A stretch of 64,000 nucleotides of DNA from contig BQJR01000004.1 of NCBI GenBank assembly GCA_021604805.1, forward strand, positions 372,001 to 436,000, in the 5' to 3' direction. The notes beneath the pieces are model-generated. The model worked only from the letters and a program-made list of their open reading frames with translations, searched no databases and was not told where the DNA came from. Position 1 is the first letter of the stretch; each line of letters opens with the position of its first letter. The stretch comes from Planctomycetota bacterium (GTDB taxonomy: Bacteria; Planctomycetota; B15-G4). Below, in pieces: positions 1-64,000 of the stretch. Position numbers and translations under genes: made by a program.

Positions 1-1252
1 CGATGTGCGCGTCGCTACCGGGAAGGCCCGCGCAGTCGCCGCTCATGTTGGGGACCGGGCGCGCGGCGGGTTCGCCGTCGAGCCGCACGACACCGGTGAG
101 CACCCCGCGTGCACGTGTCGACTCGGCACTCGGCGTCACGAGGCCCGCGTCCGCTGCGTCGCCTGCGCCCGGCGCAGGGTTCTCAGCCGCGGCAACGTTG
201 CCGCCTGACGCATCGCTCGCACCCGCCGCGGCGTTGCCGGCCGGCACATCGTTCGCCCTCGCGGCAGCGTTGCCGCCGAGTTCGTGCGCTTCGCGAACGG
301 GCGCGCCGAGCGCAGCCGGGCCGTCGTCGGAACGCGTGTCTCCCGGCGCGTCCGGCGCCAAGGTCCACGCCGCGCCAAACAACGCCGCGAGCACCAAGCC
401 CACCACCGCCGGTTGCGCGCTCTGCTTGCTGAGCCGTCGGTTCATCAAGTGACGCAAGGCCACGCCGCCGAGCAGTGCGCAAGCCAGCACGAGCCAAGCC
501 TTGCGATGTCCGAAGGTCCACCAGAAGTGATTGCTGATCATCACGAAGACGACCGGCAACGAGAGGTAGTTGTTGTGGATCGAGCGCGCCTTGGCGGCCT
601 TGCCGAGCGCGGGGTCGGGCGTGCCGCCGGTCTTGGTGGACGCGAGCAGCGCGTTCTGCGCGGGGATGATGCGTCGCCACACGTTGGCGACCATGATCGT
701 GCCCATCAGTGAGCCGACGTGGATGTAGGCGGCACGTCCTGACAACCAGTGACTCAAGCCCCACGCCAGCGCGATGAGCGCGCCGATCCCGACCACCGGC
801 GCGAGTTTGCTGCGCGCGAAGTCGGTGGCCCACAACGTGTCGTACGCAAACCAACCGACCACGAGCACGCCGAGTCCGAGCCCGCGCGCCTCCCACGCCG
901 TGAGCTCCGACACGCTGCTGTCGAGCATCAGCGCCGCGCCGCTGAAGTAGTAGGTCACGAGCAAGAGTGCGAAGCCGCTCAGCCAGGAGAAGGCCGCTTC
1001 CCAACGGAACCAGTGCAGCTCGTCGGGCATGCGTGTGGGCGCGACGTCGAGCTTCTCCACGCGATAGAAACCGCCGCTGTGCACCATCCACAACTCGCCT
1101 TCCACCGACTCGCCGTCGCGGATCGCGTTCACCGGACGCAAGCCCCGGTCGAGCCAGTTGAAGAAGTACGCGTGCCCGATCCAGGTGATCACCGCGACCA
1201 CGTGGAACCAGCGCAACGCGAGGTGCAGACCTTCGAGGCTGAACAGTTCCAT
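1..1252 (-). CDS. puuD: Urate hydroxylase PuuD (membrane urate oxidase), C-terminus cut by window edge
   Basis: Oxidises urate to 5-hydroxyisourate at the membrane, the entry step of ureide formation. The protein begins MELFSLEGLHLALRWFHVVA; the next residues hold WIGHAYFFNWLD, the GELWMVHSGGFYRVEK block, HWFRWEAAFSWLSGF and the VGSLMGTIMVANVW helix, all typical of the PuuD N-terminal membrane domain with about eight helices. After the last helix comes a low-complexity Ala/Gly/Asn linker (about residues 300-375) and then GVVRLDGEPAARPVPNMSGD, where the window ends. No CxxCH haem motif is visible, although proteobacterial PuuD usually ends in a cytochrome c domain; the visible start looks more like a regulatory or cupredoxin-type beta domain, which is inference. 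It is divergent from the allantoinase operon. The start is the ATG at 1252, and the frame stays open to the window edge. Confidence 0.92.
   Translation of the reverse strand, partial: MELFSLEGLHLALRWFHVVAVITWIGHAYFFNWLDRGLRPVNAIRDGESVEGELWMVHSGGFYRVEKLDVAPTRMPDELHWFRWEAAFSWLSGFALLLVTYYFSGAALMLDSSVSELTAWEARGLGLGVLVVGWFAYDTLWATDFARSKLAPVVGIGALIALAWGLSHWLSGRAAYIHVGSLMGTIMVANVWRRIIPAQNALLASTKTGGTPDPALGKAAKARSIHNNYLSLPVVFVMISNHFWWTFGHRKAWLVLACALLGGVALRHLMNRRLSKQSAQPAVVGLVLAALFGAAWTLAPDAPGDTRSDDGPAALGAPVREAHELGGNAAARANDVPAGNAAAGASDASGGNVAAAENPAPGAGDAADAGLVTPSAESTRARGVLTGVVRLDGEPAARPVPNMSGDCAGLPGSDAHI
191..298. repeat. 36-bp in-frame minisatellite in the puuD linker
   Basis: Three degenerate 36-bp units are seen, with the core gttgcc recurring at 197, 233 and 269. 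On the minus strand each encodes a 12-residue unit like GGNAAARANDVP or AGNAAAGASDAS. It makes up the Ala-rich linker between the PuuD membrane domain and its C-terminal domain. Confidence 0.7.
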
Positions 1253-1350
1253 GGGCGCTCCTGGCGAGCGGGACGAGCGAGCGCCGATGGTATCCTCTCG
1301 CGCCGCGCGACTCGCGTTTGCACTCGTGGACTCGGCACTTGCGATGCTCG

Positions 1351-1370
1351 CGCCCGACACGCGTCGGGCG
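1351..1370. promoter_or_regulatory. Perfect inverted repeat in the puuD/allB divergent intergenic region
   Basis: The 8-bp arms CGCCCGAC and GTCGGGCG are separated by ACGC. The repeat lies 37 bases before the allantoinase start, in the 155-bp region between divergent puuD and allB. It could be an operator for a purine-pathway regulator or a 5'-UTR hairpin. No regulator gene is adjacent, so the role is only inferred. Confidence 0.4.
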
Positions 1371-1396
1371 AGATCGAACTCACGCTCGCGTCCCGC

Positions 1397-1402
1397 AGGA
1401 GG
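1397..1402 (+). promoter_or_regulatory. Consensus ribosome binding site AGGAGG of allB
   Basis: AGGAGG lies five bases before the ATG at 1408. This fixes the allantoinase start there instead of at the in-frame ATG 90 bases upstream. Confidence 0.85.
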
Positions 1403-1407
1403 ATCGC

Positions 1408-2778
1408 ATGATCGAGCAGGCCGACGCCCCGTTGCGCGCACTCCGCAGCCGGCGACTGATCACGCCCGACGGCGAGCGCGCCGGCACGCTGCTGCTGCGC
1501 GACGGTCGCATCGAGGCCGTGCTGCGCTACGGCAAGCCCTTCGGCGACGGCCCGCTGCTCGATGTCGGCGAGCTGCCCGTGCTGCCCGGCTTCGTCGACA
1601 CGCATGTGCACGTGAACGAACCCGGGCGCACCGAGTGGGAAGGCTTCGAGAGCGCCACGCGCGCGGCGGCCGCCGGCGGCGTCACGACACTCGTGGACAT
1701 GCCGCTGAACAGCATCCCGCCCACGACCACGCTCGCGGGCCTGGAAGCCAAGCGCAGCGCCGCGAGCGGTCACTGCTGGGTCGACGTGGGATTCTGGGGC
1801 GGCGTGGTACCAGGCAATCTCGCCGACTTGCAGCCGTTGCTCGACGCGGGCGTGCGCGGCTTCAAGTGCTTCCTGATCGACTCGGGTGTGAGCGAGTTCG
1901 CGCACGTGCAACGCGCCGACCTGGCCGCAGCCTTGCCCGTGCTCGCCGAAGCCGGCCGCCCGTTGCTCGCGCACGCGGAACTCCCCGGGCCGATCGAGGC
2001 CGCGCTCGCCAGCTTGCCGCCCGCAGACAGCGCCGCGAACCGACACTACGCGACGTGGTTGGCCTCGCGCCCGCACGCCGCGGAAGACGAAGCCGTCGCA
2101 CTGCTCGTGGAACTGTGTCGCGCGAGCGGGGCGTCGATCCACGTGGTGCACCACGCGTCGGCGGCGGCGCTGCCTTTGCTCGCGCGGGCGCGTCAAGACG
2201 CGCTGCCACTCACCGCCGAGACCTGCCCGCACTATCTGCACTTCGCCGCCGAGACGATCCCCGACGGCGCCACGGCCTTCAAATGCGCGCCGCCGATCCG
2301 CGAGCGCGAGAACAATGAGCAGCTCTGGGCCGCGTTGTCCCACGGATTGCTCGACGGCGTCGTCTCCGATCACTCACCGTGTTCGCCGGCGCTCAAACTG
2401 AGTGAACAGGGCGACTTCCAAGCAGCCTGGGGCGGCATCGCGGGGCTGCAACTCGGCGTGTCCGTCACCTGGACCGGCGCGCGCGCACGCGGTCACGACC
2501 TCGCCCAGCTCGTGCGCTGGATGGCGGTGGCGCCGGCGCGGCTCGCGGGCCTGCAAATGCGCAAGGGCGCGCTCGCCCCCGGGTACGATGCCGACATGGT
2601 CGTCTTCGATCCCGAACAGGAGTTCGTCGTGACGCCGAGCGAGCTGCATCACCGCCACGCGCTCACGCCCTACGCCGGCGAGACATTGCGCGGCCGCGTG
2701 CGCTCCACTTGGTTGGCCGGACGCTGCGTGTTCCGCGACGGTGAGTTCGAAGGCGCGCCGCGAGGGCAGCTGCTGTGA
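1408..2778 (+). CDS. allB: Allantoinase
   Basis: A 456-residue zinc amidohydrolase that opens the allantoin ring to give allantoate (EC 3.5.2.5). Metal and active-site residues of the family are in place: the HxH pair in GFVDTHVHVNEPG (H66, H68), the carboxylatable lysine K153 in GFKCFL, H189 in LLAHAEL, the histidines of IHVVHHAS (about 245-249) and D321 in VSDHSPC. The substrate-loop stretch LVDMPLNSIPPTT and its early ...GRTEWEGFESATRAAAAGG context are typical of allantoinase rather than dihydroorotase or hydantoinase. It is the first gene of an operon; its stop overlaps the GTG of the allantoicase gene by 4 bp (GTGA), indicating translational coupling. A perfect AGGAGG supports the start. 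Confidence 0.95.
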   Translation: MIEQADAPLRALRSRRLITPDGERAGTLLLRDGRIEAVLRYGKPFGDGPLLDVGELPVLPGFVDTHVHVNEPGRTEWEGFESATRAAAAGGVTTLVDMPLNSIPPTTTLAGLEAKRSAASGHCWVDVGFWGGVVPGNLADLQPLLDAGVRGFKCFLIDSGVSEFAHVQRADLAAALPVLAEAGRPLLAHAELPGPIEAALASLPPADSAANRHYATWLASRPHAAEDEAVALLVELCRASGASIHVVHHASAAALPLLARARQDALPLTAETCPHYLHFAAETIPDGATAFKCAPPIRERENNEQLWAALSHGLLDGVVSDHSPCSPALKLSEQGDFQAAWGGIAGLQLGVSVTWTGARARGHDLAQLVRWMAVAPARLAGLQMRKGALAPGYDADMVVFDPEQEFVVTPSELHHRHALTPYAGETLRGRVRSTWLAGRCVFRDGEFEGAPRGQLL

Positions 2779-4460
2779 GCACACCGAAGGCCGCGCCGCT
2801 CGACCTCGTGGATCTCGTGGGTGCGCAACTCGGCGGACGCGTGCTGGCCTGCAGCGATGAGTTCTTCGCCGAGGCGTCGAACCTGCTGCGTCCCGAGCCC
2901 GCCGTGTGGGACGCCGACCGCTACACCGACCACGGCAAGTGGATGGACGGTTGGGAGAGCCGCCGCCGCCGCACGCCCGGCCACGACTGGTGCGTGATCG
3001 CGCTGGGCCGCGCCGGCGTGGTGCAGCAACTCGTGATCGACACGGCCTTCTTCACCGGCAACCATCCCGAAGCCGCTAGCGTGCACGCGTGCTACGCGCC
3101 CGGCGCGAGCACCGCCGACTTGCTCGCCGCCGAAGACCTCTGGACCGAGTTGCTCCCGCGCACGCGGCTCGAGGGTGGCAGCGAACACGTGTTCGAGATC
3201 GACGCGCCGCGCGCGATCACCCACGTGCGTCTCTCGATTCATCCCGACGGCGGCGTGGCGCGACTACGTGTGCGCGGCCGCGTGCACGAGAGCGCCGAGC
3301 AACTGCTCGCGCAAGCGCTGCCCTGTGAACTCGCCGCGCTCGATGTGGGCGGTCGCGTGCTCGGCTGCAGCGACGCCTACTTCTCCGCGCCCGCGAACCT
3401 GCTGCTCTCGAGTCGTTCCACCGGCATGCACGACGGTTGGGAGACGCGCCGCCGCCGCGGTCCGGGCTTCGACTGGGTCGTGCTCGCGCTCGGACGCCCC
3501 GGCCGCGTGAGCGCCGTGGAGCTCGACACCTCGCACTTCAAAGGCAACGCGCCGGGCAGCTGCGAGCTGCACGTGGCCGAACGCGAACCCACCGAGGCCG
3601 AGTTCGCGCGGGCGCCGCGCCCGGGAGACGCGTCCGGCGCCGTGGCGGCGCACGGCTCAGCGTCAGCGCCTGGGGCCGCGTCCGCACCTGGGGCCTCGTC
3701 AGCGCCTGGGGCCGCGGGGGCACACGACGCCGATTCCCCGTGGCGCACGCTGTTGCCGTCCACGCCACTGCAGGCCGACGCGCTGCATCGCTTCGAGTTC
3801 GACGACCCCGCGCGCGTGGTCGCCCTGCGTCTCGACATCCATCCCGACGGCGGCGTGGCGCGCTTGCGAGTGCACGGCGAACCCTCCGAGGTCGGCGCCT
3901 TGCGGCCCGGCCTCGCGCGCTTCAGCGCCCTCGACGACAAGGCCGCCCGCGCCGCGCTGCTCGACTGCTGCGGCTGCACCGCCCTCGCCGACGCGCTGCT
4001 CGCCGAAAGACCCTTCGCCGATCCGACCGCGCTGCGACTCGCGGCCGATCGCGTGTGGAGTGCACTCGGCCCCGAACACTGGCGCGAAGCGCTCGCCGCG
4101 CACCCCGAGATCGGGGACAAGCCAGCGGCCGCCACGCCCGGAGCGGGCGCTGCGTCCGCCGCGCGTGCAAGCTCTGCCGCCGACAGCTCACGCGCCGCAC
4201 GCTGGGCTGCCGGTGAGCAAGCGAGCACGTCGAGCGCCGACGCCGCGCTGCGCGAGCGTCTCGCCGAAGGCAACCGCCGCTACCGCGAACGCTTCGGCTT
4301 CACCTTCGTGATCTGCGCCACGGGCCGCACGCCGCTGGAGATGGCCGCGCTGCTCGAGCGCCGCTTGCACAACGAACCGCACGCCGAACTCGCGGTGGCC
4401 GCGGAAGAGCAGCGCCGCATCACCGCGCTGCGCCTCACCAAGTTGATCGGAGACCAATGA
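2775..4460 (+). CDS. Allantoicase fused to OHCU decarboxylase
   Basis: A 561-residue bifunctional protein for two ureide-pathway steps. Residues 1-165 and about 180-370 are the two allantoicase repeats; each carries the WESRRRR/WETRRRR motif and ends with IHPDGGVARLRV, the family signature. Allantoicase hydrolyses allantoate to ureidoglycolate and urea (EC 3.5.3.4). From about residue 375 to the end is a UraD-type domain (FSALDDKAAR, AAHPEIGDK, NRRYRERFGFTFVICATGRT, EEQRRITALRL), which decarboxylates OHCU to S-allantoin (EC 4.1.1.97). The usual HPRIG motif reads HPEIG. Both domains contain Ala/Gly/Pro-rich insertions: three SAPGAA-type units in allantoicase repeat 2, and an Ala/Ser loop inside UraD. 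The GTG start overlaps the allB stop; the end overlaps uraH by ATGA. Confidence 0.9.
   Translation: MSTPKAAPLDLVDLVGAQLGGRVLACSDEFFAEASNLLRPEPAVWDADRYTDHGKWMDGWESRRRRTPGHDWCVIALGRAGVVQQLVIDTAFFTGNHPEAASVHACYAPGASTADLLAAEDLWTELLPRTRLEGGSEHVFEIDAPRAITHVRLSIHPDGGVARLRVRGRVHESAEQLLAQALPCELAALDVGGRVLGCSDAYFSAPANLLLSSRSTGMHDGWETRRRRGPGFDWVVLALGRPGRVSAVELDTSHFKGNAPGSCELHVAEREPTEAEFARAPRPGDASGAVAAHGSASAPGAASAPGASSAPGAAGAHDADSPWRTLLPSTPLQADALHRFEFDDPARVVALRLDIHPDGGVARLRVHGEPSEVGALRPGLARFSALDDKAARAALLDCCGCTALADALLAERPFADPTALRLAADRVWSALGPEHWREALAAHPEIGDKPAAATPGAGAASAARASSAADSSRAARWAAGEQASTSSADAALRERLAEGNRRYRERFGFTFVICATGRTPLEMAALLERRLHNEPHAELAVAAEEQRRITALRLTKLIGDQ
3663..3716. repeat. 18-bp in-frame minisatellite in the allantoicase repeat 2
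   Basis: Three 18-bp units (3663-3680, 3681-3698, 3699-3716) with core tcagcgcctggggccgcg encode SAPGAA, SAPGAS and SAPGAA. They are inserted in a loop of the second allantoicase repeat. Confidence 0.85.
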
Positions 4461-4798
4461 GCGCCGTCACCACGCACATGCTCGACACCGCCGCAGGTCG
4501 CCCAGCCGCCGGGGTGGACGTCACACTCGAACAAGAAGTGAGCGGCACCTGGACGCTGCGCGGCCGCGGCACCACCGACGACGACGGCCGCGTCACCGAG
4601 CTGCTGCCCGCCGAGGAACGACCGCACGCCGGCACCTGGCGCCTCAGCTTCGACACCGGGGCCTGGGCCGCCGCGCAGCAACGCGCCTGCTTCCACCCGA
4701 GCATCACGATCGCCTTCGTGATCGAGGACCCCGCGCAGCACTACCACGTGCCCGTGCTGTGGAGCCCTTACGGCTACTCGACCTACCGCGGCAGCTGA
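4457..4798 (+). CDS. uraH: 5-hydroxyisourate hydrolase (transthyretin-like)
   Basis: A 113-residue enzyme of the transthyretin-like family that hydrolyses 5-hydroxyisourate to OHCU (EC 3.5.2.17). It shows the N-terminal signature THMLDTAAGRPAAGV, a central RVTELLP block and the family-defining C-terminal YRGS. The length matches the family (110-120 residues). The ATG overlaps the stop of the preceding fusion gene (ATGA), so all three ureide genes are coupled. With PuuD supplying hydroxyisourate and UraD using its product, the local pathway from urate to allantoin is complete. Confidence 0.96.
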   Translation: MSAVTTHMLDTAAGRPAAGVDVTLEQEVSGTWTLRGRGTTDDDGRVTELLPAEERPHAGTWRLSFDTGAWAAAQQRACFHPSITIAFVIEDPAQHYHVPVLWSPYGYSTYRGS

Positions 4799-4817
4799 CG
4801 CTCCCCCACAAACGACC

Positions 4818-4850
4818 GCAGCCACCCCGCGCTCAGCGCGGAGTGGCTGC
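4818..4850. terminator. Strong hairpin between convergent genes, likely bidirectional terminator
   Basis: A 15-bp stem with one mismatch and a TCA loop begins GCAGCCAC and ends GTGGCTGC. It sits between the uraH end (4798) and the end of the oppositely oriented di-heme oxidoreductase (4905). No U-tract follows on either strand, so it may act with Rho or as a transcript end stabiliser. Confidence 0.6.
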
Positions 4851-4904
4851 GTGACGAGCAGCGAGCGAGCTCGATCGATGCGCGAGCTCGCCCTCCCACC
4901 GACC

Positions 4905-6317
4905 TCAGAGCAGGTCGGATGCCGGATCGACCGGCGTGCGCAGGGTGCGCAAGAAGGTGAGCAACTGCACCTTGTTCGCGTCGGGCAAGGCGGCGAAGTT
5001 GTCGCGCGCGAACTCAGCCTCGCCACCGTGCAACATGATCGCTTCGGTGAGCGTGGTCGCGCGACCGTCGTGCAAGTAAGGCGCCGTGTCGGCGATGCCC
5101 CACAGGCGCGCGGTCGTGAACTCCGAGTCGAGCTCGTTGCCGAAGTCCTCTGCCAGGCCAGGCCCCATGTCATGGCGCTTGAGGTCCGCGAAGAGCGGCA
5201 CTTGCAAGCCACCTTGGCCGTTCACCGGGAAGCTCGCCGGCCCCTGGCTCAGGTCGGACGCGTAGAACACGTTCTGAGTCGGGTCGGTGGCCACCTCGGG
5301 GAAGGTGTAGTTGAGCGTGGTGCCACGCGTGTTCAGGAAGGGCTTGTGGCAGGTGGCGCAACCGACGTCGAGGAAGTCGCGGAAGCCGTCCTTGGCGGTC
5401 TGGTTGAGCGGGTCCTGCGTCGGGCGCTCGAGGTTCGTGTTGAAGATGTGCAGCGCGGACAGCTCACCCACGAGGATCTCGTTGGTCACGCCGTCGCCGT
5501 CGTCGTCGACATCCTGACCCACGACCTCCACCGGCTGCATGCCGAAGTGGAACTGCATGGCGTCGATGTCGAAAGCGCGCACGCTCGACAGCTCACCCTT
5601 GCGACCGAAGGGCTTCACCACGAGATCGTGGTCCACGCCTTCCACGCCCGAGTAGTCGAAGTCGCGCAGCTTGCTGTCGTAGACCAAGGTGCCGAAGTGC
5701 ACGTCGCGCGCGACCAGGTTGATCACCACGTCGGGGTGAGCGGCGGCACGCGCCTTCTGCGTCTGCAGCTCCTGCGTCATCTCCTTGGCGAGCAACTCCA
5801 CGCCGCCTGAACCGAAGAGGAAGGGCGGGTTGATGTAGCGACCGTCGAAGCTCGCGTGACCCACGCCGAGCTGATCCGACACGTCGATGTTGCGCGGCAT
5901 GAAGATGGCGTTGTTGTTCGAGCCGCCTGCGCCGCCGATGGCGAAGGTGAAGGGCGCGGTGGCGTTGCTCCCCACCGAGTGACACTCCATGCAGGTCTGC
6001 GCGTCGAGACCGTTCACGCGCAAGAAGGTGCCGTTGTTCTGCAGCGTGGGGCGATGGCCGAAGCCGGTCGGATCCACGAAGTCCACGGGCCCGTCGCCGT
6101 AACCGTCGAGCTTGTTGAACGGCGTGCTGAACATCTTCAAGCCGGCTTTGCGCAGGTCGAGCAGCGAGATCCCGCCGCCTTCGATCTCGAACTGCTGCGT
6201 GCGCTCGAAGCCCAGAGCTGGCGATTCGCCAGGTGGGATCTGCGCCGCAGCGGAGGACGACATCGCGAGCGTGGCAAGCAAGGTCGTGGAGAGGCTCAGC
6301 GACAGGGCGATTCTCAT
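4905..6317 (-). CDS. Di-heme oxidoreductase family protein (DUF1111/cytochrome c peroxidase-like)
   Basis: A 470-residue exported c-type cytochrome. A signal peptide (about residues 1-25, ending SSAAAQ) precedes two CxxCH haem sites, CMECH at 109-113 and CATCH at 320-324. The C-terminal block with RHDMGPGL, TAPYLHDGRATTLTEAI, LHGGEA and KVQLLTFLRTL is characteristic of di-heme oxidoreductases (PF06537) and related peroxidases. An Asp-rich DVDDDGDGVTNEI loop (about 269-281) looks like a calcium site. It presumably works in the periplasm as a peroxidase or electron-transfer enzyme; the substrate cannot be read from sequence. The start is ATG 6317, which follows GGAAG and begins the signal peptide; upstream in-frame codons do not look coding. 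It is transcribed away from the purine genes, ending against the uraH hairpin. Confidence 0.85.
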   Translation of the reverse strand: MRIALSLSLSTTLLATLAMSSSAAAQIPPGESPALGFERTQQFEIEGGGISLLDLRKAGLKMFSTPFNKLDGYGDGPVDFVDPTGFGHRPTLQNNGTFLRVNGLDAQTCMECHSVGSNATAPFTFAIGGAGGSNNNAIFMPRNIDVSDQLGVGHASFDGRYINPPFLFGSGGVELLAKEMTQELQTQKARAAAHPDVVINLVARDVHFGTLVYDSKLRDFDYSGVEGVDHDLVVKPFGRKGELSSVRAFDIDAMQFHFGMQPVEVVGQDVDDDGDGVTNEILVGELSALHIFNTNLERPTQDPLNQTAKDGFRDFLDVGCATCHKPFLNTRGTTLNYTFPEVATDPTQNVFYASDLSQGPASFPVNGQGGLQVPLFADLKRHDMGPGLAEDFGNELDSEFTTARLWGIADTAPYLHDGRATTLTEAIMLHGGEAEFARDNFAALPDANKVQLLTFLRTLRTPVDPASDLL

Positions 6318-6554
6318 GGCAGATCTTCCGGTGGCTTGATGTGTTCGCCCGGGCCAAACCTCGACACAGCTCCCGCATGCCGCCGATCGCCCGGATCTTC
6401 GGGACGAATCTAACCCTGATCTGGAAACTCGCCTAGGTCGGGAATGCAGAGGAATGCGAAAGGGATGCCGCGAGCGCAGGGACTGCCCGATCAGGCCGCG
6501 AAAGTGTGGGTGTGCGCGCTTGAATTCGAGACGCCGAGCGCCACCGACTCCCAC

Positions 6555-7922
6555 TCACTCGGGCGACGGCTCGCGGCGCGCGCGCAGGATCTCGGCGAGT
6601 GACCCGGCGCGCAGTTCGTGTTCGTGGAGGCCGAGCCCACGCAGCGCCGACGCGTGGAGCGCACCGACCGCGAGTGCGCGACGCAGGTCGTCGAGCAGCG
6701 CTTGCCCGGTGACGACGTCGTCGTTCACGTTGCCCGTGGTCGCGCACCCGTCGGGCGAGGCGAGCACGCGCGACAGGCGTTCCATGTCCTTCGGGAGCTG
6801 TGCCGAACACGCCCCGATCAGCGCAGCCCAGCGCGCGGGCAACTGGTGTGGATGCAGATCCCAGCCCTGCTCGATGCCCAGGCTGAGCGCGTGCTGCACG
6901 TGGGCGTGATGCAAGCGCCAGGCGGCGTGCACGCGCGCGCGGTCTTCGAGGAATCGCGCGTCGGCCACGGGCCCTGCGTCGAGCGGATGCAGCGGCAGCG
7001 GCAAGACGTGCGTGGAGCCGTCGCACAAACGCGGGCCGTGCGTGCCCAGCGAGACACGCATGAGTTGACGCGCCCACTCGCAGGCCGGATGCGAGAGCTG
7101 TTGATCGCGCGCCGGCACGCGATGACTGGCCGTGTAGTCGAAGGTGCCGAGGTGCACGCCGCTGCAACGACCCTCCGCTGAGGCCACGAGACCGGGGAGC
7201 GCCAGGCGGCCGTCGGCGTCGAAGAGCGTGTGCAACGACTCCATCATGAGCTCGAGGCGCAGCTGGCCGGCGGGCAGATCGTGGCGCTCCTCGAGGCGAG
7301 CGAGCGCCGCGCAGGCCACGCGCACCTGCTCCGCCGAGGTGACCTTCGGGAGCGTGACGACGAAACGCGCGTGTGCTCCCGGCGCGGCGGCGAAGAGCGC
7401 GTCCCAGAACAGGCCGAGCGTGCGCAGCGCGCGCGGAGCCCAGCGCGACTCGAGTGTCTTGATGCGCAGGCCGAGCGAGCCCGGCGCGCGACCGTGGCGC
7501 AGGGCTTCGCCAAGCGTGCGCCCGGCCGCTCGCGCATCACGGTCTTCTTCGCTGTCGGCGCGCTCACCGTAGCCGTCTTCGAAATCCACGCGCAGGTCTT
7601 GCAGCGCTTCGTCGCGCAGGCGTTGGACCACGCGCGCGCGCAGCTCGTGCGCAGCGCCGGACGAGAGCTCCAAGCCGAGCGCCTGCGCGAAGTCGTTCGC
7701 CTCGGGCGCGTAGGCGTCGAGCACGTGCAGCGCGGCGTCGCGCCATGCGGGCAGCGGGTCGCGACCGAGTTGATGCGCCGCCACGACCGCCGTGTGGAAC
7801 GGGGCTGCTGGATCCGGCGACGGGCGCAGCGCGGCTTCGCGTGCGGGCGCACTGTCGACGAGGCGCGCGAGCAGGTCGGCCCAGTCGGGGTCGCCCGAGA
7901 GCGGCGACGCCTCAGTCATCAT
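6555..7922 (-). CDS. HpcH/HpaI aldolase-like protein (DUF6986-like)
   Basis: A 455-residue TIM-barrel protein of the HpcH/HpaI aldolase or citrate lyase beta type. The motifs LRVDFEDGYGERAD (metal-site acidic residues), LRIKTLESRW, FVVTLPKV, LRLELMMES and GVHLGTFDYTASHRV fit this superfamily, and the overall pattern fits the DUF6986 group that I recall beside ureide and glyoxylate genes in Actinobacteria. An aldol lyase or related C-C bond role on a 2-oxo acid such as glyoxylate is inference. It follows the deaminase gene, whose end it overlaps by 11 bp (ATGATGACTGA), so the two are co-translated. Either of two adjacent ATGs (7922, 7919) may be the start. Confidence 0.7.
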   Translation of the reverse strand: MMTEASPLSGDPDWADLLARLVDSAPAREAALRPSPDPAAPFHTAVVAAHQLGRDPLPAWRDAALHVLDAYAPEANDFAQALGLELSSGAAHELRARVVQRLRDEALQDLRVDFEDGYGERADSEEDRDARAAGRTLGEALRHGRAPGSLGLRIKTLESRWAPRALRTLGLFWDALFAAAPGAHARFVVTLPKVTSAEQVRVACAALARLEERHDLPAGQLRLELMMESLHTLFDADGRLALPGLVASAEGRCSGVHLGTFDYTASHRVPARDQQLSHPACEWARQLMRVSLGTHGPRLCDGSTHVLPLPLHPLDAGPVADARFLEDRARVHAAWRLHHAHVQHALSLGIEQGWDLHPHQLPARWAALIGACSAQLPKDMERLSRVLASPDGCATTGNVNDDVVTGQALLDDLRRALAVGALHASALRGLGLHEHELRAGSLAEILRARREPSPE

Positions 7923-8496
7923 CGTGCCCGGCGTTGTAGATCGGACCGCCGTCGGCTTGGTAAGCGAGCAACACGGCGCGCGCGGCTTCGCGCTGCACGT
8001 CACGCGTGACCGTCACGCCGCTGGCTTCCAGGCAGGCGGGCCAGTCGTCGCGCTTGGGGCCTTCGTCGAAGCCGATGGCGCGCGCGTCTTCATCCCGCGC
8101 ACCACACACGAGCCCCGCCAAGCCGGCCCAGTGCACCGCGCCGAAGCACTGCACGCAGGGCTCTGTGCTGGCGACCAACTCGTAGTCGTGCTCGCGGCTG
8201 CCCAGGTCCCAGGTGCCGAGTGCTTGCTGCGCCAACATGAGCGCCACGACTTCGGCGTGAGCGAGCGTGCAGTTGCTGCTCACGACGAGGTTCACGCCGG
8301 GCGCGATCAAGCGACCGCTCTGCTGCTCGAAGACCGCCGCGCCGAACGGGCCGCCGCTGCCCGCACGCACGTTGCGCGCCGAGAGCTCCACGGCCAGCGC
8401 CATGCGCTCCTCGGGTGCGTAGCTGCGCTCGGGATCGACGCACAACTCGTCGACCCAGGCGGGCAACTCGAGCGAAAAGCGGCGGGGTGGGTTCAT
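7912..8496 (-). CDS. Nucleoside/guanine deaminase-like, CMP/dCMP deaminase superfamily
   Basis: A 194-residue zinc deaminase. The catalytic motif HAE (80-82) and zinc-binding PCVQC (113-117, STEPCVQCFGA) are intact; the GGPFGAAVF strand (about 48-56) and VVSSNCTLAHAEVVAL helix match the guanine deaminase/tRNA adenosine deaminase branch. In this purine-degradation setting, guanine to xanthine is the likely reaction. The gene is divergent from adenine deaminase across a 183-bp gap and is the first gene of a two-gene unit with the DUF6986-like protein. The start is ATG 8496; the product is slightly longer than the 155-165 residues usual for bacterial guanine deaminase, owing to extra C-terminal residues. 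Confidence 0.82.
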   Translation of the reverse strand: MNPPRRFSLELPAWVDELCVDPERSYAPEERMALAVELSARNVRAGSGGPFGAAVFEQQSGRLIAPGVNLVVSSNCTLAHAEVVALMLAQQALGTWDLGSREHDYELVASTEPCVQCFGAVHWAGLAGLVCGARDEDARAIGFDEGPKRDDWPACLEASGVTVTRDVQREAARAVLLAYQADGGPIYNAGHDDD

Positions 8497-8679
8497 ACGG
8501 GACTCGTAGGCGCCAAGCGCTGCGGGGAGGCGGAGGCTCAGGCTAGCAAGCGCAGCTGACACGGGAAGCCGCCAATCACCGCGGCGCTCGCCGAGCAAGG
8601 AGCTGAGCGCCAGCCCGTGAGCGAGCGTCGCAGCGAGAAGAGAGCTGCAAGCCGAGCCCGCTTCCGATAGGTTTCCTCG

Positions 8680-9693
8680 ATGGACGCCTTCATCCAGCAG
8701 ATCCCCAAGGCCGAGCTCCACGTCCACGTGGAGGGCACTCTCGAACCCGAGCTGATGCTCGCGCTCTCGCGGCGCAACGGCGTGGCCTTGCCCTACGCGT
8801 CGGTCGAGCAGATCCGAGCGGCCTACGAGTTCGACAACTTGCAGTCGTTCCTCGACCTGTACTACGCCGGCATGGCCGTGCTGCGCACCTCGCAAGACTT
8901 CCACGACCTCACGCTGGCGTACTTGCAGCGCAGCGCGGCGCAGGGCACGCGTCACGTGGAGATGTTCTTCGATCCGCAGGCGCACACCGAGCGTGGCGTG
9001 CCGCTCGAAGTCGTGATGGACGGCATCGAGTCCGGGCTCGACGCAGGCCGCGATCAACACGGCATCTCGTCGATGCTGATCTTGTGCTTCTTGCGGCACC
9101 TGTCGGCCGAGTCGGCGATGGAGATCCTGGAGCACGCGCGGCCGCACCGCGACCGCATCGCCGCCGTGGGGCTCGACAGTTCCGAGTTGGGCCACCCGCC
9201 GAGCAAGTTCCAGAAGGTCTTCGACCGCGCGCGCGACATGGGCCTGCCCTCGGTGGCGCACGCCGGCGAAGAGGGTCCGGCCGCCTACATCACCGAGGCG
9301 CTCGACCTGCTGCGCGTGGCGCGCGTGGACCACGGCGTGCGTTGCCTCGACGACGACGCGCTCGTGGCGCGCTTGGTCGAGAGCCGCATGCCACTCACCG
9401 TCTGCCCGATGAGCAACGTGAAGCTGCGCGTGTTCGACACGATGGACGACCACAACCTGCGCGCGATGCTCGAGCGCGGCCTGTGCGTCACGATCAACTC
9501 CGACGACCCGGCCTACTTCGGCGGTTACGCGGCCGACAACTTGGCCGCGGCGCAGCGTGCGCTCGATCTCTCACGCGCGCAGGTGATCGAACTGACGCGC
9601 AACTCCTTCGAGGCCTCTTTCCTCGGCGCGAGCGACAAGGCGCGCCTGCTCGCCGAACTCGACGGGTGGGTGGCCGCTCAACCGGCGGACTGA
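8680..9693 (+). CDS. Adenine deaminase (adenosine deaminase superfamily, ADE type)
   Basis: A 337-residue amidohydrolase. It has the zinc-ligand pair in KAELHVHVEGT (H14, H16), the SVAHAGEEGP block with the third histidine and catalytic Glu, VDHGVRC, and the metal Asp in INSDDPAYFGG. The stretch AVGLDSSELGHPPSKF separates adenine deaminases of this family from adenosine deaminases, which have GLDLAG-type sequences, so adenine to hypoxanthine (EC 3.5.4.2) is preferred. It faces the guanine deaminase-like gene, feeding the other purine base into the same pathway. The ATG at 8680 directly precedes MDAFIQQIPKAELHVH, a normal N-terminus for the family. Confidence 0.88.
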   Translation: MDAFIQQIPKAELHVHVEGTLEPELMLALSRRNGVALPYASVEQIRAAYEFDNLQSFLDLYYAGMAVLRTSQDFHDLTLAYLQRSAAQGTRHVEMFFDPQAHTERGVPLEVVMDGIESGLDAGRDQHGISSMLILCFLRHLSAESAMEILEHARPHRDRIAAVGLDSSELGHPPSKFQKVFDRARDMGLPSVAHAGEEGPAAYITEALDLLRVARVDHGVRCLDDDALVARLVESRMPLTVCPMSNVKLRVFDTMDDHNLRAMLERGLCVTINSDDPAYFGGYAADNLAAAQRALDLSRAQVIELTRNSFEASFLGASDKARLLAELDGWVAAQPAD

Positions 9694-9696
9694 GTC

Positions 9697-9728
9697 GCGG
9701 ACCTCCGACTCCGCGGACCTCCGACTCT
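9697..9728. repeat. 16-bp direct repeat after the adenine deaminase gene
   Basis: Two adjacent copies of gcggacctccgactc plus one base (9697-9712 and 9713-9728) start just behind the stop codon at 9693. Confidence 0.7.
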
Positions 9729-9816
9729 CACCGGGCGCAGGTCGTCGCGCAGGCGCGCTGCGGAGACATCGCCGCGGCATGCGTCGCACCCGTACGCGTG
9801 ATAGTCTCCCGACCCG

Positions 9817-10059
9817 ATGAACGTGCCGCCCTCACCTCGTGCGCTGGAGTTGCACGCGCTCGCCTGTGAGCGCGGCGACGACGGCTACGTGGACCCCGAG
9901 CACGGCTTCTTCGTGTTCAGCAGCGCCGCGCTGCGCCGCGCGGGCGCATGTTGCGGACGCACCTGTCGGCATTGCCCGTGGGACGCGGGCGAACAGGCGC
10001 GCGCGGGGCGCGAAGCAGGCGCGCCTGCGTGGGTCGCGCCCTCGAAGCGCGCCACGTAG
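9817..10059 (+). CDS. DUF5522-type small cysteine-rich protein
   Basis: An 80-residue protein with the pattern HALACERGDDGYVDPEHGFFVFSS, then AGACCGRTCRHCPWD. This matches the short DUF5522 family, whose conserved CCG..CRHCP core (about residues 45-54) suggests a metal or zinc ribbon site; its function is not known. The C-terminal tail (AGREAGAPAWVAPSKRAT) is variable and runs into the 18-bp tandem repeat that starts at 10047. It is convergent with the rhombosortase gene, whose end lies within the same repeat. Confidence 0.78.
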   Translation: MNVPPSPRALELHALACERGDDGYVDPEHGFFVFSSAALRRAGACCGRTCRHCPWDAGEQARAGREAGAPAWVAPSKRAT

Positions 10060-10154
10060 CCGAGGCGCGTCATGCAGCCATGGCGCGTCATACAGCCATG
10101 GCGCGTCATGTAGCCAAGGCGCGTCAGGTAGCCCGAGCGTGTCATGCAGCTCGC
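10047..10154. repeat. Six-copy 18-bp tandem repeat at the junction of two convergent genes
   Basis: Six adjoining 18-bp units begin at 10047, 10065, 10083, 10101, 10119 and 10137, with consensus gcgcgtcatgcagccatg and drift towards both ends. The array covers the last codons of the DUF5522 gene (to 10059) and the last codons of the rhombosortase gene (from 10142). The lack of spacers excludes CRISPR. Confidence 0.88.
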
Positions 10155-10735
10155 GCGTGTGAGCGTTCGCGCGAGCGGGTGCGCGCCACGAGCACGATCG
10201 TCAAGCCGAGCAGCGCGCCGACCACGTGCGCTGGTGCGTAGACCTGCGCGCCCGGCGGCAACGATGCGTGCAAGGTTTCCTGACCGTTGAGTTCGAGGCA
10301 GGCCTTGAGCAGCGCTGAGAACGCCGCCACGATCAGGGCGCCGCGCACCAGTCCGCGCTGCGCGAAGGCCGCATGCAACAGCGCGGCGCTGACCATCGCG
10401 GCGGCCAGACCCGAGGCGCCTTCGAAGCTGCGCAACTCGGGGGGCGCCCAGGCCACACTCGCCGCGGTACCCAGGAGCGCCGCGATCAACACGGTGGCCC
10501 ACAAGCCGCGCGCGCGTCGCTCCAACCAGAACCCCGCCAAGCTCAGCAGGCCCAAGTCAGCCGCGGCCGTGCTCAGGTTCGGGTGCAACAGTTGGGTGCT
10601 CAGCAAGCGCCACGTGGCCGCGTGCTCGGGTCGTTCGTAGAGCAGCCACTCGCGCGCAGGCGGGAGCGCACTCGCGAGCGCGGCGAGCAGCAGAACGCTC
10701 AGGCTGCCCGCGAGAGCGCGCAGCTCAACCCGCAC
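10142..10735 (-). CDS. rrtA: Rhombosortase (rhomboid-family intramembrane protease)
   Basis: A 197-residue membrane protein with about six hydrophobic segments. A rhomboid-type catalytic pair is visible: Ser in SFEGASGLAAA (GxSG-like) and His in YAPAHVVGALLGL in the last helix; the TWRLLSTQLLHPNLS loop matches the rhombosortase WR...H.n pattern. Rhombosortases cut GlyGly-CTERM-like tails of exported proteins at the inner membrane. The neighbouring rhombotarget lipoprotein, upstream on the same strand and overlapping by 11 bp (10725-10735), is the expected substrate. It starts with GTG at 10735. The C-terminal tail (RTRSRERSHARAA) is partly encoded by the 18-bp tandem repeat. Confidence 0.8.
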   Translation of the reverse strand: MRVELRALAGSLSVLLLAALASALPPAREWLLYERPEHAATWRLLSTQLLHPNLSTAAADLGLLSLAGFWLERRARGLWATVLIAALLGTAASVAWAPPELRSFEGASGLAAAMVSAALLHAAFAQRGLVRGALIVAAFSALLKACLELNGQETLHASLPPGAQVYAPAHVVGALLGLTIVLVARTRSRERSHARAA

Positions 10736-11645
10736 TGAGCAGCCGGGTGCGACGCCTCGCCCCCAGCGCCACCAGCACGGCGACCATGCACGCCACGAGC
10801 AACTCGCGCGTGCCGTAAGCGCCCACGTACTGACCGTTCTCGAACTTCGCCACGCCGTTGTATTCCGGCGCCGCCTGCACCTCGATGGCCGGCGTGCCGA
10901 GACCGCGCACCGTGCCGCTGGCTGCTTGTTCCGCGAAGACGTGCACCGCGGCGATCAGGTTGTCGCCCAGCTGAGCGGCGGCGAGTTCGAAGCCCCGCGT
11001 GGCTTCCTCGCGCAAGGTGCTGGCCGTGTTCACCCCGGTTTCCGAGCTGCCGATCGTGCTCGTGCCCGCCGCGCGGAAGAGCAGCGCGCGCGAAGGGATG
11101 TGCAACACGACCGCGTCGAGGTACGAGAAGGTCTGGTTGTCTTCGCCCTCGACCAACCACGCGCCCACCACCGTGAGGTAAGTGAGCGACCAAGTGTTCG
11201 ACGAGCTGAACTGCGCCTGGTCGTAGCTGAGCAACACGAGCACATCGATGCCGAAGGCGCTGCGCAACTGGTCGAGTTGCTCGAAGGAGCCGCCGTCGCG
11301 CAGATAGAAGGTGGGGATCAACTCGATCGACTGCACGACGTCGAGCGTGCCGAGTTGTGCGGCGAGGCGCTCGCGCACGACTTCACGCTGCACCTCGGTG
11401 AGCGGGTCGTAGCTGCCGTGGATCCAGGCGTTGGCGTTCGAGTTCTTGGCCGGGATGCCGCCGCGCGGCGCGAAGGCGATGCCCACACGCAGCGGCACTT
11501 CGATGTCCACGTCTTGCGGAGGCTGCGCCGACGTGCCCGCGGGATACAGGTAGTCGAGCGAGCTGCTCGTGTGACGGATGTCGATGCTGCCGCAGCTGGC
11601 AAAGCAGAGCAACACGACAAGACAACAAGCTGCAGTCGAACGCAT
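10725..11645 (-). CDS. Rhombotarget lipoprotein
   Basis: A 306-residue lipoprotein: a signal peptide ends at the lipobox LLCFASC (C18). The body carries the blocks I recall from rhombotarget lipoproteins: TSSSLDYLYPAG, EVPLRVGIAFAPRGG, IDVLVLLSYDQAQFS, SLTYLTVVGAWLVEG and IPSRALLFRAAGTS. The end has the three-part sorting tail: a short Gly-containing stretch (YVGAYG), a hydrophobic segment (LLVACMVAVLVALGA) and a basic end (RRRTR). It is the presumed substrate of the adjacent rhombosortase, giving a protein anchored or released after tail cleavage. Its function beyond this is unknown. The start at 11645 is chosen because it directly precedes the signal peptide. Confidence 0.85.
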   Translation of the reverse strand: MRSTAACCLVVLLCFASCGSIDIRHTSSSLDYLYPAGTSAQPPQDVDIEVPLRVGIAFAPRGGIPAKNSNANAWIHGSYDPLTEVQREVVRERLAAQLGTLDVVQSIELIPTFYLRDGGSFEQLDQLRSAFGIDVLVLLSYDQAQFSSSNTWSLTYLTVVGAWLVEGEDNQTFSYLDAVVLHIPSRALLFRAAGTSTIGSSETGVNTASTLREEATRGFELAAAQLGDNLIAAVHVFAEQAASGTVRGLGTPAIEVQAAPEYNGVAKFENGQYVGAYGTRELLVACMVAVLVALGARRRTRLLSAG

Positions 11646-11711
11646 GACGAGACTCCCAGGATCGAGACGGCGTGCCACGCGCCGCTCGGGGCGCGCTGCG
11701 ACTCTACAAGT

Positions 11712-12563
11712 TCATGGCGCCTTCGGGTGCCAGAGCGTCTTCACTTCCACGAAAGGGCGCGCCCAGTGGAGCGTGCAGAGCTTGTCGAGCTTGGACCAAT
11801 CGCGCTCGGGCAGGTCGGCCCAGCGCACGCGCTTCACCGAGTCGGCCGACGCGGCACCGAGCTCGGGATCTGGCGTGCCGGCGAAGAGCAGCCCGTTCAC
11901 GTCGCGGTGCTTGGCCATCTCGGGCAGCAACTCGTCGCGCTGACCGGCGAGGAGGTTGAGCGTGCCACCGGGGACGTCGCTCACGGCGAGCAGCTCGCCC
12001 AAGGCGAGACCCACCAAGGGCGACGCTTCGCTCACGAGCAACACCACCGTGTTGCCCCCCGCGATGAGCGGCACCGACACGGCGAGCGCGCCGAGCAGGC
12101 TGGGTGCGTCGGGTGCCGCGGCGCAGAGCACGCCGCTCGGCTCCACCGTGGAGAAGTTGAAGAACGGTCCCGACACTTCGTTCTGCGCGCCGAGCAGTTG
12201 CTGCAACTTGTCGGGCAGCCCCGCGTACCAGGTGACGAGGTCGATGCTGGCTTCGACCTCGCGCTCCGCTGCCGCCTGGCTCTTGCGACTGCACGCGCGG
12301 ATCTCGTCGACGAGCGAGGCGGCGTGCGTCTCGATCATCTCGGCCAGGCGGTACAGGATCTGGCCGCGGTTGTAGCCGGTGCGTCCCGCCCAACCGGACT
12401 GCGCAGCGCGCGCGGCCACGATGGCATCACGCAGGTCTTTGCGCGACGCGCGCGCGACGTTCGTGCCGGGCGCATCAGCGGGTTCGAAAGTGCGTCCCGA
12501 CTCACTGCGCGGGAACTTACCGCCGACGAACAACTTGTAGGTCTTCTTCACAGGGACACGCAT
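11712..12563 (-). CDS. Half-length aldehyde dehydrogenase homologue without catalytic cysteine
   Basis: A 283-residue protein matching the N-terminal, NAD-binding half of aldehyde dehydrogenases (YKLFVGGKFPRSESGRTFEP, AIVAARAAQSGWAGRTGYNRGQ, VEPSGVLCAAAPDAPSLLG, LIAGGNTVVLLVSE). It then ends in a short unique C-terminus; the segment with the catalytic Cys and the conserved Glu is absent. The IPWNFP motif is replaced by APDAPS. It starts 16 bp after the full-length ALDH gene in the deoC operon. It resembles the non-catalytic partner domain of ALDH16-type proteins, so a structural or regulatory partner of the full enzyme is likely (inference). It is not a decayed gene by appearance: the frame is clean and N-terminal conservation good. 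Confidence 0.8.
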   Translation of the reverse strand: MRVPVKKTYKLFVGGKFPRSESGRTFEPADAPGTNVARASRKDLRDAIVAARAAQSGWAGRTGYNRGQILYRLAEMIETHAASLVDEIRACSRKSQAAAEREVEASIDLVTWYAGLPDKLQQLLGAQNEVSGPFFNFSTVEPSGVLCAAAPDAPSLLGALAVSVPLIAGGNTVVLLVSEASPLVGLALGELLAVSDVPGGTLNLLAGQRDELLPEMAKHRDVNGLLFAGTPDPELGAASADSVKRVRWADLPERDWSKLDKLCTLHWARPFVEVKTLWHPKAP

Positions 12564-12579
12564 CGTTCGCTCCTCGGCC

Positions 12580-14103
12580 TCAGCCTTGCACCAGAGTGTC
12601 GTCGTGGAAGCGCAGGTAGGCCTCCAGACCCTGGCGCCCGCCTTCGCGCCCGAAGCCCGATTCCTTGAAGCCGCCGAAGGGGCTGGCCGGATCGAACTGA
12701 TTGAAGGTGTTGTTCCACACCACGCCGGCGCGCATGCGCTCGGCCATCCAGAGGATGCGCGAACCCTTGTCGGTCCAGATGCCGGCCGACAAGCCGTAGG
12801 CGGTGTTGTTCGCTTTCTCCACCGCTTCGGCGGGCGTGCGGAAGGTCATCACGCTGAGCACCGGACCGAAGATCTCTTCGCGCGCGATGCGGTGCGAGAG
12901 GCTCACGCCGCTGAACACACTGGGCCGGAACCAGTACCCCTTGTTCGGCAGCGTGCAGGTGCTCTGGTGCAGCGTGCAACCTTCGGCCACGCCGGCTTCC
13001 ACCAGCGCCTCGATGCGCTGCAGTTGTTCGGAGCTGTTGATCGCGCCCATGTCGGTGTTCTTGTCGAGCGGGTCGCCCACGCGGATGCGCTCGATGCGCG
13101 CGAGCAACTTGTCGAGCAGCGCGTCGTGGATCGACTCCTGCACGAGCAAGCGCGAACCCGCGCAGCACACGTGACCTTGGTTGAAGAAGATGCCCTTCAC
13201 GATGCCTTCGACGGCTTGGTCGAGCGCGGCGTCGTCGAACACGATGTGCGCGGCCTTGCCACCGAGCTCGAGCGTGAGGTCCTTGCCGGAGCCGGCGAGA
13301 CTGCGCTGGATGCTCTGACCCACCGCCGTGCTTCCGGTGAAGGCCAGCTTGTCGAGATCAGGATGTTCGACGAGCGCGCCGCCGGTGCGCCCGTCGCCCG
13401 TGACGATGTTCACGACACCCGGCGGCAGCTCGGCCTGCTCCAAGATCTGCGCGAGGTGCAGCGCCGTGAGCGACGTGGTCTCGGCCGGCTTCAGCACGAC
13501 GGTGTTGCCGCAAGCCAACGCGGGCGCGAGCTTCCACGCGGCCATCAGCAACGGGAAGTTCCACGGGATGATCTGCCCGACCACCCCCACCGGCGACGGC
13601 TTGCTGCCCGGGAAGGCCAGGTGCAACTTGTCGGCCCAACCCGCGTGATAGAAGAAGTGACCGGCGGCCAGCGGCACGTCGACATCGCGGCTCTCGCGGA
13701 TCGGCTTGCCGCCGTCGAGCGATTCCAGGCACGCCAGTTCGCGACTGCGCTCCTGGATCAGACGCGCGATGCGGAACACGTAGCGAGCGCGGTCGCGCGG
13801 CGCCATCGGACCCCACACCTTTGTCTGTGCGACGCGCGCGGCCTTCACGGCGGCGTCGACATCGGCCTTACCGGCTTGTGCCACGCGCGCGATGACCTGC
13901 TCGGTGGCCGGGTTCACGCTGTCGAAGTGCTTGCGACCCTTGGGCGCGGCCCACTTGCCGTTGATGAACAGGTCGTACTTCTCACGCGCGGGCACGTCGG
14001 CGAGTGACTGCGGCGCGGGCTCGTAGACCCAGCGTTCGCCGAACACCAGCTGCGGGCGGCTCTCTTCGCGCGTGGACGACTGCTTCTCGGGGAGCTGCGT
14101 CAT
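12580..14103 (-). CDS. NAD(P)-dependent aldehyde dehydrogenase
   Basis: A complete 507-residue aldehyde dehydrogenase. Catalytic residues are present: the nucleophile C313 in FFNQGHVCCAGSRL, the general base E279 in LELGGKAA, N182 of IPWNFP, and K205 of VVLKPAE; the FTGSTAVG motif and the PFGGFKESGFGREGG C-terminal signature are normal. It has an N-terminal extension of about 35 residues (QLVFGERWVYEPAPQSLADV). Placed 4 bp behind deoC and 16 bp before a half-length ALDH homologue, it most likely oxidises the acetaldehyde released by DeoC to acetate or a related acid (inference from context). Confidence 0.92.
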   Translation of the reverse strand: MTQLPEKQSSTREESRPQLVFGERWVYEPAPQSLADVPAREKYDLFINGKWAAPKGRKHFDSVNPATEQVIARVAQAGKADVDAAVKAARVAQTKVWGPMAPRDRARYVFRIARLIQERSRELACLESLDGGKPIRESRDVDVPLAAGHFFYHAGWADKLHLAFPGSKPSPVGVVGQIIPWNFPLLMAAWKLAPALACGNTVVLKPAETTSLTALHLAQILEQAELPPGVVNIVTGDGRTGGALVEHPDLDKLAFTGSTAVGQSIQRSLAGSGKDLTLELGGKAAHIVFDDAALDQAVEGIVKGIFFNQGHVCCAGSRLLVQESIHDALLDKLLARIERIRVGDPLDKNTDMGAINSSEQLQRIEALVEAGVAEGCTLHQSTCTLPNKGYWFRPSVFSGVSLSHRIAREEIFGPVLSVMTFRTPAEAVEKANNTAYGLSAGIWTDKGSRILWMAERMRAGVVWNNTFNQFDPASPFGGFKESGFGREGGRQGLEAYLRFHDDTLVQG

Positions 14104-14107
14104 GCCA

Positions 14108-15010
14108 TCAATCCTTGCTGAAGTCGTCGGGGCGCTGGTAGGTGCCGCTGTCGAGGCGCGCGAGCTGCATCAACAGGTCGTTGAGCAAGGAGCTGGCGCC
14201 GAAGCGGAAGCGCGAGGGCGTGAGCCAGTGATCACCGACCGTTTCATTCACCATCGCGAGGTAGCGCAGTGCCTGCTTGCTGTTCTTGATGCCGCCGGCC
14301 GCCTTCACGCCGATCAACTTGCCGGTGTCGAAGTAGAAGTCGCGCACGGCTTCGAGCATCAGCAACACCACCGGCATGGTCGACGCGGGCGACACCTTGC
14401 CGGTGCTCGTCTTGATGAAGTCGCCGCCGGCGCGCATGGCGATCTCGCTGGCGAGGCGCACGTTGTCGTAGGTGGCGAGCTCGCCGGTCTCGAGGATCAC
14501 CTTGAGGTGCGCGTAGTCGCAGGCTTCCTTCACGGCGGCGATCTCGTCGAAGACTTTCGCGAAGTCGCCGGAGAGGAAGGCGCCGCGGTCGATGACCATG
14601 TCGATCTCGTCGGCGCCGTCTTCCACGCAGCGACGCGTCTCGGAGAGTTTGAGCGCGAGGTCGGTGCGACCCGACGGGAAGCCCGTGGCCACGGAAGCCA
14701 CCGCCACCGACGAGCCGGCGAGCAACTTGGTGGCCTGCGCCACGAGGTCGGGGTACACGCACACGGCCGCCACCGACGGCAGACCGGGTGCCGGGCGCAT
14801 GGCCTTGCCGCACAAGGCCGCGACCTTGCCGGGGCTGTCCATGCCCTCGAGCGTGGTGAGGTCGGTCATGGAGATCGCCAACTCCAGCCCGCGACGCTTG
14901 GCGTCTTTCTTGATCGAGCGCGTGGACAGCTCGGCGGCGCGCGCTTCGAGCGCCACCGCGTCGACCGGGGCGACCGCGATGTCGTCGGCGAGATGAGAGG
15001 ACGCGGTCAT
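14108..15010 (-). CDS. deoC: Deoxyribose-phosphate aldolase
   Basis: A 300-residue class I aldolase that cleaves 2-deoxyribose 5-phosphate to glyceraldehyde 3-phosphate and acetaldehyde (EC 4.1.2.4). The Schiff-base lysine is K200 in GGDFIKTSTGK; the second conserved lysine lies in IGVKAAGGIKN. Other family blocks are VCVYPDLV, VATGFPSG and GADEIDMVID. It is longer than the E. coli enzyme, with an N-terminal extension of about 45 residues, like the long DeoC type found with ALDH partners. It is the first gene of the deoC-ALDH-half ALDH operon. Start 15010 follows GGAG; the upstream in-frame codons encode a non-conserved stretch. Confidence 0.95.
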   Translation of the reverse strand: MTASSHLADDIAVAPVDAVALEARAAELSTRSIKKDAKRRGLELAISMTDLTTLEGMDSPGKVAALCGKAMRPAPGLPSVAAVCVYPDLVAQATKLLAGSSVAVASVATGFPSGRTDLALKLSETRRCVEDGADEIDMVIDRGAFLSGDFAKVFDEIAAVKEACDYAHLKVILETGELATYDNVRLASEIAMRAGGDFIKTSTGKVSPASTMPVVLLMLEAVRDFYFDTGKLIGVKAAGGIKNSKQALRYLAMVNETVGDHWLTPSRFRFGASSLLNDLLMQLARLDSGTYQRPDDFSKD

Positions 15011-15105
15011 GGGGCGCTCCGGGGATTGATCACGAAGCGGGGATTGTGCCACCGCGGCGTGCGGCGGTCCAAACCGACTGCGATTCGCGCGGCTCTCGAG
15101 CGTGC

Positions 15106-15220
15106 GCAACTCCTCAGCTCCCCGCGCAAGCTCGCGGGCGGCAGCTCGCCAGCTCGCCGCGCAGGCTCGCTCGCAGCAGCTCGTCGACTACCCGCGCAGA
15201 CTCGCGCGCAGCAGCTCGCC
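15106..15220. repeat. 35-bp tandem repeat that includes the 3' end of glnS
   Basis: Three units (15106-15140, 15141-15175, 15176-15210) and a 10-bp partial unit have the common core ccgcgca..ctcgc. The last unit and partial contain the final codons of glnS (ELLRASLRG, stop at 15188-15190), so the end of the gene has been copied twice into the downstream spacer. Confidence 0.8.
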
Positions 15221-17590
15221 GGCCTTGCCGGGATCGGCTTTTCCGCCGGTGGCGCGCATGAGGGCGCCCATGAAGAAGCCCATCAGCTTGGCGTCGCCGG
15301 CGCGGAAACGGGCGAGTTCGTCGGGGTGCGCGGCGAGCACGTCGTCGATGCTGGCTTGCAGCGCGCCCGTGTCGCTCTGCGCGGCGAGGCCCAGGCTGTC
15401 GACGAGCTCGGCGGGTTCGCCGCCCTTGCTGGCGAGCACGGCGAGCACCTTCTTGGCGCCGACGGCGGTGAGCACTCCGGTGTCGACGAGCGCGACGAAG
15501 CGGCCGAAGGTCTTCGCGTCGAAGGGCAACTCAGCGTGCTCGCGACCGCTGGCGTGACGCGGCAACTCGTTGAGCAACCAACGCGCCACGCTCGCGGGTG
15601 TAGCGTCGGCGGCGGTGCAGGCGGCGTCGAAGAAGTCGGAGAGCGCGCGGTCGCCGCTGAGCAGGTCGGCGTCGGTCGGGGAGAGGTCGAGTTCGTTGGC
15701 GTAGCGCGCGTGACGGGCGGCGAGTTCGTCGTCGGCGGCGCGCAGTTCGTCGCGCGCGTGACTCGCGGCGACTTCGGGCGTGGTGCCCTTGGCCATGCGC
15801 TCGGACTTGGTGCGCGCGGCGTCGCCTGCGGTGTGCGTGCCGCCCGCGCCTTGCGCGTTCGCGTCGCCCGACTTGCCGCCGGCCTTCGCGTTGCCGCCGC
15901 CGCCCGCTGCGATCTTCGCCCAACTGTCGCGCAGGCCCACGATGCGGTTGAACACGAGTGCGCCGGCTGCGCTGTCGTCGTCGGCGGCGAAGTAACCCTG
16001 GCGCTCGAACTGCACGCGCTCGCCTGGCTTGGTCGTGGCCAGACTCGGCTCCACGCGCGCGCCTTCGCAGACTTCGAGCGAGTTCGGGTTCAACTCGTCG
16101 AGCATGTCCACGCCTTCGATCTGCCCAGGGCGCTCCACCGCGAACAGGCGATCGTAGAGCCGTACTTCGGCGGGCAGTGACTGCGCGGCCGACACCCAGT
16201 GCAGCGTGCCTTTCACGCGACGGCCGTCGGGCGCATCCCCGCCGCGCGACTTCGGATCGTGCGTGCCGCGCAGCTCCACAACCTCGCCGTTCGCATCCTT
16301 GATGACCTCGGTGCACGTGATCAGGTAGCCGTAGCGCAAGCGCACCTCGACGCCGGGCGCCAAGCGGTGCCAACCCTTCACAGGTTCCTCGGCGAAGTCG
16401 TCGCGCTCGATGTAGAGCTCGCCGCTGAACGGCAACGCGCGGCTGCCGGCCTTACCGACGTCTTCGGGCCAGAGCGGCGCGTCGAGCATGTCGACCTTGC
16501 CGTCGGGCCAATCGGTGAGCACGAGCTTGAGCGGACGCAACACCGCCATCACGCGCGGCGCTTCGGTGTTGAGGTCGTCGCGAATGGAATGGTCGAGCAG
16601 CTCGAGGTCCACGAGCGTGTTGTTCTTGGCCACGCCCACGCGCTCGCAGAAAGCGCGGATCGCTTCAGGGCGCACGCCGCGCCGACGCAAGCCGGCCAGC
16701 GTGGGCATGCGCGGGTCGTCCCAACCGCTCACGTGACCTTCGTTCACCAGGCGCAACAGCGTGCGCTTGCTCACCACCGTGTAGCCGAGCGCGAGGCGCG
16801 CGAACTCGGTCTGTTCGGGGCGGCTCGGCGGGTCGCCCGAATCGAGCACCCAGTCGTAGACCGCGCGGTTGTTGTCGAACTCGAGCGTGCAGAGCGAGTG
16901 CGTCACGTGCTCGATGGAGTCTTCGAGGCAATGCGCGAAGTCGTACATCGGGTAGAGGCACCAGGTGTCGCCGGTGCGGTAGTGATGCGCGTGACGGATG
17001 CGGTAGAGCAGCGGGTCGCGCAACAACATGTTCGTGGACGACATGTCGATCTTGGCGCGCAACACATAGGCGCCGTCGGGGAACTCGCCGGCGCGCATGC
17101 GGCGGAAGAGGTCGAGGCTCTCGGCGGGCAGACGCTCGCGGTCGGGCGTGGCGCGACCGGGTGCGTAGACCGTGCCGCGCGCTTCGCGCACTTCTTCGAG
17201 CGAAGCGCTGTCCACGTAGGCCTTGCCGGCTTTGATCAGACTCTCGGCGTACGCGTACATCGCCTCGAAGTAGTCGGAGGCGTAGCGCACCTCGCCGGCC
17301 CACTCCCAACCGAGCCAGCGCACGTCGCGCTGGATGGCTTCCACGTAGGAGGCTTCTTCGGTGGCGGGGTTCGTGTCGTCGAAGCGCAGATGGCAGTCGC
17401 CGTCGTAGTCCTTGGCGATGCCGAAGTTGAGGCAGATCGACTTGGCGTGACCGATGTGCAGCCAGCCGTTGGGCTCCGGCGGGAAGCGCGTGACGACCTT
17501 GCTGTGCTTGCCCGAAGCCAGGTCCGCGTCGATCTTCTCGCGGATGAAGTTGGACGCTCCCGTGCTGGCGTCGCTCGGCGTGTTGTCCAT
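15188..17590 (-). CDS. glnS: Glutaminyl-tRNA synthetase with C-terminal GatB/YqeY domain
   Basis: An 800-residue class I synthetase that charges tRNA-Gln directly. The catalytic core has PPEPNGWLHIGHAKS (HIGH at 45-48) and the KMSKS counterpart VVSKR at 272-276; AKIDMSSTNMLLRDP, YDFAHCLEDSIEHVTHSLCTLEF and the anticodon-binding beta barrels to about residue 555 follow the bacterial GlnRS pattern. After a Gly/Ala/Lys linker (AAGGGGNAKAGGKSG onwards), residues about 620-800 form a YqeY/GatB tail domain ending DELARFRAGDAKLMGFFMGALMRATGG. The same fusion is known from Deinococcus, where the tail binds tRNA-Gln. ATG 17590 is chosen because the first 33 residues of the longer frame are not family-like. 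Confidence 0.95.
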   Translation of the reverse strand: MDNTPSDASTGASNFIREKIDADLASGKHSKVVTRFPPEPNGWLHIGHAKSICLNFGIAKDYDGDCHLRFDDTNPATEEASYVEAIQRDVRWLGWEWAGEVRYASDYFEAMYAYAESLIKAGKAYVDSASLEEVREARGTVYAPGRATPDRERLPAESLDLFRRMRAGEFPDGAYVLRAKIDMSSTNMLLRDPLLYRIRHAHHYRTGDTWCLYPMYDFAHCLEDSIEHVTHSLCTLEFDNNRAVYDWVLDSGDPPSRPEQTEFARLALGYTVVSKRTLLRLVNEGHVSGWDDPRMPTLAGLRRRGVRPEAIRAFCERVGVAKNNTLVDLELLDHSIRDDLNTEAPRVMAVLRPLKLVLTDWPDGKVDMLDAPLWPEDVGKAGSRALPFSGELYIERDDFAEEPVKGWHRLAPGVEVRLRYGYLITCTEVIKDANGEVVELRGTHDPKSRGGDAPDGRRVKGTLHWVSAAQSLPAEVRLYDRLFAVERPGQIEGVDMLDELNPNSLEVCEGARVEPSLATTKPGERVQFERQGYFAADDDSAAGALVFNRIVGLRDSWAKIAAGGGGNAKAGGKSGDANAQGAGGTHTAGDAARTKSERMAKGTTPEVAASHARDELRAADDELAARHARYANELDLSPTDADLLSGDRALSDFFDAACTAADATPASVARWLLNELPRHASGREHAELPFDAKTFGRFVALVDTGVLTAVGAKKVLAVLASKGGEPAELVDSLGLAAQSDTGALQASIDDVLAAHPDELARFRAGDAKLMGFFMGALMRATGGKADPGKAGELLRASLRG

Positions 17591-17768
17591 CACTCTGGGC
17601 TCACTGACTGCGCATCGACACGCCGATCGCTCGGCGCTCGCCCGGCTGCTCCCGAACGATCCCCCAGTGTGCCGACGCGCACCGAGCACGAAAAGGAGCC
17701 ATCAGCAAAGCTCAGCATTTCGCGGGCGACGGACCTACAATCGCGCACCTCCCGCGACCTCAGGAGCG

Positions 17769-19214
17769 ATGCCCATCGCAGCCAGCGAACCCACCGGCGA
17801 CGGCGACCGCGGCGCCCCCAGCGATCGCGGCAGCGGCGCCGACAGCCCTGGCGCGAGCGGCGAGCGCGACCGCCCGCCGCTCGGCACGCCCGAGGGTCGC
17901 GTGGGTTCGATGTTCCTGCGCGCGCTCGAGCCTTCGCTGGGTGGCGACGCCGTGATCTACACGCTGCGCCTGCGCGAGCCCATCGATCCGCTGCGCCTGG
18001 CGCGCGCCTACGAACGCCACGTGCGCGCGCGCGCCGGTTTGCGCGTGGACTACGTGGAGGACACGGCGCGGCGTCGGTTCATCTGGGCTCCGATCGAGCC
18101 GCAAGATCTGGAGGCGCGGCTCGCACGCGCGCTGGCCGACCTCGACCGCATCGCGAGCGCGGACGAACCGTTGGCACCCGCACCCGTCGAAGCTCAGTTG
18201 CCGTATCGACTGCTGCGCCTCGACGAACACACGCTCGTCGTGCAGCTCAGTCACGTGCTCGCGAACGCCAGCGCCGGACTGTTCTGGCTCGAGGACTTGC
18301 TCGGCTTCTACGCGTGCGCGGTCGAATCGGACTCGCGCGCGACGATCCCAGCGCTCCCCGCCTCGCCGGCACCGCGATCTGCGCGTCGGCGACGCTGGCT
18401 CGGCGCGGCGGCCGGCACCTTCTGGTCGTGCGTGTCGCTCGCGAGCTTGCGCTGGCGTGCGGGACGCAATCCTTCAGCCGACTCGCTCGACCTCGCCCCC
18501 GGCAGCCTCCCCACCGACGGTCGCATCCCCGGCTACAGCGTGGCCGGCGTGTCACTCACCCGCGAGCAGACCGCGCAACTCGTGGCCGACAGCCGCGCGC
18601 GCAACTGGACCGTGACCGCGCAGCTCCTCGAGAGCCTCGCGCGCGCTTGCTTCGCCGTCGAGTCGCGCGGTCGACGCTTGCTCGTGGTGCTCACGACCGA
18701 CCGTCGCCGCGAGCTCCCGCAAGCCGACTTCACGCAACCGGGCAACACAACCGGCAGCCTCACGGTGCAGATGCTGCGCGCCCGCCCGCTCGAACCGCAA
18801 GTGCGCGCCGTGTTGCGCGACATGCGCCGCGGCGTGCCCTACTGGACCAACCGGCTACTCGACAACTTCGTGCGCGACGAGCTCAAACTGAGCGCCGAGT
18901 TGCCGCAAGAGCTCCTCAAACCGATGGCCGAGCGCGGCGCTTTCGAGAGCGTCGGTTGCGTGCTCACGAACGCGGGTGTGGTGGCCAACGACTCCCAGCT
19001 CGCGCGCGCCTGCGAGTGGCTCACGCTCTCGACCCGCGCCACGATGCCGCTGCTCGCCGCCGTCACCGTGTCCGGCCGCATGACGCTGCAGATCACGTCA
19101 CCCGATGCGCTGTGCGACGGCGCCACCCTCCGCGCGTTGCTCGAACGCCTGCTCACCGAGTTGAGCATCGACGCGCCCGTGAGCACCGACTGGCGACTCA
19201 GCGCGAGCGACTAA
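17769..19214 (+). CDS. Putative acyltransferase-fold protein (condensation/alcohol acetyltransferase-like)
   Basis: A 481-residue protein that I cannot assign to a named family. Its organisation resembles CoA-dependent acyltransferases of the condensation-domain fold: residues 45-180 lead to LVVQLSHVLANASAGLFWLEDLL, which sits where the HHxxxDG active site would be, but reads SHVLANA, so the second His is kept and the Asp-Gly is not. The later block FTQPGNTTGSLTVQMLR and the GCVLTNAGVV strand fit the second lobe. The first 40 residues are a polar, disordered tail. A catalytic role is therefore uncertain. ATG 17769 follows AGGAG at very short spacing. Its TAA overlaps the convergent beta-helix gene's TAG at CTAA (19211-19214). 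Confidence 0.55.
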   Translation: MPIAASEPTGDGDRGAPSDRGSGADSPGASGERDRPPLGTPEGRVGSMFLRALEPSLGGDAVIYTLRLREPIDPLRLARAYERHVRARAGLRVDYVEDTARRRFIWAPIEPQDLEARLARALADLDRIASADEPLAPAPVEAQLPYRLLRLDEHTLVVQLSHVLANASAGLFWLEDLLGFYACAVESDSRATIPALPASPAPRSARRRRWLGAAAGTFWSCVSLASLRWRAGRNPSADSLDLAPGSLPTDGRIPGYSVAGVSLTREQTAQLVADSRARNWTVTAQLLESLARACFAVESRGRRLLVVLTTDRRRELPQADFTQPGNTTGSLTVQMLRARPLEPQVRAVLRDMRRGVPYWTNRLLDNFVRDELKLSAELPQELLKPMAERGAFESVGCVLTNAGVVANDSQLARACEWLTLSTRATMPLLAAVTVSGRMTLQITSPDALCDGATLRALLERLLTELSIDAPVSTDWRLSASD

Positions 19215-21136
19215 GGCGACACACCGCGCAACCCGTTGCTCGCCGACCAACCCACCGGCGCGCCGGGATCCTGCACCCAGAACTGCCAGTAGGTCTCGAA
19301 TCCCGTCGGCACACCAGCGGGCCACGGGAAGCTGACTTCGACCTCGCCGAAACCGTTGGTGGCACGCAACAGCAGGAAGTCGACGGTGGGGACCATCGTG
19401 CCGCCCTTGAAGAACACACCGAGTTCGTCGAAGCCCGCGACGAGAGAACTGAGGGTGACCGGAAGTGCGTCGCTCAACGCGAGCGTGACCACCTCGCCCG
19501 GCAGCTGCGTACCGGCGCCCACGAGTGCGGGCGCACCCGGCGTGCCCGCCAACGCAAAGCCCAGATCGGCCCAGAGCGGCGGCGGCGGCTCGCCCTGATC
19601 GAAGAAGAAGGCGCCGATGTCGGCGGGCGTGCCGTCGGGGTCGAGATCGCTGAACGCGCTGCCGCTGTCGATGCAGGGAGAGTTCGCGAGCAGGTGCAGG
19701 TCGTCGTCGGCGTTGCCGAGCACGTCGTCGGCACCGTCGATGTCGACGAAGAGCGGGTCGAGCGCGATCACGTCGGTGCCCACCGGGACACCGGCATAGT
19801 TCTGGATGTCGCAGCCGGACACGGCCACCGGCCCGACGGGTGACGCGAGCTGATCGGCGCCATCGGGTACGAGGCCGCTGGTGGTGTTCGCCCAGAGAAT
19901 CGTGCTGCGCAGCGCGGCGTGCCCGAGAGCTGGGTCGCCGGGCGCGTGCACGCCACCACCATCGGACGCATCACTGCTGTTGCCGATCACGCTGCACCCG
20001 TCGATGATCACGTCCTTGCTGGTCGCGAGGCCACCACCCTCCAGCACTGAGTGGTTGCCAGCGATCACGCTGTGCTCGAGCCGCGGCGTTTCGGGGCCGA
20101 GGCCATCGGCGAACACGCCGCCGCCACGCGAACCGGCACCACTCAGAGTGTTCTCGAGGAACGTGCAGTGTTCGAAGATCACGCAGCCGTTCGAGCGCGC
20201 GCCTCCACCTTGGCTGTCGGCACCCGAGGAGCTGTTGGCCTCAAACGTGCACTCGCTGAAGGTCACCGACTCCTGCTGGGAGCTGGCCTCCACGCCGACA
20301 CCGAGAGTCCGCCCCGTCGAGGTGTTGCCGCGGAACACGCAGCCACGCACGAGCGTTTCGTTCGCACTGTCACCATGGCCAGCAAAGCCGACGCCAGAGG
20401 TGATGCCTGCCGCATCGCTCGTGTTGTCTTCGAACACGCAATCGAGGATCTGGTCGGCTCGGCCGCTCAGGCCGGCGCCCCTCGCACTGCCCGTGAGATC
20501 CGCGGCACCGACCTGATTGCCGAGGAAGCGACAGTCGTCGATCCTTGTGACACCCAGGCGCGCCCCACCACCGGCCACGTCGGCGCGGCTGTCGCTGAAG
20601 GTGCAGTTGCGCACGGTGATCTGACCGAACATGTGCGCGCCACCTCCCTCCGCGTCCACCCCCGTGCCGTCGGCGTTGCCGCCGCGAACGGTGAAGCCAG
20701 CGAACACGAACTCGAGACTCGAATCCGTCGTGCGCACCACGTGGTAGCTGTTGTCGCTGCGGTGGACGAAGCCGGGCAGGTCGTCCCCGAGCAAGTCACC
20801 GCTCAGGATTGTGGGGAAGTTGTCGGAGTTGCGCGTGTTCGGGAAGGGTGTGCCGAAGCCCGCGAAGCCGCCGAGCAAACTGGTGATGTCGCTGCCGATG
20901 GCGAAGCTGAGCCCGCGCAAGCCCGTGCCGGAGTCGGGAAGGTAGGTCCCTTGCGCCACGCGCACGAGCGCGTTGTCGGGCGCGTTCTGCAGCGCGACGC
21001 GCAGGTCGGTGTAGGCGTTCGTCCAGCTCGTGCCGTTGTTCGCGCCGGGCGCGGAATCGTCGACGTAGAGGATCGGCTGCGCCTGCAGCGCCGTCGCAAC
21101 GCCCAACAAGACCAACAAGCAAGACAAGCTGCGCAT
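19211..21136 (-). CDS. Secreted parallel beta-helix protein with lineage-type C-terminal tail domain
   Basis: A 641-residue exported protein: signal peptide (about 1-19, ending LQAQ), then ILYVDDSAPGANNGTSWTNAYTDLRVAL, the usual opening of choice-of-anchor Q/right-handed beta-helix proteins. Residues 150-490 show short repeats rich in GGG, VRGCVFRGN and FEANSS, typical of beta-helix rungs. From about residue 522 (WADLGFALAGTPGAPALVG) to the end is a roughly 120-residue tail domain also found in the proteins at 25780-26841 and 53965-55668. The carbohydrate or matrix target is unknown. The start at 21136 has a strong GGGAGG ribosome binding site (plus-strand 21141-21146). Confidence 0.82.
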   Translation of the reverse strand: MRSLSCLLVLLGVATALQAQPILYVDDSAPGANNGTSWTNAYTDLRVALQNAPDNALVRVAQGTYLPDSGTGLRGLSFAIGSDITSLLGGFAGFGTPFPNTRNSDNFPTILSGDLLGDDLPGFVHRSDNSYHVVRTTDSSLEFVFAGFTVRGGNADGTGVDAEGGGAHMFGQITVRNCTFSDSRADVAGGGARLGVTRIDDCRFLGNQVGAADLTGSARGAGLSGRADQILDCVFEDNTSDAAGITSGVGFAGHGDSANETLVRGCVFRGNTSTGRTLGVGVEASSQQESVTFSECTFEANSSSGADSQGGGARSNGCVIFEHCTFLENTLSGAGSRGGGVFADGLGPETPRLEHSVIAGNHSVLEGGGLATSKDVIIDGCSVIGNSSDASDGGGVHAPGDPALGHAALRSTILWANTTSGLVPDGADQLASPVGPVAVSGCDIQNYAGVPVGTDVIALDPLFVDIDGADDVLGNADDDLHLLANSPCIDSGSAFSDLDPDGTPADIGAFFFDQGEPPPPLWADLGFALAGTPGAPALVGAGTQLPGEVVTLALSDALPVTLSSLVAGFDELGVFFKGGTMVPTVDFLLLRATNGFGEVEVSFPWPAGVPTGFETYWQFWVQDPGAPVGWSASNGLRGVSP

Positions 21137-21223
21137 GCTTCCTCCCGTTCTCCCGAGTCGCGTCTCGGTGAGCGAGTGTAGCGCAGACCCTCAGACCCGA
21201 GGGCGTCGTCACCAGCGCTCCGC

Positions 21224-24200
21224 TCAGAGCCGGAAGCGCGGCCGGTACACGTTGCTCAGTTCACGCGCCGACGGGTTCGCCGCGGAGATGAGCGCGACCT
21301 GGTAAGCGCCTTCGATCCCGACCAGGAAGGTGTCCGTGGGCACCGGTGCGTTGAGCGTGACGCCGACGGGTACGTAGCCGAGCAACTTGAGCGTGGTCGG
21401 GTTGATCATCAACCAACCCCAGCGCAGCAGGCGGAAGTCGTTCTCTGGCAGCGAGGGCAGGCCGATCATGAGCAGCGCGGAGGCGGGCGGACCGTCGATG
21501 CGCACTTGCAGGGTGGCGCCCAGGACCGGATCGCCTTGCACGTCGAGGCGCCAGGGCACGGCTTCGTAGGCGCCCAAGTCGGCGGCTTTGTTCGGCGGCG
21601 CGCCCGTGAGAGCGGCGTCGGCCAGGCGCGAGTTCTCTTCGATGTCGCGCGAGGTCGCGGCGGGCGGCGGGAAGGTCGCGCCCGCGAGGCTGTAGGGCTT
21701 GCACACGTCAGGGTCGGAGATGACACCCGGCGGCAGCGGCGGCAGCGCGTAGTTGCGCGCAGGAGAACCGGGCGCCAAGCGCAGGTCGCCGCCGAGCTCG
21801 TCGACGAACATCGGGTTCACGATCTGGTTGCCCCAACCCGTGTTCGGGCAGCCGAACTGACCGGGCGCGCCCATGATCGGCGGACTCAGGCCGAGGTTCG
21901 TGCCGATCGAGAACTCCACGTAGGCCAGGCAATCCATGCAGCCGATGAGCGGGCCGCCGACCTCGAAGTAGTTCTCGGTGAGCGTGGGGCCGTTGTTCCA
22001 GCTGATGCAGTAGCGAGCGTTCTGCGCGTCGATGCCGATGTCGCCGTTGCGCGCGGCGGTGCTGTTCGTCACGTCGGCGAAGCGGTCCGAGATGCCTTTG
22101 CCCGCGTTCATGAAGGCCACGATGTTGTTGCCGCCGCCGCGCACGCCGTCGCCGGCGCAGAACTCCACGCGCACGCTCTCGCAGTCGCCGGTCACGCCGG
22201 GCGAGATCTCGTTCGGCACGACGCTCGTGTCGAGTGCGCCCGCGTAACGCACCAGCGCGTGACTGATCTGTCCGCTCACGCCGAGCCAGTCGCCCGGTTG
22301 CGGCGCGGTGGCGTTGCCGTTGTTGTTCGTGTCGCCGGCGAAGCTGTCGTCGTGGATCGAGGTGAAGACGACCCTGTCGAGCCCGGTGCCGTGCGTGAAG
22401 GCGAGCGGCATGGCCACGTCGGGGCCGCCGGCCTTGATGATCACGCCACGTCCCAACGAGAGCGTGTTCCCGATGCTCACGGCCGGCGTGACGTTGACCA
22501 CCACGCACGGGCCGAACAGATTCTCCTTCTGGATCGTGACCTCGCCGACCAACACGGGGCTGTCGATGATCACCGTGTCGAAGGCGCTGCCGTTGCCCAT
22601 GGCGGTCACGCCCTGCATGTTGGCGAGCACGTTCCAGGTCATGCCTTCGATCGGGTCGCCGGCGTTGTCGTCGATGGAAACATCCTTGAGAGTGGGCGCG
22701 CTGTTGCCGCCGGTGTCGATGCCGGGGCCCGCGCCGTGTTCGATGTGCACGTGGCAGAAGGTGACGTCGGCGACATCCAGGCTCACGCTCGGCGTGCCGC
22801 CCGCGCCGGCGTAGCGGATGATGGCGTGCTCGATCTCGCTCGCGTCCGACATCGACAAGAAGCGCAGGCCGAGCCAGTCGCCGGGGGCGGGGGCTGTGGG
22901 GATGCCATCGGGGCCGCCGAAGTCGTCGTCGTGGCGGGACGTGAACACCACCGGCTCAGCGGCCGTGCCGTTCACGTTGAGCGTGCCGTTCACGTCGAAC
23001 TTCTGCGTGGGGTGATTCCACTTGAGCACCACGCCGGGGCCGACTTCCAAGTTGAGGCCAGCGCTGAGCGTCCAGTTGTGAGTGGGCAGGAACACGCCGT
23101 TGTCGTTGAAGGAGTGCGAGCGATCGAGCGTGGTCGACGCGGGCAGCGAGCCGGTGTGAGTGAGCAGCACGATGTCGCCCTCGGCGTTGCCGCTGGCCGT
23201 GTTGCCGCTGAAGTTCGCGAGGTGCGCGAGGGTCACGTCTTGGAGCGTGCGCTGGTTGTCGATGAAGCTGCAGTCGGCGACGGTGGCGAGGCCGCCTTGC
23301 AGGCGCAAGCCGGCGGCGGCGCCGCGTTCGAAGCGCACGTTGTGGAACTCGGGGCTCGAGCTGAAGGCGTGCACGCTCGGCAGGTTCGCGTCGCCCGCGT
23401 TGCGCACTTGCACGTGCGTCAACACCGAGCCGCTGCTCGAGGAGCCGAAGACGAGCTGCCGCCAAGCACCCGGCGTTCCTTCCGACGGCGCGCCGCCGCT
23501 GCCGTCGGTGTCGCCGCCGACGTCGTCGTCGAGGCTGGTGAACACCACTGGCTCGGCGAGCGTGCCGTTGGCGAGCAAGGTGCCGTCGACGTCGAAGGTC
23601 CAGCCGCCGTCGAACTTGAAGATCAAGCCTGCGTCGAGCGTGAGCGTGGCGCCGGCGTTCACGGTGCAACCGCCGTCCAGCGCGATCACGCCGTCTTCGT
23701 TGAGCGTGTTCGCTTTCGTGAGCGTGATCGGGTCGCTGATGCTCGCGCCCGACGAGCTCAGCGAGTTCGAGACCGCGTTGCCCTGCGCCGTGCAGCCGCT
23801 GATGTTCGCGAGGCTCGCGAAGGGCATGCGCTTGAGTGGCGCGGGGCCGAGACAGTGGTCGAAGGCGCAGTCGATGAGCGTGATGTCGCTGTTCTCGAAG
23901 GCGTCGACGGCCGCGCCCGAGCTGTGTTCCACGGTGACTTCCTGCAAGCGCGCGTCGGTCTGCACGAGGCCCACGCCGTAGGAAGCGGAGTAACGCACGA
24001 TCGTGTTCTCGATCGCGCTGCTGTCGTCGGCGAACACGAAGGCCACGCCGCCCCAGTCGCCGGGCGCGGGCGTGGTGGCGGCGCCGTCGCCGTTGAGATC
24101 GCCGCCGATCGTGTCGTCGTAGAGCGAGGTGAGTCGCACGGGCGCCGCGCCGAGTTGGCCGCACACGAGTCGCGCGCCGCCCGTCATGCGGATCTCGGCA

Positions 24201-25627
24201 CCACTGGCCGGTTGCGCCTTGAGGATCAGCCCCGGTTCGAGCGTGAGGGTGGCGCCGCTCGACGCCTGCAGCGAACCCGCGAGCACGAGCGTGTCGCTGG
24301 AACCGAATCCCGTCGACGGAGAGAGCGTGAGGTCGCTGCTCGTGCTGCCGCCGTCGAGCACGAGCAGGTCGCCCCCACCGTTGCCACTCGCGGTGTTGTT
24401 CATGAAGCCCGACAAGGCCGCCAGCGGGAGCTCGTTGAGCGGACCGCCGGCATTGTTCAGGAAGTCGCAGCCGACGATCATCGGCGCGCCGCCGGTGAGA
24501 ACCAGGCCGGGTCCCGAGGAGAAGGCGAACTCGCTGTCTTCGATCAAAGCGTCGTGCCCCGTGCGCAGCAGCCCCTGGCCGCCCCCGCCGCCGTAGCGCA
24601 CTTCGAGGTTTTGAATCAGCGGTGTTGTGGCCTGAGAGCCGTAGATCACGTGCAGCCAGTCGCCCGGCATCGGCGTGCCCGTGCCCGTGGCGCCACCCAC
24701 CGAGTGATCGTTCACGGAAGTGATCACGACGGGAGCTGCGGGCGTTCCCGCGACGTCGAGCGTGCCCGTCACATCCAGATGTCGCAGGCCGCTGACCTTC
24801 AGCACGAAGCCCGGGTCGAGCGTGAGCGCGGAGCCGGTCGGCACGACGATGTGCTGATCGGCGATCACCGAGCCCGTGCTGTTGAGTCGCGTGCCCGCGC
24901 CCCAGGTGTGGCTGCCCGACAAGCTGGTGCCGTTCTCGCCGGAGAGGAACACCACGTCGCCTTCGCTGCAGTTCGCCGACGTGTTGCCCGCGAGCGAGCT
25001 GAGCCCGTTCACGTGCAGGCCGTGGATCGGCCAGGTCGCGTCTTCGATGTGCGAGTTGGTGATCGTGGCGACGCGGCCTTCCACGCGGAAGCCGATCCCC
25101 CAGCCGTCGCGGATCGTGACGTGGTCGAAGCTGGGGCCGCTCGTCTGCACCTTGATCACGCCGGTGAAGCCGCCTGCGCCGCCGCCGTAGCGGAACTCCG
25201 CGTGCTCGATCACCGTGTTGCTGTTGTTCACGTTGAGCGCGCCCCAGTCACCCGCCGAGGGTTGCGTCGCCGCGCCGTTGCCGTTCGTGTCGCCGCCCAC
25301 GCTGTCGTCATGGATCGACGTGAAGATCACGGGGTTGCCAGCGGTGCCTTGCACGAGCAGCTCGCCCCCGATCGCGAACCAACCGCCCGTGAACTTGAGG
25401 ATCGCGCCGGCCTGCACGGTGAGCGTCTGCCCGCTCGCCACGCTGCACACCCCGTTCATCTGGTAGACGTGGCCGCTCAGCAGCGGCCCGGTGCTCGCGT
25501 CGGAGAGCGCCCCCGAGAGCATGTGACAGGTGGGCCCGCTGCATTGGGCGCTCAGCGTTTGCGACAGCGAAGGGATCAGCGCGAGCGACAAGATCAGTCG
25601 CGTGAGGGCGACGAGGCGGAACGACAT
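21224..25627 (-). CDS. Large secreted beta-helix protein with six repeated modules
   Basis: A 1467-residue exported protein with a signal peptide (about 1-28, ending SLSQTLSAQ). Six modules of roughly 200 residues each carry a marker like PVIFTSIHDDSVGGDTNGN followed by a PGDW motif, then strands such as IEHAEFRYGGG and a string of beta-helix rungs. Markers begin near residues 105, 310, 510, 715, 920 and 1120. The last 110 residues (WRLDVQGDPVLGATLQVRIDG onwards) form a distinct end domain that may be distantly related to the tail domain of neighbouring exported proteins. Its ligand is unknown; a surface or extracellular carbohydrate-related role is plausible for beta-helix proteins. No cohesin, dockerin or transmembrane anchor is visible. 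Start 25627 precedes the signal peptide. Confidence 0.82.
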   Translation of the reverse strand: MSFRLVALTRLILSLALIPSLSQTLSAQCSGPTCHMLSGALSDASTGPLLSGHVYQMNGVCSVASGQTLTVQAGAILKFTGGWFAIGGELLVQGTAGNPVIFTSIHDDSVGGDTNGNGAATQPSAGDWGALNVNNSNTVIEHAEFRYGGGAGGFTGVIKVQTSGPSFDHVTIRDGWGIGFRVEGRVATITNSHIEDATWPIHGLHVNGLSSLAGNTSANCSEGDVVFLSGENGTSLSGSHTWGAGTRLNSTGSVIADQHIVVPTGSALTLDPGFVLKVSGLRHLDVTGTLDVAGTPAAPVVITSVNDHSVGGATGTGTPMPGDWLHVIYGSQATTPLIQNLEVRYGGGGGQGLLRTGHDALIEDSEFAFSSGPGLVLTGGAPMIVGCDFLNNAGGPLNELPLAALSGFMNNTASGNGGGDLLVLDGGSTSSDLTLSPSTGFGSSDTLVLAGSLQASSGATLTLEPGLILKAQPASGAEIRMTGGARLVCGQLGAAPVRLTSLYDDTIGGDLNGDGAATTPAPGDWGGVAFVFADDSSAIENTIVRYSASYGVGLVQTDARLQEVTVEHSSGAAVDAFENSDITLIDCAFDHCLGPAPLKRMPFASLANISGCTAQGNAVSNSLSSSGASISDPITLTKANTLNEDGVIALDGGCTVNAGATLTLDAGLIFKFDGGWTFDVDGTLLANGTLAEPVVFTSLDDDVGGDTDGSGGAPSEGTPGAWRQLVFGSSSSGSVLTHVQVRNAGDANLPSVHAFSSSPEFHNVRFERGAAAGLRLQGGLATVADCSFIDNQRTLQDVTLAHLANFSGNTASGNAEGDIVLLTHTGSLPASTTLDRSHSFNDNGVFLPTHNWTLSAGLNLEVGPGVVLKWNHPTQKFDVNGTLNVNGTAAEPVVFTSRHDDDFGGPDGIPTAPAPGDWLGLRFLSMSDASEIEHAIIRYAGAGGTPSVSLDVADVTFCHVHIEHGAGPGIDTGGNSAPTLKDVSIDDNAGDPIEGMTWNVLANMQGVTAMGNGSAFDTVIIDSPVLVGEVTIQKENLFGPCVVVNVTPAVSIGNTLSLGRGVIIKAGGPDVAMPLAFTHGTGLDRVVFTSIHDDSFAGDTNNNGNATAPQPGDWLGVSGQISHALVRYAGALDTSVVPNEISPGVTGDCESVRVEFCAGDGVRGGGNNIVAFMNAGKGISDRFADVTNSTAARNGDIGIDAQNARYCISWNNGPTLTENYFEVGGPLIGCMDCLAYVEFSIGTNLGLSPPIMGAPGQFGCPNTGWGNQIVNPMFVDELGGDLRLAPGSPARNYALPPLPPGVISDPDVCKPYSLAGATFPPPAATSRDIEENSRLADAALTGAPPNKAADLGAYEAVPWRLDVQGDPVLGATLQVRIDGPPASALLMIGLPSLPENDFRLLRWGWLMINPTTLKLLGYVPVGVTLNAPVPTDTFLVGIEGAYQVALISAANPSARELSNVYRPRFRL

Positions 25628-25779
25628 GGCGGCATCCAGCACGTGGGAGGCGGCGTTCCCCGAACGGGTCGCCGTGCCCATGCCATCGGGAATGCCGGAC
25701 GAGTGTCCCGGCCGAATCCCGAGCACGTGCCTCGCCTGCCTGCACGTTCACGCGCCGAGCTGTTCGCGCGAGCGGGCGC

Positions 25780-26841
25780 TCAGGGCGTGGTGGCTCGCAG
25801 CGCGTTGCTGGCCGCGAAGCCCGCAGGGCCCAGCGGGTCCACGATCCAGTGCTGGACGAAGATCTCGAAGCCGCTCGGCACGCCCGCGGGCCAGGTCGCG
25901 ACCAAGCTGTGCGCCCCGCTGGCATCGGTGGAGAAGCCGAAGCGCAGCAAGGTCGGCGCCGGGACCAACACGCCCATCCTGAGCGGCGCGTGGATCGCGC
26001 TGGCTCCCGCCACGATCGAGAAGCTGGCGTTCTCGAGCGCGTTCGACAACTGCAAGGTGAGCGCTTCGCCCGGCTCGAGACAGCTCGCGCCCACGAGCTG
26101 CGGCGCCCCGTGCGTCCCCGCGAGCGCGGAACCGAGATCGAGGAAGTCTTGCGGCACGCAGTCGGGCACTTCGAAAGTGACCGTGAGGCGCGGATGGTGA
26201 CTGGCGGTCAAGTGTTCGCGCGTGTCGAAGCGTCGCGCGGAACTGCCTCCGTCCTCTTCGCCGAGGAGCAACCAGCCGAAGTTCTGCGTCGGCGCGTCGA
26301 CCCACTGCTGCACGTCGGCCACGAGCCGGGGCGTGCTCGACCACACGCTCGGTCCCGTCTGCGAGATCATGAGGCTGGCCGACGCTTGCGCCGCGAAGTC
26401 GCCGCCCACCGTGGTCCAGAAGGTGTCGGGGTAGAAACGATGCAGCCAGGTCGCGTCGCCCGGTGCCGACGCACCGCCCGCGCCTTCCTGGCCGAGCGCG
26501 GCGGAGTTGCCCTGCCCCCAATCGCCGAGCGCGCGATGAACGCTGATGTTCTTGGGCGTGACACTCTGGACCTTCGACGTGTAGAGCTCGAGCTGCACCG
26601 AGCTCACTTGTGCGCCAGCGGGCAGCACCGAGGCCACGTCGAAGTGCAGCAGCCCGCGACGTCGCTCGTCGTTGTTCGTGAGCCCGGCGAAGAAGTAGAA
26701 ACCTCGGCCGTTGGAGAGCGCACCGGTGGGCGACTCGTAGAGCGTGTTGTCGCGGTCGGCTTCGATCGTGACGACGTCGGCGCGCAGCGGCAGTGCCACG
26801 ATCACCAGAGCCAAGAGGGTCCTGCAGCGGGAGACGTTCAT
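25780..26841 (-). CDS. Secreted DNRLRE-domain protein with lineage-type C-terminal tail domain
   Basis: A 353-residue exported protein. After a signal peptide (LLALVIVALPLRA), residues about 22-225 match the DNRLRE/CBM96-like beta-sandwich: EADRDNTLYESPTGALSNGRG, RRRGLLHFDVASVLPAGAQV, VQLELYTSKV and FGWLLLGEEDGG. From residue 236 (LDLGSALAGTHGAPQLVG) to the end is the tail domain ending ASNALRATTP. The gene lies in the same orientation as the neighbouring large beta-helix gene, upstream of it with a 152-bp gap. Substrate and location beyond export are unknown. The ATG at 26841 is preferred over a GTG two codons upstream. Confidence 0.8.
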   Translation of the reverse strand: MNVSRCRTLLALVIVALPLRADVVTIEADRDNTLYESPTGALSNGRGFYFFAGLTNNDERRRGLLHFDVASVLPAGAQVSSVQLELYTSKVQSVTPKNISVHRALGDWGQGNSAALGQEGAGGASAPGDATWLHRFYPDTFWTTVGGDFAAQASASLMISQTGPSVWSSTPRLVADVQQWVDAPTQNFGWLLLGEEDGGSSARRFDTREHLTASHHPRLTVTFEVPDCVPQDFLDLGSALAGTHGAPQLVGASCLEPGEALTLQLSNALENASFSIVAGASAIHAPLRMGVLVPAPTLLRFGFSTDASGAHSLVATWPAGVPSGFEIFVQHWIVDPLGPAGFAASNALRATTP

Positions 26842-26918
26842 CCCCACATCCTAGACCGCGTGCGCGATCCTGGCGACGAGCGGCCCGAGCGCAGGGCGTC
26901 CGCGGTCGCCGCGCCCTG

Positions 26919-28058
26919 CTAGGCCTGCACCACGCTCAGGTCGAACTCGCCCTCGGTGATCTCGAGATCGCTCGCAGCAGGCGCGCTGCCTGCGGGCACG
27001 AGCGTGAACTCGAAGCTGCCCTTGATGCGCTTCTTGGTGGCCGAGCTGACCGTGAGCGTGCCCGAGACCGTGCCGATCACTTCCAGCGCCCAGTCGGCGT
27101 CGGGGGATTCCTGACTCACCACGAGGTTGAAGTTCGAGAAGGACGCGCCGTTCTCGAGCGTGAAGGGCGTGGCCGTGCCGCCGGGATCGAAGGGGAAGCC
27201 GAGCGAGAGACTGAACTCCGAGCCGCCGCCGAGATCGAGGCCCGTGGTGATGATCGTGGTGTGCTCGCCCATGAACTCGTTGTGGAAAGCGGCCAAGACG
27301 ACGCCCGGCTGGTCGGGACCAGTGGCCAAGTACTCGTTCAACAACAAGCTCTGCACCGAGCTGTTGAAGGTCGCCGAGAAGCGATCGCTCACGCCCGGCG
27401 GGAGCGTGTCGAACGCGGCTTCGAGCGTGCTCGTGCCGACCTTCGTGCTCACGCTCAGGTCGAACTCGCCTTCGGGCAACTTGGGCAACTTCACCAACAA
27501 GGTGTCGGCGTCGATCACTTGCTTCACCTTGGCCTTCTTCGACTTGCCGCCTTCGCTCGGCGTCACACGCACGATGGGCTTCTTGGGCATCCCGAAGAAG
27601 TCGCCCGTGATCATGATCTCCGACTTGGCCAGCGCGAGCTCGGGTGTGACCGCATCGATCACCGGGTTGCGCATGGTGAACACGCCTTCGAAGACCTGTT
27701 CGACTTGGCCGGCGCCCTTGGGCTTCACGTGCAGGTCGTAGAGGCCGGCGCCGGTCTTGGTCTTGCGGAAGGACACCGTGAGCGTGCCGCCGCCGGCGCC
27801 GCCTTCTTCGAGCAGCTCGATCGCGCTCACCTTGAGCTTGGTCTTCTTGGGTTTCGGCGACGCGTCGTCGGCGTGGGTGAGCCAGAGCTTGGGCTTGCCC
27901 TTGCCGAGGTCGCCCGTGAGCGAGAGCGTGAGTTCGGTGCCGACCGTGCCTTGCGCCGGCAGCAGCGCATCGAGCTCCACCTCGGCGTGCAGCGCGGGTG
28001 TCAGGGCCAGCAGCGCGCAGAGCAGCGTCGCGTGGAGAGCGGAGGAGCGGGGCAGCAT
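26919..28058 (-). CDS. Secreted protein with IPT/TIG-like domain
   Basis: A 379-residue exported protein with a signal peptide (about 1-25, ALTPALHA). Residues 26-125 and about 130-215 look like two immunoglobulin-type beta domains; the second opens NPVIDAVTPELALAKSEIMITG, which fits an IPT/TIG fold. The last 160 residues (SDRFSATFNSSVQ to the end) are beta-rich, with KKRIKGSFEFTLVP and VSGTLTVSS, and resemble lipid-binding or beta-sandwich modules but cannot be assigned. Lys-rich insertions (KPKKTKLKV, GGKSKKAKVKQV) lie between strands. It is not recognised beyond this and lies upstream of the DNRLRE protein on the same strand (77-bp gap). Confidence 0.65.
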   Translation of the reverse strand: MLPRSSALHATLLCALLALTPALHAEVELDALLPAQGTVGTELTLSLTGDLGKGKPKLWLTHADDASPKPKKTKLKVSAIELLEEGGAGGGTLTVSFRKTKTGAGLYDLHVKPKGAGQVEQVFEGVFTMRNPVIDAVTPELALAKSEIMITGDFFGMPKKPIVRVTPSEGGKSKKAKVKQVIDADTLLVKLPKLPEGEFDLSVSTKVGTSTLEAAFDTLPPGVSDRFSATFNSSVQSLLLNEYLATGPDQPGVVLAAFHNEFMGEHTTIITTGLDLGGGSEFSLSLGFPFDPGGTATPFTLENGASFSNFNLVVSQESPDADWALEVIGTVSGTLTVSSATKKRIKGSFEFTLVPAGSAPAASDLEITEGEFDLSVVQA

Positions 28059-28258
28059 GACGAGGTCTCCGAGCGAAGGCGCGGGCGGGCGTCACAGCCT
28101 AACGAGCGCACGCCCTCGCGATCACGTGAGTTCCCGGCGAACCGTTGAGCTCCCGACGCGCATCTGTGCCAGCGCGCGTGGGCGTGGGACAGCTGTTGCC
28201 GACCTGCCGCCCCGCGCGGCATGCTCTGCGCTTCCCCGCCCACACGAGGTCTTCCCAC

Positions 28259-28582
28259 ATGGCTCATCCCGACGCGCGCCGGCAGATCGACCGCACGCTC
28301 GAAGCGCTCGTTCAACGGCTCGACGAGCTCGATCACGAAGCCTTCGACGTGGACGCCGCCGACGGCAAAGTCACCTTCGAATTCGACGGCGGCCCGCCGA
28401 TCATCGTGAACCGTCAGAGCGCGGCCGATCAGATCTGGGTGGCCGAGCCGCGCGGTGGTTGGCACTTCGATTGGGACGGCAGCTCGTGGCTCTGCGACAA
28501 GCGCGGCGTGGAGCTGCACGCCAGCCTCGAGGCGCTGCTCGAAGCGCGTCTCGGCGAACGACTCGTGCTGCGCGCGCCCTAG
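28259..28582 (+). CDS. cyaY: Iron donor protein CyaY (bacterial frataxin)
   Basis: A 107-residue protein covering the whole frataxin fold. The acidic helix (RTLEALVQRLDELDHEAFDVD) is followed by DGKVTFEFDGGPPIIVNRQS, QIWVAEPRGGWHFDWDGSSW and a final helix HASLEALLEARLG, matching CyaY strand by strand; the NRQ and QIWVA motifs are diagnostic. Frataxin binds iron and tunes Fe-S cluster assembly by IscS in the cytosol. No isc or suf gene is adjacent. The ATG at 28259 is the first one giving a CyaY-length product. Its TAG is interleaved with the TAG of the convergent oxidoreductase at CTAG (28579-28582). Confidence 0.9.
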   Translation: MAHPDARRQIDRTLEALVQRLDELDHEAFDVDAADGKVTFEFDGGPPIIVNRQSAADQIWVAEPRGGWHFDWDGSSWLCDKRGVELHASLEALLEARLGERLVLRAP

Positions 28583-29922
28583 ATCCGCGGCAGCTCCCAA
28601 CCGCGGCGGTAGCGCTTGTGCAGCAGCGCGTCGGCTTCGGGCTTGTCGAGGAAGCGCATGGATTCGGCGTGCCAGCGCAGCGTTTCGCCCGGGTACTCGA
28701 GCGCGATGTTGCCGAGCAGCGCGGTCTCGGTGAGCGGCGCGGAGTAGGCGAAGGGTGTGCGCGGCGCCTCGCGACCGAAGCAGGCCTCGACCCAGTTGTG
28801 CCAGTGGTGGATCTCGGGCAAGTCGGGGAGTTGCAGCGGGCGTTCGCCTTGCCGGGTGAGCAGGCGCGCGTCGTCGTAGGGGCTGGCGATGAGAGCGGCC
28901 TCGTCGCCGACGAGCAGCGCGGCGTTGGCGTAGACCGCGTCACCCGCGCCCCACTCGGCGAGCAGCGCGTCGGGCTTGCGGCCGCCGTCGTGCCAGACCA
29001 CGTGCACGCCGTCGGGGTGACACGCCGCGTTGCCGGCGGCGAACTCGTAGTGCACCTCGGACCACTCGGGGAAGCTCTCGGCGTTGGGCGCGGGGCCTTC
29101 CGAGCGGATGCTGAGCGGCGTCGTCAAACCGAGGAACCAGGGCACGGGATCCATCAAGTGACAGCCCATGTCACCTTGCGCGCCGGTGCCGAAGTCTTTC
29201 ACGCCGCGCCAACTGAAGGCGTGGTACTTGCCTTCCTTGTACGGGCGACGGGGCGCGACGCCGAGCCAGCCGTTCCAGTCGAGCTCGGCGGGGATCGCGT
29301 CGGAACCTGTGGGGCGCTCTTGGCCTTGTGCCCACCAACCCGCAGGTCGGTCCGTCCACACGTGCACTTCGTGGATCGGTCCGGTGTCGCCGCGCTTCAG
29401 GATCTCGTGCGCGCGACGGAAGTTCACGCCCGAGTGATTCTGGATGCCCATCTGTGTCACGACGCGGTAGTGGCGCGCGGCCTTCGCCATCAAGCGCGCC
29501 TCGCGCACGGTGTGACTCAGCGGCTTCTGGCAGTACACGTGCAGGCGTTGACGCATGGCGGCGAGCGCGATCGGTGCGTGCATGTGATCGGGCGTGCTCA
29601 CGTTGAGTGAGTCGAGCTGGCCGCGTTCGGCGTCGAGCAAGCTGCGCCAGTCGGCGTAGACCCGCGCGGTCGGGAACTGGGCGGCGGCCTTGGCGAGCGT
29701 GCGCGAGTCCACGTCGCAGAGCGCGACGATGTCGACATCAGGATGCGCGCCGAAGTGGTTCAGGTCGGCGCCGCCCATACCGCCCACGCCCACGCAGGCG
29801 TGACGCATGCGCGTGCCGGCCGTCATCAAGCGCGGCGCGGAGGCGCAGCCGGCGAGCGGGAGCACGGTGGCGGCGAGGCCGGCGACAGCGGCGCGCTTCA
29901 GGAAAGTGCGGCGGTTGGTCAT
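28579..29922 (-). CDS. Gfo/Idh/MocA family oxidoreductase with Tat signal
   Basis: A 447-residue NAD(P)-dependent oxidoreductase-family protein exported by Tat. The N-terminus TNRRTFLKRAAVAGLAATVLP has the twin-arginine motif, and a Cys in LPLAGCAS might also be lipidated. The Rossmann start is RHACVGVGGMGGADLNHF, followed by DIVALCDVDSR, STPDHMHAPIA and the family signature VYCQKPLSHTVREARLM, including the catalytic Lys of EKP-type motifs. Such exported Gfo/Idh/MocA proteins are very common in Planctomycetota and probably act on sugar derivatives in the periplasm; the substrate is unknown. ATG 29922 is used since the Tat motif follows directly. It lies downstream of the AGCS symporter gene's opposite end, on the same strand (75-bp gap). 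Confidence 0.88.
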   Translation of the reverse strand: MTNRRTFLKRAAVAGLAATVLPLAGCASAPRLMTAGTRMRHACVGVGGMGGADLNHFGAHPDVDIVALCDVDSRTLAKAAAQFPTARVYADWRSLLDAERGQLDSLNVSTPDHMHAPIALAAMRQRLHVYCQKPLSHTVREARLMAKAARHYRVVTQMGIQNHSGVNFRRAHEILKRGDTGPIHEVHVWTDRPAGWWAQGQERPTGSDAIPAELDWNGWLGVAPRRPYKEGKYHAFSWRGVKDFGTGAQGDMGCHLMDPVPWFLGLTTPLSIRSEGPAPNAESFPEWSEVHYEFAAGNAACHPDGVHVVWHDGGRKPDALLAEWGAGDAVYANAALLVGDEAALIASPYDDARLLTRQGERPLQLPDLPEIHHWHNWVEACFGREAPRTPFAYSAPLTETALLGNIALEYPGETLRWHAESMRFLDKPEADALLHKRYRRGWELPRI

Positions 29923-29997
29923 GGGAGTCTCGTGTTGCGGTGGCTGCTGTGTGTTCGGTTCCGTGAGTTGCGTTCGCACGCGCGAGAGATCTCGCGC

Positions 29998-31437
29998 TCA
30001 GTCGCGGCGTTCCCAGACTTCGGCGTTCTGGATGCCGAGTGCTCGTGGGTCGAAGGTCGGATCCATGCCCGCCTTGCGCTGCGATTCGTAGTCCTTCAGG
30101 GCGAGCAGCGCGGGCTTGCGGAGCAGCAGGATCGCCACGATGTTGAGCCAGGCCATCAGGCCCACGCCCACGTCGCCGAGTTGCCAGGCGGCGCCGGGTT
30201 CGATCACCGCGCCGTAGTACGTGGCGGCCAGCAAGAGCACGCGCAGCACGCCGATCATCCAGCGCTTGTGGCCGAGGTAGCTGACGTTTGTCTCGGCGAT
30301 GTAGTAGTACGCCATGATCGTGGTGAAGGCGAAGAAGCACAGCGCGATCGCCACGAAGGCCTGACCGTAGCCCGGGAACTGCGACTCGATGGCGGCCTGC
30401 GTGAACTCCGGTCCCACGGACACGCCGGGCAACTTCTCCACCAAGAAGGTCACGGGCGTGCCGGTCGCGTCGACCTTGTCGGCCACGTTGTAGCTGCCCG
30501 TGAACAGGATCATGAAGGCGGTGGCGGAGCACACGAGCAGTGTGTCGATGTACACCGAGAAGGCTTGCACCAAACCTTGCTTCGCGGGGTGACTCACTTC
30601 GGCGGCCGCCGCCGCGTGCGGCGCCGTCCCCTGTCCGGCCTCGTTGCTGAAGATGCCGCGCTGCACGCCCCACGCGATGGCCAAGCCCACGATGCCGCCG
30701 AACAAGGGCTCCGCGCCGAAGGCCGAGTCGACGATCAAGTGGAAGACCGTGGGCACCTCGGAGAGGTTCGACACGATGATCACCGTGGCGACCGCGATGT
30801 ACGCGAAGGCCATGAAGGGCACGACCACTTGCGCCACGGCGCCGATGCGCTTCACGCCGCCGAAGACCACGACGGCGAGCAGCAGCACGAGCACGCCACC
30901 GGTGGTGCTGGCCGGCACGTCGAAAGCTTGCGTCACGCCGCTGGCGATGCTGTTCGACTGCACGCCCGGCAAGAAGAAGGCCATGCACAACACGGTGGCC
31001 GCGGAGAACACGATCGCGTAGCGCTTCATGCCGAGCCCGCGCTCGATGTAGTAGGCCGGGCCGCCGCGGTACTCGCCGTCTTGCACGACCTTGTAGATCT
31101 GACCGAGCGTGGCTTCGATGAAGGCCGGCGCCGCGCCGAGGAAGGCGATCGTCCACATCCAGAAGACCGCGCCGGGGCCGCCCATGGCGATGGCCGTGGC
31201 CACGCCGGCGATGTTGCCGGTGCCCACGCGCCCGGAGATCGCGATGGCGAGCGCCTGGAAGGACGACACGCCGGTCTTCGAGGACTTGCCGTCGAAGATG
31301 AGTCGGATCATCTCGGGCACGAGGCGCAGCTGCGGGAAGGCCGTCATGAACGAGAAGAACACGCCCGATCCGAGGCACAGATAGATCAGCGCGTCGCTCC
31401 AGATGATGTTGTTGAGCGACGTGATGAAGGTTTCCAC
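29998..31437 (-). CDS. Alanine/glycine:cation symporter (AGCS family)
   Basis: A 479-residue inner-membrane amino-acid transporter with about eleven hydrophobic segments. The AGCS signature is clear: SSFQALAIAISGRVGTGNIAGVATAI, GGPGAVFWMWTIAFLGAAPAFIEATLGQIYK, EYRGGPAYYIERGLG, and IFSNEAGQGTAPHAAAAAEV. It imports alanine or glycine with Na+ (or H+). The GTG at 31437 is chosen: GGAG lies eight bases before it and the family begins near this residue; another GTG lies two codons upstream. It is divergent from the NUDIX gene with a 135-bp spacer, and the Gfo/Idh/MocA gene follows on the same strand. Confidence 0.93.
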   Translation of the reverse strand: METFITSLNNIIWSDALIYLCLGSGVFFSFMTAFPQLRLVPEMIRLIFDGKSSKTGVSSFQALAIAISGRVGTGNIAGVATAIAMGGPGAVFWMWTIAFLGAAPAFIEATLGQIYKVVQDGEYRGGPAYYIERGLGMKRYAIVFSAATVLCMAFFLPGVQSNSIASGVTQAFDVPASTTGGVLVLLLAVVVFGGVKRIGAVAQVVVPFMAFAYIAVATVIIVSNLSEVPTVFHLIVDSAFGAEPLFGGIVGLAIAWGVQRGIFSNEAGQGTAPHAAAAAEVSHPAKQGLVQAFSVYIDTLLVCSATAFMILFTGSYNVADKVDATGTPVTFLVEKLPGVSVGPEFTQAAIESQFPGYGQAFVAIALCFFAFTTIMAYYYIAETNVSYLGHKRWMIGVLRVLLLAATYYGAVIEPGAAWQLGDVGVGLMAWLNIVAILLLRKPALLALKDYESQRKAGMDPTFDPRALGIQNAEVWERRD

Positions 31438-31572
31438 AGGCACGGCTCCGGCGGCAGGCGGGTGAAAGCGTCGCCGAGTGATACCACACGACTCAGCGTC
31501 GGACTGCCGCGGCGGTCGACGCTCGCGCTCGGCCCGGAGACAACGCGCACGCGTGTTAGGCTCCCGCCCGAC

Positions 31573-32160
31573 ATGGGCACACCTCCCCACGAACACACCG
31601 ACCAGCCGACAGACGACGAGCCCCCGCACTGGCCGCTGCTGCGCGACGAAGAGCTCGCCGACTGTCGCGTGTTCTCCGTGCGTCGCACGCGGGTGCGCTC
31701 GCCGGTCACGGGCAGCGAGCACGACTTCTTCCGTCTCGACTCCACCGACTGGATCAACGTGATCCCGCTCACCCCCGACGAGCGCGTCGTGATGGTGCGC
31801 CAGTACCGACACGGCACGCGCCGGGTCACGCTCGAAGTGCCCGGTGGCATGATCGATCCCGGCGAGACACCCGAGCAGGCCGGCGCCCGCGAGTTGCGCG
31901 AAGAAACCGGCTACGCGCTGCGTGAACTCGAGCTGCTCGGCAGCGTGGACCCCAACCCGGCCTTGTTCAGCAACCAGTGCTACAGCGCGCTGGCCACCGG
32001 CGTGCACCAGGTCGGCGCGATCCAGAACGAAGGCACCGAAGACACGCGCGTGGTGCTGGTACCGCTGAGCGAGATCCCGGAGTTGATCCGCTCCGGCGCG
32101 ATCACGCACGCGCTCGTGATCGCGGCCTTCCACTGGTTGGGCCTGCGCGAGAAGCGCTAG
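31573..32160 (+). CDS. NUDIX hydrolase, ADP-ribose pyrophosphatase-like
   Basis: A 195-residue NUDIX hydrolase. The Nudix box is intact: GGMIDPGETPEQAGARELREETGYA with the REXXEE metal-binding core. The flanks, NVIPLTPDERVVMVRQYRHG before and the proline-bearing VDPNPALFSNQCY after, resemble ADP-ribose/GDP-mannose pyrophosphatases (NudF-like), so cleavage of a nucleoside diphosphate sugar is likely. The first 25 residues are a polar, His/Asp/Pro-rich tail. No Shine-Dalgarno sequence is obvious at 31573. It is followed by the PIG-L lipoprotein gene after 68 bp. Confidence 0.88.
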   Translation: MGTPPHEHTDQPTDDEPPHWPLLRDEELADCRVFSVRRTRVRSPVTGSEHDFFRLDSTDWINVIPLTPDERVVMVRQYRHGTRRVTLEVPGGMIDPGETPEQAGARELREETGYALRELELLGSVDPNPALFSNQCYSALATGVHQVGAIQNEGTEDTRVVLVPLSEIPELIRSGAITHALVIAAFHWLGLREKR

Positions 32161-32228
32161 CACTCCCTCGTGCAGCACGAGTGCGTACACTTGCGCTCTT
32201 TCGCGCCCTCCATCGAGAGACCCAGCTC

Positions 32229-33206
32229 GTGACGCGCCGCCTGCTCTGCCCGCTGCTGTTCGCCTTCGCCGCTTGTGCTGCGAGCACGCCGCTGCCCGTC
32301 GACACGGCGTACGTGACGCCGGGGCCGCGTGATCCCAACGCGCCGCGCGTGCTCGCCGTGGTCGCGCATCCCGACGACGACGTCGCCTTCGCCGGCCTCA
32401 TGTACAAGAACGCCACGCACCTCGGCGGCCTCGCCGACGTGTGCGTGCTCACCAATGGTGAGGGCGGCTTCAAGTACGCCACGCTGGCCGAGTCGATCTA
32501 CGACCTTCCACTCACCGAGGAAGCCGTGGGACGCCGCGAACTCCCCGCCATCCGCCGCGCCGAGATGGTGGAGGGCGCGCGCGTGATGAACGTGCGTCGC
32601 GTGATGTTCCTGCGCCAACAGGACCACCGCTACACCACTGACGAGTTCGAGATCCTCGGCGAGGACGCCACGGTGTGGGACGTGAACGGCGTGCGCGACA
32701 CCCTCGCCCAGATCCTCCGCGCCGGCGACTACGACTTCCTCGTGACCTTCTTCCCCAGTGAAGGCACGCACGGACACCACAAGTCGGCGGCGCTGCTCGC
32801 GCTGCAAGCCGTGGAAACGCTGCCCGCAGACGAACGCCCGATCACGCTCGGCGTGCGCTTCCTGCGCAGCGGCGAAGCGGCCAGCGCCCCGCAAGGCCTG
32901 GCCGACTGGCCGATCACCACGCCGCTCGCCGACGCCCCCAGCTTTCACTTCGACCGCGGCCAAGGCTTCGGTCACGACGACAAACTCAACTATCACATCA
33001 TCGCGAACTGGGCCATCGCGGCGCACCGCTCACAAGGCACGATGCAGCTGTTCATGGGGCGCGGGAGCGACCTCGAAAACTACGTGCTCTACGCGCACAA
33101 CGGCGCAGGCTCGGTCGAACGCGCGCGCGCTTGGTTCGCGCGACTCGCCGAAGCCCAGTTCGAGACCAAGAGCTACGGGCCCTCAGCAGGGATGACGCGA
33201 CGCTGA
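32229..33206 (+). CDS. PIG-L family deacetylase, lipoprotein
   Basis: A 325-residue zinc-dependent deacetylase of the PIG-L/LmbE family. The lipobox FAFAAC (C16) predicts attachment to a membrane outside the cytosol. The catalytic motif AHPDDDVAFAG (46-56) and the later HGHHKS, which supplies the third zinc ligand, are present. Family members remove N-acetyl groups from N-acetylglucosaminyl compounds. GTG 32229 is the chosen start because it places the signal peptide at the N-terminus. The DCC membrane protein begins only 2 bp after the stop, so they are very likely co-transcribed. Confidence 0.85.
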   Translation: MTRRLLCPLLFAFAACAASTPLPVDTAYVTPGPRDPNAPRVLAVVAHPDDDVAFAGLMYKNATHLGGLADVCVLTNGEGGFKYATLAESIYDLPLTEEAVGRRELPAIRRAEMVEGARVMNVRRVMFLRQQDHRYTTDEFEILGEDATVWDVNGVRDTLAQILRAGDYDFLVTFFPSEGTHGHHKSAALLALQAVETLPADERPITLGVRFLRSGEAASAPQGLADWPITTPLADAPSFHFDRGQGFGHDDKLNYHIIANWAIAAHRSQGTMQLFMGRGSDLENYVLYAHNGAGSVERARAWFARLAEAQFETKSYGPSAGMTRR

Positions 33207-33208
33207 GC

Positions 33209-34276
33209 ATGGCGGCCGACAACACGGGCGGGCAGTACAGCGTGTTCCGCGCGCTGCTCGGCCTCGCCTTGCTGGTGCAGTTCGCTGCGTTGTTGCCGAC
33301 GGGTGGCGAGCTGTTCCCCGCGGCGCTCGCGCCGGGCATCGCGGGTGGCGTGCTGGTCGCGGCCCTCGTCGCCGCCCTCGCGCTCGCCGCAGGTTGCTGG
33401 GACCGCGTCGCTGCGTTGCTGCTGGTCGTGGTGTGGACGTCACTCTTCGTGCACGCGCCGCTGGACGAGGCGCTCGGCGCACTCGCCGTGGCGCTGCTGC
33501 TCGTGCTGCACGCGCTGCAGCCGAGGGCGCCCTACGGATCACTGGCTGCGCGCGGGCGCGTCGATCCGGGGAACGCTTGGCGGCCCACCCGCTGGTGCTT
33601 CGGCGCGCTCTGGAGCGTGATGGCGATCGGCTACTCGGCCAGCGCTGTGCTGCAGATCGAGCGCGCAGGTTGGACCGCAACGAGCGCACTGCTGTTGCTC
33701 TTCGCGCCGCTCGCTCTGTGGCGGCGTGCGCGGCCGTGGTTGTGGCTCACGCTGGTCGGCGTGCACGTGGTGCAGATCGCGCGCGGCGACCTCGTCGAAC
33801 TGCGTGTCGGCTTGCTGCTGTTGCACGCGGCGACCTTCGACCCCGCGTGGGTGCGCGCGCGCCGCCCGGAGCGCCCTGAGCGGCTCTTCTACGACGGCGG
33901 CTGCGGCGTGTGCCACGGCTTCGTGCGCTTCCTGCTCTCGGAAGATCCCGAGGGTCGCGCCGTGCGCTTCGCGCCGCTCGACAGCGACAGCTTCCGCGCG
34001 CACGTGCCTGCGGCTCAACGCGACGCGCTCCCCGACAGCGTGGTGTTGCAGCGCCACGACGGCGAGCTGCTCATGCGCACGGCCGCGGTCGTGCACCTGC
34101 TGCGTGCGCTCGGTGGGATCTGGGGCCTGCTCGGCTGCGCGCTCGCCTGCGTGCCACGCCCGCTGCGCGACGCCGCCTACGACGGCTTTGCGCGCGTGCG
34201 ACATCGCGTGGCGAAAGCACCCGACGCGGCCTGCCCGTTGCTACCGCCTGAACTCGCCGCGCGCTTCGAACACTGA
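33209..34276 (+). CDS. Membrane protein with C-terminal DCC-type thiol-disulfide oxidoreductase domain
   Basis: A 355-residue fusion. Residues 1-220 have about seven hydrophobic segments arranged like HTTM/DoxX-type membrane proteins. Residues about 228-345 are a DCC (DUF393) domain: ERLFYDGGCGVCHGFVRFLLSEDP with the CGVC redox pair, then RFAPLDSDSF and the helix of MRTAAVVHLLRALGG. DCC proteins have a thioredoxin-like fold and are predicted disulfide oxidoreductases. It starts 2 bp after the PIG-L gene. The cytosolic or external side of the CxxC cannot be read here. Confidence 0.8.
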   Translation: MAADNTGGQYSVFRALLGLALLVQFAALLPTGGELFPAALAPGIAGGVLVAALVAALALAAGCWDRVAALLLVVVWTSLFVHAPLDEALGALAVALLLVLHALQPRAPYGSLAARGRVDPGNAWRPTRWCFGALWSVMAIGYSASAVLQIERAGWTATSALLLLFAPLALWRRARPWLWLTLVGVHVVQIARGDLVELRVGLLLLHAATFDPAWVRARRPERPERLFYDGGCGVCHGFVRFLLSEDPEGRAVRFAPLDSDSFRAHVPAAQRDALPDSVVLQRHDGELLMRTAAVVHLLRALGGIWGLLGCALACVPRPLRDAAYDGFARVRHRVAKAPDAACPLLPPELAARFEH

Positions 34277-34305
34277 GCGCTCTTCGCCGCGACGCGCTGC
34301 CACGC

Positions 34306-35232
34306 TCACTTGCTCAGGCGTCCGTAGCGCAACCACCCCAGCTTGAGCAGCTGCAAGGCGCCCTTCACGCGCCACTCGAAGAGCCTGCGCGTAGCGTCGG
34401 GGCGCACGTAGCGCTCGTCGACGGGATAACCGCGCGCCTCGAGGCGCGGCCCGATGAAGCGCTCGAGTTCGTGGAGTTGCTCGCCTGAGAGTTCGTCGCG
34501 CCAACGATCGCGCGACACGGCGCTCACGCCTTGGAACTTCTCGCGCCCGCCGAAGTTCTCGCCGTCGCGTTGCGGTTCCGTGAGCACGTCGTGCCAGGGA
34601 ATGTCGAGGTGCTCGGCCACGTCGCGCATGGCGCGCTCGGGTTCACTCACGAGTTCTTCGTAGCGCACTACGTGGACCTCGGGTGCGTACTCCATGCTGC
34701 GCGTGAGCTCGTCGTCGCGAGCCCACTTACGCGCGAAGTGACGCACCGCACGCAATCCGCTGCGCCTCCAGCGACGCACGCGCGAAGCCAGGATGCCGCG
34801 CGGGTCGCGCACGAGACAGATCACGCGCGTGCGTTGCCCGAGTCGTTCCACCAAGGGCGGCAACACGCGCAGATGCGTGGGGGTCTTCTCGAGCCAGACC
34901 TCGCGGGAGCGCTGCTCGGGATCCAATCGCACGAGACCCTCGACCACCGCCTCCAAGGCATCGGCGGGATGCGCGGGGCCGGGCAAGAGTTCGTGCAGCG
35001 TGGACTCGAAACGCTCGCGCTCGTCGTCCGGCCAGGGCATCTCGGCCCACAACTTGCGACGCATGAGCTCTTGCGTGGGTTCTGTCGACTCGCACCACTC
35101 GAAGGCGTGCGTCTCGCGCGGCACGGCGAGCACCTGGGGATGACCGTCGAGCAACGCGCGCATGAGCGATGTGCCCGAACGCGGAGGCCCCACGATCAAG
35201 GCGCCCCGCGACGGTCGTTGCTGCGCTGTCAT
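34306..35232 (-). CDS. Sulfotransferase family protein
   Basis: A 308-residue PAPS-dependent sulfotransferase. The 5'-phosphosulfate loop is ALIVGPPRSGTSLMRALLDGHP (about 12-33), and the 3'-phosphate-binding block is RVICLVRDPRGILASRV. HVVRYEELVSEPERAMRDVAEHL is the usual third motif. The acceptor is unknown; carbohydrates, lipids and peptides are all used by bacterial relatives. It is convergent with the DCC gene (29 bp between ends). The ATG at 35232 lies four residues from a Pro/Ser tail, and no better start exists. Confidence 0.87.
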   Translation of the reverse strand: MTAQQRPSRGALIVGPPRSGTSLMRALLDGHPQVLAVPRETHAFEWCESTEPTQELMRRKLWAEMPWPDDERERFESTLHELLPGPAHPADALEAVVEGLVRLDPEQRSREVWLEKTPTHLRVLPPLVERLGQRTRVICLVRDPRGILASRVRRWRRSGLRAVRHFARKWARDDELTRSMEYAPEVHVVRYEELVSEPERAMRDVAEHLDIPWHDVLTEPQRDGENFGGREKFQGVSAVSRDRWRDELSGEQLHELERFIGPRLEARGYPVDERYVRPDATRRLFEWRVKGALQLLKLGWLRYGRLSK

Positions 35233-35492
35233 CGACTCCGCTCAGATCTGATGAGGAGGTCCGCGACCCGAACTCCCGCCGGTCGCCTGAGCGGCCAGCC
35301 CGTCGCGCGCTCGATCCACTCCGCATCGGTGACGCGGCATCACACGCGCACGACCGGGGAGACGACGCAGAGCATAACACGCTCTTCCACGCCGCCTGCG
35401 TGCGCCGCCTACGCGCGCCGCCTCACGGAACGAACACACGCAGCGACGAACACGCAGAGCCTACCCACACAGCGCCGACGCGCCGTCGACCT

Positions 35493-35991
35493 TCAGGAAG
35501 CGGCCACCGGCACGGCGCGTTGCTGCGACGCGCGCTCCACCTTCACCGGCGACACTTTAAAGGTCTCGACGAAGATCGCGTACATGCAGGGCACCACGAT
35601 GAGCGTGAGCAGCGTGGCCACCGTGAGTCCGTAGATCATCAGCCAAGACATCCCTTCCCAGAGCGGGCCGCCGCTGAGCGCGAGCGGCAACAGGCCGCCG
35701 ATGGTCGTGAGCGTGGTCATGGCGATGGGCGGCAGACGCAGCTTGCCCGCCTCCACGAGACAGGCGCGGAACTCCAGCACTGTGAGCCCCATGATCGGCC
35801 CCGAGCCGTCGCTGGCCTCGGCGCGTTCGCGCACGATGCGGTCGGCGAACTCGATGAAGATGATCGCCGCGTTCACGACCACGCCGAAGAGCGAGAGCAA
35901 GCCGAGCTGCGGCATGAAACCGAAGGCGTTGCCCGTGATCCACAAACCGGGGAAGGCCCCGATGAGCGCGAGCGGCAGCGGCTCGAGCGCG
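35493..35991 (-). pseudogene. C-terminal fragment of an RND efflux transporter
   Basis: About 165 residues match only the last transmembrane helices of an AcrB-type RND permease: PLPLALIGAFPGLWITGNAFGF, LGLLSLFGVVVNAAIIFIEFADRI, AMTTLTTIGGLLPLAL and the final YGLTVATLLTLIVVPCMYAIF, ending in a short tail before the stop. The preceding roughly 850 residues of a normal pump are missing; sequence similarity stops near 35990, where the opposite-strand kinase begins. On its own it cannot transport. Either a deletion/inversion joined two genes or the assembly did. Confidence 0.8.
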
Positions 35992-37375
35992 TCCACCAAA
36001 GACCTCGACCCACGCATGCTCGCGCGCTTCCTCGAAGAGGCGCAGGTCACGGGCCAACTCGAACATCCCGGTATCGTGCCCGTGCACGAACTCGGCCTCG
36101 ACGAGAACGGCCAGGTGTTCTTCACCATGCGCCGCGTGCAAGGTCGCGACCTCGAACACGTGTTCGGCCAGGTCGCGCGCGAGGACGACGGCTGGACGAC
36201 CACGCGCGCCATCGGCGTGCTCGTGAAGATCTGCGACGCGATGGCCTACGCGCACAGCCGCGGCGTGGTGCACCGCGACCTCAAGCCGGCCAACGTGATG
36301 GTCGGGCGCTTCGGCGAGGTCTACGTGATGGACTGGGGCCTCGTGCGCGTGAAGGGTCAGAGCGATCGTCACGATCTGCGCCCGGCAGCACCCGCAACCG
36401 AACCCACGCAAGCGACCGACGCAGCGCGTGAACCCGACGCCACGCGTGAACCCGCGGCAGCGCCTGAACCCGCGGCAGCGCCTGAACCCGCGGCAGCGCG
36501 CAGCGTGCAGACCGACCAGCGCGTGGACGGTTCGGGGCAGAGTGGCGACGCGCTCTACACCATGGATGGCGACGTGCTCGGCACGCCGTCCTACATGCCG
36601 CCCGAACAAGCGCGCGGCGAACTCGAACGCCTCGACGCGCGCAGCGACGTCTACTCGCTCGGCGCGATGCTCTACCGTTTGCTCGCCGGCGTGGCGCCCT
36701 ACGCCGACGGCACCAAGAAGCGCAGCGCACTCAAGGTCGTGGAGGAGCTGCGCGCGCAAGCCCCCACCTCGCTCGCCTCGCTGGCGCCGCACGCGCCCGC
36801 CGAACTGATCGCCATCGCCGACAAAGCCATGGCCCGCAAGCGCAAGCATCGCTACGCCGACATGTCGGAGTTCGGCGCCGACCTGAGCGCCTTCCTCGAA
36901 CAGCGCGTGGTCGGCGCCTACGAGACCGGCGCCGTGGCCGAGGCGCGGAAGTGGGTGCGTCGCAACCGGCCCTTGGCGGCTTCACTGGCGGCGGGTCTGC
37001 TCGTGCTCGTGGGCGGCCTGGCCTACAGCCTCGTGCAGAAGCAGCGCGCCGACGACAACGCCGCGAACGCGCTGGCCGCCGCCACGCTCGCCGAAGATCG
37101 CCGCATCGAGGCCGACGCCAACGCCGCCGAAGCCGCGCGTCAGACGCGCGTGGCGAGCGAGGTGAACGCGTTCCTCAACCGTGATGTGCTCTCGGCCGTC
37201 GACCCCGAAGTGCAGGGAATCAACGTCACCGTTCGCGAGGTGCTCGCGGAAGCAGGCACGCGCCTCGCGGGTCGCTTCCCGAACGAACCACTCATCGAAG
37301 CCGAGCTGCGCGCCACGATTGCGAACAGCTTCTTCACGGTCGGCGACTTCGAGGCAGCACTCGCGCCGCGCGCTC
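35992..37375 (+). pseudogene. Ser/Thr protein kinase fragment lacking the N-lobe, frame broken near 37365
   Basis: The readable part starts STKDLDPRMLARFLEEAQVTGQ, the alpha-C region of a PknB-type kinase; the glycine loop and the ATP-binding VAIK lysine, normally just upstream, are absent. The C-lobe is well preserved: VVHRDLKPANVM with the catalytic Asp, VMDWGLV in place of DFG (a known variant), GTPSYMPPEQARGE and DVYSLGAMLYRLL. A transmembrane helix (ASLAAGLLVLVGGLAYSLV) and coiled linker follow. The frame stays open to 37590 but similarity switches to another frame near 37365, where the TPR part continues. As it stands it cannot be an active kinase. Confidence 0.8.
36448..36501. repeat. 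18-bp in-frame minisatellite in the kinase fragment
   Basis: Three near-identical 18-bp units (36448, 36466, 36484) with core gaacccgcggcagcgcct encode EPAAAP repeats in the activation-segment loop between VMDWGLV and the GTPSYMPPEQ motif. Confidence 0.85.
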
Positions 37376-38989
37376 GCCTTGCGCAGCGAACATCTGGGAG
37401 CCGACGACCCCGCCACACTCATGGTGGCCGGTGGCACCGCGAAAGTGCTCACCGCGATCGCCGAGTACGACGAGGCGATCGCGCTGCTCGCCGACACGCT
37501 GGAGCGGTCGCGCGTCGTGCACAGCCCGGCGCACGCGGCGACGCTCGAGGTCATGCGCGACCAAGCGCTCGCCATCTCGAGCGACGGTGACCTCGCGCGC
37601 TCCGTCGAGATCCTGTACGAACTGCGCGAGCTCGAAGACCCCGACTCGCTCGACGCCTTGCTCACGGCCAGCAACCTCGGCGTCGCGCTCTCGAGCCTCG
37701 GGCGCCTCGACGAGGCCGAACGCGAACTCACGCGCGTGCTCGAACTCAACATCGCGCTGCGCGGCGAGAACCGCCTCGAGACCTTCACCTCCAAGAGCAA
37801 CCTCTCGGTGCTGCTCGTCGATCTCGGCAGGTACGAAGAAGCGTGGCGCCTGGAGAACGAAGCCTACGAGGGGCGTCTCGCGCTGCTCGGCCCGGACCAT
37901 CAGCGCGTGGGCCAAGGCCTGGTGAATCTCGGCGTGGTGGAGAAGGAGATGGGCCGCTTCGACGATGCCGAGCGTCACATCCTCCAAGGCATCGCGACCC
38001 TGCGGCGCTCGCTGAGCGAAGAACACGATCGCGTGCTGCTGGCCGTGAACAACCTGTGCACGGTGCTCGGCGCCCAAGGTCGACGCGACGAAGAGCTCCA
38101 ACTGCTGCGCGCGAACACCGCCACGCTGCGCCGCGTGCACGGCGACGAACACCCCACGACCATGCTCTCGATGAGCAACCTCGCGATCCTCTATCTGGAG
38201 CTCGGACGCATCCCCGAGGCGAAGACCGCGCACGAGGAGATCCTGGAGATCGAACGTCGCGTGCGTGGGTCCGATCACCCGAGCACGCTCTCGACCATCG
38301 AGAACTACGGCAACGTGCTCTACACGCTCAACGACTACGAGGGCGCCATCGCCGCCGTGCACGAAGTGCTCGCCACGCGCACGCGCGTGCTCGGCCCCGA
38401 TCACCCCGCGGTGGCGCGCACGAACTTCAATCTCGGCATGGTGCTCAGGTTCTCGGGCAACACCGTCGAGGCCGTCGCGCCCTTCGAGAAGGCGCTCGAG
38501 ATCTGGAGCGCCTCGATCGGGCTCGACCACCTCGAAGGCGCCACCGGCGTGATGCAGCTCGCCGATCTCGCGCGCGGCCGCGGCGACCTCGCCGAAGCCG
38601 TCGAACTCTACAAGCGCTCGCTCGAACACTGGCGCAACGTCGACCCGCAGAGTGCCGACGTCGGCTACGCGCTGCACCAGATCGCGATCACGGACCACGA
38701 CGCCGGCGAGTTGGTGGAGGGCTTGACCTACGGGCGCGAAGCCTTCGAGTTCCGCCGAGCGCTGCTGGGCCCCGATCACGTCGACACGCTCACGACCGAG
38801 TTCGTGCTCGCCGGCATCCTGCACCGACTCAAGCAGTGGGACGAAGCCGAAGCCCTCGCGCACGACTTCCACGATCGCTCACTCGCCACCCTTGGCGCCG
38901 GCCACGAGCACATCAGGATGGGCCGCAAGGCGCTCTTCATGATCTACAACGAGCAGGGTAAGAGCGCCGAGGCAGAGGCCTGGCGCTGA
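37362..38989 (+). CDS. TPR-repeat region, out-of-frame continuation of the kinase fragment
   Basis: About 540 residues of tetratricopeptide repeats of the kind found behind Planctomycetota kinases: RALALRSEHLGADDPATL, SNLGVALSSLGRLDEAERELTRVLEL, LVNLGVVEKEMGRFDDAERHIL and eight or more related units to the end. It lies in the frame two bases on from the kinase part; a joined reading near 37365 gives GDFEAAL...RALALRSEHLG, the expected TPR sequence. A stand-alone product could begin at ATG 37421. The frame change is either a real frameshift mutation or a one-base error. TPRs normally mediate protein binding. Confidence 0.75.
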
Positions 38990-39002
38990 GCGCGCCTCGA
39001 CG

Positions 39003-39053
39003 CGCGGCGCCGTGCCCGGGCGACGTGCCCGAGCGTCGTGTCCGGGCGCCGCG
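39003..39053. terminator. Hairpin with internal 13-bp triplication between convergent genes
   Basis: The 9-bp arms CGCGGCGCC and GGCGCCGCG enclose three 13-bp repeats (39011, 39024, 39037; core cgtgcccgggcg). It lies between the end of the TPR gene (38989) and of the oxidoreductase (39056). No T-tract follows. A transcription end function is inferred from place and structure. Confidence 0.5.
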
Positions 39054-39055
39054 GT

Positions 39056-40462
39056 TCAGACCATGCTGCGTAAGTCGTGGCCGGCCGTCGGAAAAGCCAG
39101 CGGCGTGGCTTTGAGGTCGGCGGCCGTCATCTCAGCGCGGATGGCGAGCGCGCAGAGGTTGATGACCTCGTGTGCGGCCGGGCCGAGCAAGTGCGCGCCG
39201 AGCAGCGGGCCGTCGTCGGCCGCGAAGAGCAACTTGTAGCGGGCGCAGGGTTCGACGACCTTGCGCACGCTGCCGAAGCGCGACCAGTCGCCGGAACGGA
39301 TGTCGACTTGCTGCCCCGCTTCGCGCGCTTGCGCTTCGTCGAGCCCGACGCGCGCCAGGGGCGGCACGGTGAACAGCGCGCTGGCGACAGCCTTCACGTC
39401 GGGCAAGTGGCGGTCTTCGCCGGCGATCAGGTTGCGCGCCACCGCGTGGGCGTGCGCGTTCGCCACCGGCGTGAGCGGAGCGTGGCCGGTTGACGCGCAG
39501 TCGCCCACGGCCAACACGCGTCGGTTGCCGGGCGAGCGCAAGAACTCGTCGACGATCACGCCGCCGCGGCCGTCGTCATCGACGTCGACACCGGCGGCCG
39601 CGAGGTCGAGCCCGTCGAGTGAGGGCGAACGCCCGGCGCCGTGGACGACCATGTCGAAGGCCTCGCGATGCTCGCTCGATGCGCTCGATGCGCTCGATGC
39701 GCTCGATGCTTCCAGCGAGCCTTTCGCCGAGCCCTCTGTTCGCGCGACCCGGTCGACGGCTGCGCCGAGACGCACCTCGATGCCGAGTTCGCGGGTGCGT
39801 TCGAGGAGCGCGTCCACGAGGTCGCCGTCGAATCCGCCGAGCGGTCGATCGCCCGAGTGCCAGATGGCGACGTCGGCACCGGCTCGCGCCGCGACGTGCG
39901 CGAACTCAAAAGAGATGAAGCCCCCGCCCACGAACAGGATCCGCTGCGGGAGCTCGCGCAGCTTCAAGAACGCTTCGCTGGTCGTGAGCAACTCCGCGCC
40001 GTCGAAGTCGAGCGGACGCGGCCGGGCGCCGGTCGCCAAGACGAACTGCTTCGCTTCGAGGGCGTGGGAGTCGTCGCCACTCTCGACAACGAGGCTGCCG
40101 GGACCCGTGAAGCGCGGCCTACCGTTCAGCACGCGCACGCCCGCCTTCTCCAGCTTGCCCCGACTCTTCTCGGTGACGGGTTCGGTGAAGGTCGCGACGA
40201 AGTCGGCCAGCTCGGGCCACTCGAGACGCGCGCCCTCGAAGCGCACGAGCTTGCCTTCGGCGCGGCGCGCGCGGTCGAGCAAGTCGGCGGCTTCCACCAG
40301 CACCTTCTTGGGGTTGCAGCCGCGCAGCGCGCAGGTACCGCCGACCTCTCTGGTCTCCACGAGAGTCACGTCGAGACCAGAGCGTGCGCAGCGCTCGGCG
40401 ATCGCGGCGCCCGAAGGACCGCTGCCGAGCACCACCAAGTCCACCGATCGCAGTGTCGTCAC
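39056..40462 (-). CDS. Pyridine nucleotide-disulfide oxidoreductase (FAD, dithiol)
   Basis: A 468-residue flavoprotein of the glutathione/mercuric reductase type. It has the FAD-binding VVLGSGPSGAAIAERCARSG, the redox-active dithiol GGTCALRGCNPKK (C44, C49), an NAD(P)-binding ILFVGGGFISFEFAHVAARAG, RVLAVGDCA near the FAD pyrimidine site, and the C-terminal dimer domain ending FPTAGHDL, where the His-Glu catalytic pair of the family is altered around TAGHD. A repeat-encoded ASS stretch is inserted after residue 250. It is translationally coupled to the AhpD gene (GTGA overlap, 40459-40462), so it could be its electron donor enzyme (inference). The GTG start is supported by that overlap. Confidence 0.85.
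   Translation of the reverse strand: MTTLRSVDLVVLGSGPSGAAIAERCARSGLDVTLVETREVGGTCALRGCNPKKVLVEAADLLDRARRAEGKLVRFEGARLEWPELADFVATFTEPVTEKSRGKLEKAGVRVLNGRPRFTGPGSLVVESGDDSHALEAKQFVLATGARPRPLDFDGAELLTTSEAFLKLRELPQRILFVGGGFISFEFAHVAARAGADVAIWHSGDRPLGGFDGDLVDALLERTRELGIEVRLGAAVDRVARTEGSAKGSLEASSASSASSASSEHREAFDMVVHGAGRSPSLDGLDLAAAGVDVDDDGRGGVIVDEFLRSPGNRRVLAVGDCASTGHAPLTPVANAHAHAVARNLIAGEDRHLPDVKAVASALFTVPPLARVGLDEAQAREAGQQVDIRSGDWSRFGSVRKVVEPCARYKLLFAADDGPLLGAHLLGPAAHEVINLCALAIRAEMTAADLKATPLAFPTAGHDLRSMV
39674..39709. repeat. 9-bp in-frame microsatellite in the flavoprotein gene
   Basis: Four perfect copies of gctcgatgc, encoding (on the minus strand) repeated Ala-Ser-Ser. The repeat forms a low-complexity loop after the NAD-binding domain of the oxidoreductase. 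Confidence 0.92.
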
Positions 40463-40998
40463 GGGAGCTGAACTCCGAGGCCGTGGTTCACGCGGTTGGT
40501 GAAGTTGGCCAGCGCGACGGTGCCGGCGAGGCTCACCATCTGCGCGTCGTTCAGGCGCGAGCGCACGCGCGACGCGGTCTCGCTCGACACGTTCGCCGTC
40601 TGAGTCAGCTCCTCGGCGTAGGCCAGCACGGCCTTGGCCTCGTCGTCGAACTCATCGCTGTTCGACCAGTCGGCGAGCGCCTTGAGCTGCGCGCCGCTCA
40701 CGCCGACCTTGCTCGCCTTGGCTGCGTGGTAGTGCGTGCAGTAGTCGCAGTTGTTGAGTTGGGAAGCGTGCAGGTACGCCAGCTCGCGCAACTTGGGGTC
40801 GAGATCCTCGCCGATGCCGTCGTTGATCTTGGTCGTGCCCAAGAGCACGTCGGGCTGGTGCGCCAGCGTGGAGAAGATGTTCAGGTCGCGATCGAACGTC
40901 GCGTGGATCGCTTCCAGGATCGGCTTGGAGCCCTCGGGCGCGTTCTCGCGAGAGACCGGTTCGACGTAGGGCGTGTTCAGACTCGTGGGTTGGGTCAT
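40459..40998 (-). CDS. Carboxymuconolactone decarboxylase/AhpD-family alkylhydroperoxidase
   Basis: A 179-residue protein of the AhpD/CMD family. The redox motif NNCDYCTHYHA (C84, C87 and H91, the CxxCxxxH pattern) is intact. Family members reduce peroxides using a thiol-disulfide cycle. Residues 100-160 (SGAQLKALADW to SRVRSRLNDAQMVSLAGTVALANF) match the peroxidase-related subfamily. It precedes a dithiol flavoprotein with a 4-bp overlap. ATG 40998 is the family-like start; the longer frame upstream carries no conserved sequence. No OxyR-type gene is adjacent. Confidence 0.88.
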   Translation of the reverse strand: MTQPTSLNTPYVEPVSRENAPEGSKPILEAIHATFDRDLNIFSTLAHQPDVLLGTTKINDGIGEDLDPKLRELAYLHASQLNNCDYCTHYHAAKASKVGVSGAQLKALADWSNSDEFDDEAKAVLAYAEELTQTANVSSETASRVRSRLNDAQMVSLAGTVALANFTNRVNHGLGVQLP

Positions 40999-41186
40999 GC
41001 TCGTGCAACTCCTCGGAGTGACAGTCAAGCGAGCCGCGACGTGCGCCTCGTCTGCCCGACAACACGCAATCGGCATGCCGTGACGCGCGGCGCGGATCGG
41101 CTCGCAGCATCACCAGCTTGCCCGGCGATCCGAGCGACGCGCTCCACCCAGCGTGGAGAATCTACAAAGGTGTCGGCGCCCTCGCC

Positions 41187-42719
41187 TTACTTGCCCACGT
41201 GCTCCGGCAAGATCGGCGTGAGTTCGAAGCGGTTGCTCAGGATCCAGCGGCCGACCGGCGTGGTCGGGTCGCCCGACTCGTAGTGCTTGAGTCGGTTGGA
41301 GAAGAGCCACAGCTGGCCTTCGTGTTCTTCCACCGTGGTGACCTGGAACTCTTCCCAGGCGTACTCGTAGAAGGAGATCGTGGTCGAGACGGCGCCGGGC
41401 TTGAGCCACGCCTCGCGGCGCACCTTGCGGGAGCGGTCGAGGTTGATCACCAGGCGTTGCCACGCGCCGACTTCGTAGTCGGGGTTCGCGAGCGTGGTCT
41501 CGGCGATGGCGATCAACTCCGGATCGGTGGACGCCGCCTTCGGCAAGCGCACGGCGTCGAGCGCTTGCACGGCGAGCTGCTTCAGGTGCGTGATCGCGCG
41601 GTCCACCTGCGCGGCTTGCGCGTCTCGGTCGGGGAACTCGGGGCGCGGCGCCGCGGGGTCGGTGATCGTCGGGCCGAGCACGGCCGGCGCTTCCATCGTG
41701 GCGTCGTACACGCGCGCCATAGCCACCGCGTGTTCGCCGGCGCGCAACCACATCATGTTCTCGTCGAACGCTCCCTTACCGAGGATGCGGCCGAGGATCT
41801 GGTTCTGGTCTTCGGGATCGGTCTCGAGGATGAACTCGGAGACGCGTTGACCTTCGAGCACGTCGCTGGCGATGCGTTCGCGCACGAGCTTCTCGAGATC
41901 GTCGAGCTGACGCACCCAGCTGCCGCCCACGTGGTTCACGAGGCTCGACACCTTCTGTTGATTCACCACGGAGTTGCCGCGGGCCTCGGCGAGCCAAACG
42001 AGATCGGTCGGGATCTCCTGCTCGCGCCAACGCCGCATGTCGATGGCCCAAGAACGGATCTGCGCTTCGCTGAACGGGTGCTCGAGATTGCCGGGGCGAT
42101 TCTCCGACGCGTACTTCGAGCTCAGCACGTCGAGCTGCGCGGTGATCGCGGCGGCGCGCGCGCGGTCGGCGTTGAGCTGCGTCATGCCGATGTCGAAGAG
42201 CTTCTGGAAGTTCGCCAGGTTGCCGCGGACGATCTCCACGTTCTCGTCGCCCTCGGGGAAGTCGCGCAGGCGCGCACCGAAGTCGGCGAGTTCCTTGCGG
42301 ATCGACTTCTCGCGGAACTCGTCGGCAAGGTGCTGCACCGAGAGCAGCTTCAGGTTCTCGTAGGCGGCGTTGATCGCCTTGTTGAGCGACACGAGCGCGT
42401 CGAAGTCGTAGCCAGCGGCGGGCGCGGCGCCGGCCGTGTTGGCCTTGGCTTCGATCTTGGCCCACAAGGTGTCGTAGCGTTTCTTGGCGGCGATCCAGTG
42501 CGCGTCGTCTTGCTGCGACACGGCGCCGAGTCGCTTGCCGGCCCAACCGAGTTGGTTGAGGTAGTACTCCGCGGTGTCCGCGTCGCCCGCAGCGAGATCA
42601 GGTTCGAGCGCTTCGTACTTCTCGATGCGACCGAGCGCCTGCACCACGAGCGGGTCCTGCGCGTTGGCAGCGACAGCGAGACTCGCGCAAGCGAGCAAGA
42701 TCAACACGAAGGACTTCAT
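41187..42719 (-). CDS. Exported protein of unknown function
   Basis: A 510-residue protein that I do not recognise. A signal peptide (SFVLILLACASLAVAANAQ) starts at ATG 42719. The mature part is mostly helical by composition, with an early region of EALEPDLAAGDADTAEYYLNQL and long Ala/Leu/Arg/Glu-rich stretches (100-260), then a mixed C-terminal third containing RREAWLKPGAVSTTISFYEYAW and QLWLFSNRLKHYESG. No transmembrane helix or metal site is apparent beyond the signal. It stands divergently from the kinase at 42842 with a 122-bp spacer, and convergent to nothing; regulation by that kinase is possible but not shown. Confidence 0.7.
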   Translation of the reverse strand: MKSFVLILLACASLAVAANAQDPLVVQALGRIEKYEALEPDLAAGDADTAEYYLNQLGWAGKRLGAVSQQDDAHWIAAKKRYDTLWAKIEAKANTAGAAPAAGYDFDALVSLNKAINAAYENLKLLSVQHLADEFREKSIRKELADFGARLRDFPEGDENVEIVRGNLANFQKLFDIGMTQLNADRARAAAITAQLDVLSSKYASENRPGNLEHPFSEAQIRSWAIDMRRWREQEIPTDLVWLAEARGNSVVNQQKVSSLVNHVGGSWVRQLDDLEKLVRERIASDVLEGQRVSEFILETDPEDQNQILGRILGKGAFDENMMWLRAGEHAVAMARVYDATMEAPAVLGPTITDPAAPRPEFPDRDAQAAQVDRAITHLKQLAVQALDAVRLPKAASTDPELIAIAETTLANPDYEVGAWQRLVINLDRSRKVRREAWLKPGAVSTTISFYEYAWEEFQVTTVEEHEGQLWLFSNRLKHYESGDPTTPVGRWILSNRFELTPILPEHVGK

Positions 42720-42841
42720 GGCGAGACCAGTTCGGGGAGCGTGACGCGAGGCGGGCATCCTACCGCGCGAGCAGGAACTGGCCAGCGCGCGGCAGCGCCC
42801 CCCGTGCCCGAGCGGCGCGTGGTCGCTACGCTGGGCCGCCC

Positions 42842-45800
42842 ATGTCCGACGCCGATTCCCGTACCGCCGCCGCGCTCACTTGGTTCACAGAGCTGTGTGA
42901 ACTCGCGCCCGCTGAGCAAGAGCGCGCCCTCGACGAGCGTTGCGACGACGCCCTGTTGCGCGCAGAGGTCGAAGCGCTGCTCGCGGCCGACGCGCAACCG
43001 AGCCTGGCGGGACCGTCGGCCGCACAGCTCGCGACGGCGCTGAGCGGCGAGCTGCCTGAACGCTTCGGCCCCTTCCGCGTCCTCGACCTCATCGGTCGCG
43101 GCGGCATGGGCACGGTGTATCGCGCGCAACAAGAGCGCCCCGCGCGCACGGTGGCGCTCAAGGTGCTCGCGTCGGGGCACCTCAACGACTCCGCGCGGCA
43201 ACGCTTCGAGCTCGAGGTCGAGCTGCTCGGACGACTCGAACACGAAGGCATCGCGCGCATCCACGCCGCGGGCAACGAGGTCACGAGCAGCGGCACGCAT
43301 CCGTGGTTCGCGATGGAGCTGGTTCACGGCTCGCCGTTGCTCGAACACGCGCGCGCGCTCGACCGCCGTGCACGCCTGCAGCTCTTCCTGCGCGTGTGCG
43401 ACGCCGTGGAACACGCGCACCGACACGGCGTGATCCATCGCGACCTCAAGAGCGCGAACGTGCTCGTCACGCAGGCGGGGCAGCCCAAGGTGCTCGACTT
43501 CGGTGTGGCGCGCGGCGCCGATGGGGAGCGCACGCGATCGTCGGCACTCACGCTCGACGGTCAGGTCGTGGGCACACTCAGCACGATGAGCCCCGAGCAA
43601 GCGCGCGGAGAGGTCGACGCCATCGACACGCGCACCGACGTGTACGCACTCGGCGTGCTGCTGCACCAACTGCTCACGGATCGTCCGCCGCTCGAGCTCG
43701 ACGGCCTGCCGCTGGCCGACGCGCTGCGCCGCATCACTGACGACACGCCGCCCGCGCTCGCCCGTCACGACGCCACGCTCGCCGGCGACCTCGACGTGAT
43801 CACGAGCAAGGCGCTCGAGAAGCAACCCGCGCGGCGCTACGGCTCCGTGGGCGCGCTCGCCGACGACCTGCGCCGACACCTCGAGCACCGCACGATCCTG
43901 GCCTCCCCGCCGGACACGCTCGACCGCGTGCTGCGCTTCGCGCGGCGGCACCGGCTGGCCGTGGGCGGCGCGAGCGTGTTGCTCGTCGCGCTGCTGAGCG
44001 CCACGCTCGTGAGCCTGAGCTACTGGCGCGACGCTGAACGCGAGCGCAGCGTGGCCGAAGGCGAACGTGGTGTGGCGCAGACAGAACGCGCCGCGGCCGT
44101 GCGCGCGCGCGATGTGGCCGAGCAGGAACGCAGCGTCGCCGAGCAGCAGCGCGATCGCGTGGCCCAGCTCTACGCCTTCCTGCGCGGGACCTTCGGCGCG
44201 GTCGACCCGAACCTCGCCGCGGGCCGCGAGATCAGCGTGCGCGAGATCCTCGACGCCGCCGCCGCCAAACTGCGCGCCGATCCGCCCGAGGACCTCGCGC
44301 TGCGCGCCGACATGCACGGTTTGCTCGGCGAGACCTACGGCGACCTGAGCCTGATGAGCCAAGCGCGCGAGCACCTGAGCACGGCGCTCGCGCTGATCGA
44401 GAACGCCAGCACGCTCGACACGAACCCACCGACCTCCGCGACCATCGACCCCGCGCTGCATGCGCGCGCGCTCGCCGACCTGGCCGTCATCGCGATCAAC
44501 GAGTACGACTTCGCGCGCGCCGAGCAGCTCGCGCTGCGCTTGCGAACGCTCGGCGAGCACGAGCCTTCCGTCACGCACGATCAACACGCCGTCGCGCTGC
44601 ACACGCTCGCGATGATCCAGACGCGCACGCTGTCCGAGCGCCTCGAGTTCGTGGACGCCGCCATCGCGCTCGTCGACACGGACACCCACGCGGCGTCGCA
44701 CCTGCGCATGCTCGTGGCGCGCGCGGAGTTGCTCGCCGAGTCGGGCCAGGCGGCAGCGGCGATGCAAGCGGCTGAACACGTGGTCGAGCTCGCCCAGCAC
44801 TCGGGCCGACGCTCCTCACTCATCCAGGCGCGCTCCACGCTCGCCCTGCTGCGCGCCCAGCAAGCCGACCCACGCGCCTTCGACGACGCGCGCGCCTTGC
44901 TCGAAGAGCTCGACGACGTGCTCGGCGCCGACCACCCGCAGACCCACGCACACCTGCTCTCGATCCTGCACGCCTGGATGACGGTCACCGGCAACGTGCC
45001 CGACTTCGCGCACGAGCGCCTGGCGCGCGCCGCCGACGACCTCGCACACGCGAAGCACGACGTGAGCCCGAACACCTGGAACCTGTTGGCCCAGCTCGAG
45101 CTGCGCCGCGGCGACTGGACGGCACTCGGGCACACCTGCGACCTCGCCTTGGCACCGCACGCCGAGCTGCTCGAAGGTCTGGACGCAGGACAAGACGCTC
45201 CGCACGACACCCCGCTCGCCACCGTGCTCGCGCTGCTGCTCGAGATGCGCATGGAGGTGCGCTACCGCGCGGCCGCCTACCCCGAGGCCCTCGCCGACGG
45301 CGCGCTCGTGAACCGCCTGAAGCCGATCCCCAGCTCGCGCTTCAGCCAGTTCATGGCGCTCACGCTGTTGAGCACCGAGGGCCTGACAGCCGCCGTCGAC
45401 TCCGCGCGGAGCGACGTGACGCGCATGCTCGCCGCCGACCAGCGCGCCGACGCCGCGCAACTCGAGTTCGCCATCGCCCAGATCAGCGAGCGCTACGCCG
45501 AGGACGAAGACGATGCGCGCGAAGTGCTCGCCGCCTACGCACGCGGCCTCGCGCTCGCCGGCGACGCCGAGGTCGCGAGCACACCCAACCTCGACGTGGC
45601 CTTGCGCACGCTCGGCGCAGAGCACGCGTCCAACGGTGACCCCGCGGCCGCGCTCGCTTGCTACCTGCGCATCACCACCAGCCTCCAAGGTGCCGGCCCG
45701 GGCGCCGAAGCCAGCGCGCACAGCGAACTCGCCGGCGTGCAGTTCGGCTTGGCGCGCGAACGCTCCGACCTCGCGCTCGCCGAGGGCGCCTTCGCGTCCT

Positions 45801-46087
45801 TCGCGCGCGCCGTCGCGCTGCGTCGTGAGGTGAGGCCGCGCGACACCGAAGGCCTCGCTGCCGACCTGGGCAACTTCGCCATCGCGCTAGGGCAGTTCGA
45901 CCGTCGTGACGCCTGCTTGGAACGTTTCGACGAAGCCTTCGCCTTGCTCGACGATCCGGCGTCGCCGCTGCACACCGCACTCGCCGGCGCGCGCGCTCAG
46001 CTCCTGACGCTCTTCGAAGCCTCCACGCCCAGCGGCGCCGCGCCGCCCTCGGACACCACGCACACCTCGTCGGACGGCTCGCGCTAG
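42842..46087 (+). CDS. Transmembrane Ser/Thr protein kinase with TPR-like C-terminal region
   Basis: A 1081-residue PknB-type kinase. The N-terminal 70 residues ([21 protein letters not shown]) are the usual helical leader. The kinase domain (76-345) has the glycine loop GRGGMG (85-90), ATP-binding K107, catalytic HRDLKSAN (199-206), DFG (219-221) and [15 protein letters not shown] transmembrane helix follows near 375-395 ([21 protein letters not shown]), then a coiled-coil of ERS/AER repeats and about 600 residues of degenerate TPR helices. It phosphorylates unknown Ser/Thr targets at the cytoplasmic membrane. The ECF sigma factor gene ends 4 bp from its stop in the opposite direction, which suggests a linked module. 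Confidence 0.92.
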
Positions 46088-46091
46088 CCGC

Positions 46092-46658
46092 TCACGCGCC
46101 CGCGTCGATCCAGCTGCGCAGGCAGGCGCGGGCGGCGCGCCAATCGTTCTTCACCGTGGCGGGGGACACCCCCAGCACGTCGGCGGTCTCGCGCACATCG
46201 AAGCCGGCGAACCAACGCAGCTGCACCACTTGCGCGTGACGCGGGCTGGCCGACTCGAGACGCGTGAGCGCGGCGTCGAGGTCGATCAGGTTCAGGTCCT
46301 CGGGGTCGTCGCCGAGCAGGCCGGCCGTGAGCGTGCAGCGTTGGGCGCCGCCGCCGCGTCGCTCGGCGCCGCGAGCACGCGCGTGATCGATGAGCACGCG
46401 GCGGATCGTGCGCGCCGCCGTGGCGAAGAAGTGTTGACGGTCGTTGAAGCCCGCGCGGTCGGCGTCGACCAGGCGCACGTAGGCTTCGTGAACCAGCGCC
46501 GTGGGCTCGAGCGTGTGATCCACACGTTCCGTGCGCAGACGTCGCGCGGCCAGCGCACGCAGCTCGTCGTAGACCAACGGGAGCAGCTCTTCGGCGGCCT
46601 GGGCATCCCCCGCCGAGGACGCGCTCAGCAGCTGCGTGATGTCGGGCGACGGGCTCAT
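46092..46658 (-). CDS. ECF-type RNA polymerase sigma factor (Sig-70_X6-like)
   Basis: A 188-residue alternative sigma factor. Region 2 covers [24 protein letters not shown] to [19 protein letters not shown]; region 4 is [47 protein letters not shown] with the helix-turn-helix. The subtype, with [15 protein letters not shown], is the one common in Planctomycetota and Acidobacteria. It is divergent from the collagen-like gene (111-bp spacer) and convergent with the kinase, so kinase-sigma linkage is likely but the promoters it reads are unknown. Confidence 0.92.
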
Positions 46659-46769
46659 GCCGACATTCTCGCAGAATCTTTAGCCCTCCCGGCGCGCGCC
46701 CACGCTTCCCCGGCTGAACCGCGCGTTTCCCCGCGCGCCCCCCCGTCATCGAGCACCTGGGAGCCTCCC

Positions 46770-47894
46770 ATGAACACCCCCACCGAGCTGCGCAGGCAGC
46801 CCTTCATGAAGCACCTGATCTGCAGCCTCGTCGCCCTCGCCTTCCTCGGCTCGAGCGCCGCCCCCGTGGCCGCACAAGTGCGTCTGCACACCACGCTCTA
46901 CAAGACCAAGACCACCAGCAAGGGCACCAACTTCACGCCCTTCAAGAGCGGCAAGCTCGACGCCTTCCGCGTGACCGTCCGGCTCTACGCCGACAGCGAC
47001 CCGCTCGTGCCCCTGCTCGACGAGATGGGCATGGACTGGGCCGAGACCCTCACCGTGCGCACGATCCCGAAGCCCACCGTGATGACCGATCCGTCGGCGG
47101 GCGTGTTCATCGAACCCGCGCCGGTGAAAGGCACCTTCGACCTGATCGTGGGCGCGACGAAAGCGTTGCCGCAGGCCGCGGTGATGAACATGGACACGAT
47201 CCTCTTCACCACGCAAGTCGTGCGCCTCGACAAGAACGACGTGGTGAAGACGACCTACGCCGAGTCCCCCGCGCAGGTCTTCGGCTCGGCGGTGCTCGCG
47301 TCGAGCGTGGCCGGCCCGATGGGCGACACCGGTCCCGCGGGCCCCGAAGGCCCGACCGGTCCGCAAGGCCCCAAGGGAGACACAGGCGACGCGGGCCCGG
47401 CGGGCGCGCAAGGCGAGCAGGGTCCGCAAGGCGACACCGGCCCGGAAGGTCCCGCCGGCGCGCAAGGCCCTGCTGGCGAAGCCGAAGACTTCGCGCAGGT
47501 CGCGAGCGCGCTCGGCCCGTTCAGCAACGCGATGACAGCGAACTATTCGGTGAACGCGTCGACCAGCATCACGGTGGACCGCCCGGGCAAGATCCTGTGC
47601 CTCGGGAGCATGCAGTTGCTCTACGGCGACAGCGGTTCGAGCAGCCTCGCTTTCAACGTGCGACTCACGGCCGACGGCTCTGAAGTGGCGCAACCGCTCA
47701 CCAGCGGGATCGACGGTTCGACCTTCGCCGGTGACACTTTTCTGATCCGTGAAGGCATCGTGGTGCACGGTGTCTGGGCGGTCACCAACGAGAACGGCGG
47801 CACGATCACGCTGGCGCTCGAGTCGCGCTCGGGCAGCCCGTCGCCGCCGAGCGTGAGCAACCCCTTGCTGAACGCGATCTTCATCGCGGACTGA
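46770..47894 (+). CDS. Exported collagen-like protein
   Basis: A 374-residue exported protein. A signal peptide (hydrophobic stretch [21 protein letters not shown]) ends near residue 36. Residues 37-180 form a beta-rich N-terminal domain ([36 protein letters not shown]). Residues 182-238 are about 19 uninterrupted Gly-X-Y triplets ([20 protein letters not shown]), predicting a triple helix; Pro at X and Asp/Gln/Glu at Y are frequent. The last 135 residues ([13 protein letters not shown] to the end) are a C-terminal trimer-type domain, possibly C1q-like. Cell-surface or matrix structure is the likely role. ATG 46770 follows GGGAG by six bases. Confidence 0.85.
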
Positions 47895-47921
47895 AGCGGG
47901 CGCGCTCGCGAGGCGAGCCGC

Positions 47922-49820
47922 TCAGCGTGCGCGGTGCTGCTCGAACAGCAAGGTGACCGCGTCGTCGAGCACGTGGTGCAGGCCTTTGGGCAAGGCCTTG
48001 CGCGCGCGCGCGGCCCACTTCTCGACGCTCGCTGCGTCGAGCTTCGGCGGCGCCGGGCCGATCGCTCGATTCGCTTCGGGATGAGCACGCAACCAGGCTT
48101 GCAAGCGGTGCACCGCGCGACGTTGGCGATCGAGGAGTTCGCTGGCGGCGCGTCCGGCCTGCCAGTCGTGCAGCGCGGCTTGCGCGGGCGCGCCCGCGTC
48201 GACGCGATGGATCACGAGGATCGGCACGCCGTCGACCTCGATGGAGTCCGCCGGTTGAGACTCGCGATCGAGCTGCTCGACGAAGGCGTCGTACCAAGAC
48301 TCGCGCGTGACGTGCATGACCCACAGCACACCGTCGACGCTGGGAGTGTCGGTGTCCACGAGCTGGATGTCGCCGCGCAGCTTGACCGGCGCCGCGCTCT
48401 GCACCACGCCGCCTGCGATGGGCACGAGCAAGGCGTCACCCGGAGCAGCGAGCGCGTTGATGCGGTCGAGGCCTTGCCAGTAGCTCACGGCCCAGTAGTC
48501 GGTGGCGTCGTCGAGGCCGGTGGCCTGCGCGCCCGCCAAGCCGCCCGGGAGCGCGTTGAACCAAGTGATCGCGAAGGGGTGCGCGCGCAAGCTCGGCAAG
48601 GCCACGGAACCAGCGAGCGCTGCGGCGCCCGCGAACACCACCACGCGGCGTTGCGCGGCGACGCGTTCGAGCACGGCCCCGGCGCCCAGCGCCGCGAGCG
48701 CTGCGAGCGGCGGCGCGAACTCGATCAGGTGTCGGACGCCGCCGAAGTTGCGCATACCGGGGATCAGCGTGCGACCGACGGGCACAGCCACGGCGAGCAA
48801 CAACCAGAACCTGAGTTCGGGGCTCACACGACGCGCGAACAAGCCCACGGGAGCGAGCGCGAGCAGCACGAGCGGCGTCGTCCAGACCACGTGCAACAGT
48901 GCGTGGGTGGAGAGCGCCGGCACGTGCAGAACACGCAGCTCGCCGCGGAGGTCGCCGCGTTCGTCGAAGAGCACGCTGCCCACGCCGAGCACGAAGCGCA
49001 GCTCGCTGCGCACGCCGTCGATCAGGTCGGGCCAGAGCCCGGGCGTGAAGAGCACGTAACTCGCCCATCCAGTGGCGCAGGCAAGCACCAGCACGAGTGG
49101 ACGCGGGAAGCGCAGGCGCTCCCTGCGCCGGAGCCGCCACAGCGCGAGGACCCCCGCGCCGAGCAACAACTGCGGCGGCAGGAACAGGGCGTTGGGTTTC
49201 TGCGCGAGGGCCAGACCGGAACACGCACCTGCGAGCAGCACCCAACGACCGCGCCCACTCTCCATCGCGCGATAACCGGCGAGCACGGCGAAGGTGTAGA
49301 AGGCCATCTCGGGGATGTCCTTCAAGTTGTGATGGCCGTGCGCGAAGACGCGCGGCATGAAGGCCAGCAGCACGCCCGCGAGCACGCCCACGAGCAGCCC
49401 GGCGCGGCGCGCCATGAAGGCCACGAGCACGTACACCAGCAACGCGAGCGTCAGCGGCGCGGGGAGGTGATGCGCCTGGAAGGCTGTGAGCCAGTCGAGC
49501 TGCTGAAAGAACACGCGACACGAGATCGCCGAGAGCACGGCGCCGACTTCGCAGACCTGAAACCAGGGGAAGCTCTTCGCGCTGAAGTCCGGATGCGGTT
49601 CGCGCAGCAGTTGCGGCGGGTGTTCGCGCGCGGCCGAATGCGCGAGCGAGGGATCGCCCTGACGCCACGATTCGAGCACCTGCTCGCCGTAGGGATACTC
49701 ACCCGCGACCTGATCCCAACTCGGACCGTAGTCGGCCGAGAGGAACAGGAACACGAGCAAGCAGCCGAGGGCGGTCAGCCCTGCGGCACAACGAGCGGCG
49801 CGCGCGGAGGCGGGTGGCAT
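47922..49820 (-). CDS. Glycosyltransferase family 39-like membrane protein
   Basis: A 632-residue multipass membrane protein of the GT39/PMT type, which move sugars from polyprenyl-phosphate donors to external acceptors. The luminal start SWDQVAGEYPYGEQVLESW is followed by repeated hydrophobic helices (LTLALLVYVLVAFMARRAGLLVG) and the loop FAHGHHNLKDIPEMAFYTFA, which occupies the place of the family's acidic catalytic loop; then NALFLPPQLLLGAGVLAL and further helices to about residue 410. The C-terminal 220 residues are soluble, with a mix of helices and strands (DDATDYWAVSYWQGLDRINAL). The acceptor is unknown. It is convergent with the collagen-like gene, 27 bp apart. Confidence 0.78.
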   Translation of the reverse strand: MPPASARAARCAAGLTALGCLLVFLFLSADYGPSWDQVAGEYPYGEQVLESWRQGDPSLAHSAAREHPPQLLREPHPDFSAKSFPWFQVCEVGAVLSAISCRVFFQQLDWLTAFQAHHLPAPLTLALLVYVLVAFMARRAGLLVGVLAGVLLAFMPRVFAHGHHNLKDIPEMAFYTFAVLAGYRAMESGRGRWVLLAGACSGLALAQKPNALFLPPQLLLGAGVLALWRLRRRERLRFPRPLVLVLACATGWASYVLFTPGLWPDLIDGVRSELRFVLGVGSVLFDERGDLRGELRVLHVPALSTHALLHVVWTTPLVLLALAPVGLFARRVSPELRFWLLLAVAVPVGRTLIPGMRNFGGVRHLIEFAPPLAALAALGAGAVLERVAAQRRVVVFAGAAALAGSVALPSLRAHPFAITWFNALPGGLAGAQATGLDDATDYWAVSYWQGLDRINALAAPGDALLVPIAGGVVQSAAPVKLRGDIQLVDTDTPSVDGVLWVMHVTRESWYDAFVEQLDRESQPADSIEVDGVPILVIHRVDAGAPAQAALHDWQAGRAASELLDRQRRAVHRLQAWLRAHPEANRAIGPAPPKLDAASVEKWAARARKALPKGLHHVLDDAVTLLFEQHRAR

Positions 49821-49917
49821 CGGGGCATCCTAGCTCGCGAAGGTCGAGCTGGATGCGGGGGACTCGGAGCGCGGCGTCGCCAGCGAGCGCGCGCCCGCCG
49901 GCGACCCCGTCCGCGAC

Positions 49918-52140
49918 TCAGTCCGCGAGCTGCGGCAGGATCGTCGGGTCGAGATACTTCTCGGGGCTCTGGGTGAAGCGACGCACGGCCGTCTTGTTGA
50001 AGAGGTAGACCTTCTTGCCCTCGTACATCACGAAGGGGTCGTTCTCCGAGACCACGCGCGTGGGGTACACGGGGCAGTAGGTCTGGCTGATCGTGCGCGC
50101 CGGGAGCTCCATGCTCGCGAGCTGCGGCAAGACCTCGGGCGAGAGGTAAGCGGCCTGATCGGCCTCCCACTTCTTGGCGCACTTGCTGCAGCACAGTAAG
50201 ACTTCCTGACCATTGAAGTCGACGGCGATGGCTTCGTCGTCGTCGAGCACTTCCACCTTGGTCATCACCGGGCAGAAGACTTGTTTGGTGCCGACCGCAG
50301 GCGCGGCGGCAACGGCCACCGGCGCGCTCGCCACGACCGCCTTGGCCGGCTCGCGCTCGACCCGCGCCACGGCAGTGTCGAGGTTAGCGGGCATCCGCGT
50401 GCGACGTGCAACGGACTTCGCCGCCGGCGCCGTGGAACGCACGCGCGGCGTGTTGGCCGACACGCGCATGCCGCTCGGCGTCAACACCTCCACGAGATCC
50501 GAGTTCGTGCCCTTGGCGGCGCCACCGACCACGAAGATCTCGCCGCGCCACGGCACCAAGCGGTGCACGATGCGCGGCGTGTGCGTGCCGACCATCTCCC
50601 ACGCGCTGCCGTCGCTCGTGAGACGCATCACTTCGCCCCCCGCGACACTCGCGTAGAGCTGACCGTCGAGCTCGCACGCCGCCGACGCGAAACCGGCGAA
50701 GGACATCTCGCCCAGCAACTCGGGACCGCGCGACCACTGACCGGTGCGCGGGTCGTAGATGTCGACTTCGCGCGAGACTTCGTCCTCGTCGTCCATGCCG
50801 CCCATCACGTAGATGCGGCCTTCGTGCACGGCGGTGATCAGCGCGCGACGCGCGAAGGGTTGCGCCACGCGACGCCAGGGAGCCAGCGGATCCGAGAGGT
50901 CGAGCGTGTACATGTGGTCGGGCCACACGTTGCCTTCGATCTCGCCGAGCATGTTCCAGCCGCCGATCACGTAGAGCGTGTCGTCCACCACGACCATGTC
51001 GTGCGAGGAGCGCGCTTCGGGGATCGGCGCCAACCATTCCCACTGCATGGAGTGCGGGTTGAAGCGCGCGCAGTCGGCCACCGAGTAGTTGTCACGCTGG
51101 GTGCCGCGGGAGTTGCGCGGCTGCATGCCACCCACGCGGTAGACCATCTCACCGTGCGCGGCGAGGTTCAGACCTTGCAGACGCGGTCCGGCGGGCAAGT
51201 TCTCCCACACGCCGCCCGCGTCGAGATCGATGCGCGAGAAGCGGCCACTCACGGCCTCGGTGTCGTAGTCGTGCGTGCGCGCGATGTGCCCGCCGTACAC
51301 GTACATGTAACCGCCCGCCTCGACCGCGCCGAAGCTCGACGTGGCTTGCGGCAAGGACAGGAACGAACGAATCGCCATGTTGTTCGCGGGCGCCGCGCTG
51401 TCCGCGGGCGCTTCGACCGGGGCCGGCGCCACGTGCGCGGTCATCGCCACGCTCGCACGCTGACGCTCACCGACCTGCGCCACCACGGAGGCGTAGGCGC
51501 GCGACTCCTCGTACGCTCGGCCTTCGTGCTCGCCGGCGCCGCCGATGGTGGCGCGCGCCCAGGCGCCGTAGCGTCCGGTTTGCGAGAACGACTCGGTGAG
51601 CCCCTGCTCATCGGTGACGACCAGCGTGCGCCCACCGTCGGGGAGGTACACGGTGACTTCGGAGCCTTGCAGCGGCTCGCCGCGCAGCAGCATCTGGAAG
51701 CGCAGGTCGCCGAGCTGGCCCACGGGCACGAGCTCCACCGGCGTGGCGTCGCCGAGGCGCGTGTCGTCGGCGAACACGTCGTCGCCGAGGATCGCCTTCG
51801 GGAAGTAGCTCACCAAGTTGCCGGGCTTGTCGCCCACCTGGTGCACGCCGAGCTGCAGCGCGCCGAAGAGCAGTCGCGACTCTTCTTCGGAGAACTCCAC
51901 GCGGTAAGCGAACTCGTCGTCGAGCAGCGTGAGCGGCGACACGGAACCGTTCGTGCCGCGCGCGTAGAGCTTGATGCCGCCGATCATCCCGATCGCCACG
52001 TCCTCATCGGGATCGAGGTCCTCACTGAGGATCACGTACGCCACACCACCGGTCGGCTCGGGGACGACGAACACGAAGTGCGCGCGCGCAGAGCTGGCCG
52101 CGGCGAAGATCAGAAGCAGGACAAGAAGGATGCGGCTCAT
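49918..52140 (-). CDS. Exported DUF4198-Kelch-YHS multidomain protein
   Basis: A 740-residue exported protein with an unusual domain chain. After a signal peptide (1-20, ASSARAH) comes a DUF4198/NikK-like beta domain to about residue 220 (HFVFVVPEP...LTLLDDEFAYRVEFS), a type linked to metal uptake. Residues about 255-570 are Kelch repeats (GYMYVYGGHIA, TLYVIGGWNM, RIYVMGGMDD, EIFVVGG), forming a propeller. Then two YHS-type metal-binding domains: one with FCPVMTKVEV and LLCCSKCAKKWE, intact; the second with YCPVYPTRVV but LFNKTAVRRF in place of the second Cys pair. A Fur-box-like site lies 154-168 bases upstream. A periplasmic copper or iron-sensing role is inferred. Confidence 0.8.
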   Translation of the reverse strand: MSRILLVLLLIFAAASSARAHFVFVVPEPTGGVAYVILSEDLDPDEDVAIGMIGGIKLYARGTNGSVSPLTLLDDEFAYRVEFSEEESRLLFGALQLGVHQVGDKPGNLVSYFPKAILGDDVFADDTRLGDATPVELVPVGQLGDLRFQMLLRGEPLQGSEVTVYLPDGGRTLVVTDEQGLTESFSQTGRYGAWARATIGGAGEHEGRAYEESRAYASVVAQVGERQRASVAMTAHVAPAPVEAPADSAAPANNMAIRSFLSLPQATSSFGAVEAGGYMYVYGGHIARTHDYDTEAVSGRFSRIDLDAGGVWENLPAGPRLQGLNLAAHGEMVYRVGGMQPRNSRGTQRDNYSVADCARFNPHSMQWEWLAPIPEARSSHDMVVVDDTLYVIGGWNMLGEIEGNVWPDHMYTLDLSDPLAPWRRVAQPFARRALITAVHEGRIYVMGGMDDEDEVSREVDIYDPRTGQWSRGPELLGEMSFAGFASAACELDGQLYASVAGGEVMRLTSDGSAWEMVGTHTPRIVHRLVPWRGEIFVVGGAAKGTNSDLVEVLTPSGMRVSANTPRVRSTAPAAKSVARRTRMPANLDTAVARVEREPAKAVVASAPVAVAAAPAVGTKQVFCPVMTKVEVLDDDEAIAVDFNGQEVLLCCSKCAKKWEADQAAYLSPEVLPQLASMELPARTISQTYCPVYPTRVVSENDPFVMYEGKKVYLFNKTAVRRFTQSPEKYLDPTILPQLAD

Positions 52141-52463
52141 GGGTCGTGACCAGAGGTGGACCAAATCGAAGGAAGGCGGCCTGGGTGGCCAGTGCTCGAC
52201 CGAAGCTCGCACAAGCGTGCGTGCGGACGGTGTGCTTTCGCTGTGATCCGCCGCCCCAGAGAAAGGGCGCCGCACACAGCCAAGCGCTGCAAGTGCGAAT
52301 CATTCTCATTTAAGTGAGAGGCGTCAAGCCCCTCGGGCCAGAAGGCTGGGCGCCACTCTCGCTCGCCCTCGCCGCCAGCGCCAGCTGGAGGCGCTCGGCG
52401 CTTCGCGGCCGCAGCCGCCCGCGCTACCTTGGCGCTGCCCGCCCCCCGCCCGATCCGACCCAC
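52141..52463. promoter_or_regulatory. Divergent promoter region of the Kelch-YHS gene and cbpA
   Basis: This 323-bp region between two divergent starts holds no credible gene. Its centre contains a Fur-box-like sequence at 52294-52308, the only A+T-rich stretch in the neighbourhood. No Shine-Dalgarno is obvious for the cbpA start at 52464. Confidence 0.6.
52294..52308. promoter_or_regulatory. Fur-box-like operator
   Basis: tgcgaatcattctca matches the TGATAATnATTATCA Fur consensus at 11 of 14 defined positions and is followed by an A+T-rich tttaa. It is placed about 155 bases before both the Kelch-YHS and cbpA starts. Iron-dependent control of one or both is inferred. Confidence 0.5.
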
Positions 52464-53528
52464 ATGAAGTTCCAGGACTACTACGAGGTGCTCGGAGTCG
52501 CCCGGGACGCGTCGGAAGCCGAGATCAAGAAGGCCTACCGGCGGCTGGCGCTCAAGTGGCACCCCGACCGCAATCAGGGTGAGGAGCACGAAGCCGCCGA
52601 GGCGCGCTTCAAGCAGATCAGCGAGGCCTACGAGGTGCTCGGGCACGCCGACACGCGCGCTAAGTACGACCGCTTCGGCGAGAACTGGAAGCACGGTCAG
52701 GAGGTACCGCCCGGCGCAGGTGGCGGCGCGGACGGTTTCGGTGGCGGCGCTCAGAGCATGTCGCGCGAAGAGTTCGAACAGATGTTCGGCGGCGCAGGCG
52801 GCTCGGGTGGCTTCTCCGATTTCTTCCGCGAAGCCTTCGGCGACGACATGCGGCGCGACTTCGGCGGCGCGTCCGGCGCGAGCCAGCAACACGCGCGTTA
52901 CCGTTTCCGCGGCGCCGACGTCCAAGCCGAGCTGCGCTTGCCCGTGAGCGAGGCGCTGCTCGGCGGCAAGCGCAGCTTCCAGTTGCCCGGTCGCAGCGCT
53001 TGCCCGAGTTGCGGCGGCACCGGCGAACTGAAGGGCCACGTGTGTCCGGCCTGCGCGGGGATCGGCCAAGTGCGGCGCATGCGCTCGGTGGAGCTCGCGA
53101 TCCCGAAGCAGCTCCGCGCGCACAGCACGCTGCGCTTGCGCGGCCTCGGTGAACCCGGTGCGGGCGACGGTGAGGCCGGCGACCTGTTGCTCGAACTCAG
53201 CCTCGTCGACGACGACCACTACCGCGTTCTCGGCGACGACCTCGAAGCGCGCGCGGTCGTCACACCCTGGGACGCGGAGAGCGGCACGCAACTCGAGCTG
53301 CGCACGGCGCGCGGCGAGGTCAGCGTGAACGTGCCTGCCGGCGCGCGCGCAGGCCAGCGTCTGCGCCTGCGCGGTCAGGGCTTCGCGCGCGCGGGCGGCG
53401 AACACGGCGACTGCTTCGCGCGCGTCGAACTCGACCTGCCGCGCACACTCAGCGACCGCCAACGCGAACTGTTGCGCGAACTCGCCGCGCTCGACACCGA
53501 GCGCTCCGACGGAGGCACGCCCGCATGA
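52464..53528 (+). CDS. cbpA: DnaJ-like co-chaperone CbpA
   Basis: A 354-residue DnaJ-family protein. The N-terminal J-domain has the HPD tripeptide at 33-35 ([11 protein letters not shown]) that activates DnaK. A Gly/Phe-rich stretch follows (about 80-145). A short zinc-ribbon core is present, but with only two CxxCxGxG motifs (CPSCGGTG and CPACAGIG) instead of DnaJ's four, so it is a reduced class between DnaJ and CbpA. The C-terminal substrate-binding beta domains end [18 protein letters not shown]. The next gene encodes a CbpM-like modulator and overlaps by 4 bp, which favours CbpA identity. ATG 52464 starts directly at the J-domain. Confidence 0.85.
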
Positions 53529-53773
53529 CCACTCAGCAAGTGCGCATCGACGGCGAGCTGTACCTCAGCGTGGAGACCGTGGCCGAGGTCTACGCGATCA
53601 AGTCGATCTGGCTGCACGAGGTCTGCGACGCGGGCCTGCTGCCCGGCTCCGTGGATCACGACGCCGGGCGCTGGATCGCCGCCATCGAGCTCGACCGCGT
53701 GGCCGCGATCGTGCGCCTGCGCGCCGTGATCGGCAACGACGTCGACGCGATCTCGGCGCTGCTGTCGGGCTGA
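53525..53773 (+). CDS. cbpM: CbpM-like chaperone modulator (MerR-type fold)
   Basis: An 82-residue protein beginning [40 protein letters not shown] has the MerR-family helix-turn-helix appearance of CbpM, and [20 protein letters not shown] is the second helix pair. CbpM binds the CbpA J-domain and blocks its stimulation of DnaK. The start overlaps the cbpA stop (ATGA), the arrangement seen in other bacteria. Confidence 0.75.
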
Positions 53774-53964
53774 GGCGCGGTCTCCGCAGGCGGCTTCGAG
53801 CCCGCTGGCACGCCGTCGTCACCCCGCCCCGAGATTCTCGGCATCAATCTGGCGGTCGGCGCAGGGCCGTTGCGCCTGGGGGGCTGACCGCAGCTCCGAC
53901 CCGGCGCAGCGCTGCTCCGCCCACGGGCCCGCGGTCGCACGCTTCCCCCACCGAGACCGTCACG

Positions 53965-55668
53965 ATGCTTCCCTTCCGCGCCCTCGCGACGCTCAGCGCG
54001 CTCGCCCTCGCCGCCGCCCCACTCGCGGCGCAACACGCCCCCGGCCACGTGCTCGACCACCGTTTCATCGCGGAAAACCTCGGCGGCTTCCTCGGCCCGG
54101 TCGAGGATGGCGACCAGCTCGGCTACGCGCTCTGCGTGGTGGGTGACGTCGACGGCAACGGCGTGGACGACATCGCCGCCGGCATGCCCAACGCCGACGA
54201 GCCGGGCCAGCTCACCTCCTCCGGACGCGTGTGGATCCTGTTCATGGATGCTGACGGCGACGTCGTCGCCTCCCAAGCCATCGACGCGTCCCAAGGCCCG
54301 CTCCCCTTTACGCTCGCCGACGGCGACCGCTTCGGCGCCGCACTCGCGCCCGCCGGCGACCTCAACGACGACGGCGTCCCCGACCTCTGGGTCGGCGCTT
54401 ACGGCGACGACGACGGCGCCACGCCGCTCAACTACACCGGCCCCGGCGCGCTCTACGCCGTGATGCTCTCGCCCAGCGGAAAAGTCGAGGACGCCGCCAA
54501 ACTCAGCACGAGCTCGGGCCTCGCGCTGGACCTCACAGGCGGCTTCGGCAGCGCCGTGGCCAACATCGGCGACCTCGACGGCAACGGCGTGCCCGACCTG
54601 GTCGTGGGCGCGCCCTACACCTCCGCGCCCACGAACGCGCGCGGCGCGATCTGGATGCTCCTCATGGACCCCGGCGCCAAGATCAAGAGCGCCGTGATGC
54701 ACTCCGCGCTGACCGTGCCCGACCTCGCCGGGCTCTCCGACGACGCGCAGTTCGGCTCGTCGGTGACGGGCATCGGCGACATCGACCACAACGGCCGGCC
54801 CGACTTCGTGGTGGGCGCCGCCACCGACGACGTGCTGACACCGACCGACGGCTCGATCTGGTTCCTGCGCACGCAAGGCTCCACGAGCATCAAGAACGCC
54901 AGGCGCTTCGCCGCCGACAGCGCGGCCTTCGCCGGCGACGGTCCTGAAACGCTCAACTACTTCGGCCGCTCACTCGCGCTCCTCGGCGACGTGGATCAAG
55001 ACGGCACGGTGGACATCGCGGTCGGCGCCTCGAACGCCGGCGACCAGCTCGAAGGCACGGTGTGGGTGCTGACCTGTCGCAGCTCGCAACTGAGCCCCGT
55101 GAAGAGCGTCACCCGACTGGATGGTGACGAAGGCTTCCTGCCCTTCACGGTCACGTTCTTCGACGGCTTCGGCTTCGCGCTCGCCCCCGCCGGCGACCTC
55201 AACGGCGACGGCACACCCGACCTGCTCGCCGGCATCCCCGGCTACGACGGCAGCGGGACCAACCTCGGCGCCTTCGCGCAACTCGCCTTGCGCGGCCCGA
55301 CCGTCGTAAACCTCGGTGGCGAAGTCGGCGGTGGCGCGCCGCCCTCACTCAGCGTGGAGGGCACGCTCGTCGGTGGCGAAGACTTCACGGTGCAGATGAA
55401 GAACGGACCGTCACTCGGACAAGCCACGGCCGTGGTCGGCGCCACGGCGATCCACGCGCCATTCAAAGGTGGCGTGATGGTGCCCGCGCCCGACCTGCTG
55501 CTCTCCAGCTTCGCGCTCGACGGCATCGGCTACCTCGGCATCACGGCACCCTGGCCGGTCGGCTTCCCGCTGGGCCTCGAGCTCTACCTGCAACTCTGGA
55601 TGCCCGACGCCAACGCCCCGCTGGGTTACTCGGGCAGCAACGCTCTCTTGCTGATCGCCGGCGCGTAG
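53965..55668 (+). CDS. Exported FG-GAP-repeat protein with lineage-type C-terminal tail domain
   Basis: A 567-residue exported protein with a signal peptide (1-23, ending PLAAQ). Six or seven FG-GAP repeats follow, with calcium-binding loops such as GDVDGNGVDDIAAGMP, GDLNDDGVPDLWVGAY, GDLDGNGVPDLVVGAP, GDIDHNGRPDFVVGAA, GDVDQDGTVDIAVGAS and GDLNGDGTPDLLAGIP; these build a beta-propeller, as in integrin alpha chains. The last 130 residues (VNLGGEVGGGAPPSLSVEG onwards, ending YSGSNALLLIAGA) form the same tail domain as in the proteins at 19211 and 25780. The ligand is unknown. Confidence 0.85.
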   Translation: MLPFRALATLSALALAAAPLAAQHAPGHVLDHRFIAENLGGFLGPVEDGDQLGYALCVVGDVDGNGVDDIAAGMPNADEPGQLTSSGRVWILFMDADGDVVASQAIDASQGPLPFTLADGDRFGAALAPAGDLNDDGVPDLWVGAYGDDDGATPLNYTGPGALYAVMLSPSGKVEDAAKLSTSSGLALDLTGGFGSAVANIGDLDGNGVPDLVVGAPYTSAPTNARGAIWMLLMDPGAKIKSAVMHSALTVPDLAGLSDDAQFGSSVTGIGDIDHNGRPDFVVGAATDDVLTPTDGSIWFLRTQGSTSIKNARRFAADSAAFAGDGPETLNYFGRSLALLGDVDQDGTVDIAVGASNAGDQLEGTVWVLTCRSSQLSPVKSVTRLDGDEGFLPFTVTFFDGFGFALAPAGDLNGDGTPDLLAGIPGYDGSGTNLGAFAQLALRGPTVVNLGGEVGGGAPPSLSVEGTLVGGEDFTVQMKNGPSLGQATAVVGATAIHAPFKGGVMVPAPDLLLSSFALDGIGYLGITAPWPVGFPLGLELYLQLWMPDANAPLGYSGSNALLLIAGA

Positions 55669-55874
55669 GGGCGCGACCAGGGCCCGTGCCGGAACTCAGT
55701 CCACGAAAGCTCGCCGCGCGTCGGCCCGCTCCTCGACAGCGCGGGTCGAGGCGCGGGGCTCAGCTCGGAGCGAGGCGTGGGGCGTGTCGCGGATCCACCG
55801 CTACACTGAGATCAAGCCGCAGCGTGTCGCCACGCGCGCGCCGGTCCGCGATCTCCCCGTCTCGCCGAGCCTCG

Positions 55875-56438
55875 ATGCCCGACCCCACGCGCACCACTCG
55901 ACTGCTGCAACGCGTGGAAGCAGGTGACGACGCTGCAGCCGACGAGTTGCTCCCGCTGGTCTACGACGAGTTGCGCCAGCTCGCCGAGCGGCAGATGGGC
56001 AACGAACCCGCGGCGCACACGCTGCAACCCACGGCGCTCGTGCACGAAGCCTGGCTGCGCATGGTCGACGACCTCGGCGCGAGCCCCGGCGGACGCCGAC
56101 AGTTCTTCGCCTTCGCGGCGCGCGTGATGCGCAACGTGCTCGTGGATCACGCGCGCGCACGTCGCGCCGACAAGCGCGGCGGCAAACACGTGCGTCGCCC
56201 ACTCGAACAAGCCGTGGTGCTCTACGAAGACAGCGTGCACGACCTGGTCGAGCTGGACGAAGCGCTCGCACGCCTGGCGGAGTTCGACGAACAACTCGTG
56301 CGCATCGTGGAGCTGCGTTTCTTCGCCGGCTTGAGCGCGCGCGAGGCAGCCGAGGTGCTCGACGTCCCCTTGCGCAGCCTGGAGCGCGGCTGGGCCACGG
56401 CGCGTGCGTGGTTGCGCGGGAGCATGATCGAACGGTGA
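55875..56438 (+). CDS. ECF-type RNA polymerase sigma factor (Sig-70_X6-like)
   Basis: A 187-residue alternative sigma factor with region 2 ([23 protein letters not shown] to FAARVMRNVLVDHARARRADKRGG) and region 4 (DEQLVRIVELRFFAGLSAREAAEVLDVPLRSLERGWATARAWL). [17 protein letters not shown] is the subtype marker. Its last codon overlaps the kinase start by 4 bp (GTGA), so sigma factor and kinase are made together. Phosphorylation or TPR-mediated release of the sigma factor by the kinase is a reasonable model but not seen in the sequence. ATG 55875 is the start that aligns with family length. Confidence 0.93.
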   Translation: MPDPTRTTRLLQRVEAGDDAAADELLPLVYDELRQLAERQMGNEPAAHTLQPTALVHEAWLRMVDDLGASPGGRRQFFAFAARVMRNVLVDHARARRADKRGGKHVRRPLEQAVVLYEDSVHDLVELDEALARLAEFDEQLVRIVELRFFAGLSAREAAEVLDVPLRSLERGWATARAWLRGSMIER

Positions 56439-59191
56439 GCGTGGGCAACTGGGAGCACGTGCGCGAGCTGTTCGAGTCGGCGCTCGACGTGGAGCCCGCG
56501 GCGCGCACGGCCTTGCTCGACCGACGCTGCTCCGGCGACGTCGAGCTGCGCCGCGAGGTCGAACGTCTGCTCGAGTTGCACCGCGACGACGAGTTCCTGC
56601 ACGCGCCCGAAGCCAGCGCGCGCCGCGACCTGTTGTCCGCGCCACTCGCGCGCCTCGACGTGGGCAGCGATTTCGCCGGCTTCGAGATCCTCGGCCTGCT
56701 CGGCAGCGGCGGCATGGGCGCCGTGTACGAGGCGCGCCAGCGTGAACCGAGTCGTCGCGTGGCGCTCAAGGTCTTGCGCGACGCGGCGCCGTCGGAGCAA
56801 GCCGTCGCGCGCTTCCGCTGGGAAGCCGAGTTGCTCGCGCGCCTGCGTCATCCCGGGATCGCGCAGGTGTATGCGGCCGGCGTGGAGCGCGAGGGCGGCG
56901 CGGGACTCGGCGGCGGCGTAGAGCTCGGCGGCGGCGCGGAACTCGGCGGCGGCGTGCCGTGGTTCGCGCTGGAGCTCGTGGAGGGCGCGCTGCCGATCAC
57001 CGAGTTCGTGCGCGCAGGCGGCGTCGATCGCGACGCGGCGCTCGCGCTCTTCTGCGCCGCCTGCGACGCCGTGCAACACGGTCACAACCACGGCGTGATC
57101 CATCGCGACCTCAAACCCGCGAACGTGCTGGTCGACGACGAAGCGCGCGTGAAACTGATCGACTTCGGCGTGGCGCAGCTCGCCAACGACGACGGCCTCA
57201 CGCGGCTCACACGCGCGGGCGACCTGGTAGGCACGTTCGGGACGATGAGCCCCGAGCAACTCGAAGGCGCCTCCGACCAAGTCGATGCGCGCGCCGACGT
57301 GTACGCACTCGGCGCCGTGCTGCACGAGTTGTTGTGCGGCGCGCCGCTGCACGACCTGCGCGGCTGTTCGCTCACCGAGATCGCGCGGCGCGTACGGCAC
57401 GAAAGGCCGTCGCGCCCGAGCGAGGTGCGCCCCGGCGTGTCCGAGGAGCTCGACTGGATCGTGACGCGCGCGGTCGAGCACGACCCGGCACGACGCTACG
57501 CGAGCGCCTCCGAGCTCGCCGCCGACGTGCGCCGCTTCCGCGCGCGCGAGCCGGTGCTCGCCGGCCCCGTGTCGAGCGCCTACCTGCTGCGCAGCTTCGT
57601 GCGTCGGCATCGCGCGGGCGTGGTCGCCACGACTGCGGTGCTGCTCGCGCTGCTCGGCGGGCTCGTCAGCACCACGGTGTGGATGTGGCGCGCCGAGGAA
57701 AGCGCGCAAGCCGCCCGCGCGCAAGCCGAGCTCGCCGAGGAACAACGTCTGCTCGCCGCACAACAGAGCCTGCGCGCCGAAGAGCAGCGCGTGATCGCCG
57801 AGAGCGAACGCGCGCGCGCTGAACGTGAGTCGGCGTCGTCGCGCGCGGTGGCGGACTTCGTCGTCGGGCTGATCCGCTCGCCCGACCCCGCGCTCGACGG
57901 CAAAGAAGTGCGCGTGGTCGACGTGCTCGCGCGCGCCGACGAGCAACTCGAGCGCTCGCTCGTCGATCAACCCGGCATCGCCGCCACGCTGCACGCCACG
58001 CTGGGTCGACTGCACTACAACCTCGGGCTGCTCGACGAGGCCGAAGCGCAGCTCGCGACCGCGCTCGCGCTCACGCCGCTCGACGACGCCGCGCAACGCA
58101 ACGAACACCTGGCCGCGCGTGCCTCGCTGGGTGTCGTGCGTCGCGATGCGGGCGACCTGATCGGCGCGGAAGCCGACTTGCTGGCGGTGCTCGCGGCGCG
58201 TCGCACACAGCTCGGCGCCGACCACGAAGACACCGCGAGCACACTCGCGGAGCTCGCCGGCCTGCGTCGCGCGCAAGGTCGGATGGGTGAAGCTGGCGAG
58301 CTCTACGTGGCGGCGCTGTCGGTGCTGCGCGATCGACTCGGCCCCGACCACGAGCGCGTGTTGCGCGTGGAAGCGAACCTCGCGGCGCTCGACCTCGCGC
58401 GTCGTCGGCACGTGGAGGCGGCAGAGCGCCTGACCGAGGTCGTGCCGCGCATGCGCGAACACCTCGGCCGTCGACACCCCGCCACCTTGACGGCGCTGGC
58501 CAACCTCGCGAGCCTGCGCGTGTTCACCGGCCAGCTCGACGAAGGCGCGCGCCTGCTCGATGAAGTCATGCGCGGACATCGCGAGATCCTGCCCGCGGGC
58601 CACCCGAGCTTGCTCGCCGACCTGTCGAACCTCTCGGTGTTGCGCCTGCAGCTCGGGGAGTTCGACGAGGCCGTGCGCCTGTGCAGCGAAGTGATCGCGA
58701 CACGCAGCGCCGACGCGCCGCTCGCCCCGGATGTGATCCTGATGCGCTGCAACCTCACACACATGCTGCACGCGGCCGGTAACGAGACGCGACTCGACCA
58801 AGAGCTCGAAGCCCTGCTCGCGCTCGACCTCGCAAACACGCTGGAGCAACCCGGCGCGCTGGCCTACGTGGAGAACACCTCGCGCGACGTGGCCCTGTGG
58901 GGACGTGGCGAACAAGCCCTCGCGCTGACGCAGGCCGGGATCGACGGTCGCGCGCGCCTCGCCCCCGACGACCTCGAAGGCCGCTTCGCCGCCAGGCGCG
59001 CCCACCTGCTCGCGCGCGCGATCCTCGGCGACGACGTGGACGCAGAACTCGACACGCTGTGCGAGATCCGCGCGCAACTTCCCACGTCGCAACACGCCGG
59101 ACTCGACGACGCGCTGCTCGCCTCCTTTGCGAAAGACGGACTCACGCACGCTGCGCTAAGCTGGCGCGATCGCTGCATCGCGGGAGAGTGA
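56435..59191 (+). CDS. Transmembrane Ser/Thr protein kinase with TPR C-terminal region
   Basis: A 918-residue PknB-type kinase beginning at GTG 56435 inside the sigma gene's stop. The glycine loop GSGGMG (90-95), ATP-binding K112, HRDLKPAN (223-230), DFG (243-245) and GTFGTMSPEQLEG are intact. Repeated GGG(V/A)EL units (18-bp minisatellite, residues about 158-175) lengthen the hinge after the N-lobe. A transmembrane helix lies near 405-425 (AGVVATTAVLLALLGGLVS), then a coiled EEQRLLAAQQ stretch and about 450 residues of TPR units (HYNLGLLDEAEAQLATAL, LANLASLRVFTGQLDEGARLL). It is operonic with the upstream sigma factor and possibly the cyclase lipoprotein 3 bp downstream. Confidence 0.93.
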   Translation: MSVGNWEHVRELFESALDVEPAARTALLDRRCSGDVELRREVERLLELHRDDEFLHAPEASARRDLLSAPLARLDVGSDFAGFEILGLLGSGGMGAVYEARQREPSRRVALKVLRDAAPSEQAVARFRWEAELLARLRHPGIAQVYAAGVEREGGAGLGGGVELGGGAELGGGVPWFALELVEGALPITEFVRAGGVDRDAALALFCAACDAVQHGHNHGVIHRDLKPANVLVDDEARVKLIDFGVAQLANDDGLTRLTRAGDLVGTFGTMSPEQLEGASDQVDARADVYALGAVLHELLCGAPLHDLRGCSLTEIARRVRHERPSRPSEVRPGVSEELDWIVTRAVEHDPARRYASASELAADVRRFRAREPVLAGPVSSAYLLRSFVRRHRAGVVATTAVLLALLGGLVSTTVWMWRAEESAQAARAQAELAEEQRLLAAQQSLRAEEQRVIAESERARAERESASSRAVADFVVGLIRSPDPALDGKEVRVVDVLARADEQLERSLVDQPGIAATLHATLGRLHYNLGLLDEAEAQLATALALTPLDDAAQRNEHLAARASLGVVRRDAGDLIGAEADLLAVLAARRTQLGADHEDTASTLAELAGLRRAQGRMGEAGELYVAALSVLRDRLGPDHERVLRVEANLAALDLARRRHVEAAERLTEVVPRMREHLGRRHPATLTALANLASLRVFTGQLDEGARLLDEVMRGHREILPAGHPSLLADLSNLSVLRLQLGEFDEAVRLCSEVIATRSADAPLAPDVILMRCNLTHMLHAAGNETRLDQELEALLALDLANTLEQPGALAYVENTSRDVALWGRGEQALALTQAGIDGRARLAPDDLEGRFAARRAHLLARAILGDDVDAELDTLCEIRAQLPTSQHAGLDDALLASFAKDGLTHAALSWRDRCIAGE
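56906..56959. repeat. 18-bp in-frame minisatellite in the kinase hinge
   Basis: Three 18-bp units (56906, 56924, 56942) with core ctcggcggcggcg encode LGGGVE, LGGGAE and LGGGVP. They are inserted in the kinase domain just before PWFALELVEG, the hinge. Confidence 0.88.
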
Positions 59192-59194
59192 GCC

Positions 59195-59992
59195 ATGCGT
59201 CTTGTCGTGTTGTTGTCCGTGCTGTGCGCTGTCGCTTGCGCCCACACCGGATCCGCCGGCCCCGGCTTCCCCACTCGCGGCCGCTGGATCGACATGTCGC
59301 ACACCTACGACGCGTCCACGATCTACTGGCCCACTTCCGACCCCTTCGAGTTGGAGGTCGTGAGTCACGGCTACACCGACCAGGGCTTCTTCTACGCGGC
59401 CAACGCCTTCCGCACGGCGGAGCACGGGGGCACGCACCTCGATGCGCCGATCCACTTCGCCGAAGGTAAGCGCGCCGTCGACGAGTTGCCGATCGATCAA
59501 CTGATCGGGCCCGCGGTGGTCGTGGACGTGAGCGCACAAGCCGCGCAGAACGCCGACTACCAAGTGAGCGTGACCGACTTGCAAGCCTGGGAAGCCGAGC
59601 ACGGCCGCATCCCCGACGGCGCGATCGTGTTGCTGCATACGGGCTTTGGCAAGCGTTGGCCCGACGCGGCGAGCTACCTCGGAACCGCCGAGCGCGGCGC
59701 CGACGCGCTGGCCAAGCTGCACTTCCCCGGCCTGCACGCCGAGGCGGCGCGCTGGCTCACACGCGAACGCGCACCCGGCGCGCTCGGCCTCGATACCGCC
59801 AGCATCGACCGCGGCCAGACGACGAAGTTCGAGAGCCACGTGGAACTCTTCCTGCACGACGTGCCCGCCATCGAGAACGTGGCGAACCTGCACCTGTTGC
59901 CGCCCACCGGCGCGTGGATCGTGGCGCTCCCGATGAAAATCGGCGACGGCAGCGGCGCGCCCGTGCGCGTGGCCGCGTGGTTGCCGGAGTAG
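59195..59992 (+). CDS. Cyclase-family lipoprotein (kynurenine formamidase-like)
   Basis: A 265-residue metal-dependent hydrolase of the cyclase superfamily. The metal motif HGGTHLDAPIHF (77-88) is intact, and GRWIDMSHTYDASTIYWP and ESHVELFLHDVPAIENVANL match kynurenine formamidase and polyketide cyclase relatives. The N-terminus LLSVLCAVACAHT has a lipobox-like Cys (C15), so it is probably anchored outside the cytosol. It starts 3 bp after the kinase stop, suggesting the same transcript as the sigma-kinase pair. The substrate is not predictable; formamide or lactone hydrolysis is known in the family. Confidence 0.83.
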   Translation: MRLVVLLSVLCAVACAHTGSAGPGFPTRGRWIDMSHTYDASTIYWPTSDPFELEVVSHGYTDQGFFYAANAFRTAEHGGTHLDAPIHFAEGKRAVDELPIDQLIGPAVVVDVSAQAAQNADYQVSVTDLQAWEAEHGRIPDGAIVLLHTGFGKRWPDAASYLGTAERGADALAKLHFPGLHAEAARWLTRERAPGALGLDTASIDRGQTTKFESHVELFLHDVPAIENVANLHLLPPTGAWIVALPMKIGDGSGAPVRVAAWLPE

Positions 59993-60002
59993 GCGCGCGG
60001 GC

Positions 60003-60533
60003 TCAGCGCAAGGCGTCGTAGCCCGCGCGGTCGATCACGAAGCGCAGCACGCGCAGGCCGTCTTCTTCGAACTCGCCGTCGGCTTGCAGGCCGCACTTCT
60101 CGAGCACGTGGATCGACGCGGCGTTCTCGGGCAGCACGAAGCCTGCGATGCGTTCGAGGCCGATCTCGTCGAAGCCGTAGGCGATGCTCGCGCGGCTTGC
60201 TTCGGTGGCGTAGCCGCGCCCCCAGTGTTCGCGCAGTAGGCGGTAGCCCACGTCGACCACATCGAGATCGGGGAGGTACTTCAGGCCGCAGAAGCCGATC
60301 ACTTCGCCGGTGGACTTGAGCACGCACGACCAGCGCCCGTACCCGACGGTTTCGAAGTCGGGGTAGTTCTCGATGCGCGCGAGCGAGGCCTCCACCGACT
60401 CGAGCATCGGCTCGGCGGTGTAGCGCATGACCTCGATGTCGGTGTTGAGCTTGAAGAAGGCTTCGGCGTCTTCGGGAATCGAGGCACGGTGCAACAAGCG
60501 TTCGGTTTCGGGACCGATGCGGTGATCTGACAT
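60003..60533 (-). CDS. GNAT family N-acetyltransferase (RimJ/RimL type)
   Basis: A 176-residue acetyltransferase. The acetyl-CoA-binding loop is YRLLREHWGRGYATEASRASIAYGF (about 95-120), preceded by GFCGLKYLPDLDVVDVGY and followed by RIAGFVLPENAASIHVLEKCGL, the standard RimJ/RimL order. The substrate amine is unknown; ribosomal protein alpha-N-acetylation is typical but small-molecule detoxification is also common. The gene is convergent with the cyclase gene (10-bp gap). Confidence 0.9.
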   Translation of the reverse strand: MSDHRIGPETERLLHRASIPEDAEAFFKLNTDIEVMRYTAEPMLESVEASLARIENYPDFETVGYGRWSCVLKSTGEVIGFCGLKYLPDLDVVDVGYRLLREHWGRGYATEASRASIAYGFDEIGLERIAGFVLPENAASIHVLEKCGLQADGEFEEDGLRVLRFVIDRAGYDALR

Positions 60534-60630
60534 GCGGAGGCCTCCCCGTCCGACTTCAGTGGATGCGCGAGGCCGTGGGCGGCGACGGCGCGCGATGCGA
60601 GCGCGACAAACTAACGCATCCCGCGCTCAC

Positions 60631-62568
60631 TCAGCCACCGCTCGGCACGACCTCGCCTGCGAAGTGCCAGCTCGCCACGTGATCACGCTCGATGAGATCA
60701 CCGCGCAAGGCGGCGCGGATGAGCTCCACCGGGATGCTGTTCTGGCGCAAGACGGCGTCGTGGAACTCGCGCTCACTCAGCTCACCGTTCACCACGAGTT
60801 CCTCGTGCAGCGCGGCGAGCTGTAGACCGCCGATCATGTACGCGCATTGGTAGAGCGGCCCGTAGTAAGGGCCCACGTAGCGACGCACCTCGGCCGTGGC
60901 GTTGTCGCGCTCGTGACCCACGCGGTCCACGAGGAAGTCGATCATCTCGTCGGGCGACATGCGCTCGAGGTGGAAACCGAGTGACACGATGATGCGCGCG
61001 GCGCGATGCATGCGCCAGAAGAGCATGCCGATGCGGTTTTCGGGGCCGCGCGCCCAACCGAGATCCCACTCGCGCATCTCCCAGTAGAGCGCCCAGCCCT
61101 CGCCCAGGAAGGGCGTGCTGAACGGGCGACGTTGCGTGGCGAAGCGCTGCGCCATGTGACCTTGCAGGTGATGACCGGGCACCAACTCGTGCGGCGTGAC
61201 GAGGCGCGAGAAGTGGATGTTGTTGCCGCGCATGGCCTGCAGCTTGGCGTCGTGGTCCATGTCGTCGGTGGGGTAGGCCACGAGCATCTCTTGGCCGCCG
61301 TAGGCCGCGAAAGGCAAGGTGCGTTGTGACTCGCGCGAGAGCATGCGCACGCGCCAGGTCTCGCGACACAACTCGGGGATCGTGACGAGTTCACGCTCGT
61401 CGAGGAAAGCGATGGCTTCGCGCGCTTGCTGCGCGACCAACGCGTCTTGCTCGCCCGGATCGACGTGCAAGCCCTTCACGTGCTCGAGCGCGTCCATCCA
61501 ACGATCGCCGAAACCGAGCTCTCGCGACGCCACGCGCATCTGCTCTTCGCACCACGCGAACTGTTGCTCGCCGAGCGTGAGCAGCTGCTCGGGCGTGTAC
61601 GGGATGAACTCGTGTTGCAGGTCGGCGAGCAGCGCGTCGCGGCCGATGGGGTCGCCCACAAGCGGGTCGTCGTCTTCACCCTTCTGGCCGGCGATGTCTT
61701 CGTGGAGCTTCTCGCGGTAGGCGTCGAGCGCGTCGCGGACGCGGACGAGCGGCTTCTCGGTCCACCAGCCGAAAGCGGGCGCGAAGGTCTCGTAGTGACG
61801 CGCCCAGGTGTCGAGCGTGCGGCGCAACCCGCGCACCTGGCCGGCGAGGCGCAGCGCTTCGACATCGGTGACGGGGAGCGGGTCGGCGACGTCGGTCGCA
61901 TCGGGATCTGCATCGGGATCTGCGTCGGGACCCGCGTCGGGATCCGCGTCGGCCTCGGAGGCGTCGGCAGGGTCATCGGTGGGTTCGGGCACGTCCTCGG
62001 CCTCGCCTTCGCCTTCGCCCGCGCCTTCGCGCTCGCGCTCGCCGTCGGCTGCGGCTTCGACGCGCTTCGTGAGCGCTTCCACCTCGTCGGCCAGCGCGTC
62101 GAGCGTGCGGGCAGCTTCGGCAGGGTCGACGTCGGCAAGCGACCAGCGCGCCTCTTCCAGCGCAATGATCGTGGGCGCGAAGCTGAGCAAGGCTTCGCTC
62201 GCGGCGAGGCGCTCGCCCAGGATCTCGAGCTCGCGCGCCTCAGCGTGGACATGCGCTTGCAGCAACACGTGATCGATGCGCTCGCCCGCGTTCAGCTGAT
62301 CGAAGTCGAGCGCTACGAGCCGGGCACGCCACCGTTCGTTGAAGGCCGTCAACCGCTCGATCCGCGTGGGCGACACCTCGATGTCGTAGAAGCGGCTCAG
62401 CTCGCTCGAGTCGGTGGTGAAGCGCTCGATGAGCGGGGCCATGCGCTGGCTCGGAGCGGACTCCAACGCGGCCGTCTGTACGGGAGTCGCCGACACGGGG
62501 CTCGCACAAGCGCTCAGCACGAACAGCAAAGCGGTCGCAGGAAGACGAAGAGTGGCAGCGGTGTTCAT
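60631..62568 (-). CDS. DUF885 family protein (putative exported metallopeptidase)
   Basis: A 645-residue protein of the DUF885 family. The zinc motif HELVPGHH, preceded by RLVTPHEL and followed by LQGHMAQRF, resembles the HExxH site of gluzincin-type carboxypeptidases, with LGEGWALYWEMRE supplying the downstream Glu. A lipobox-like FVLSACAS at residues 15-22 suggests lipidation or export. Between about residues 165 and 220 an acidic insertion (EGEAEDVPEPTDDPAD, then ADPDAGPDADPD) encoded partly by a 12-bp minisatellite interrupts the helical N-terminal half. The start at 62568 matches the signal. Confidence 0.85.
   Translation of the reverse strand: MNTAATLRLPATALLFVLSACASPVSATPVQTAALESAPSQRMAPLIERFTTDSSELSRFYDIEVSPTRIERLTAFNERWRARLVALDFDQLNAGERIDHVLLQAHVHAEARELEILGERLAASEALLSFAPTIIALEEARWSLADVDPAEAARTLDALADEVEALTKRVEAAADGEREREGAGEGEGEAEDVPEPTDDPADASEADADPDAGPDADPDADPDATDVADPLPVTDVEALRLAGQVRGLRRTLDTWARHYETFAPAFGWWTEKPLVRVRDALDAYREKLHEDIAGQKGEDDDPLVGDPIGRDALLADLQHEFIPYTPEQLLTLGEQQFAWCEEQMRVASRELGFGDRWMDALEHVKGLHVDPGEQDALVAQQAREAIAFLDERELVTIPELCRETWRVRMLSRESQRTLPFAAYGGQEMLVAYPTDDMDHDAKLQAMRGNNIHFSRLVTPHELVPGHHLQGHMAQRFATQRRPFSTPFLGEGWALYWEMREWDLGWARGPENRIGMLFWRMHRAARIIVSLGFHLERMSPDEMIDFLVDRVGHERDNATAEVRRYVGPYYGPLYQCAYMIGGLQLAALHEELVVNGELSEREFHDAVLRQNSIPVELIRAALRGDLIERDHVASWHFAGEVVPSGG
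61898..61957. repeat. 12-bp in-frame minisatellite in the DUF885 gene
   Basis: Five 12-bp units (61898, 61910, 61922, 61934, 61946; core gcatcgggatct or gcgtcgggatcc) encode, on the minus strand, ADPD-type acidic repeats in the DUF885 protein. Confidence 0.9.
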
Positions 62569-62665
62569 CGCAGAGCTCGGAGTGGATCGACGAGTTGAAT
62601 CAAGCGAGCGAGTCTAGCCTTCGCTCCACTAAGCTGCGCAGGACAGCTGTCTTCGGAGAGACGCC

Positions 62666-63322
62666 ATGCGCGGCCGGCCGCGACCCTACAGCGTGAGCGG
62701 CGTGTTCCCGTCGCAGGATCGCCTGCTCGCGCTGCTGCCCTTGCTGCACGGTGTCGACCGCCGCGTGCTCGTCGACCTGCCGCGAGCGCTGCACACGGGC
62801 GTCGGCCTCGATCAGGGAGCCGGCGAACTCGCGGAGTGCATCCGACGCCAGACCGCCGAGCTCGTGAACCCACGCGACGTGGTCGGCTACTGGGACATCG
62901 CCGCGCGCTACCGACTGCTCCACGAAGACCACGACCACCGCCTTGCACTCACGCGCCGCGGCCGACACTTGCTGGGCACCCCGAACGGTCGCGTGCAACG
63001 CTGGATCGCCGGACGCGAAGGTCTCACGCACTTGCTCGTCGCCATCGCCGCAGGTTCCGACACGCTCGCGTCGCTGCTGCCGGCCTGGCGCGACACGCTC
63101 AGCGGCAACCCGCGCTTCGCGGCGTCGGCATCGCCTCCGCGTTCCTTGGCGCAGCGCGTGGCAACGCTGCTGCGCGGCGGCTGGATCGAAGCTCACGGTG
63201 CGCACCAGCAACGCCTTTCCAGTGAGACGGGCTTCCGCCGACGCGAACCCGAACCAGCCTTCGCAGAACTCACAGGCGGACTGGCTCTGACTGCCAAGGG
63301 GCACGCTTGCTTGACGGCGTGA
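62666..63322 (+). CDS. Protein of unknown function
   Basis: A 218-residue protein that I do not recognise. It begins RGRPRPYSVSGVFPSQDRLLALLP; the middle (YWDIAARYRLLHEDHDHRLALTRRGRHLLG) looks like a winged-helix end with the LTxxG turn, and the second half (SLAQRVATLLRGGWIEAHGAHQQRLSSETG, then LALTAKGHACL) ends in another winged-helix-like pair of strands. A DNA-binding role is possible but not shown; no metal site, signal peptide or membrane segment is seen. ATG 62666 follows GGAGAG. It is divergent from the DUF885 gene (97-bp spacer). Confidence 0.65.
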   Translation: MRGRPRPYSVSGVFPSQDRLLALLPLLHGVDRRVLVDLPRALHTGVGLDQGAGELAECIRRQTAELVNPRDVVGYWDIAARYRLLHEDHDHRLALTRRGRHLLGTPNGRVQRWIAGREGLTHLLVAIAAGSDTLASLLPAWRDTLSGNPRFAASASPPRSLAQRVATLLRGGWIEAHGAHQQRLSSETGFRRREPEPAFAELTGGLALTAKGHACLTA

Positions 63323-63422
63323 CCACCGTGACCACAAGCGAAGCACCGGCTTTGGCGCCCCCCCGCAACGCGAGATCTTTCCTATGCTGGCGCGCCGGGA
63401 ACTCCGAGAGGGAAGTCACAGC

Positions 63423-64000
63423 ATGCGTAAGACCTCGATCACGCTCGGCCTCGTCGCCGCGCATCTCTTCGGTGCAGCTCTGCACGCTCAACAGCTGCCC
63501 GCGCCGTCCACCGCGCTGCCTGCGCCCGTGCTTCCGGTGAACGGTTTCATCGTGAAGATGCTGCCCGCCGACCTCGACGCGAACGGCCTGCAGGACATCG
63601 CGCTCATCACGAACAACAACCACCTGTGGTTGCTGCTGAGCGACGGCGAGGGCGGCATGTCGGGCTTCCGTCACGCTCCCGCTGTCTCGGGCGCGCTCAT
63701 CGACCTCGCCGTGCTGGACTGGAACCACGATGGTTGGGACGACGTGGCCAGCCTCAGCGACACCGGCAGCGTGCGCGTGTTGCTGGGCGACGGCGCCGGC
63801 GGCAGCTTGGGCGACGTGCAAGCGCTCGCCGCCGACACCCCCGGCCTCGCACTGCGCGCCGGCGACTTCGATGGCGACGACAACGACGACCTCGTGCTGA
63901 GCACTTCGCTGCCACCACGTCTGCGCATCTTGCGCGGCAACGGCTCGGGCGGCGTGCTCAGCGAACACACGCACCTCACGCCCGGCCTGGCGAGCACCTT
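63423..64000 (+). CDS. Exported FG-GAP/VCBS-repeat protein, C-terminus beyond window
   Basis: The first 192 residues of an exported repeat protein. A signal peptide (RKTSITLGLVAAHLFGAALHAQ) is followed by FG-GAP/VCBS calcium loops, seen in ADLDANGLQDIALIT, VLDWNHDGWDDVASLS and GDFDGDDNDDLVLST. The ATG at 63423 is the only start consistent with the signal. The frame is open at the window end. It may belong to the same family as the FG-GAP protein at 53965-55668, whose C-terminal tail would then lie outside this window. Confidence 0.85.
   Translation, partial: MRKTSITLGLVAAHLFGAALHAQQLPAPSTALPAPVLPVNGFIVKMLPADLDANGLQDIALITNNNHLWLLLSDGEGGMSGFRHAPAVSGALIDLAVLDWNHDGWDDVASLSDTGSVRVLLGDGAGGSLGDVQALAADTPGLALRAGDFDGDDNDDLVLSTSLPPRLRILRGNGSGGVLSEHTHLTPGLAST

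Follow-up and report, generated by a model that had tools for sequence, protein, structure and literature searches.

Truncated remnants of an RND efflux permease and a Ser/Thr protein kinase adjoin at one point in a Planctomycetota genome, probably through a deletion

Two unrelated genes, an RND-family efflux permease on the minus strand and a Ser/Thr protein kinase with TPR repeats on the plus strand, were found to have lost their 5' parts at a common point in a Planctomycetota genome, probably through a simple and fairly recent deletion that spanned a divergent gene pair. The window, that is, the whole stretch of 64,000 nucleotides that was analysed (G000:C4:372001-436000), lies in the interior of a 588,845-base contig. 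The host genome comprises 4.47 Mb in 11 contigs, with an estimated completeness of 89% and contamination of 0.1%. Deletion is a well-known source of pseudogene remnants in bacteria, and the present case is ordinary pseudogene formation of this kind rather than a new system. It shares with such remnants two genes cut at one breakpoint and a later frameshift, the breakpoint being known here from the assembled consensus. Coordinates within the window are collected in Table 1.

Table 1. Features around the junction, in window coordinates
Feature	Position	Strand	Basis
RND-family efflux permease remnant, C-terminal 163 codons with own stop	35493..35984	-	Pfam ACR_tran 896-1020/1021; match to G005:C73
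Junction, end of RND homology to start of kinase homology	35978..35998	.	Matches to G005 in 20-base bins; six kinase homologues compared without gaps
Remnant of a Ser/Thr protein kinase, from alpha-C helix through C-lobe, plus membrane segment; first frame, N-lobe missing	35998..37354	+	Pkinase profile; homologues with N-lobe
Frameshift in the kinase gene	37345..37370	+	Codon-score frame plot; homology aligned against G008:C433 and G001:C35
C-terminal part of this kinase with the TPR repeats, in the second frame	37355..38989	+	TPR_12/TPR_10; alignment to TPR homologues

On the pump side, only the end of the ACR_tran profile (PF00873) is matched, and the N-terminal five-sixths of the protein are gone. 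Relatives of the pump that carry names are all or nearly all Planctomycetota. An intact gene is present in Planctomycetota bacterium OFTM49 (G005:C73, JAJDEQ010000164.1), which belongs to the same family as the host and served as the reference for the pump comparison. The two permeases share the C-terminal 163 residues at 86-89% protein identity and the same stop region, with 85% DNA identity over 35544-35980. The OFTM49 permease is encoded by a single open frame of ~1137 codons preceded by an adaptor gene, whereas its ~970 N-terminal codons and the adaptor are absent in the host. The initial annotation had recognized that only a C-terminus remained, but its estimate of ~2.5 kb for the loss was too low, ~2.9 kb being missing when measured against OFTM49. 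A functional RND permease has two repeated halves, 12 transmembrane helices and periplasmic domains in ~1000 residues, with an adjoining gene for a membrane-fusion adaptor; the piece lacks this architecture, and no ortholog of the OFTM49 adaptor was detected in the host assembly (best match <=26% identity, E 6e-4). Among 42 related RND loci, the frame is open for at least ~950 codons upstream in most, and the shorter ones are mostly cut by contig ends. Two of the 42 (L091 and L099) have a short open frame, of 429 and 77 codons, upstream of the matched C-terminus where the locus is uncut, possibly reflecting broken genes or sequencing errors.

Differences between the RND piece and OFTM49 at the three codon positions amount to 0.10/0.05/0.32, compared with 0.13/0.09/0.31 for rpoB of the same two genomes. 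The piece thus keeps a coding-like divergence pattern, its third-position value being close to that of rpoB, with little drift after truncation and no neutral change piled up; this suggests that the truncation is young relative to the split between the host and OFTM49. A foreign or horizontal origin of the piece, to which the 85% identity had drawn attention, was left unsupported by the comparison with rpoB.

Similarity to kinases starts at ~35998, between strand beta-3 and the alpha-C helix, and matches to the Pkinase profile (PF00069) cover positions 40-150 and then 156-252 of 263, with none from 1-39. In nearly all homologous loci examined, an N-lobe (GGMG...AMKV, comprising the glycine loop and an AMKV-type strand) lies directly upstream of the alpha-C segment; here, the frame upstream of the kinase homology is the antisense of the RND piece only, which agrees with the earlier description of a kinase starting at alpha-C. 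Planctomycetota Ser/Thr kinases with TPR repeats (PF00069 plus TPR; for example, the 1604-codon frame of G008:C433) share with it the alpha-C to C-lobe region, HRDLKPANV, DWG, the membrane segment and the TPR tail, whereas the window kinase differs in having no N-lobe and in a frameshift ahead of its TPR part. The predicted translation keeps the catalytic motifs of the HRD/DFG type expected of an active kinase (HRDLKPANV and YVMDWG), but not the glycine loop and beta-3 lysine that such a kinase also carries. A search for an intact ortholog using the TPR part returned only paralogues, up to ~40% identical. Inside the kinase, an 18-base tandem repeat of ~4.4 copies (36421-36500) encodes AAPEP-type repeats that lie after the DWG motif and before the end of the activation loop.

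The frameshift, which the initial annotation did not mention, is a second lesion in the kinase: at ~37354 the homology departs from the first frame after GDFEAA, is picked up in another frame at RRALALRSEHLG, and continues through the TPR repeats to 38989. In a scan of ~301 kb of the host genome containing ~227 genes, it was the only clear case, the two marginal signals resembling ordinary gene overlaps. Because other frameshifts are nearly absent, the consensus is considered accurate and the kinase truly decaying. The gene thus carries disabling lesions, a 5' truncation and a frameshift, in otherwise accurate sequence, as is characteristic of a pseudogene.

At the junction, matches to the OFTM49 pump drop from 16-20 to 4-6 per 20 bases at 35980/35981 (from ~85% identity to background), so that ~20 bases at most separate the end of the RND homology from the start of the kinase homology. 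The claim that two unrelated genes are cut at one point is therefore upheld by the comparisons with OFTM49 and with the kinase homologues. The bases in between may belong to the poorly conserved beta-3/alpha-C linker of the kinase. The two genes had been described as head-to-tail, with an inversion needed in addition to a deletion. Both in fact point outwards from the junction, with 5' facing 5', and because they are divergent, one deletion is enough and no inversion is needed. A search of the junction for long repeats yielded only short GC-rich matches, and no transposase-like gene was seen beside it, leading to the rejection of a mobile-element or repeat-mediated event. Microhomology might be present in the serine/glycine-rich stretch 35970-35990.

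It is proposed that the RND permease, with the adaptor gene upstream of it on the minus strand, was once the divergent neighbour of the plus-strand kinase-TPR gene. A single deletion would have taken out both 5' parts and everything between them, the adaptor included, joining pump codon ~970 to the beta-3/alpha-C linker of the kinase. The leftovers are dead, the pump retaining its last few transmembrane helices only and the kinase lacking its ATP-binding lobe in addition to being frameshifted; the junction itself would be present in the living genome. Comparison of relatives, as the initial annotation had advised, was informative in part: the pump is intact in OFTM49, where no kinase was found beside the pump operon, and an intact pump and kinase as divergent neighbours were found in no relative. 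Synteny of the flanks is lost at family distance: the relatives are different genera, and five family members shared no gene order with the window on either side.

The missing parts were not recovered elsewhere in the host assembly, a result to be read with its 89% completeness in mind, as they could lie in unassembled sequence. Matches to the N-terminal half of the pump were paralogues only (24-35% identity), each within an open frame of 1028 codons or more, and none of the 50 PF00069 matches was an orphan N-lobe. An inversion that kept both halves would have left the missing ones joined elsewhere and was discarded, neither being in the assembly. Their absence from every contig is also what would be seen if a misjoin or collapse within the same genome, such as that of a strain-variant bubble, had omitted several kilobases and run together two genes that the cell still carries complete, and the assembly is of metagenome type. 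This explanation is nevertheless considered unlikely: the junction falls within, not at an end of, a 589-kb contig in an assembly of 11 contigs, no long repeat that could mislead an assembler was found there, and in a consensus nearly free of frameshifts the kinase carries one independently, so that this gene is in decay however the junction arose. A compound rearrangement, in which genes originally far apart were brought together by inversion or translocation plus loss, would fit the finding that pump and kinase are adjacent in no relative, but it is unneeded given the orientation, the assembly contains none of its reciprocal products, and it appears improbable. Both recombination-type loss and an assembly join, as raised initially, were reasonable candidates; a chimera of two organisms from the same sample, however, is very improbable. 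It was suggested by the 85% identity of the RND piece to OFTM49, which exceeds that of other left-flank matches to this genome, but with third-position divergence so similar in rpoB (0.31 vs 0.32), this value is expected of an inherited conserved gene. Furthermore, tetranucleotide usage in the 8 kb on each side of the junction fits the host genome (0.83 left, 0.89 right, against a 5th-95th percentile range of 0.78-0.89 for the genome itself), most chunks from family members scoring lower (0.56-0.79), and the independent frameshift in the kinase likewise speaks against a cross-genome join. It is very improbable that the shortened kinase frame, with a possible start at ~35964 in antisense RND sequence, gives rise by translation to a pseudokinase-like protein that has taken on a new function.

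The main consequence is for annotation: the two pieces should not be labelled as a functional pump and a functional kinase, and there is no need to regard the window as chimeric. In Planctomycetota, kinases can form large families that grow by lineage-specific duplication, with TPR as a common partner domain (PMC11032199). Loss of single family members by deletion and frameshift would be expected, and the deletion favoured here is an unremarkable case of gene loss, the lineage having dozens of genes for kinases. Separately, a lone relic of ~90 residues from the same kinase subfamily, cut at both ends, was observed in another genome (L017 1501-1762; G002:C14:17890-18151), with 73% amino acid and 81% nucleotide identity to window positions 36114-36375. 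It is flanked by catalase-peroxidase-like and arylsulfotransferase-like genes, named by eye from their translations, and is consistent with ongoing turnover of kinase genes.
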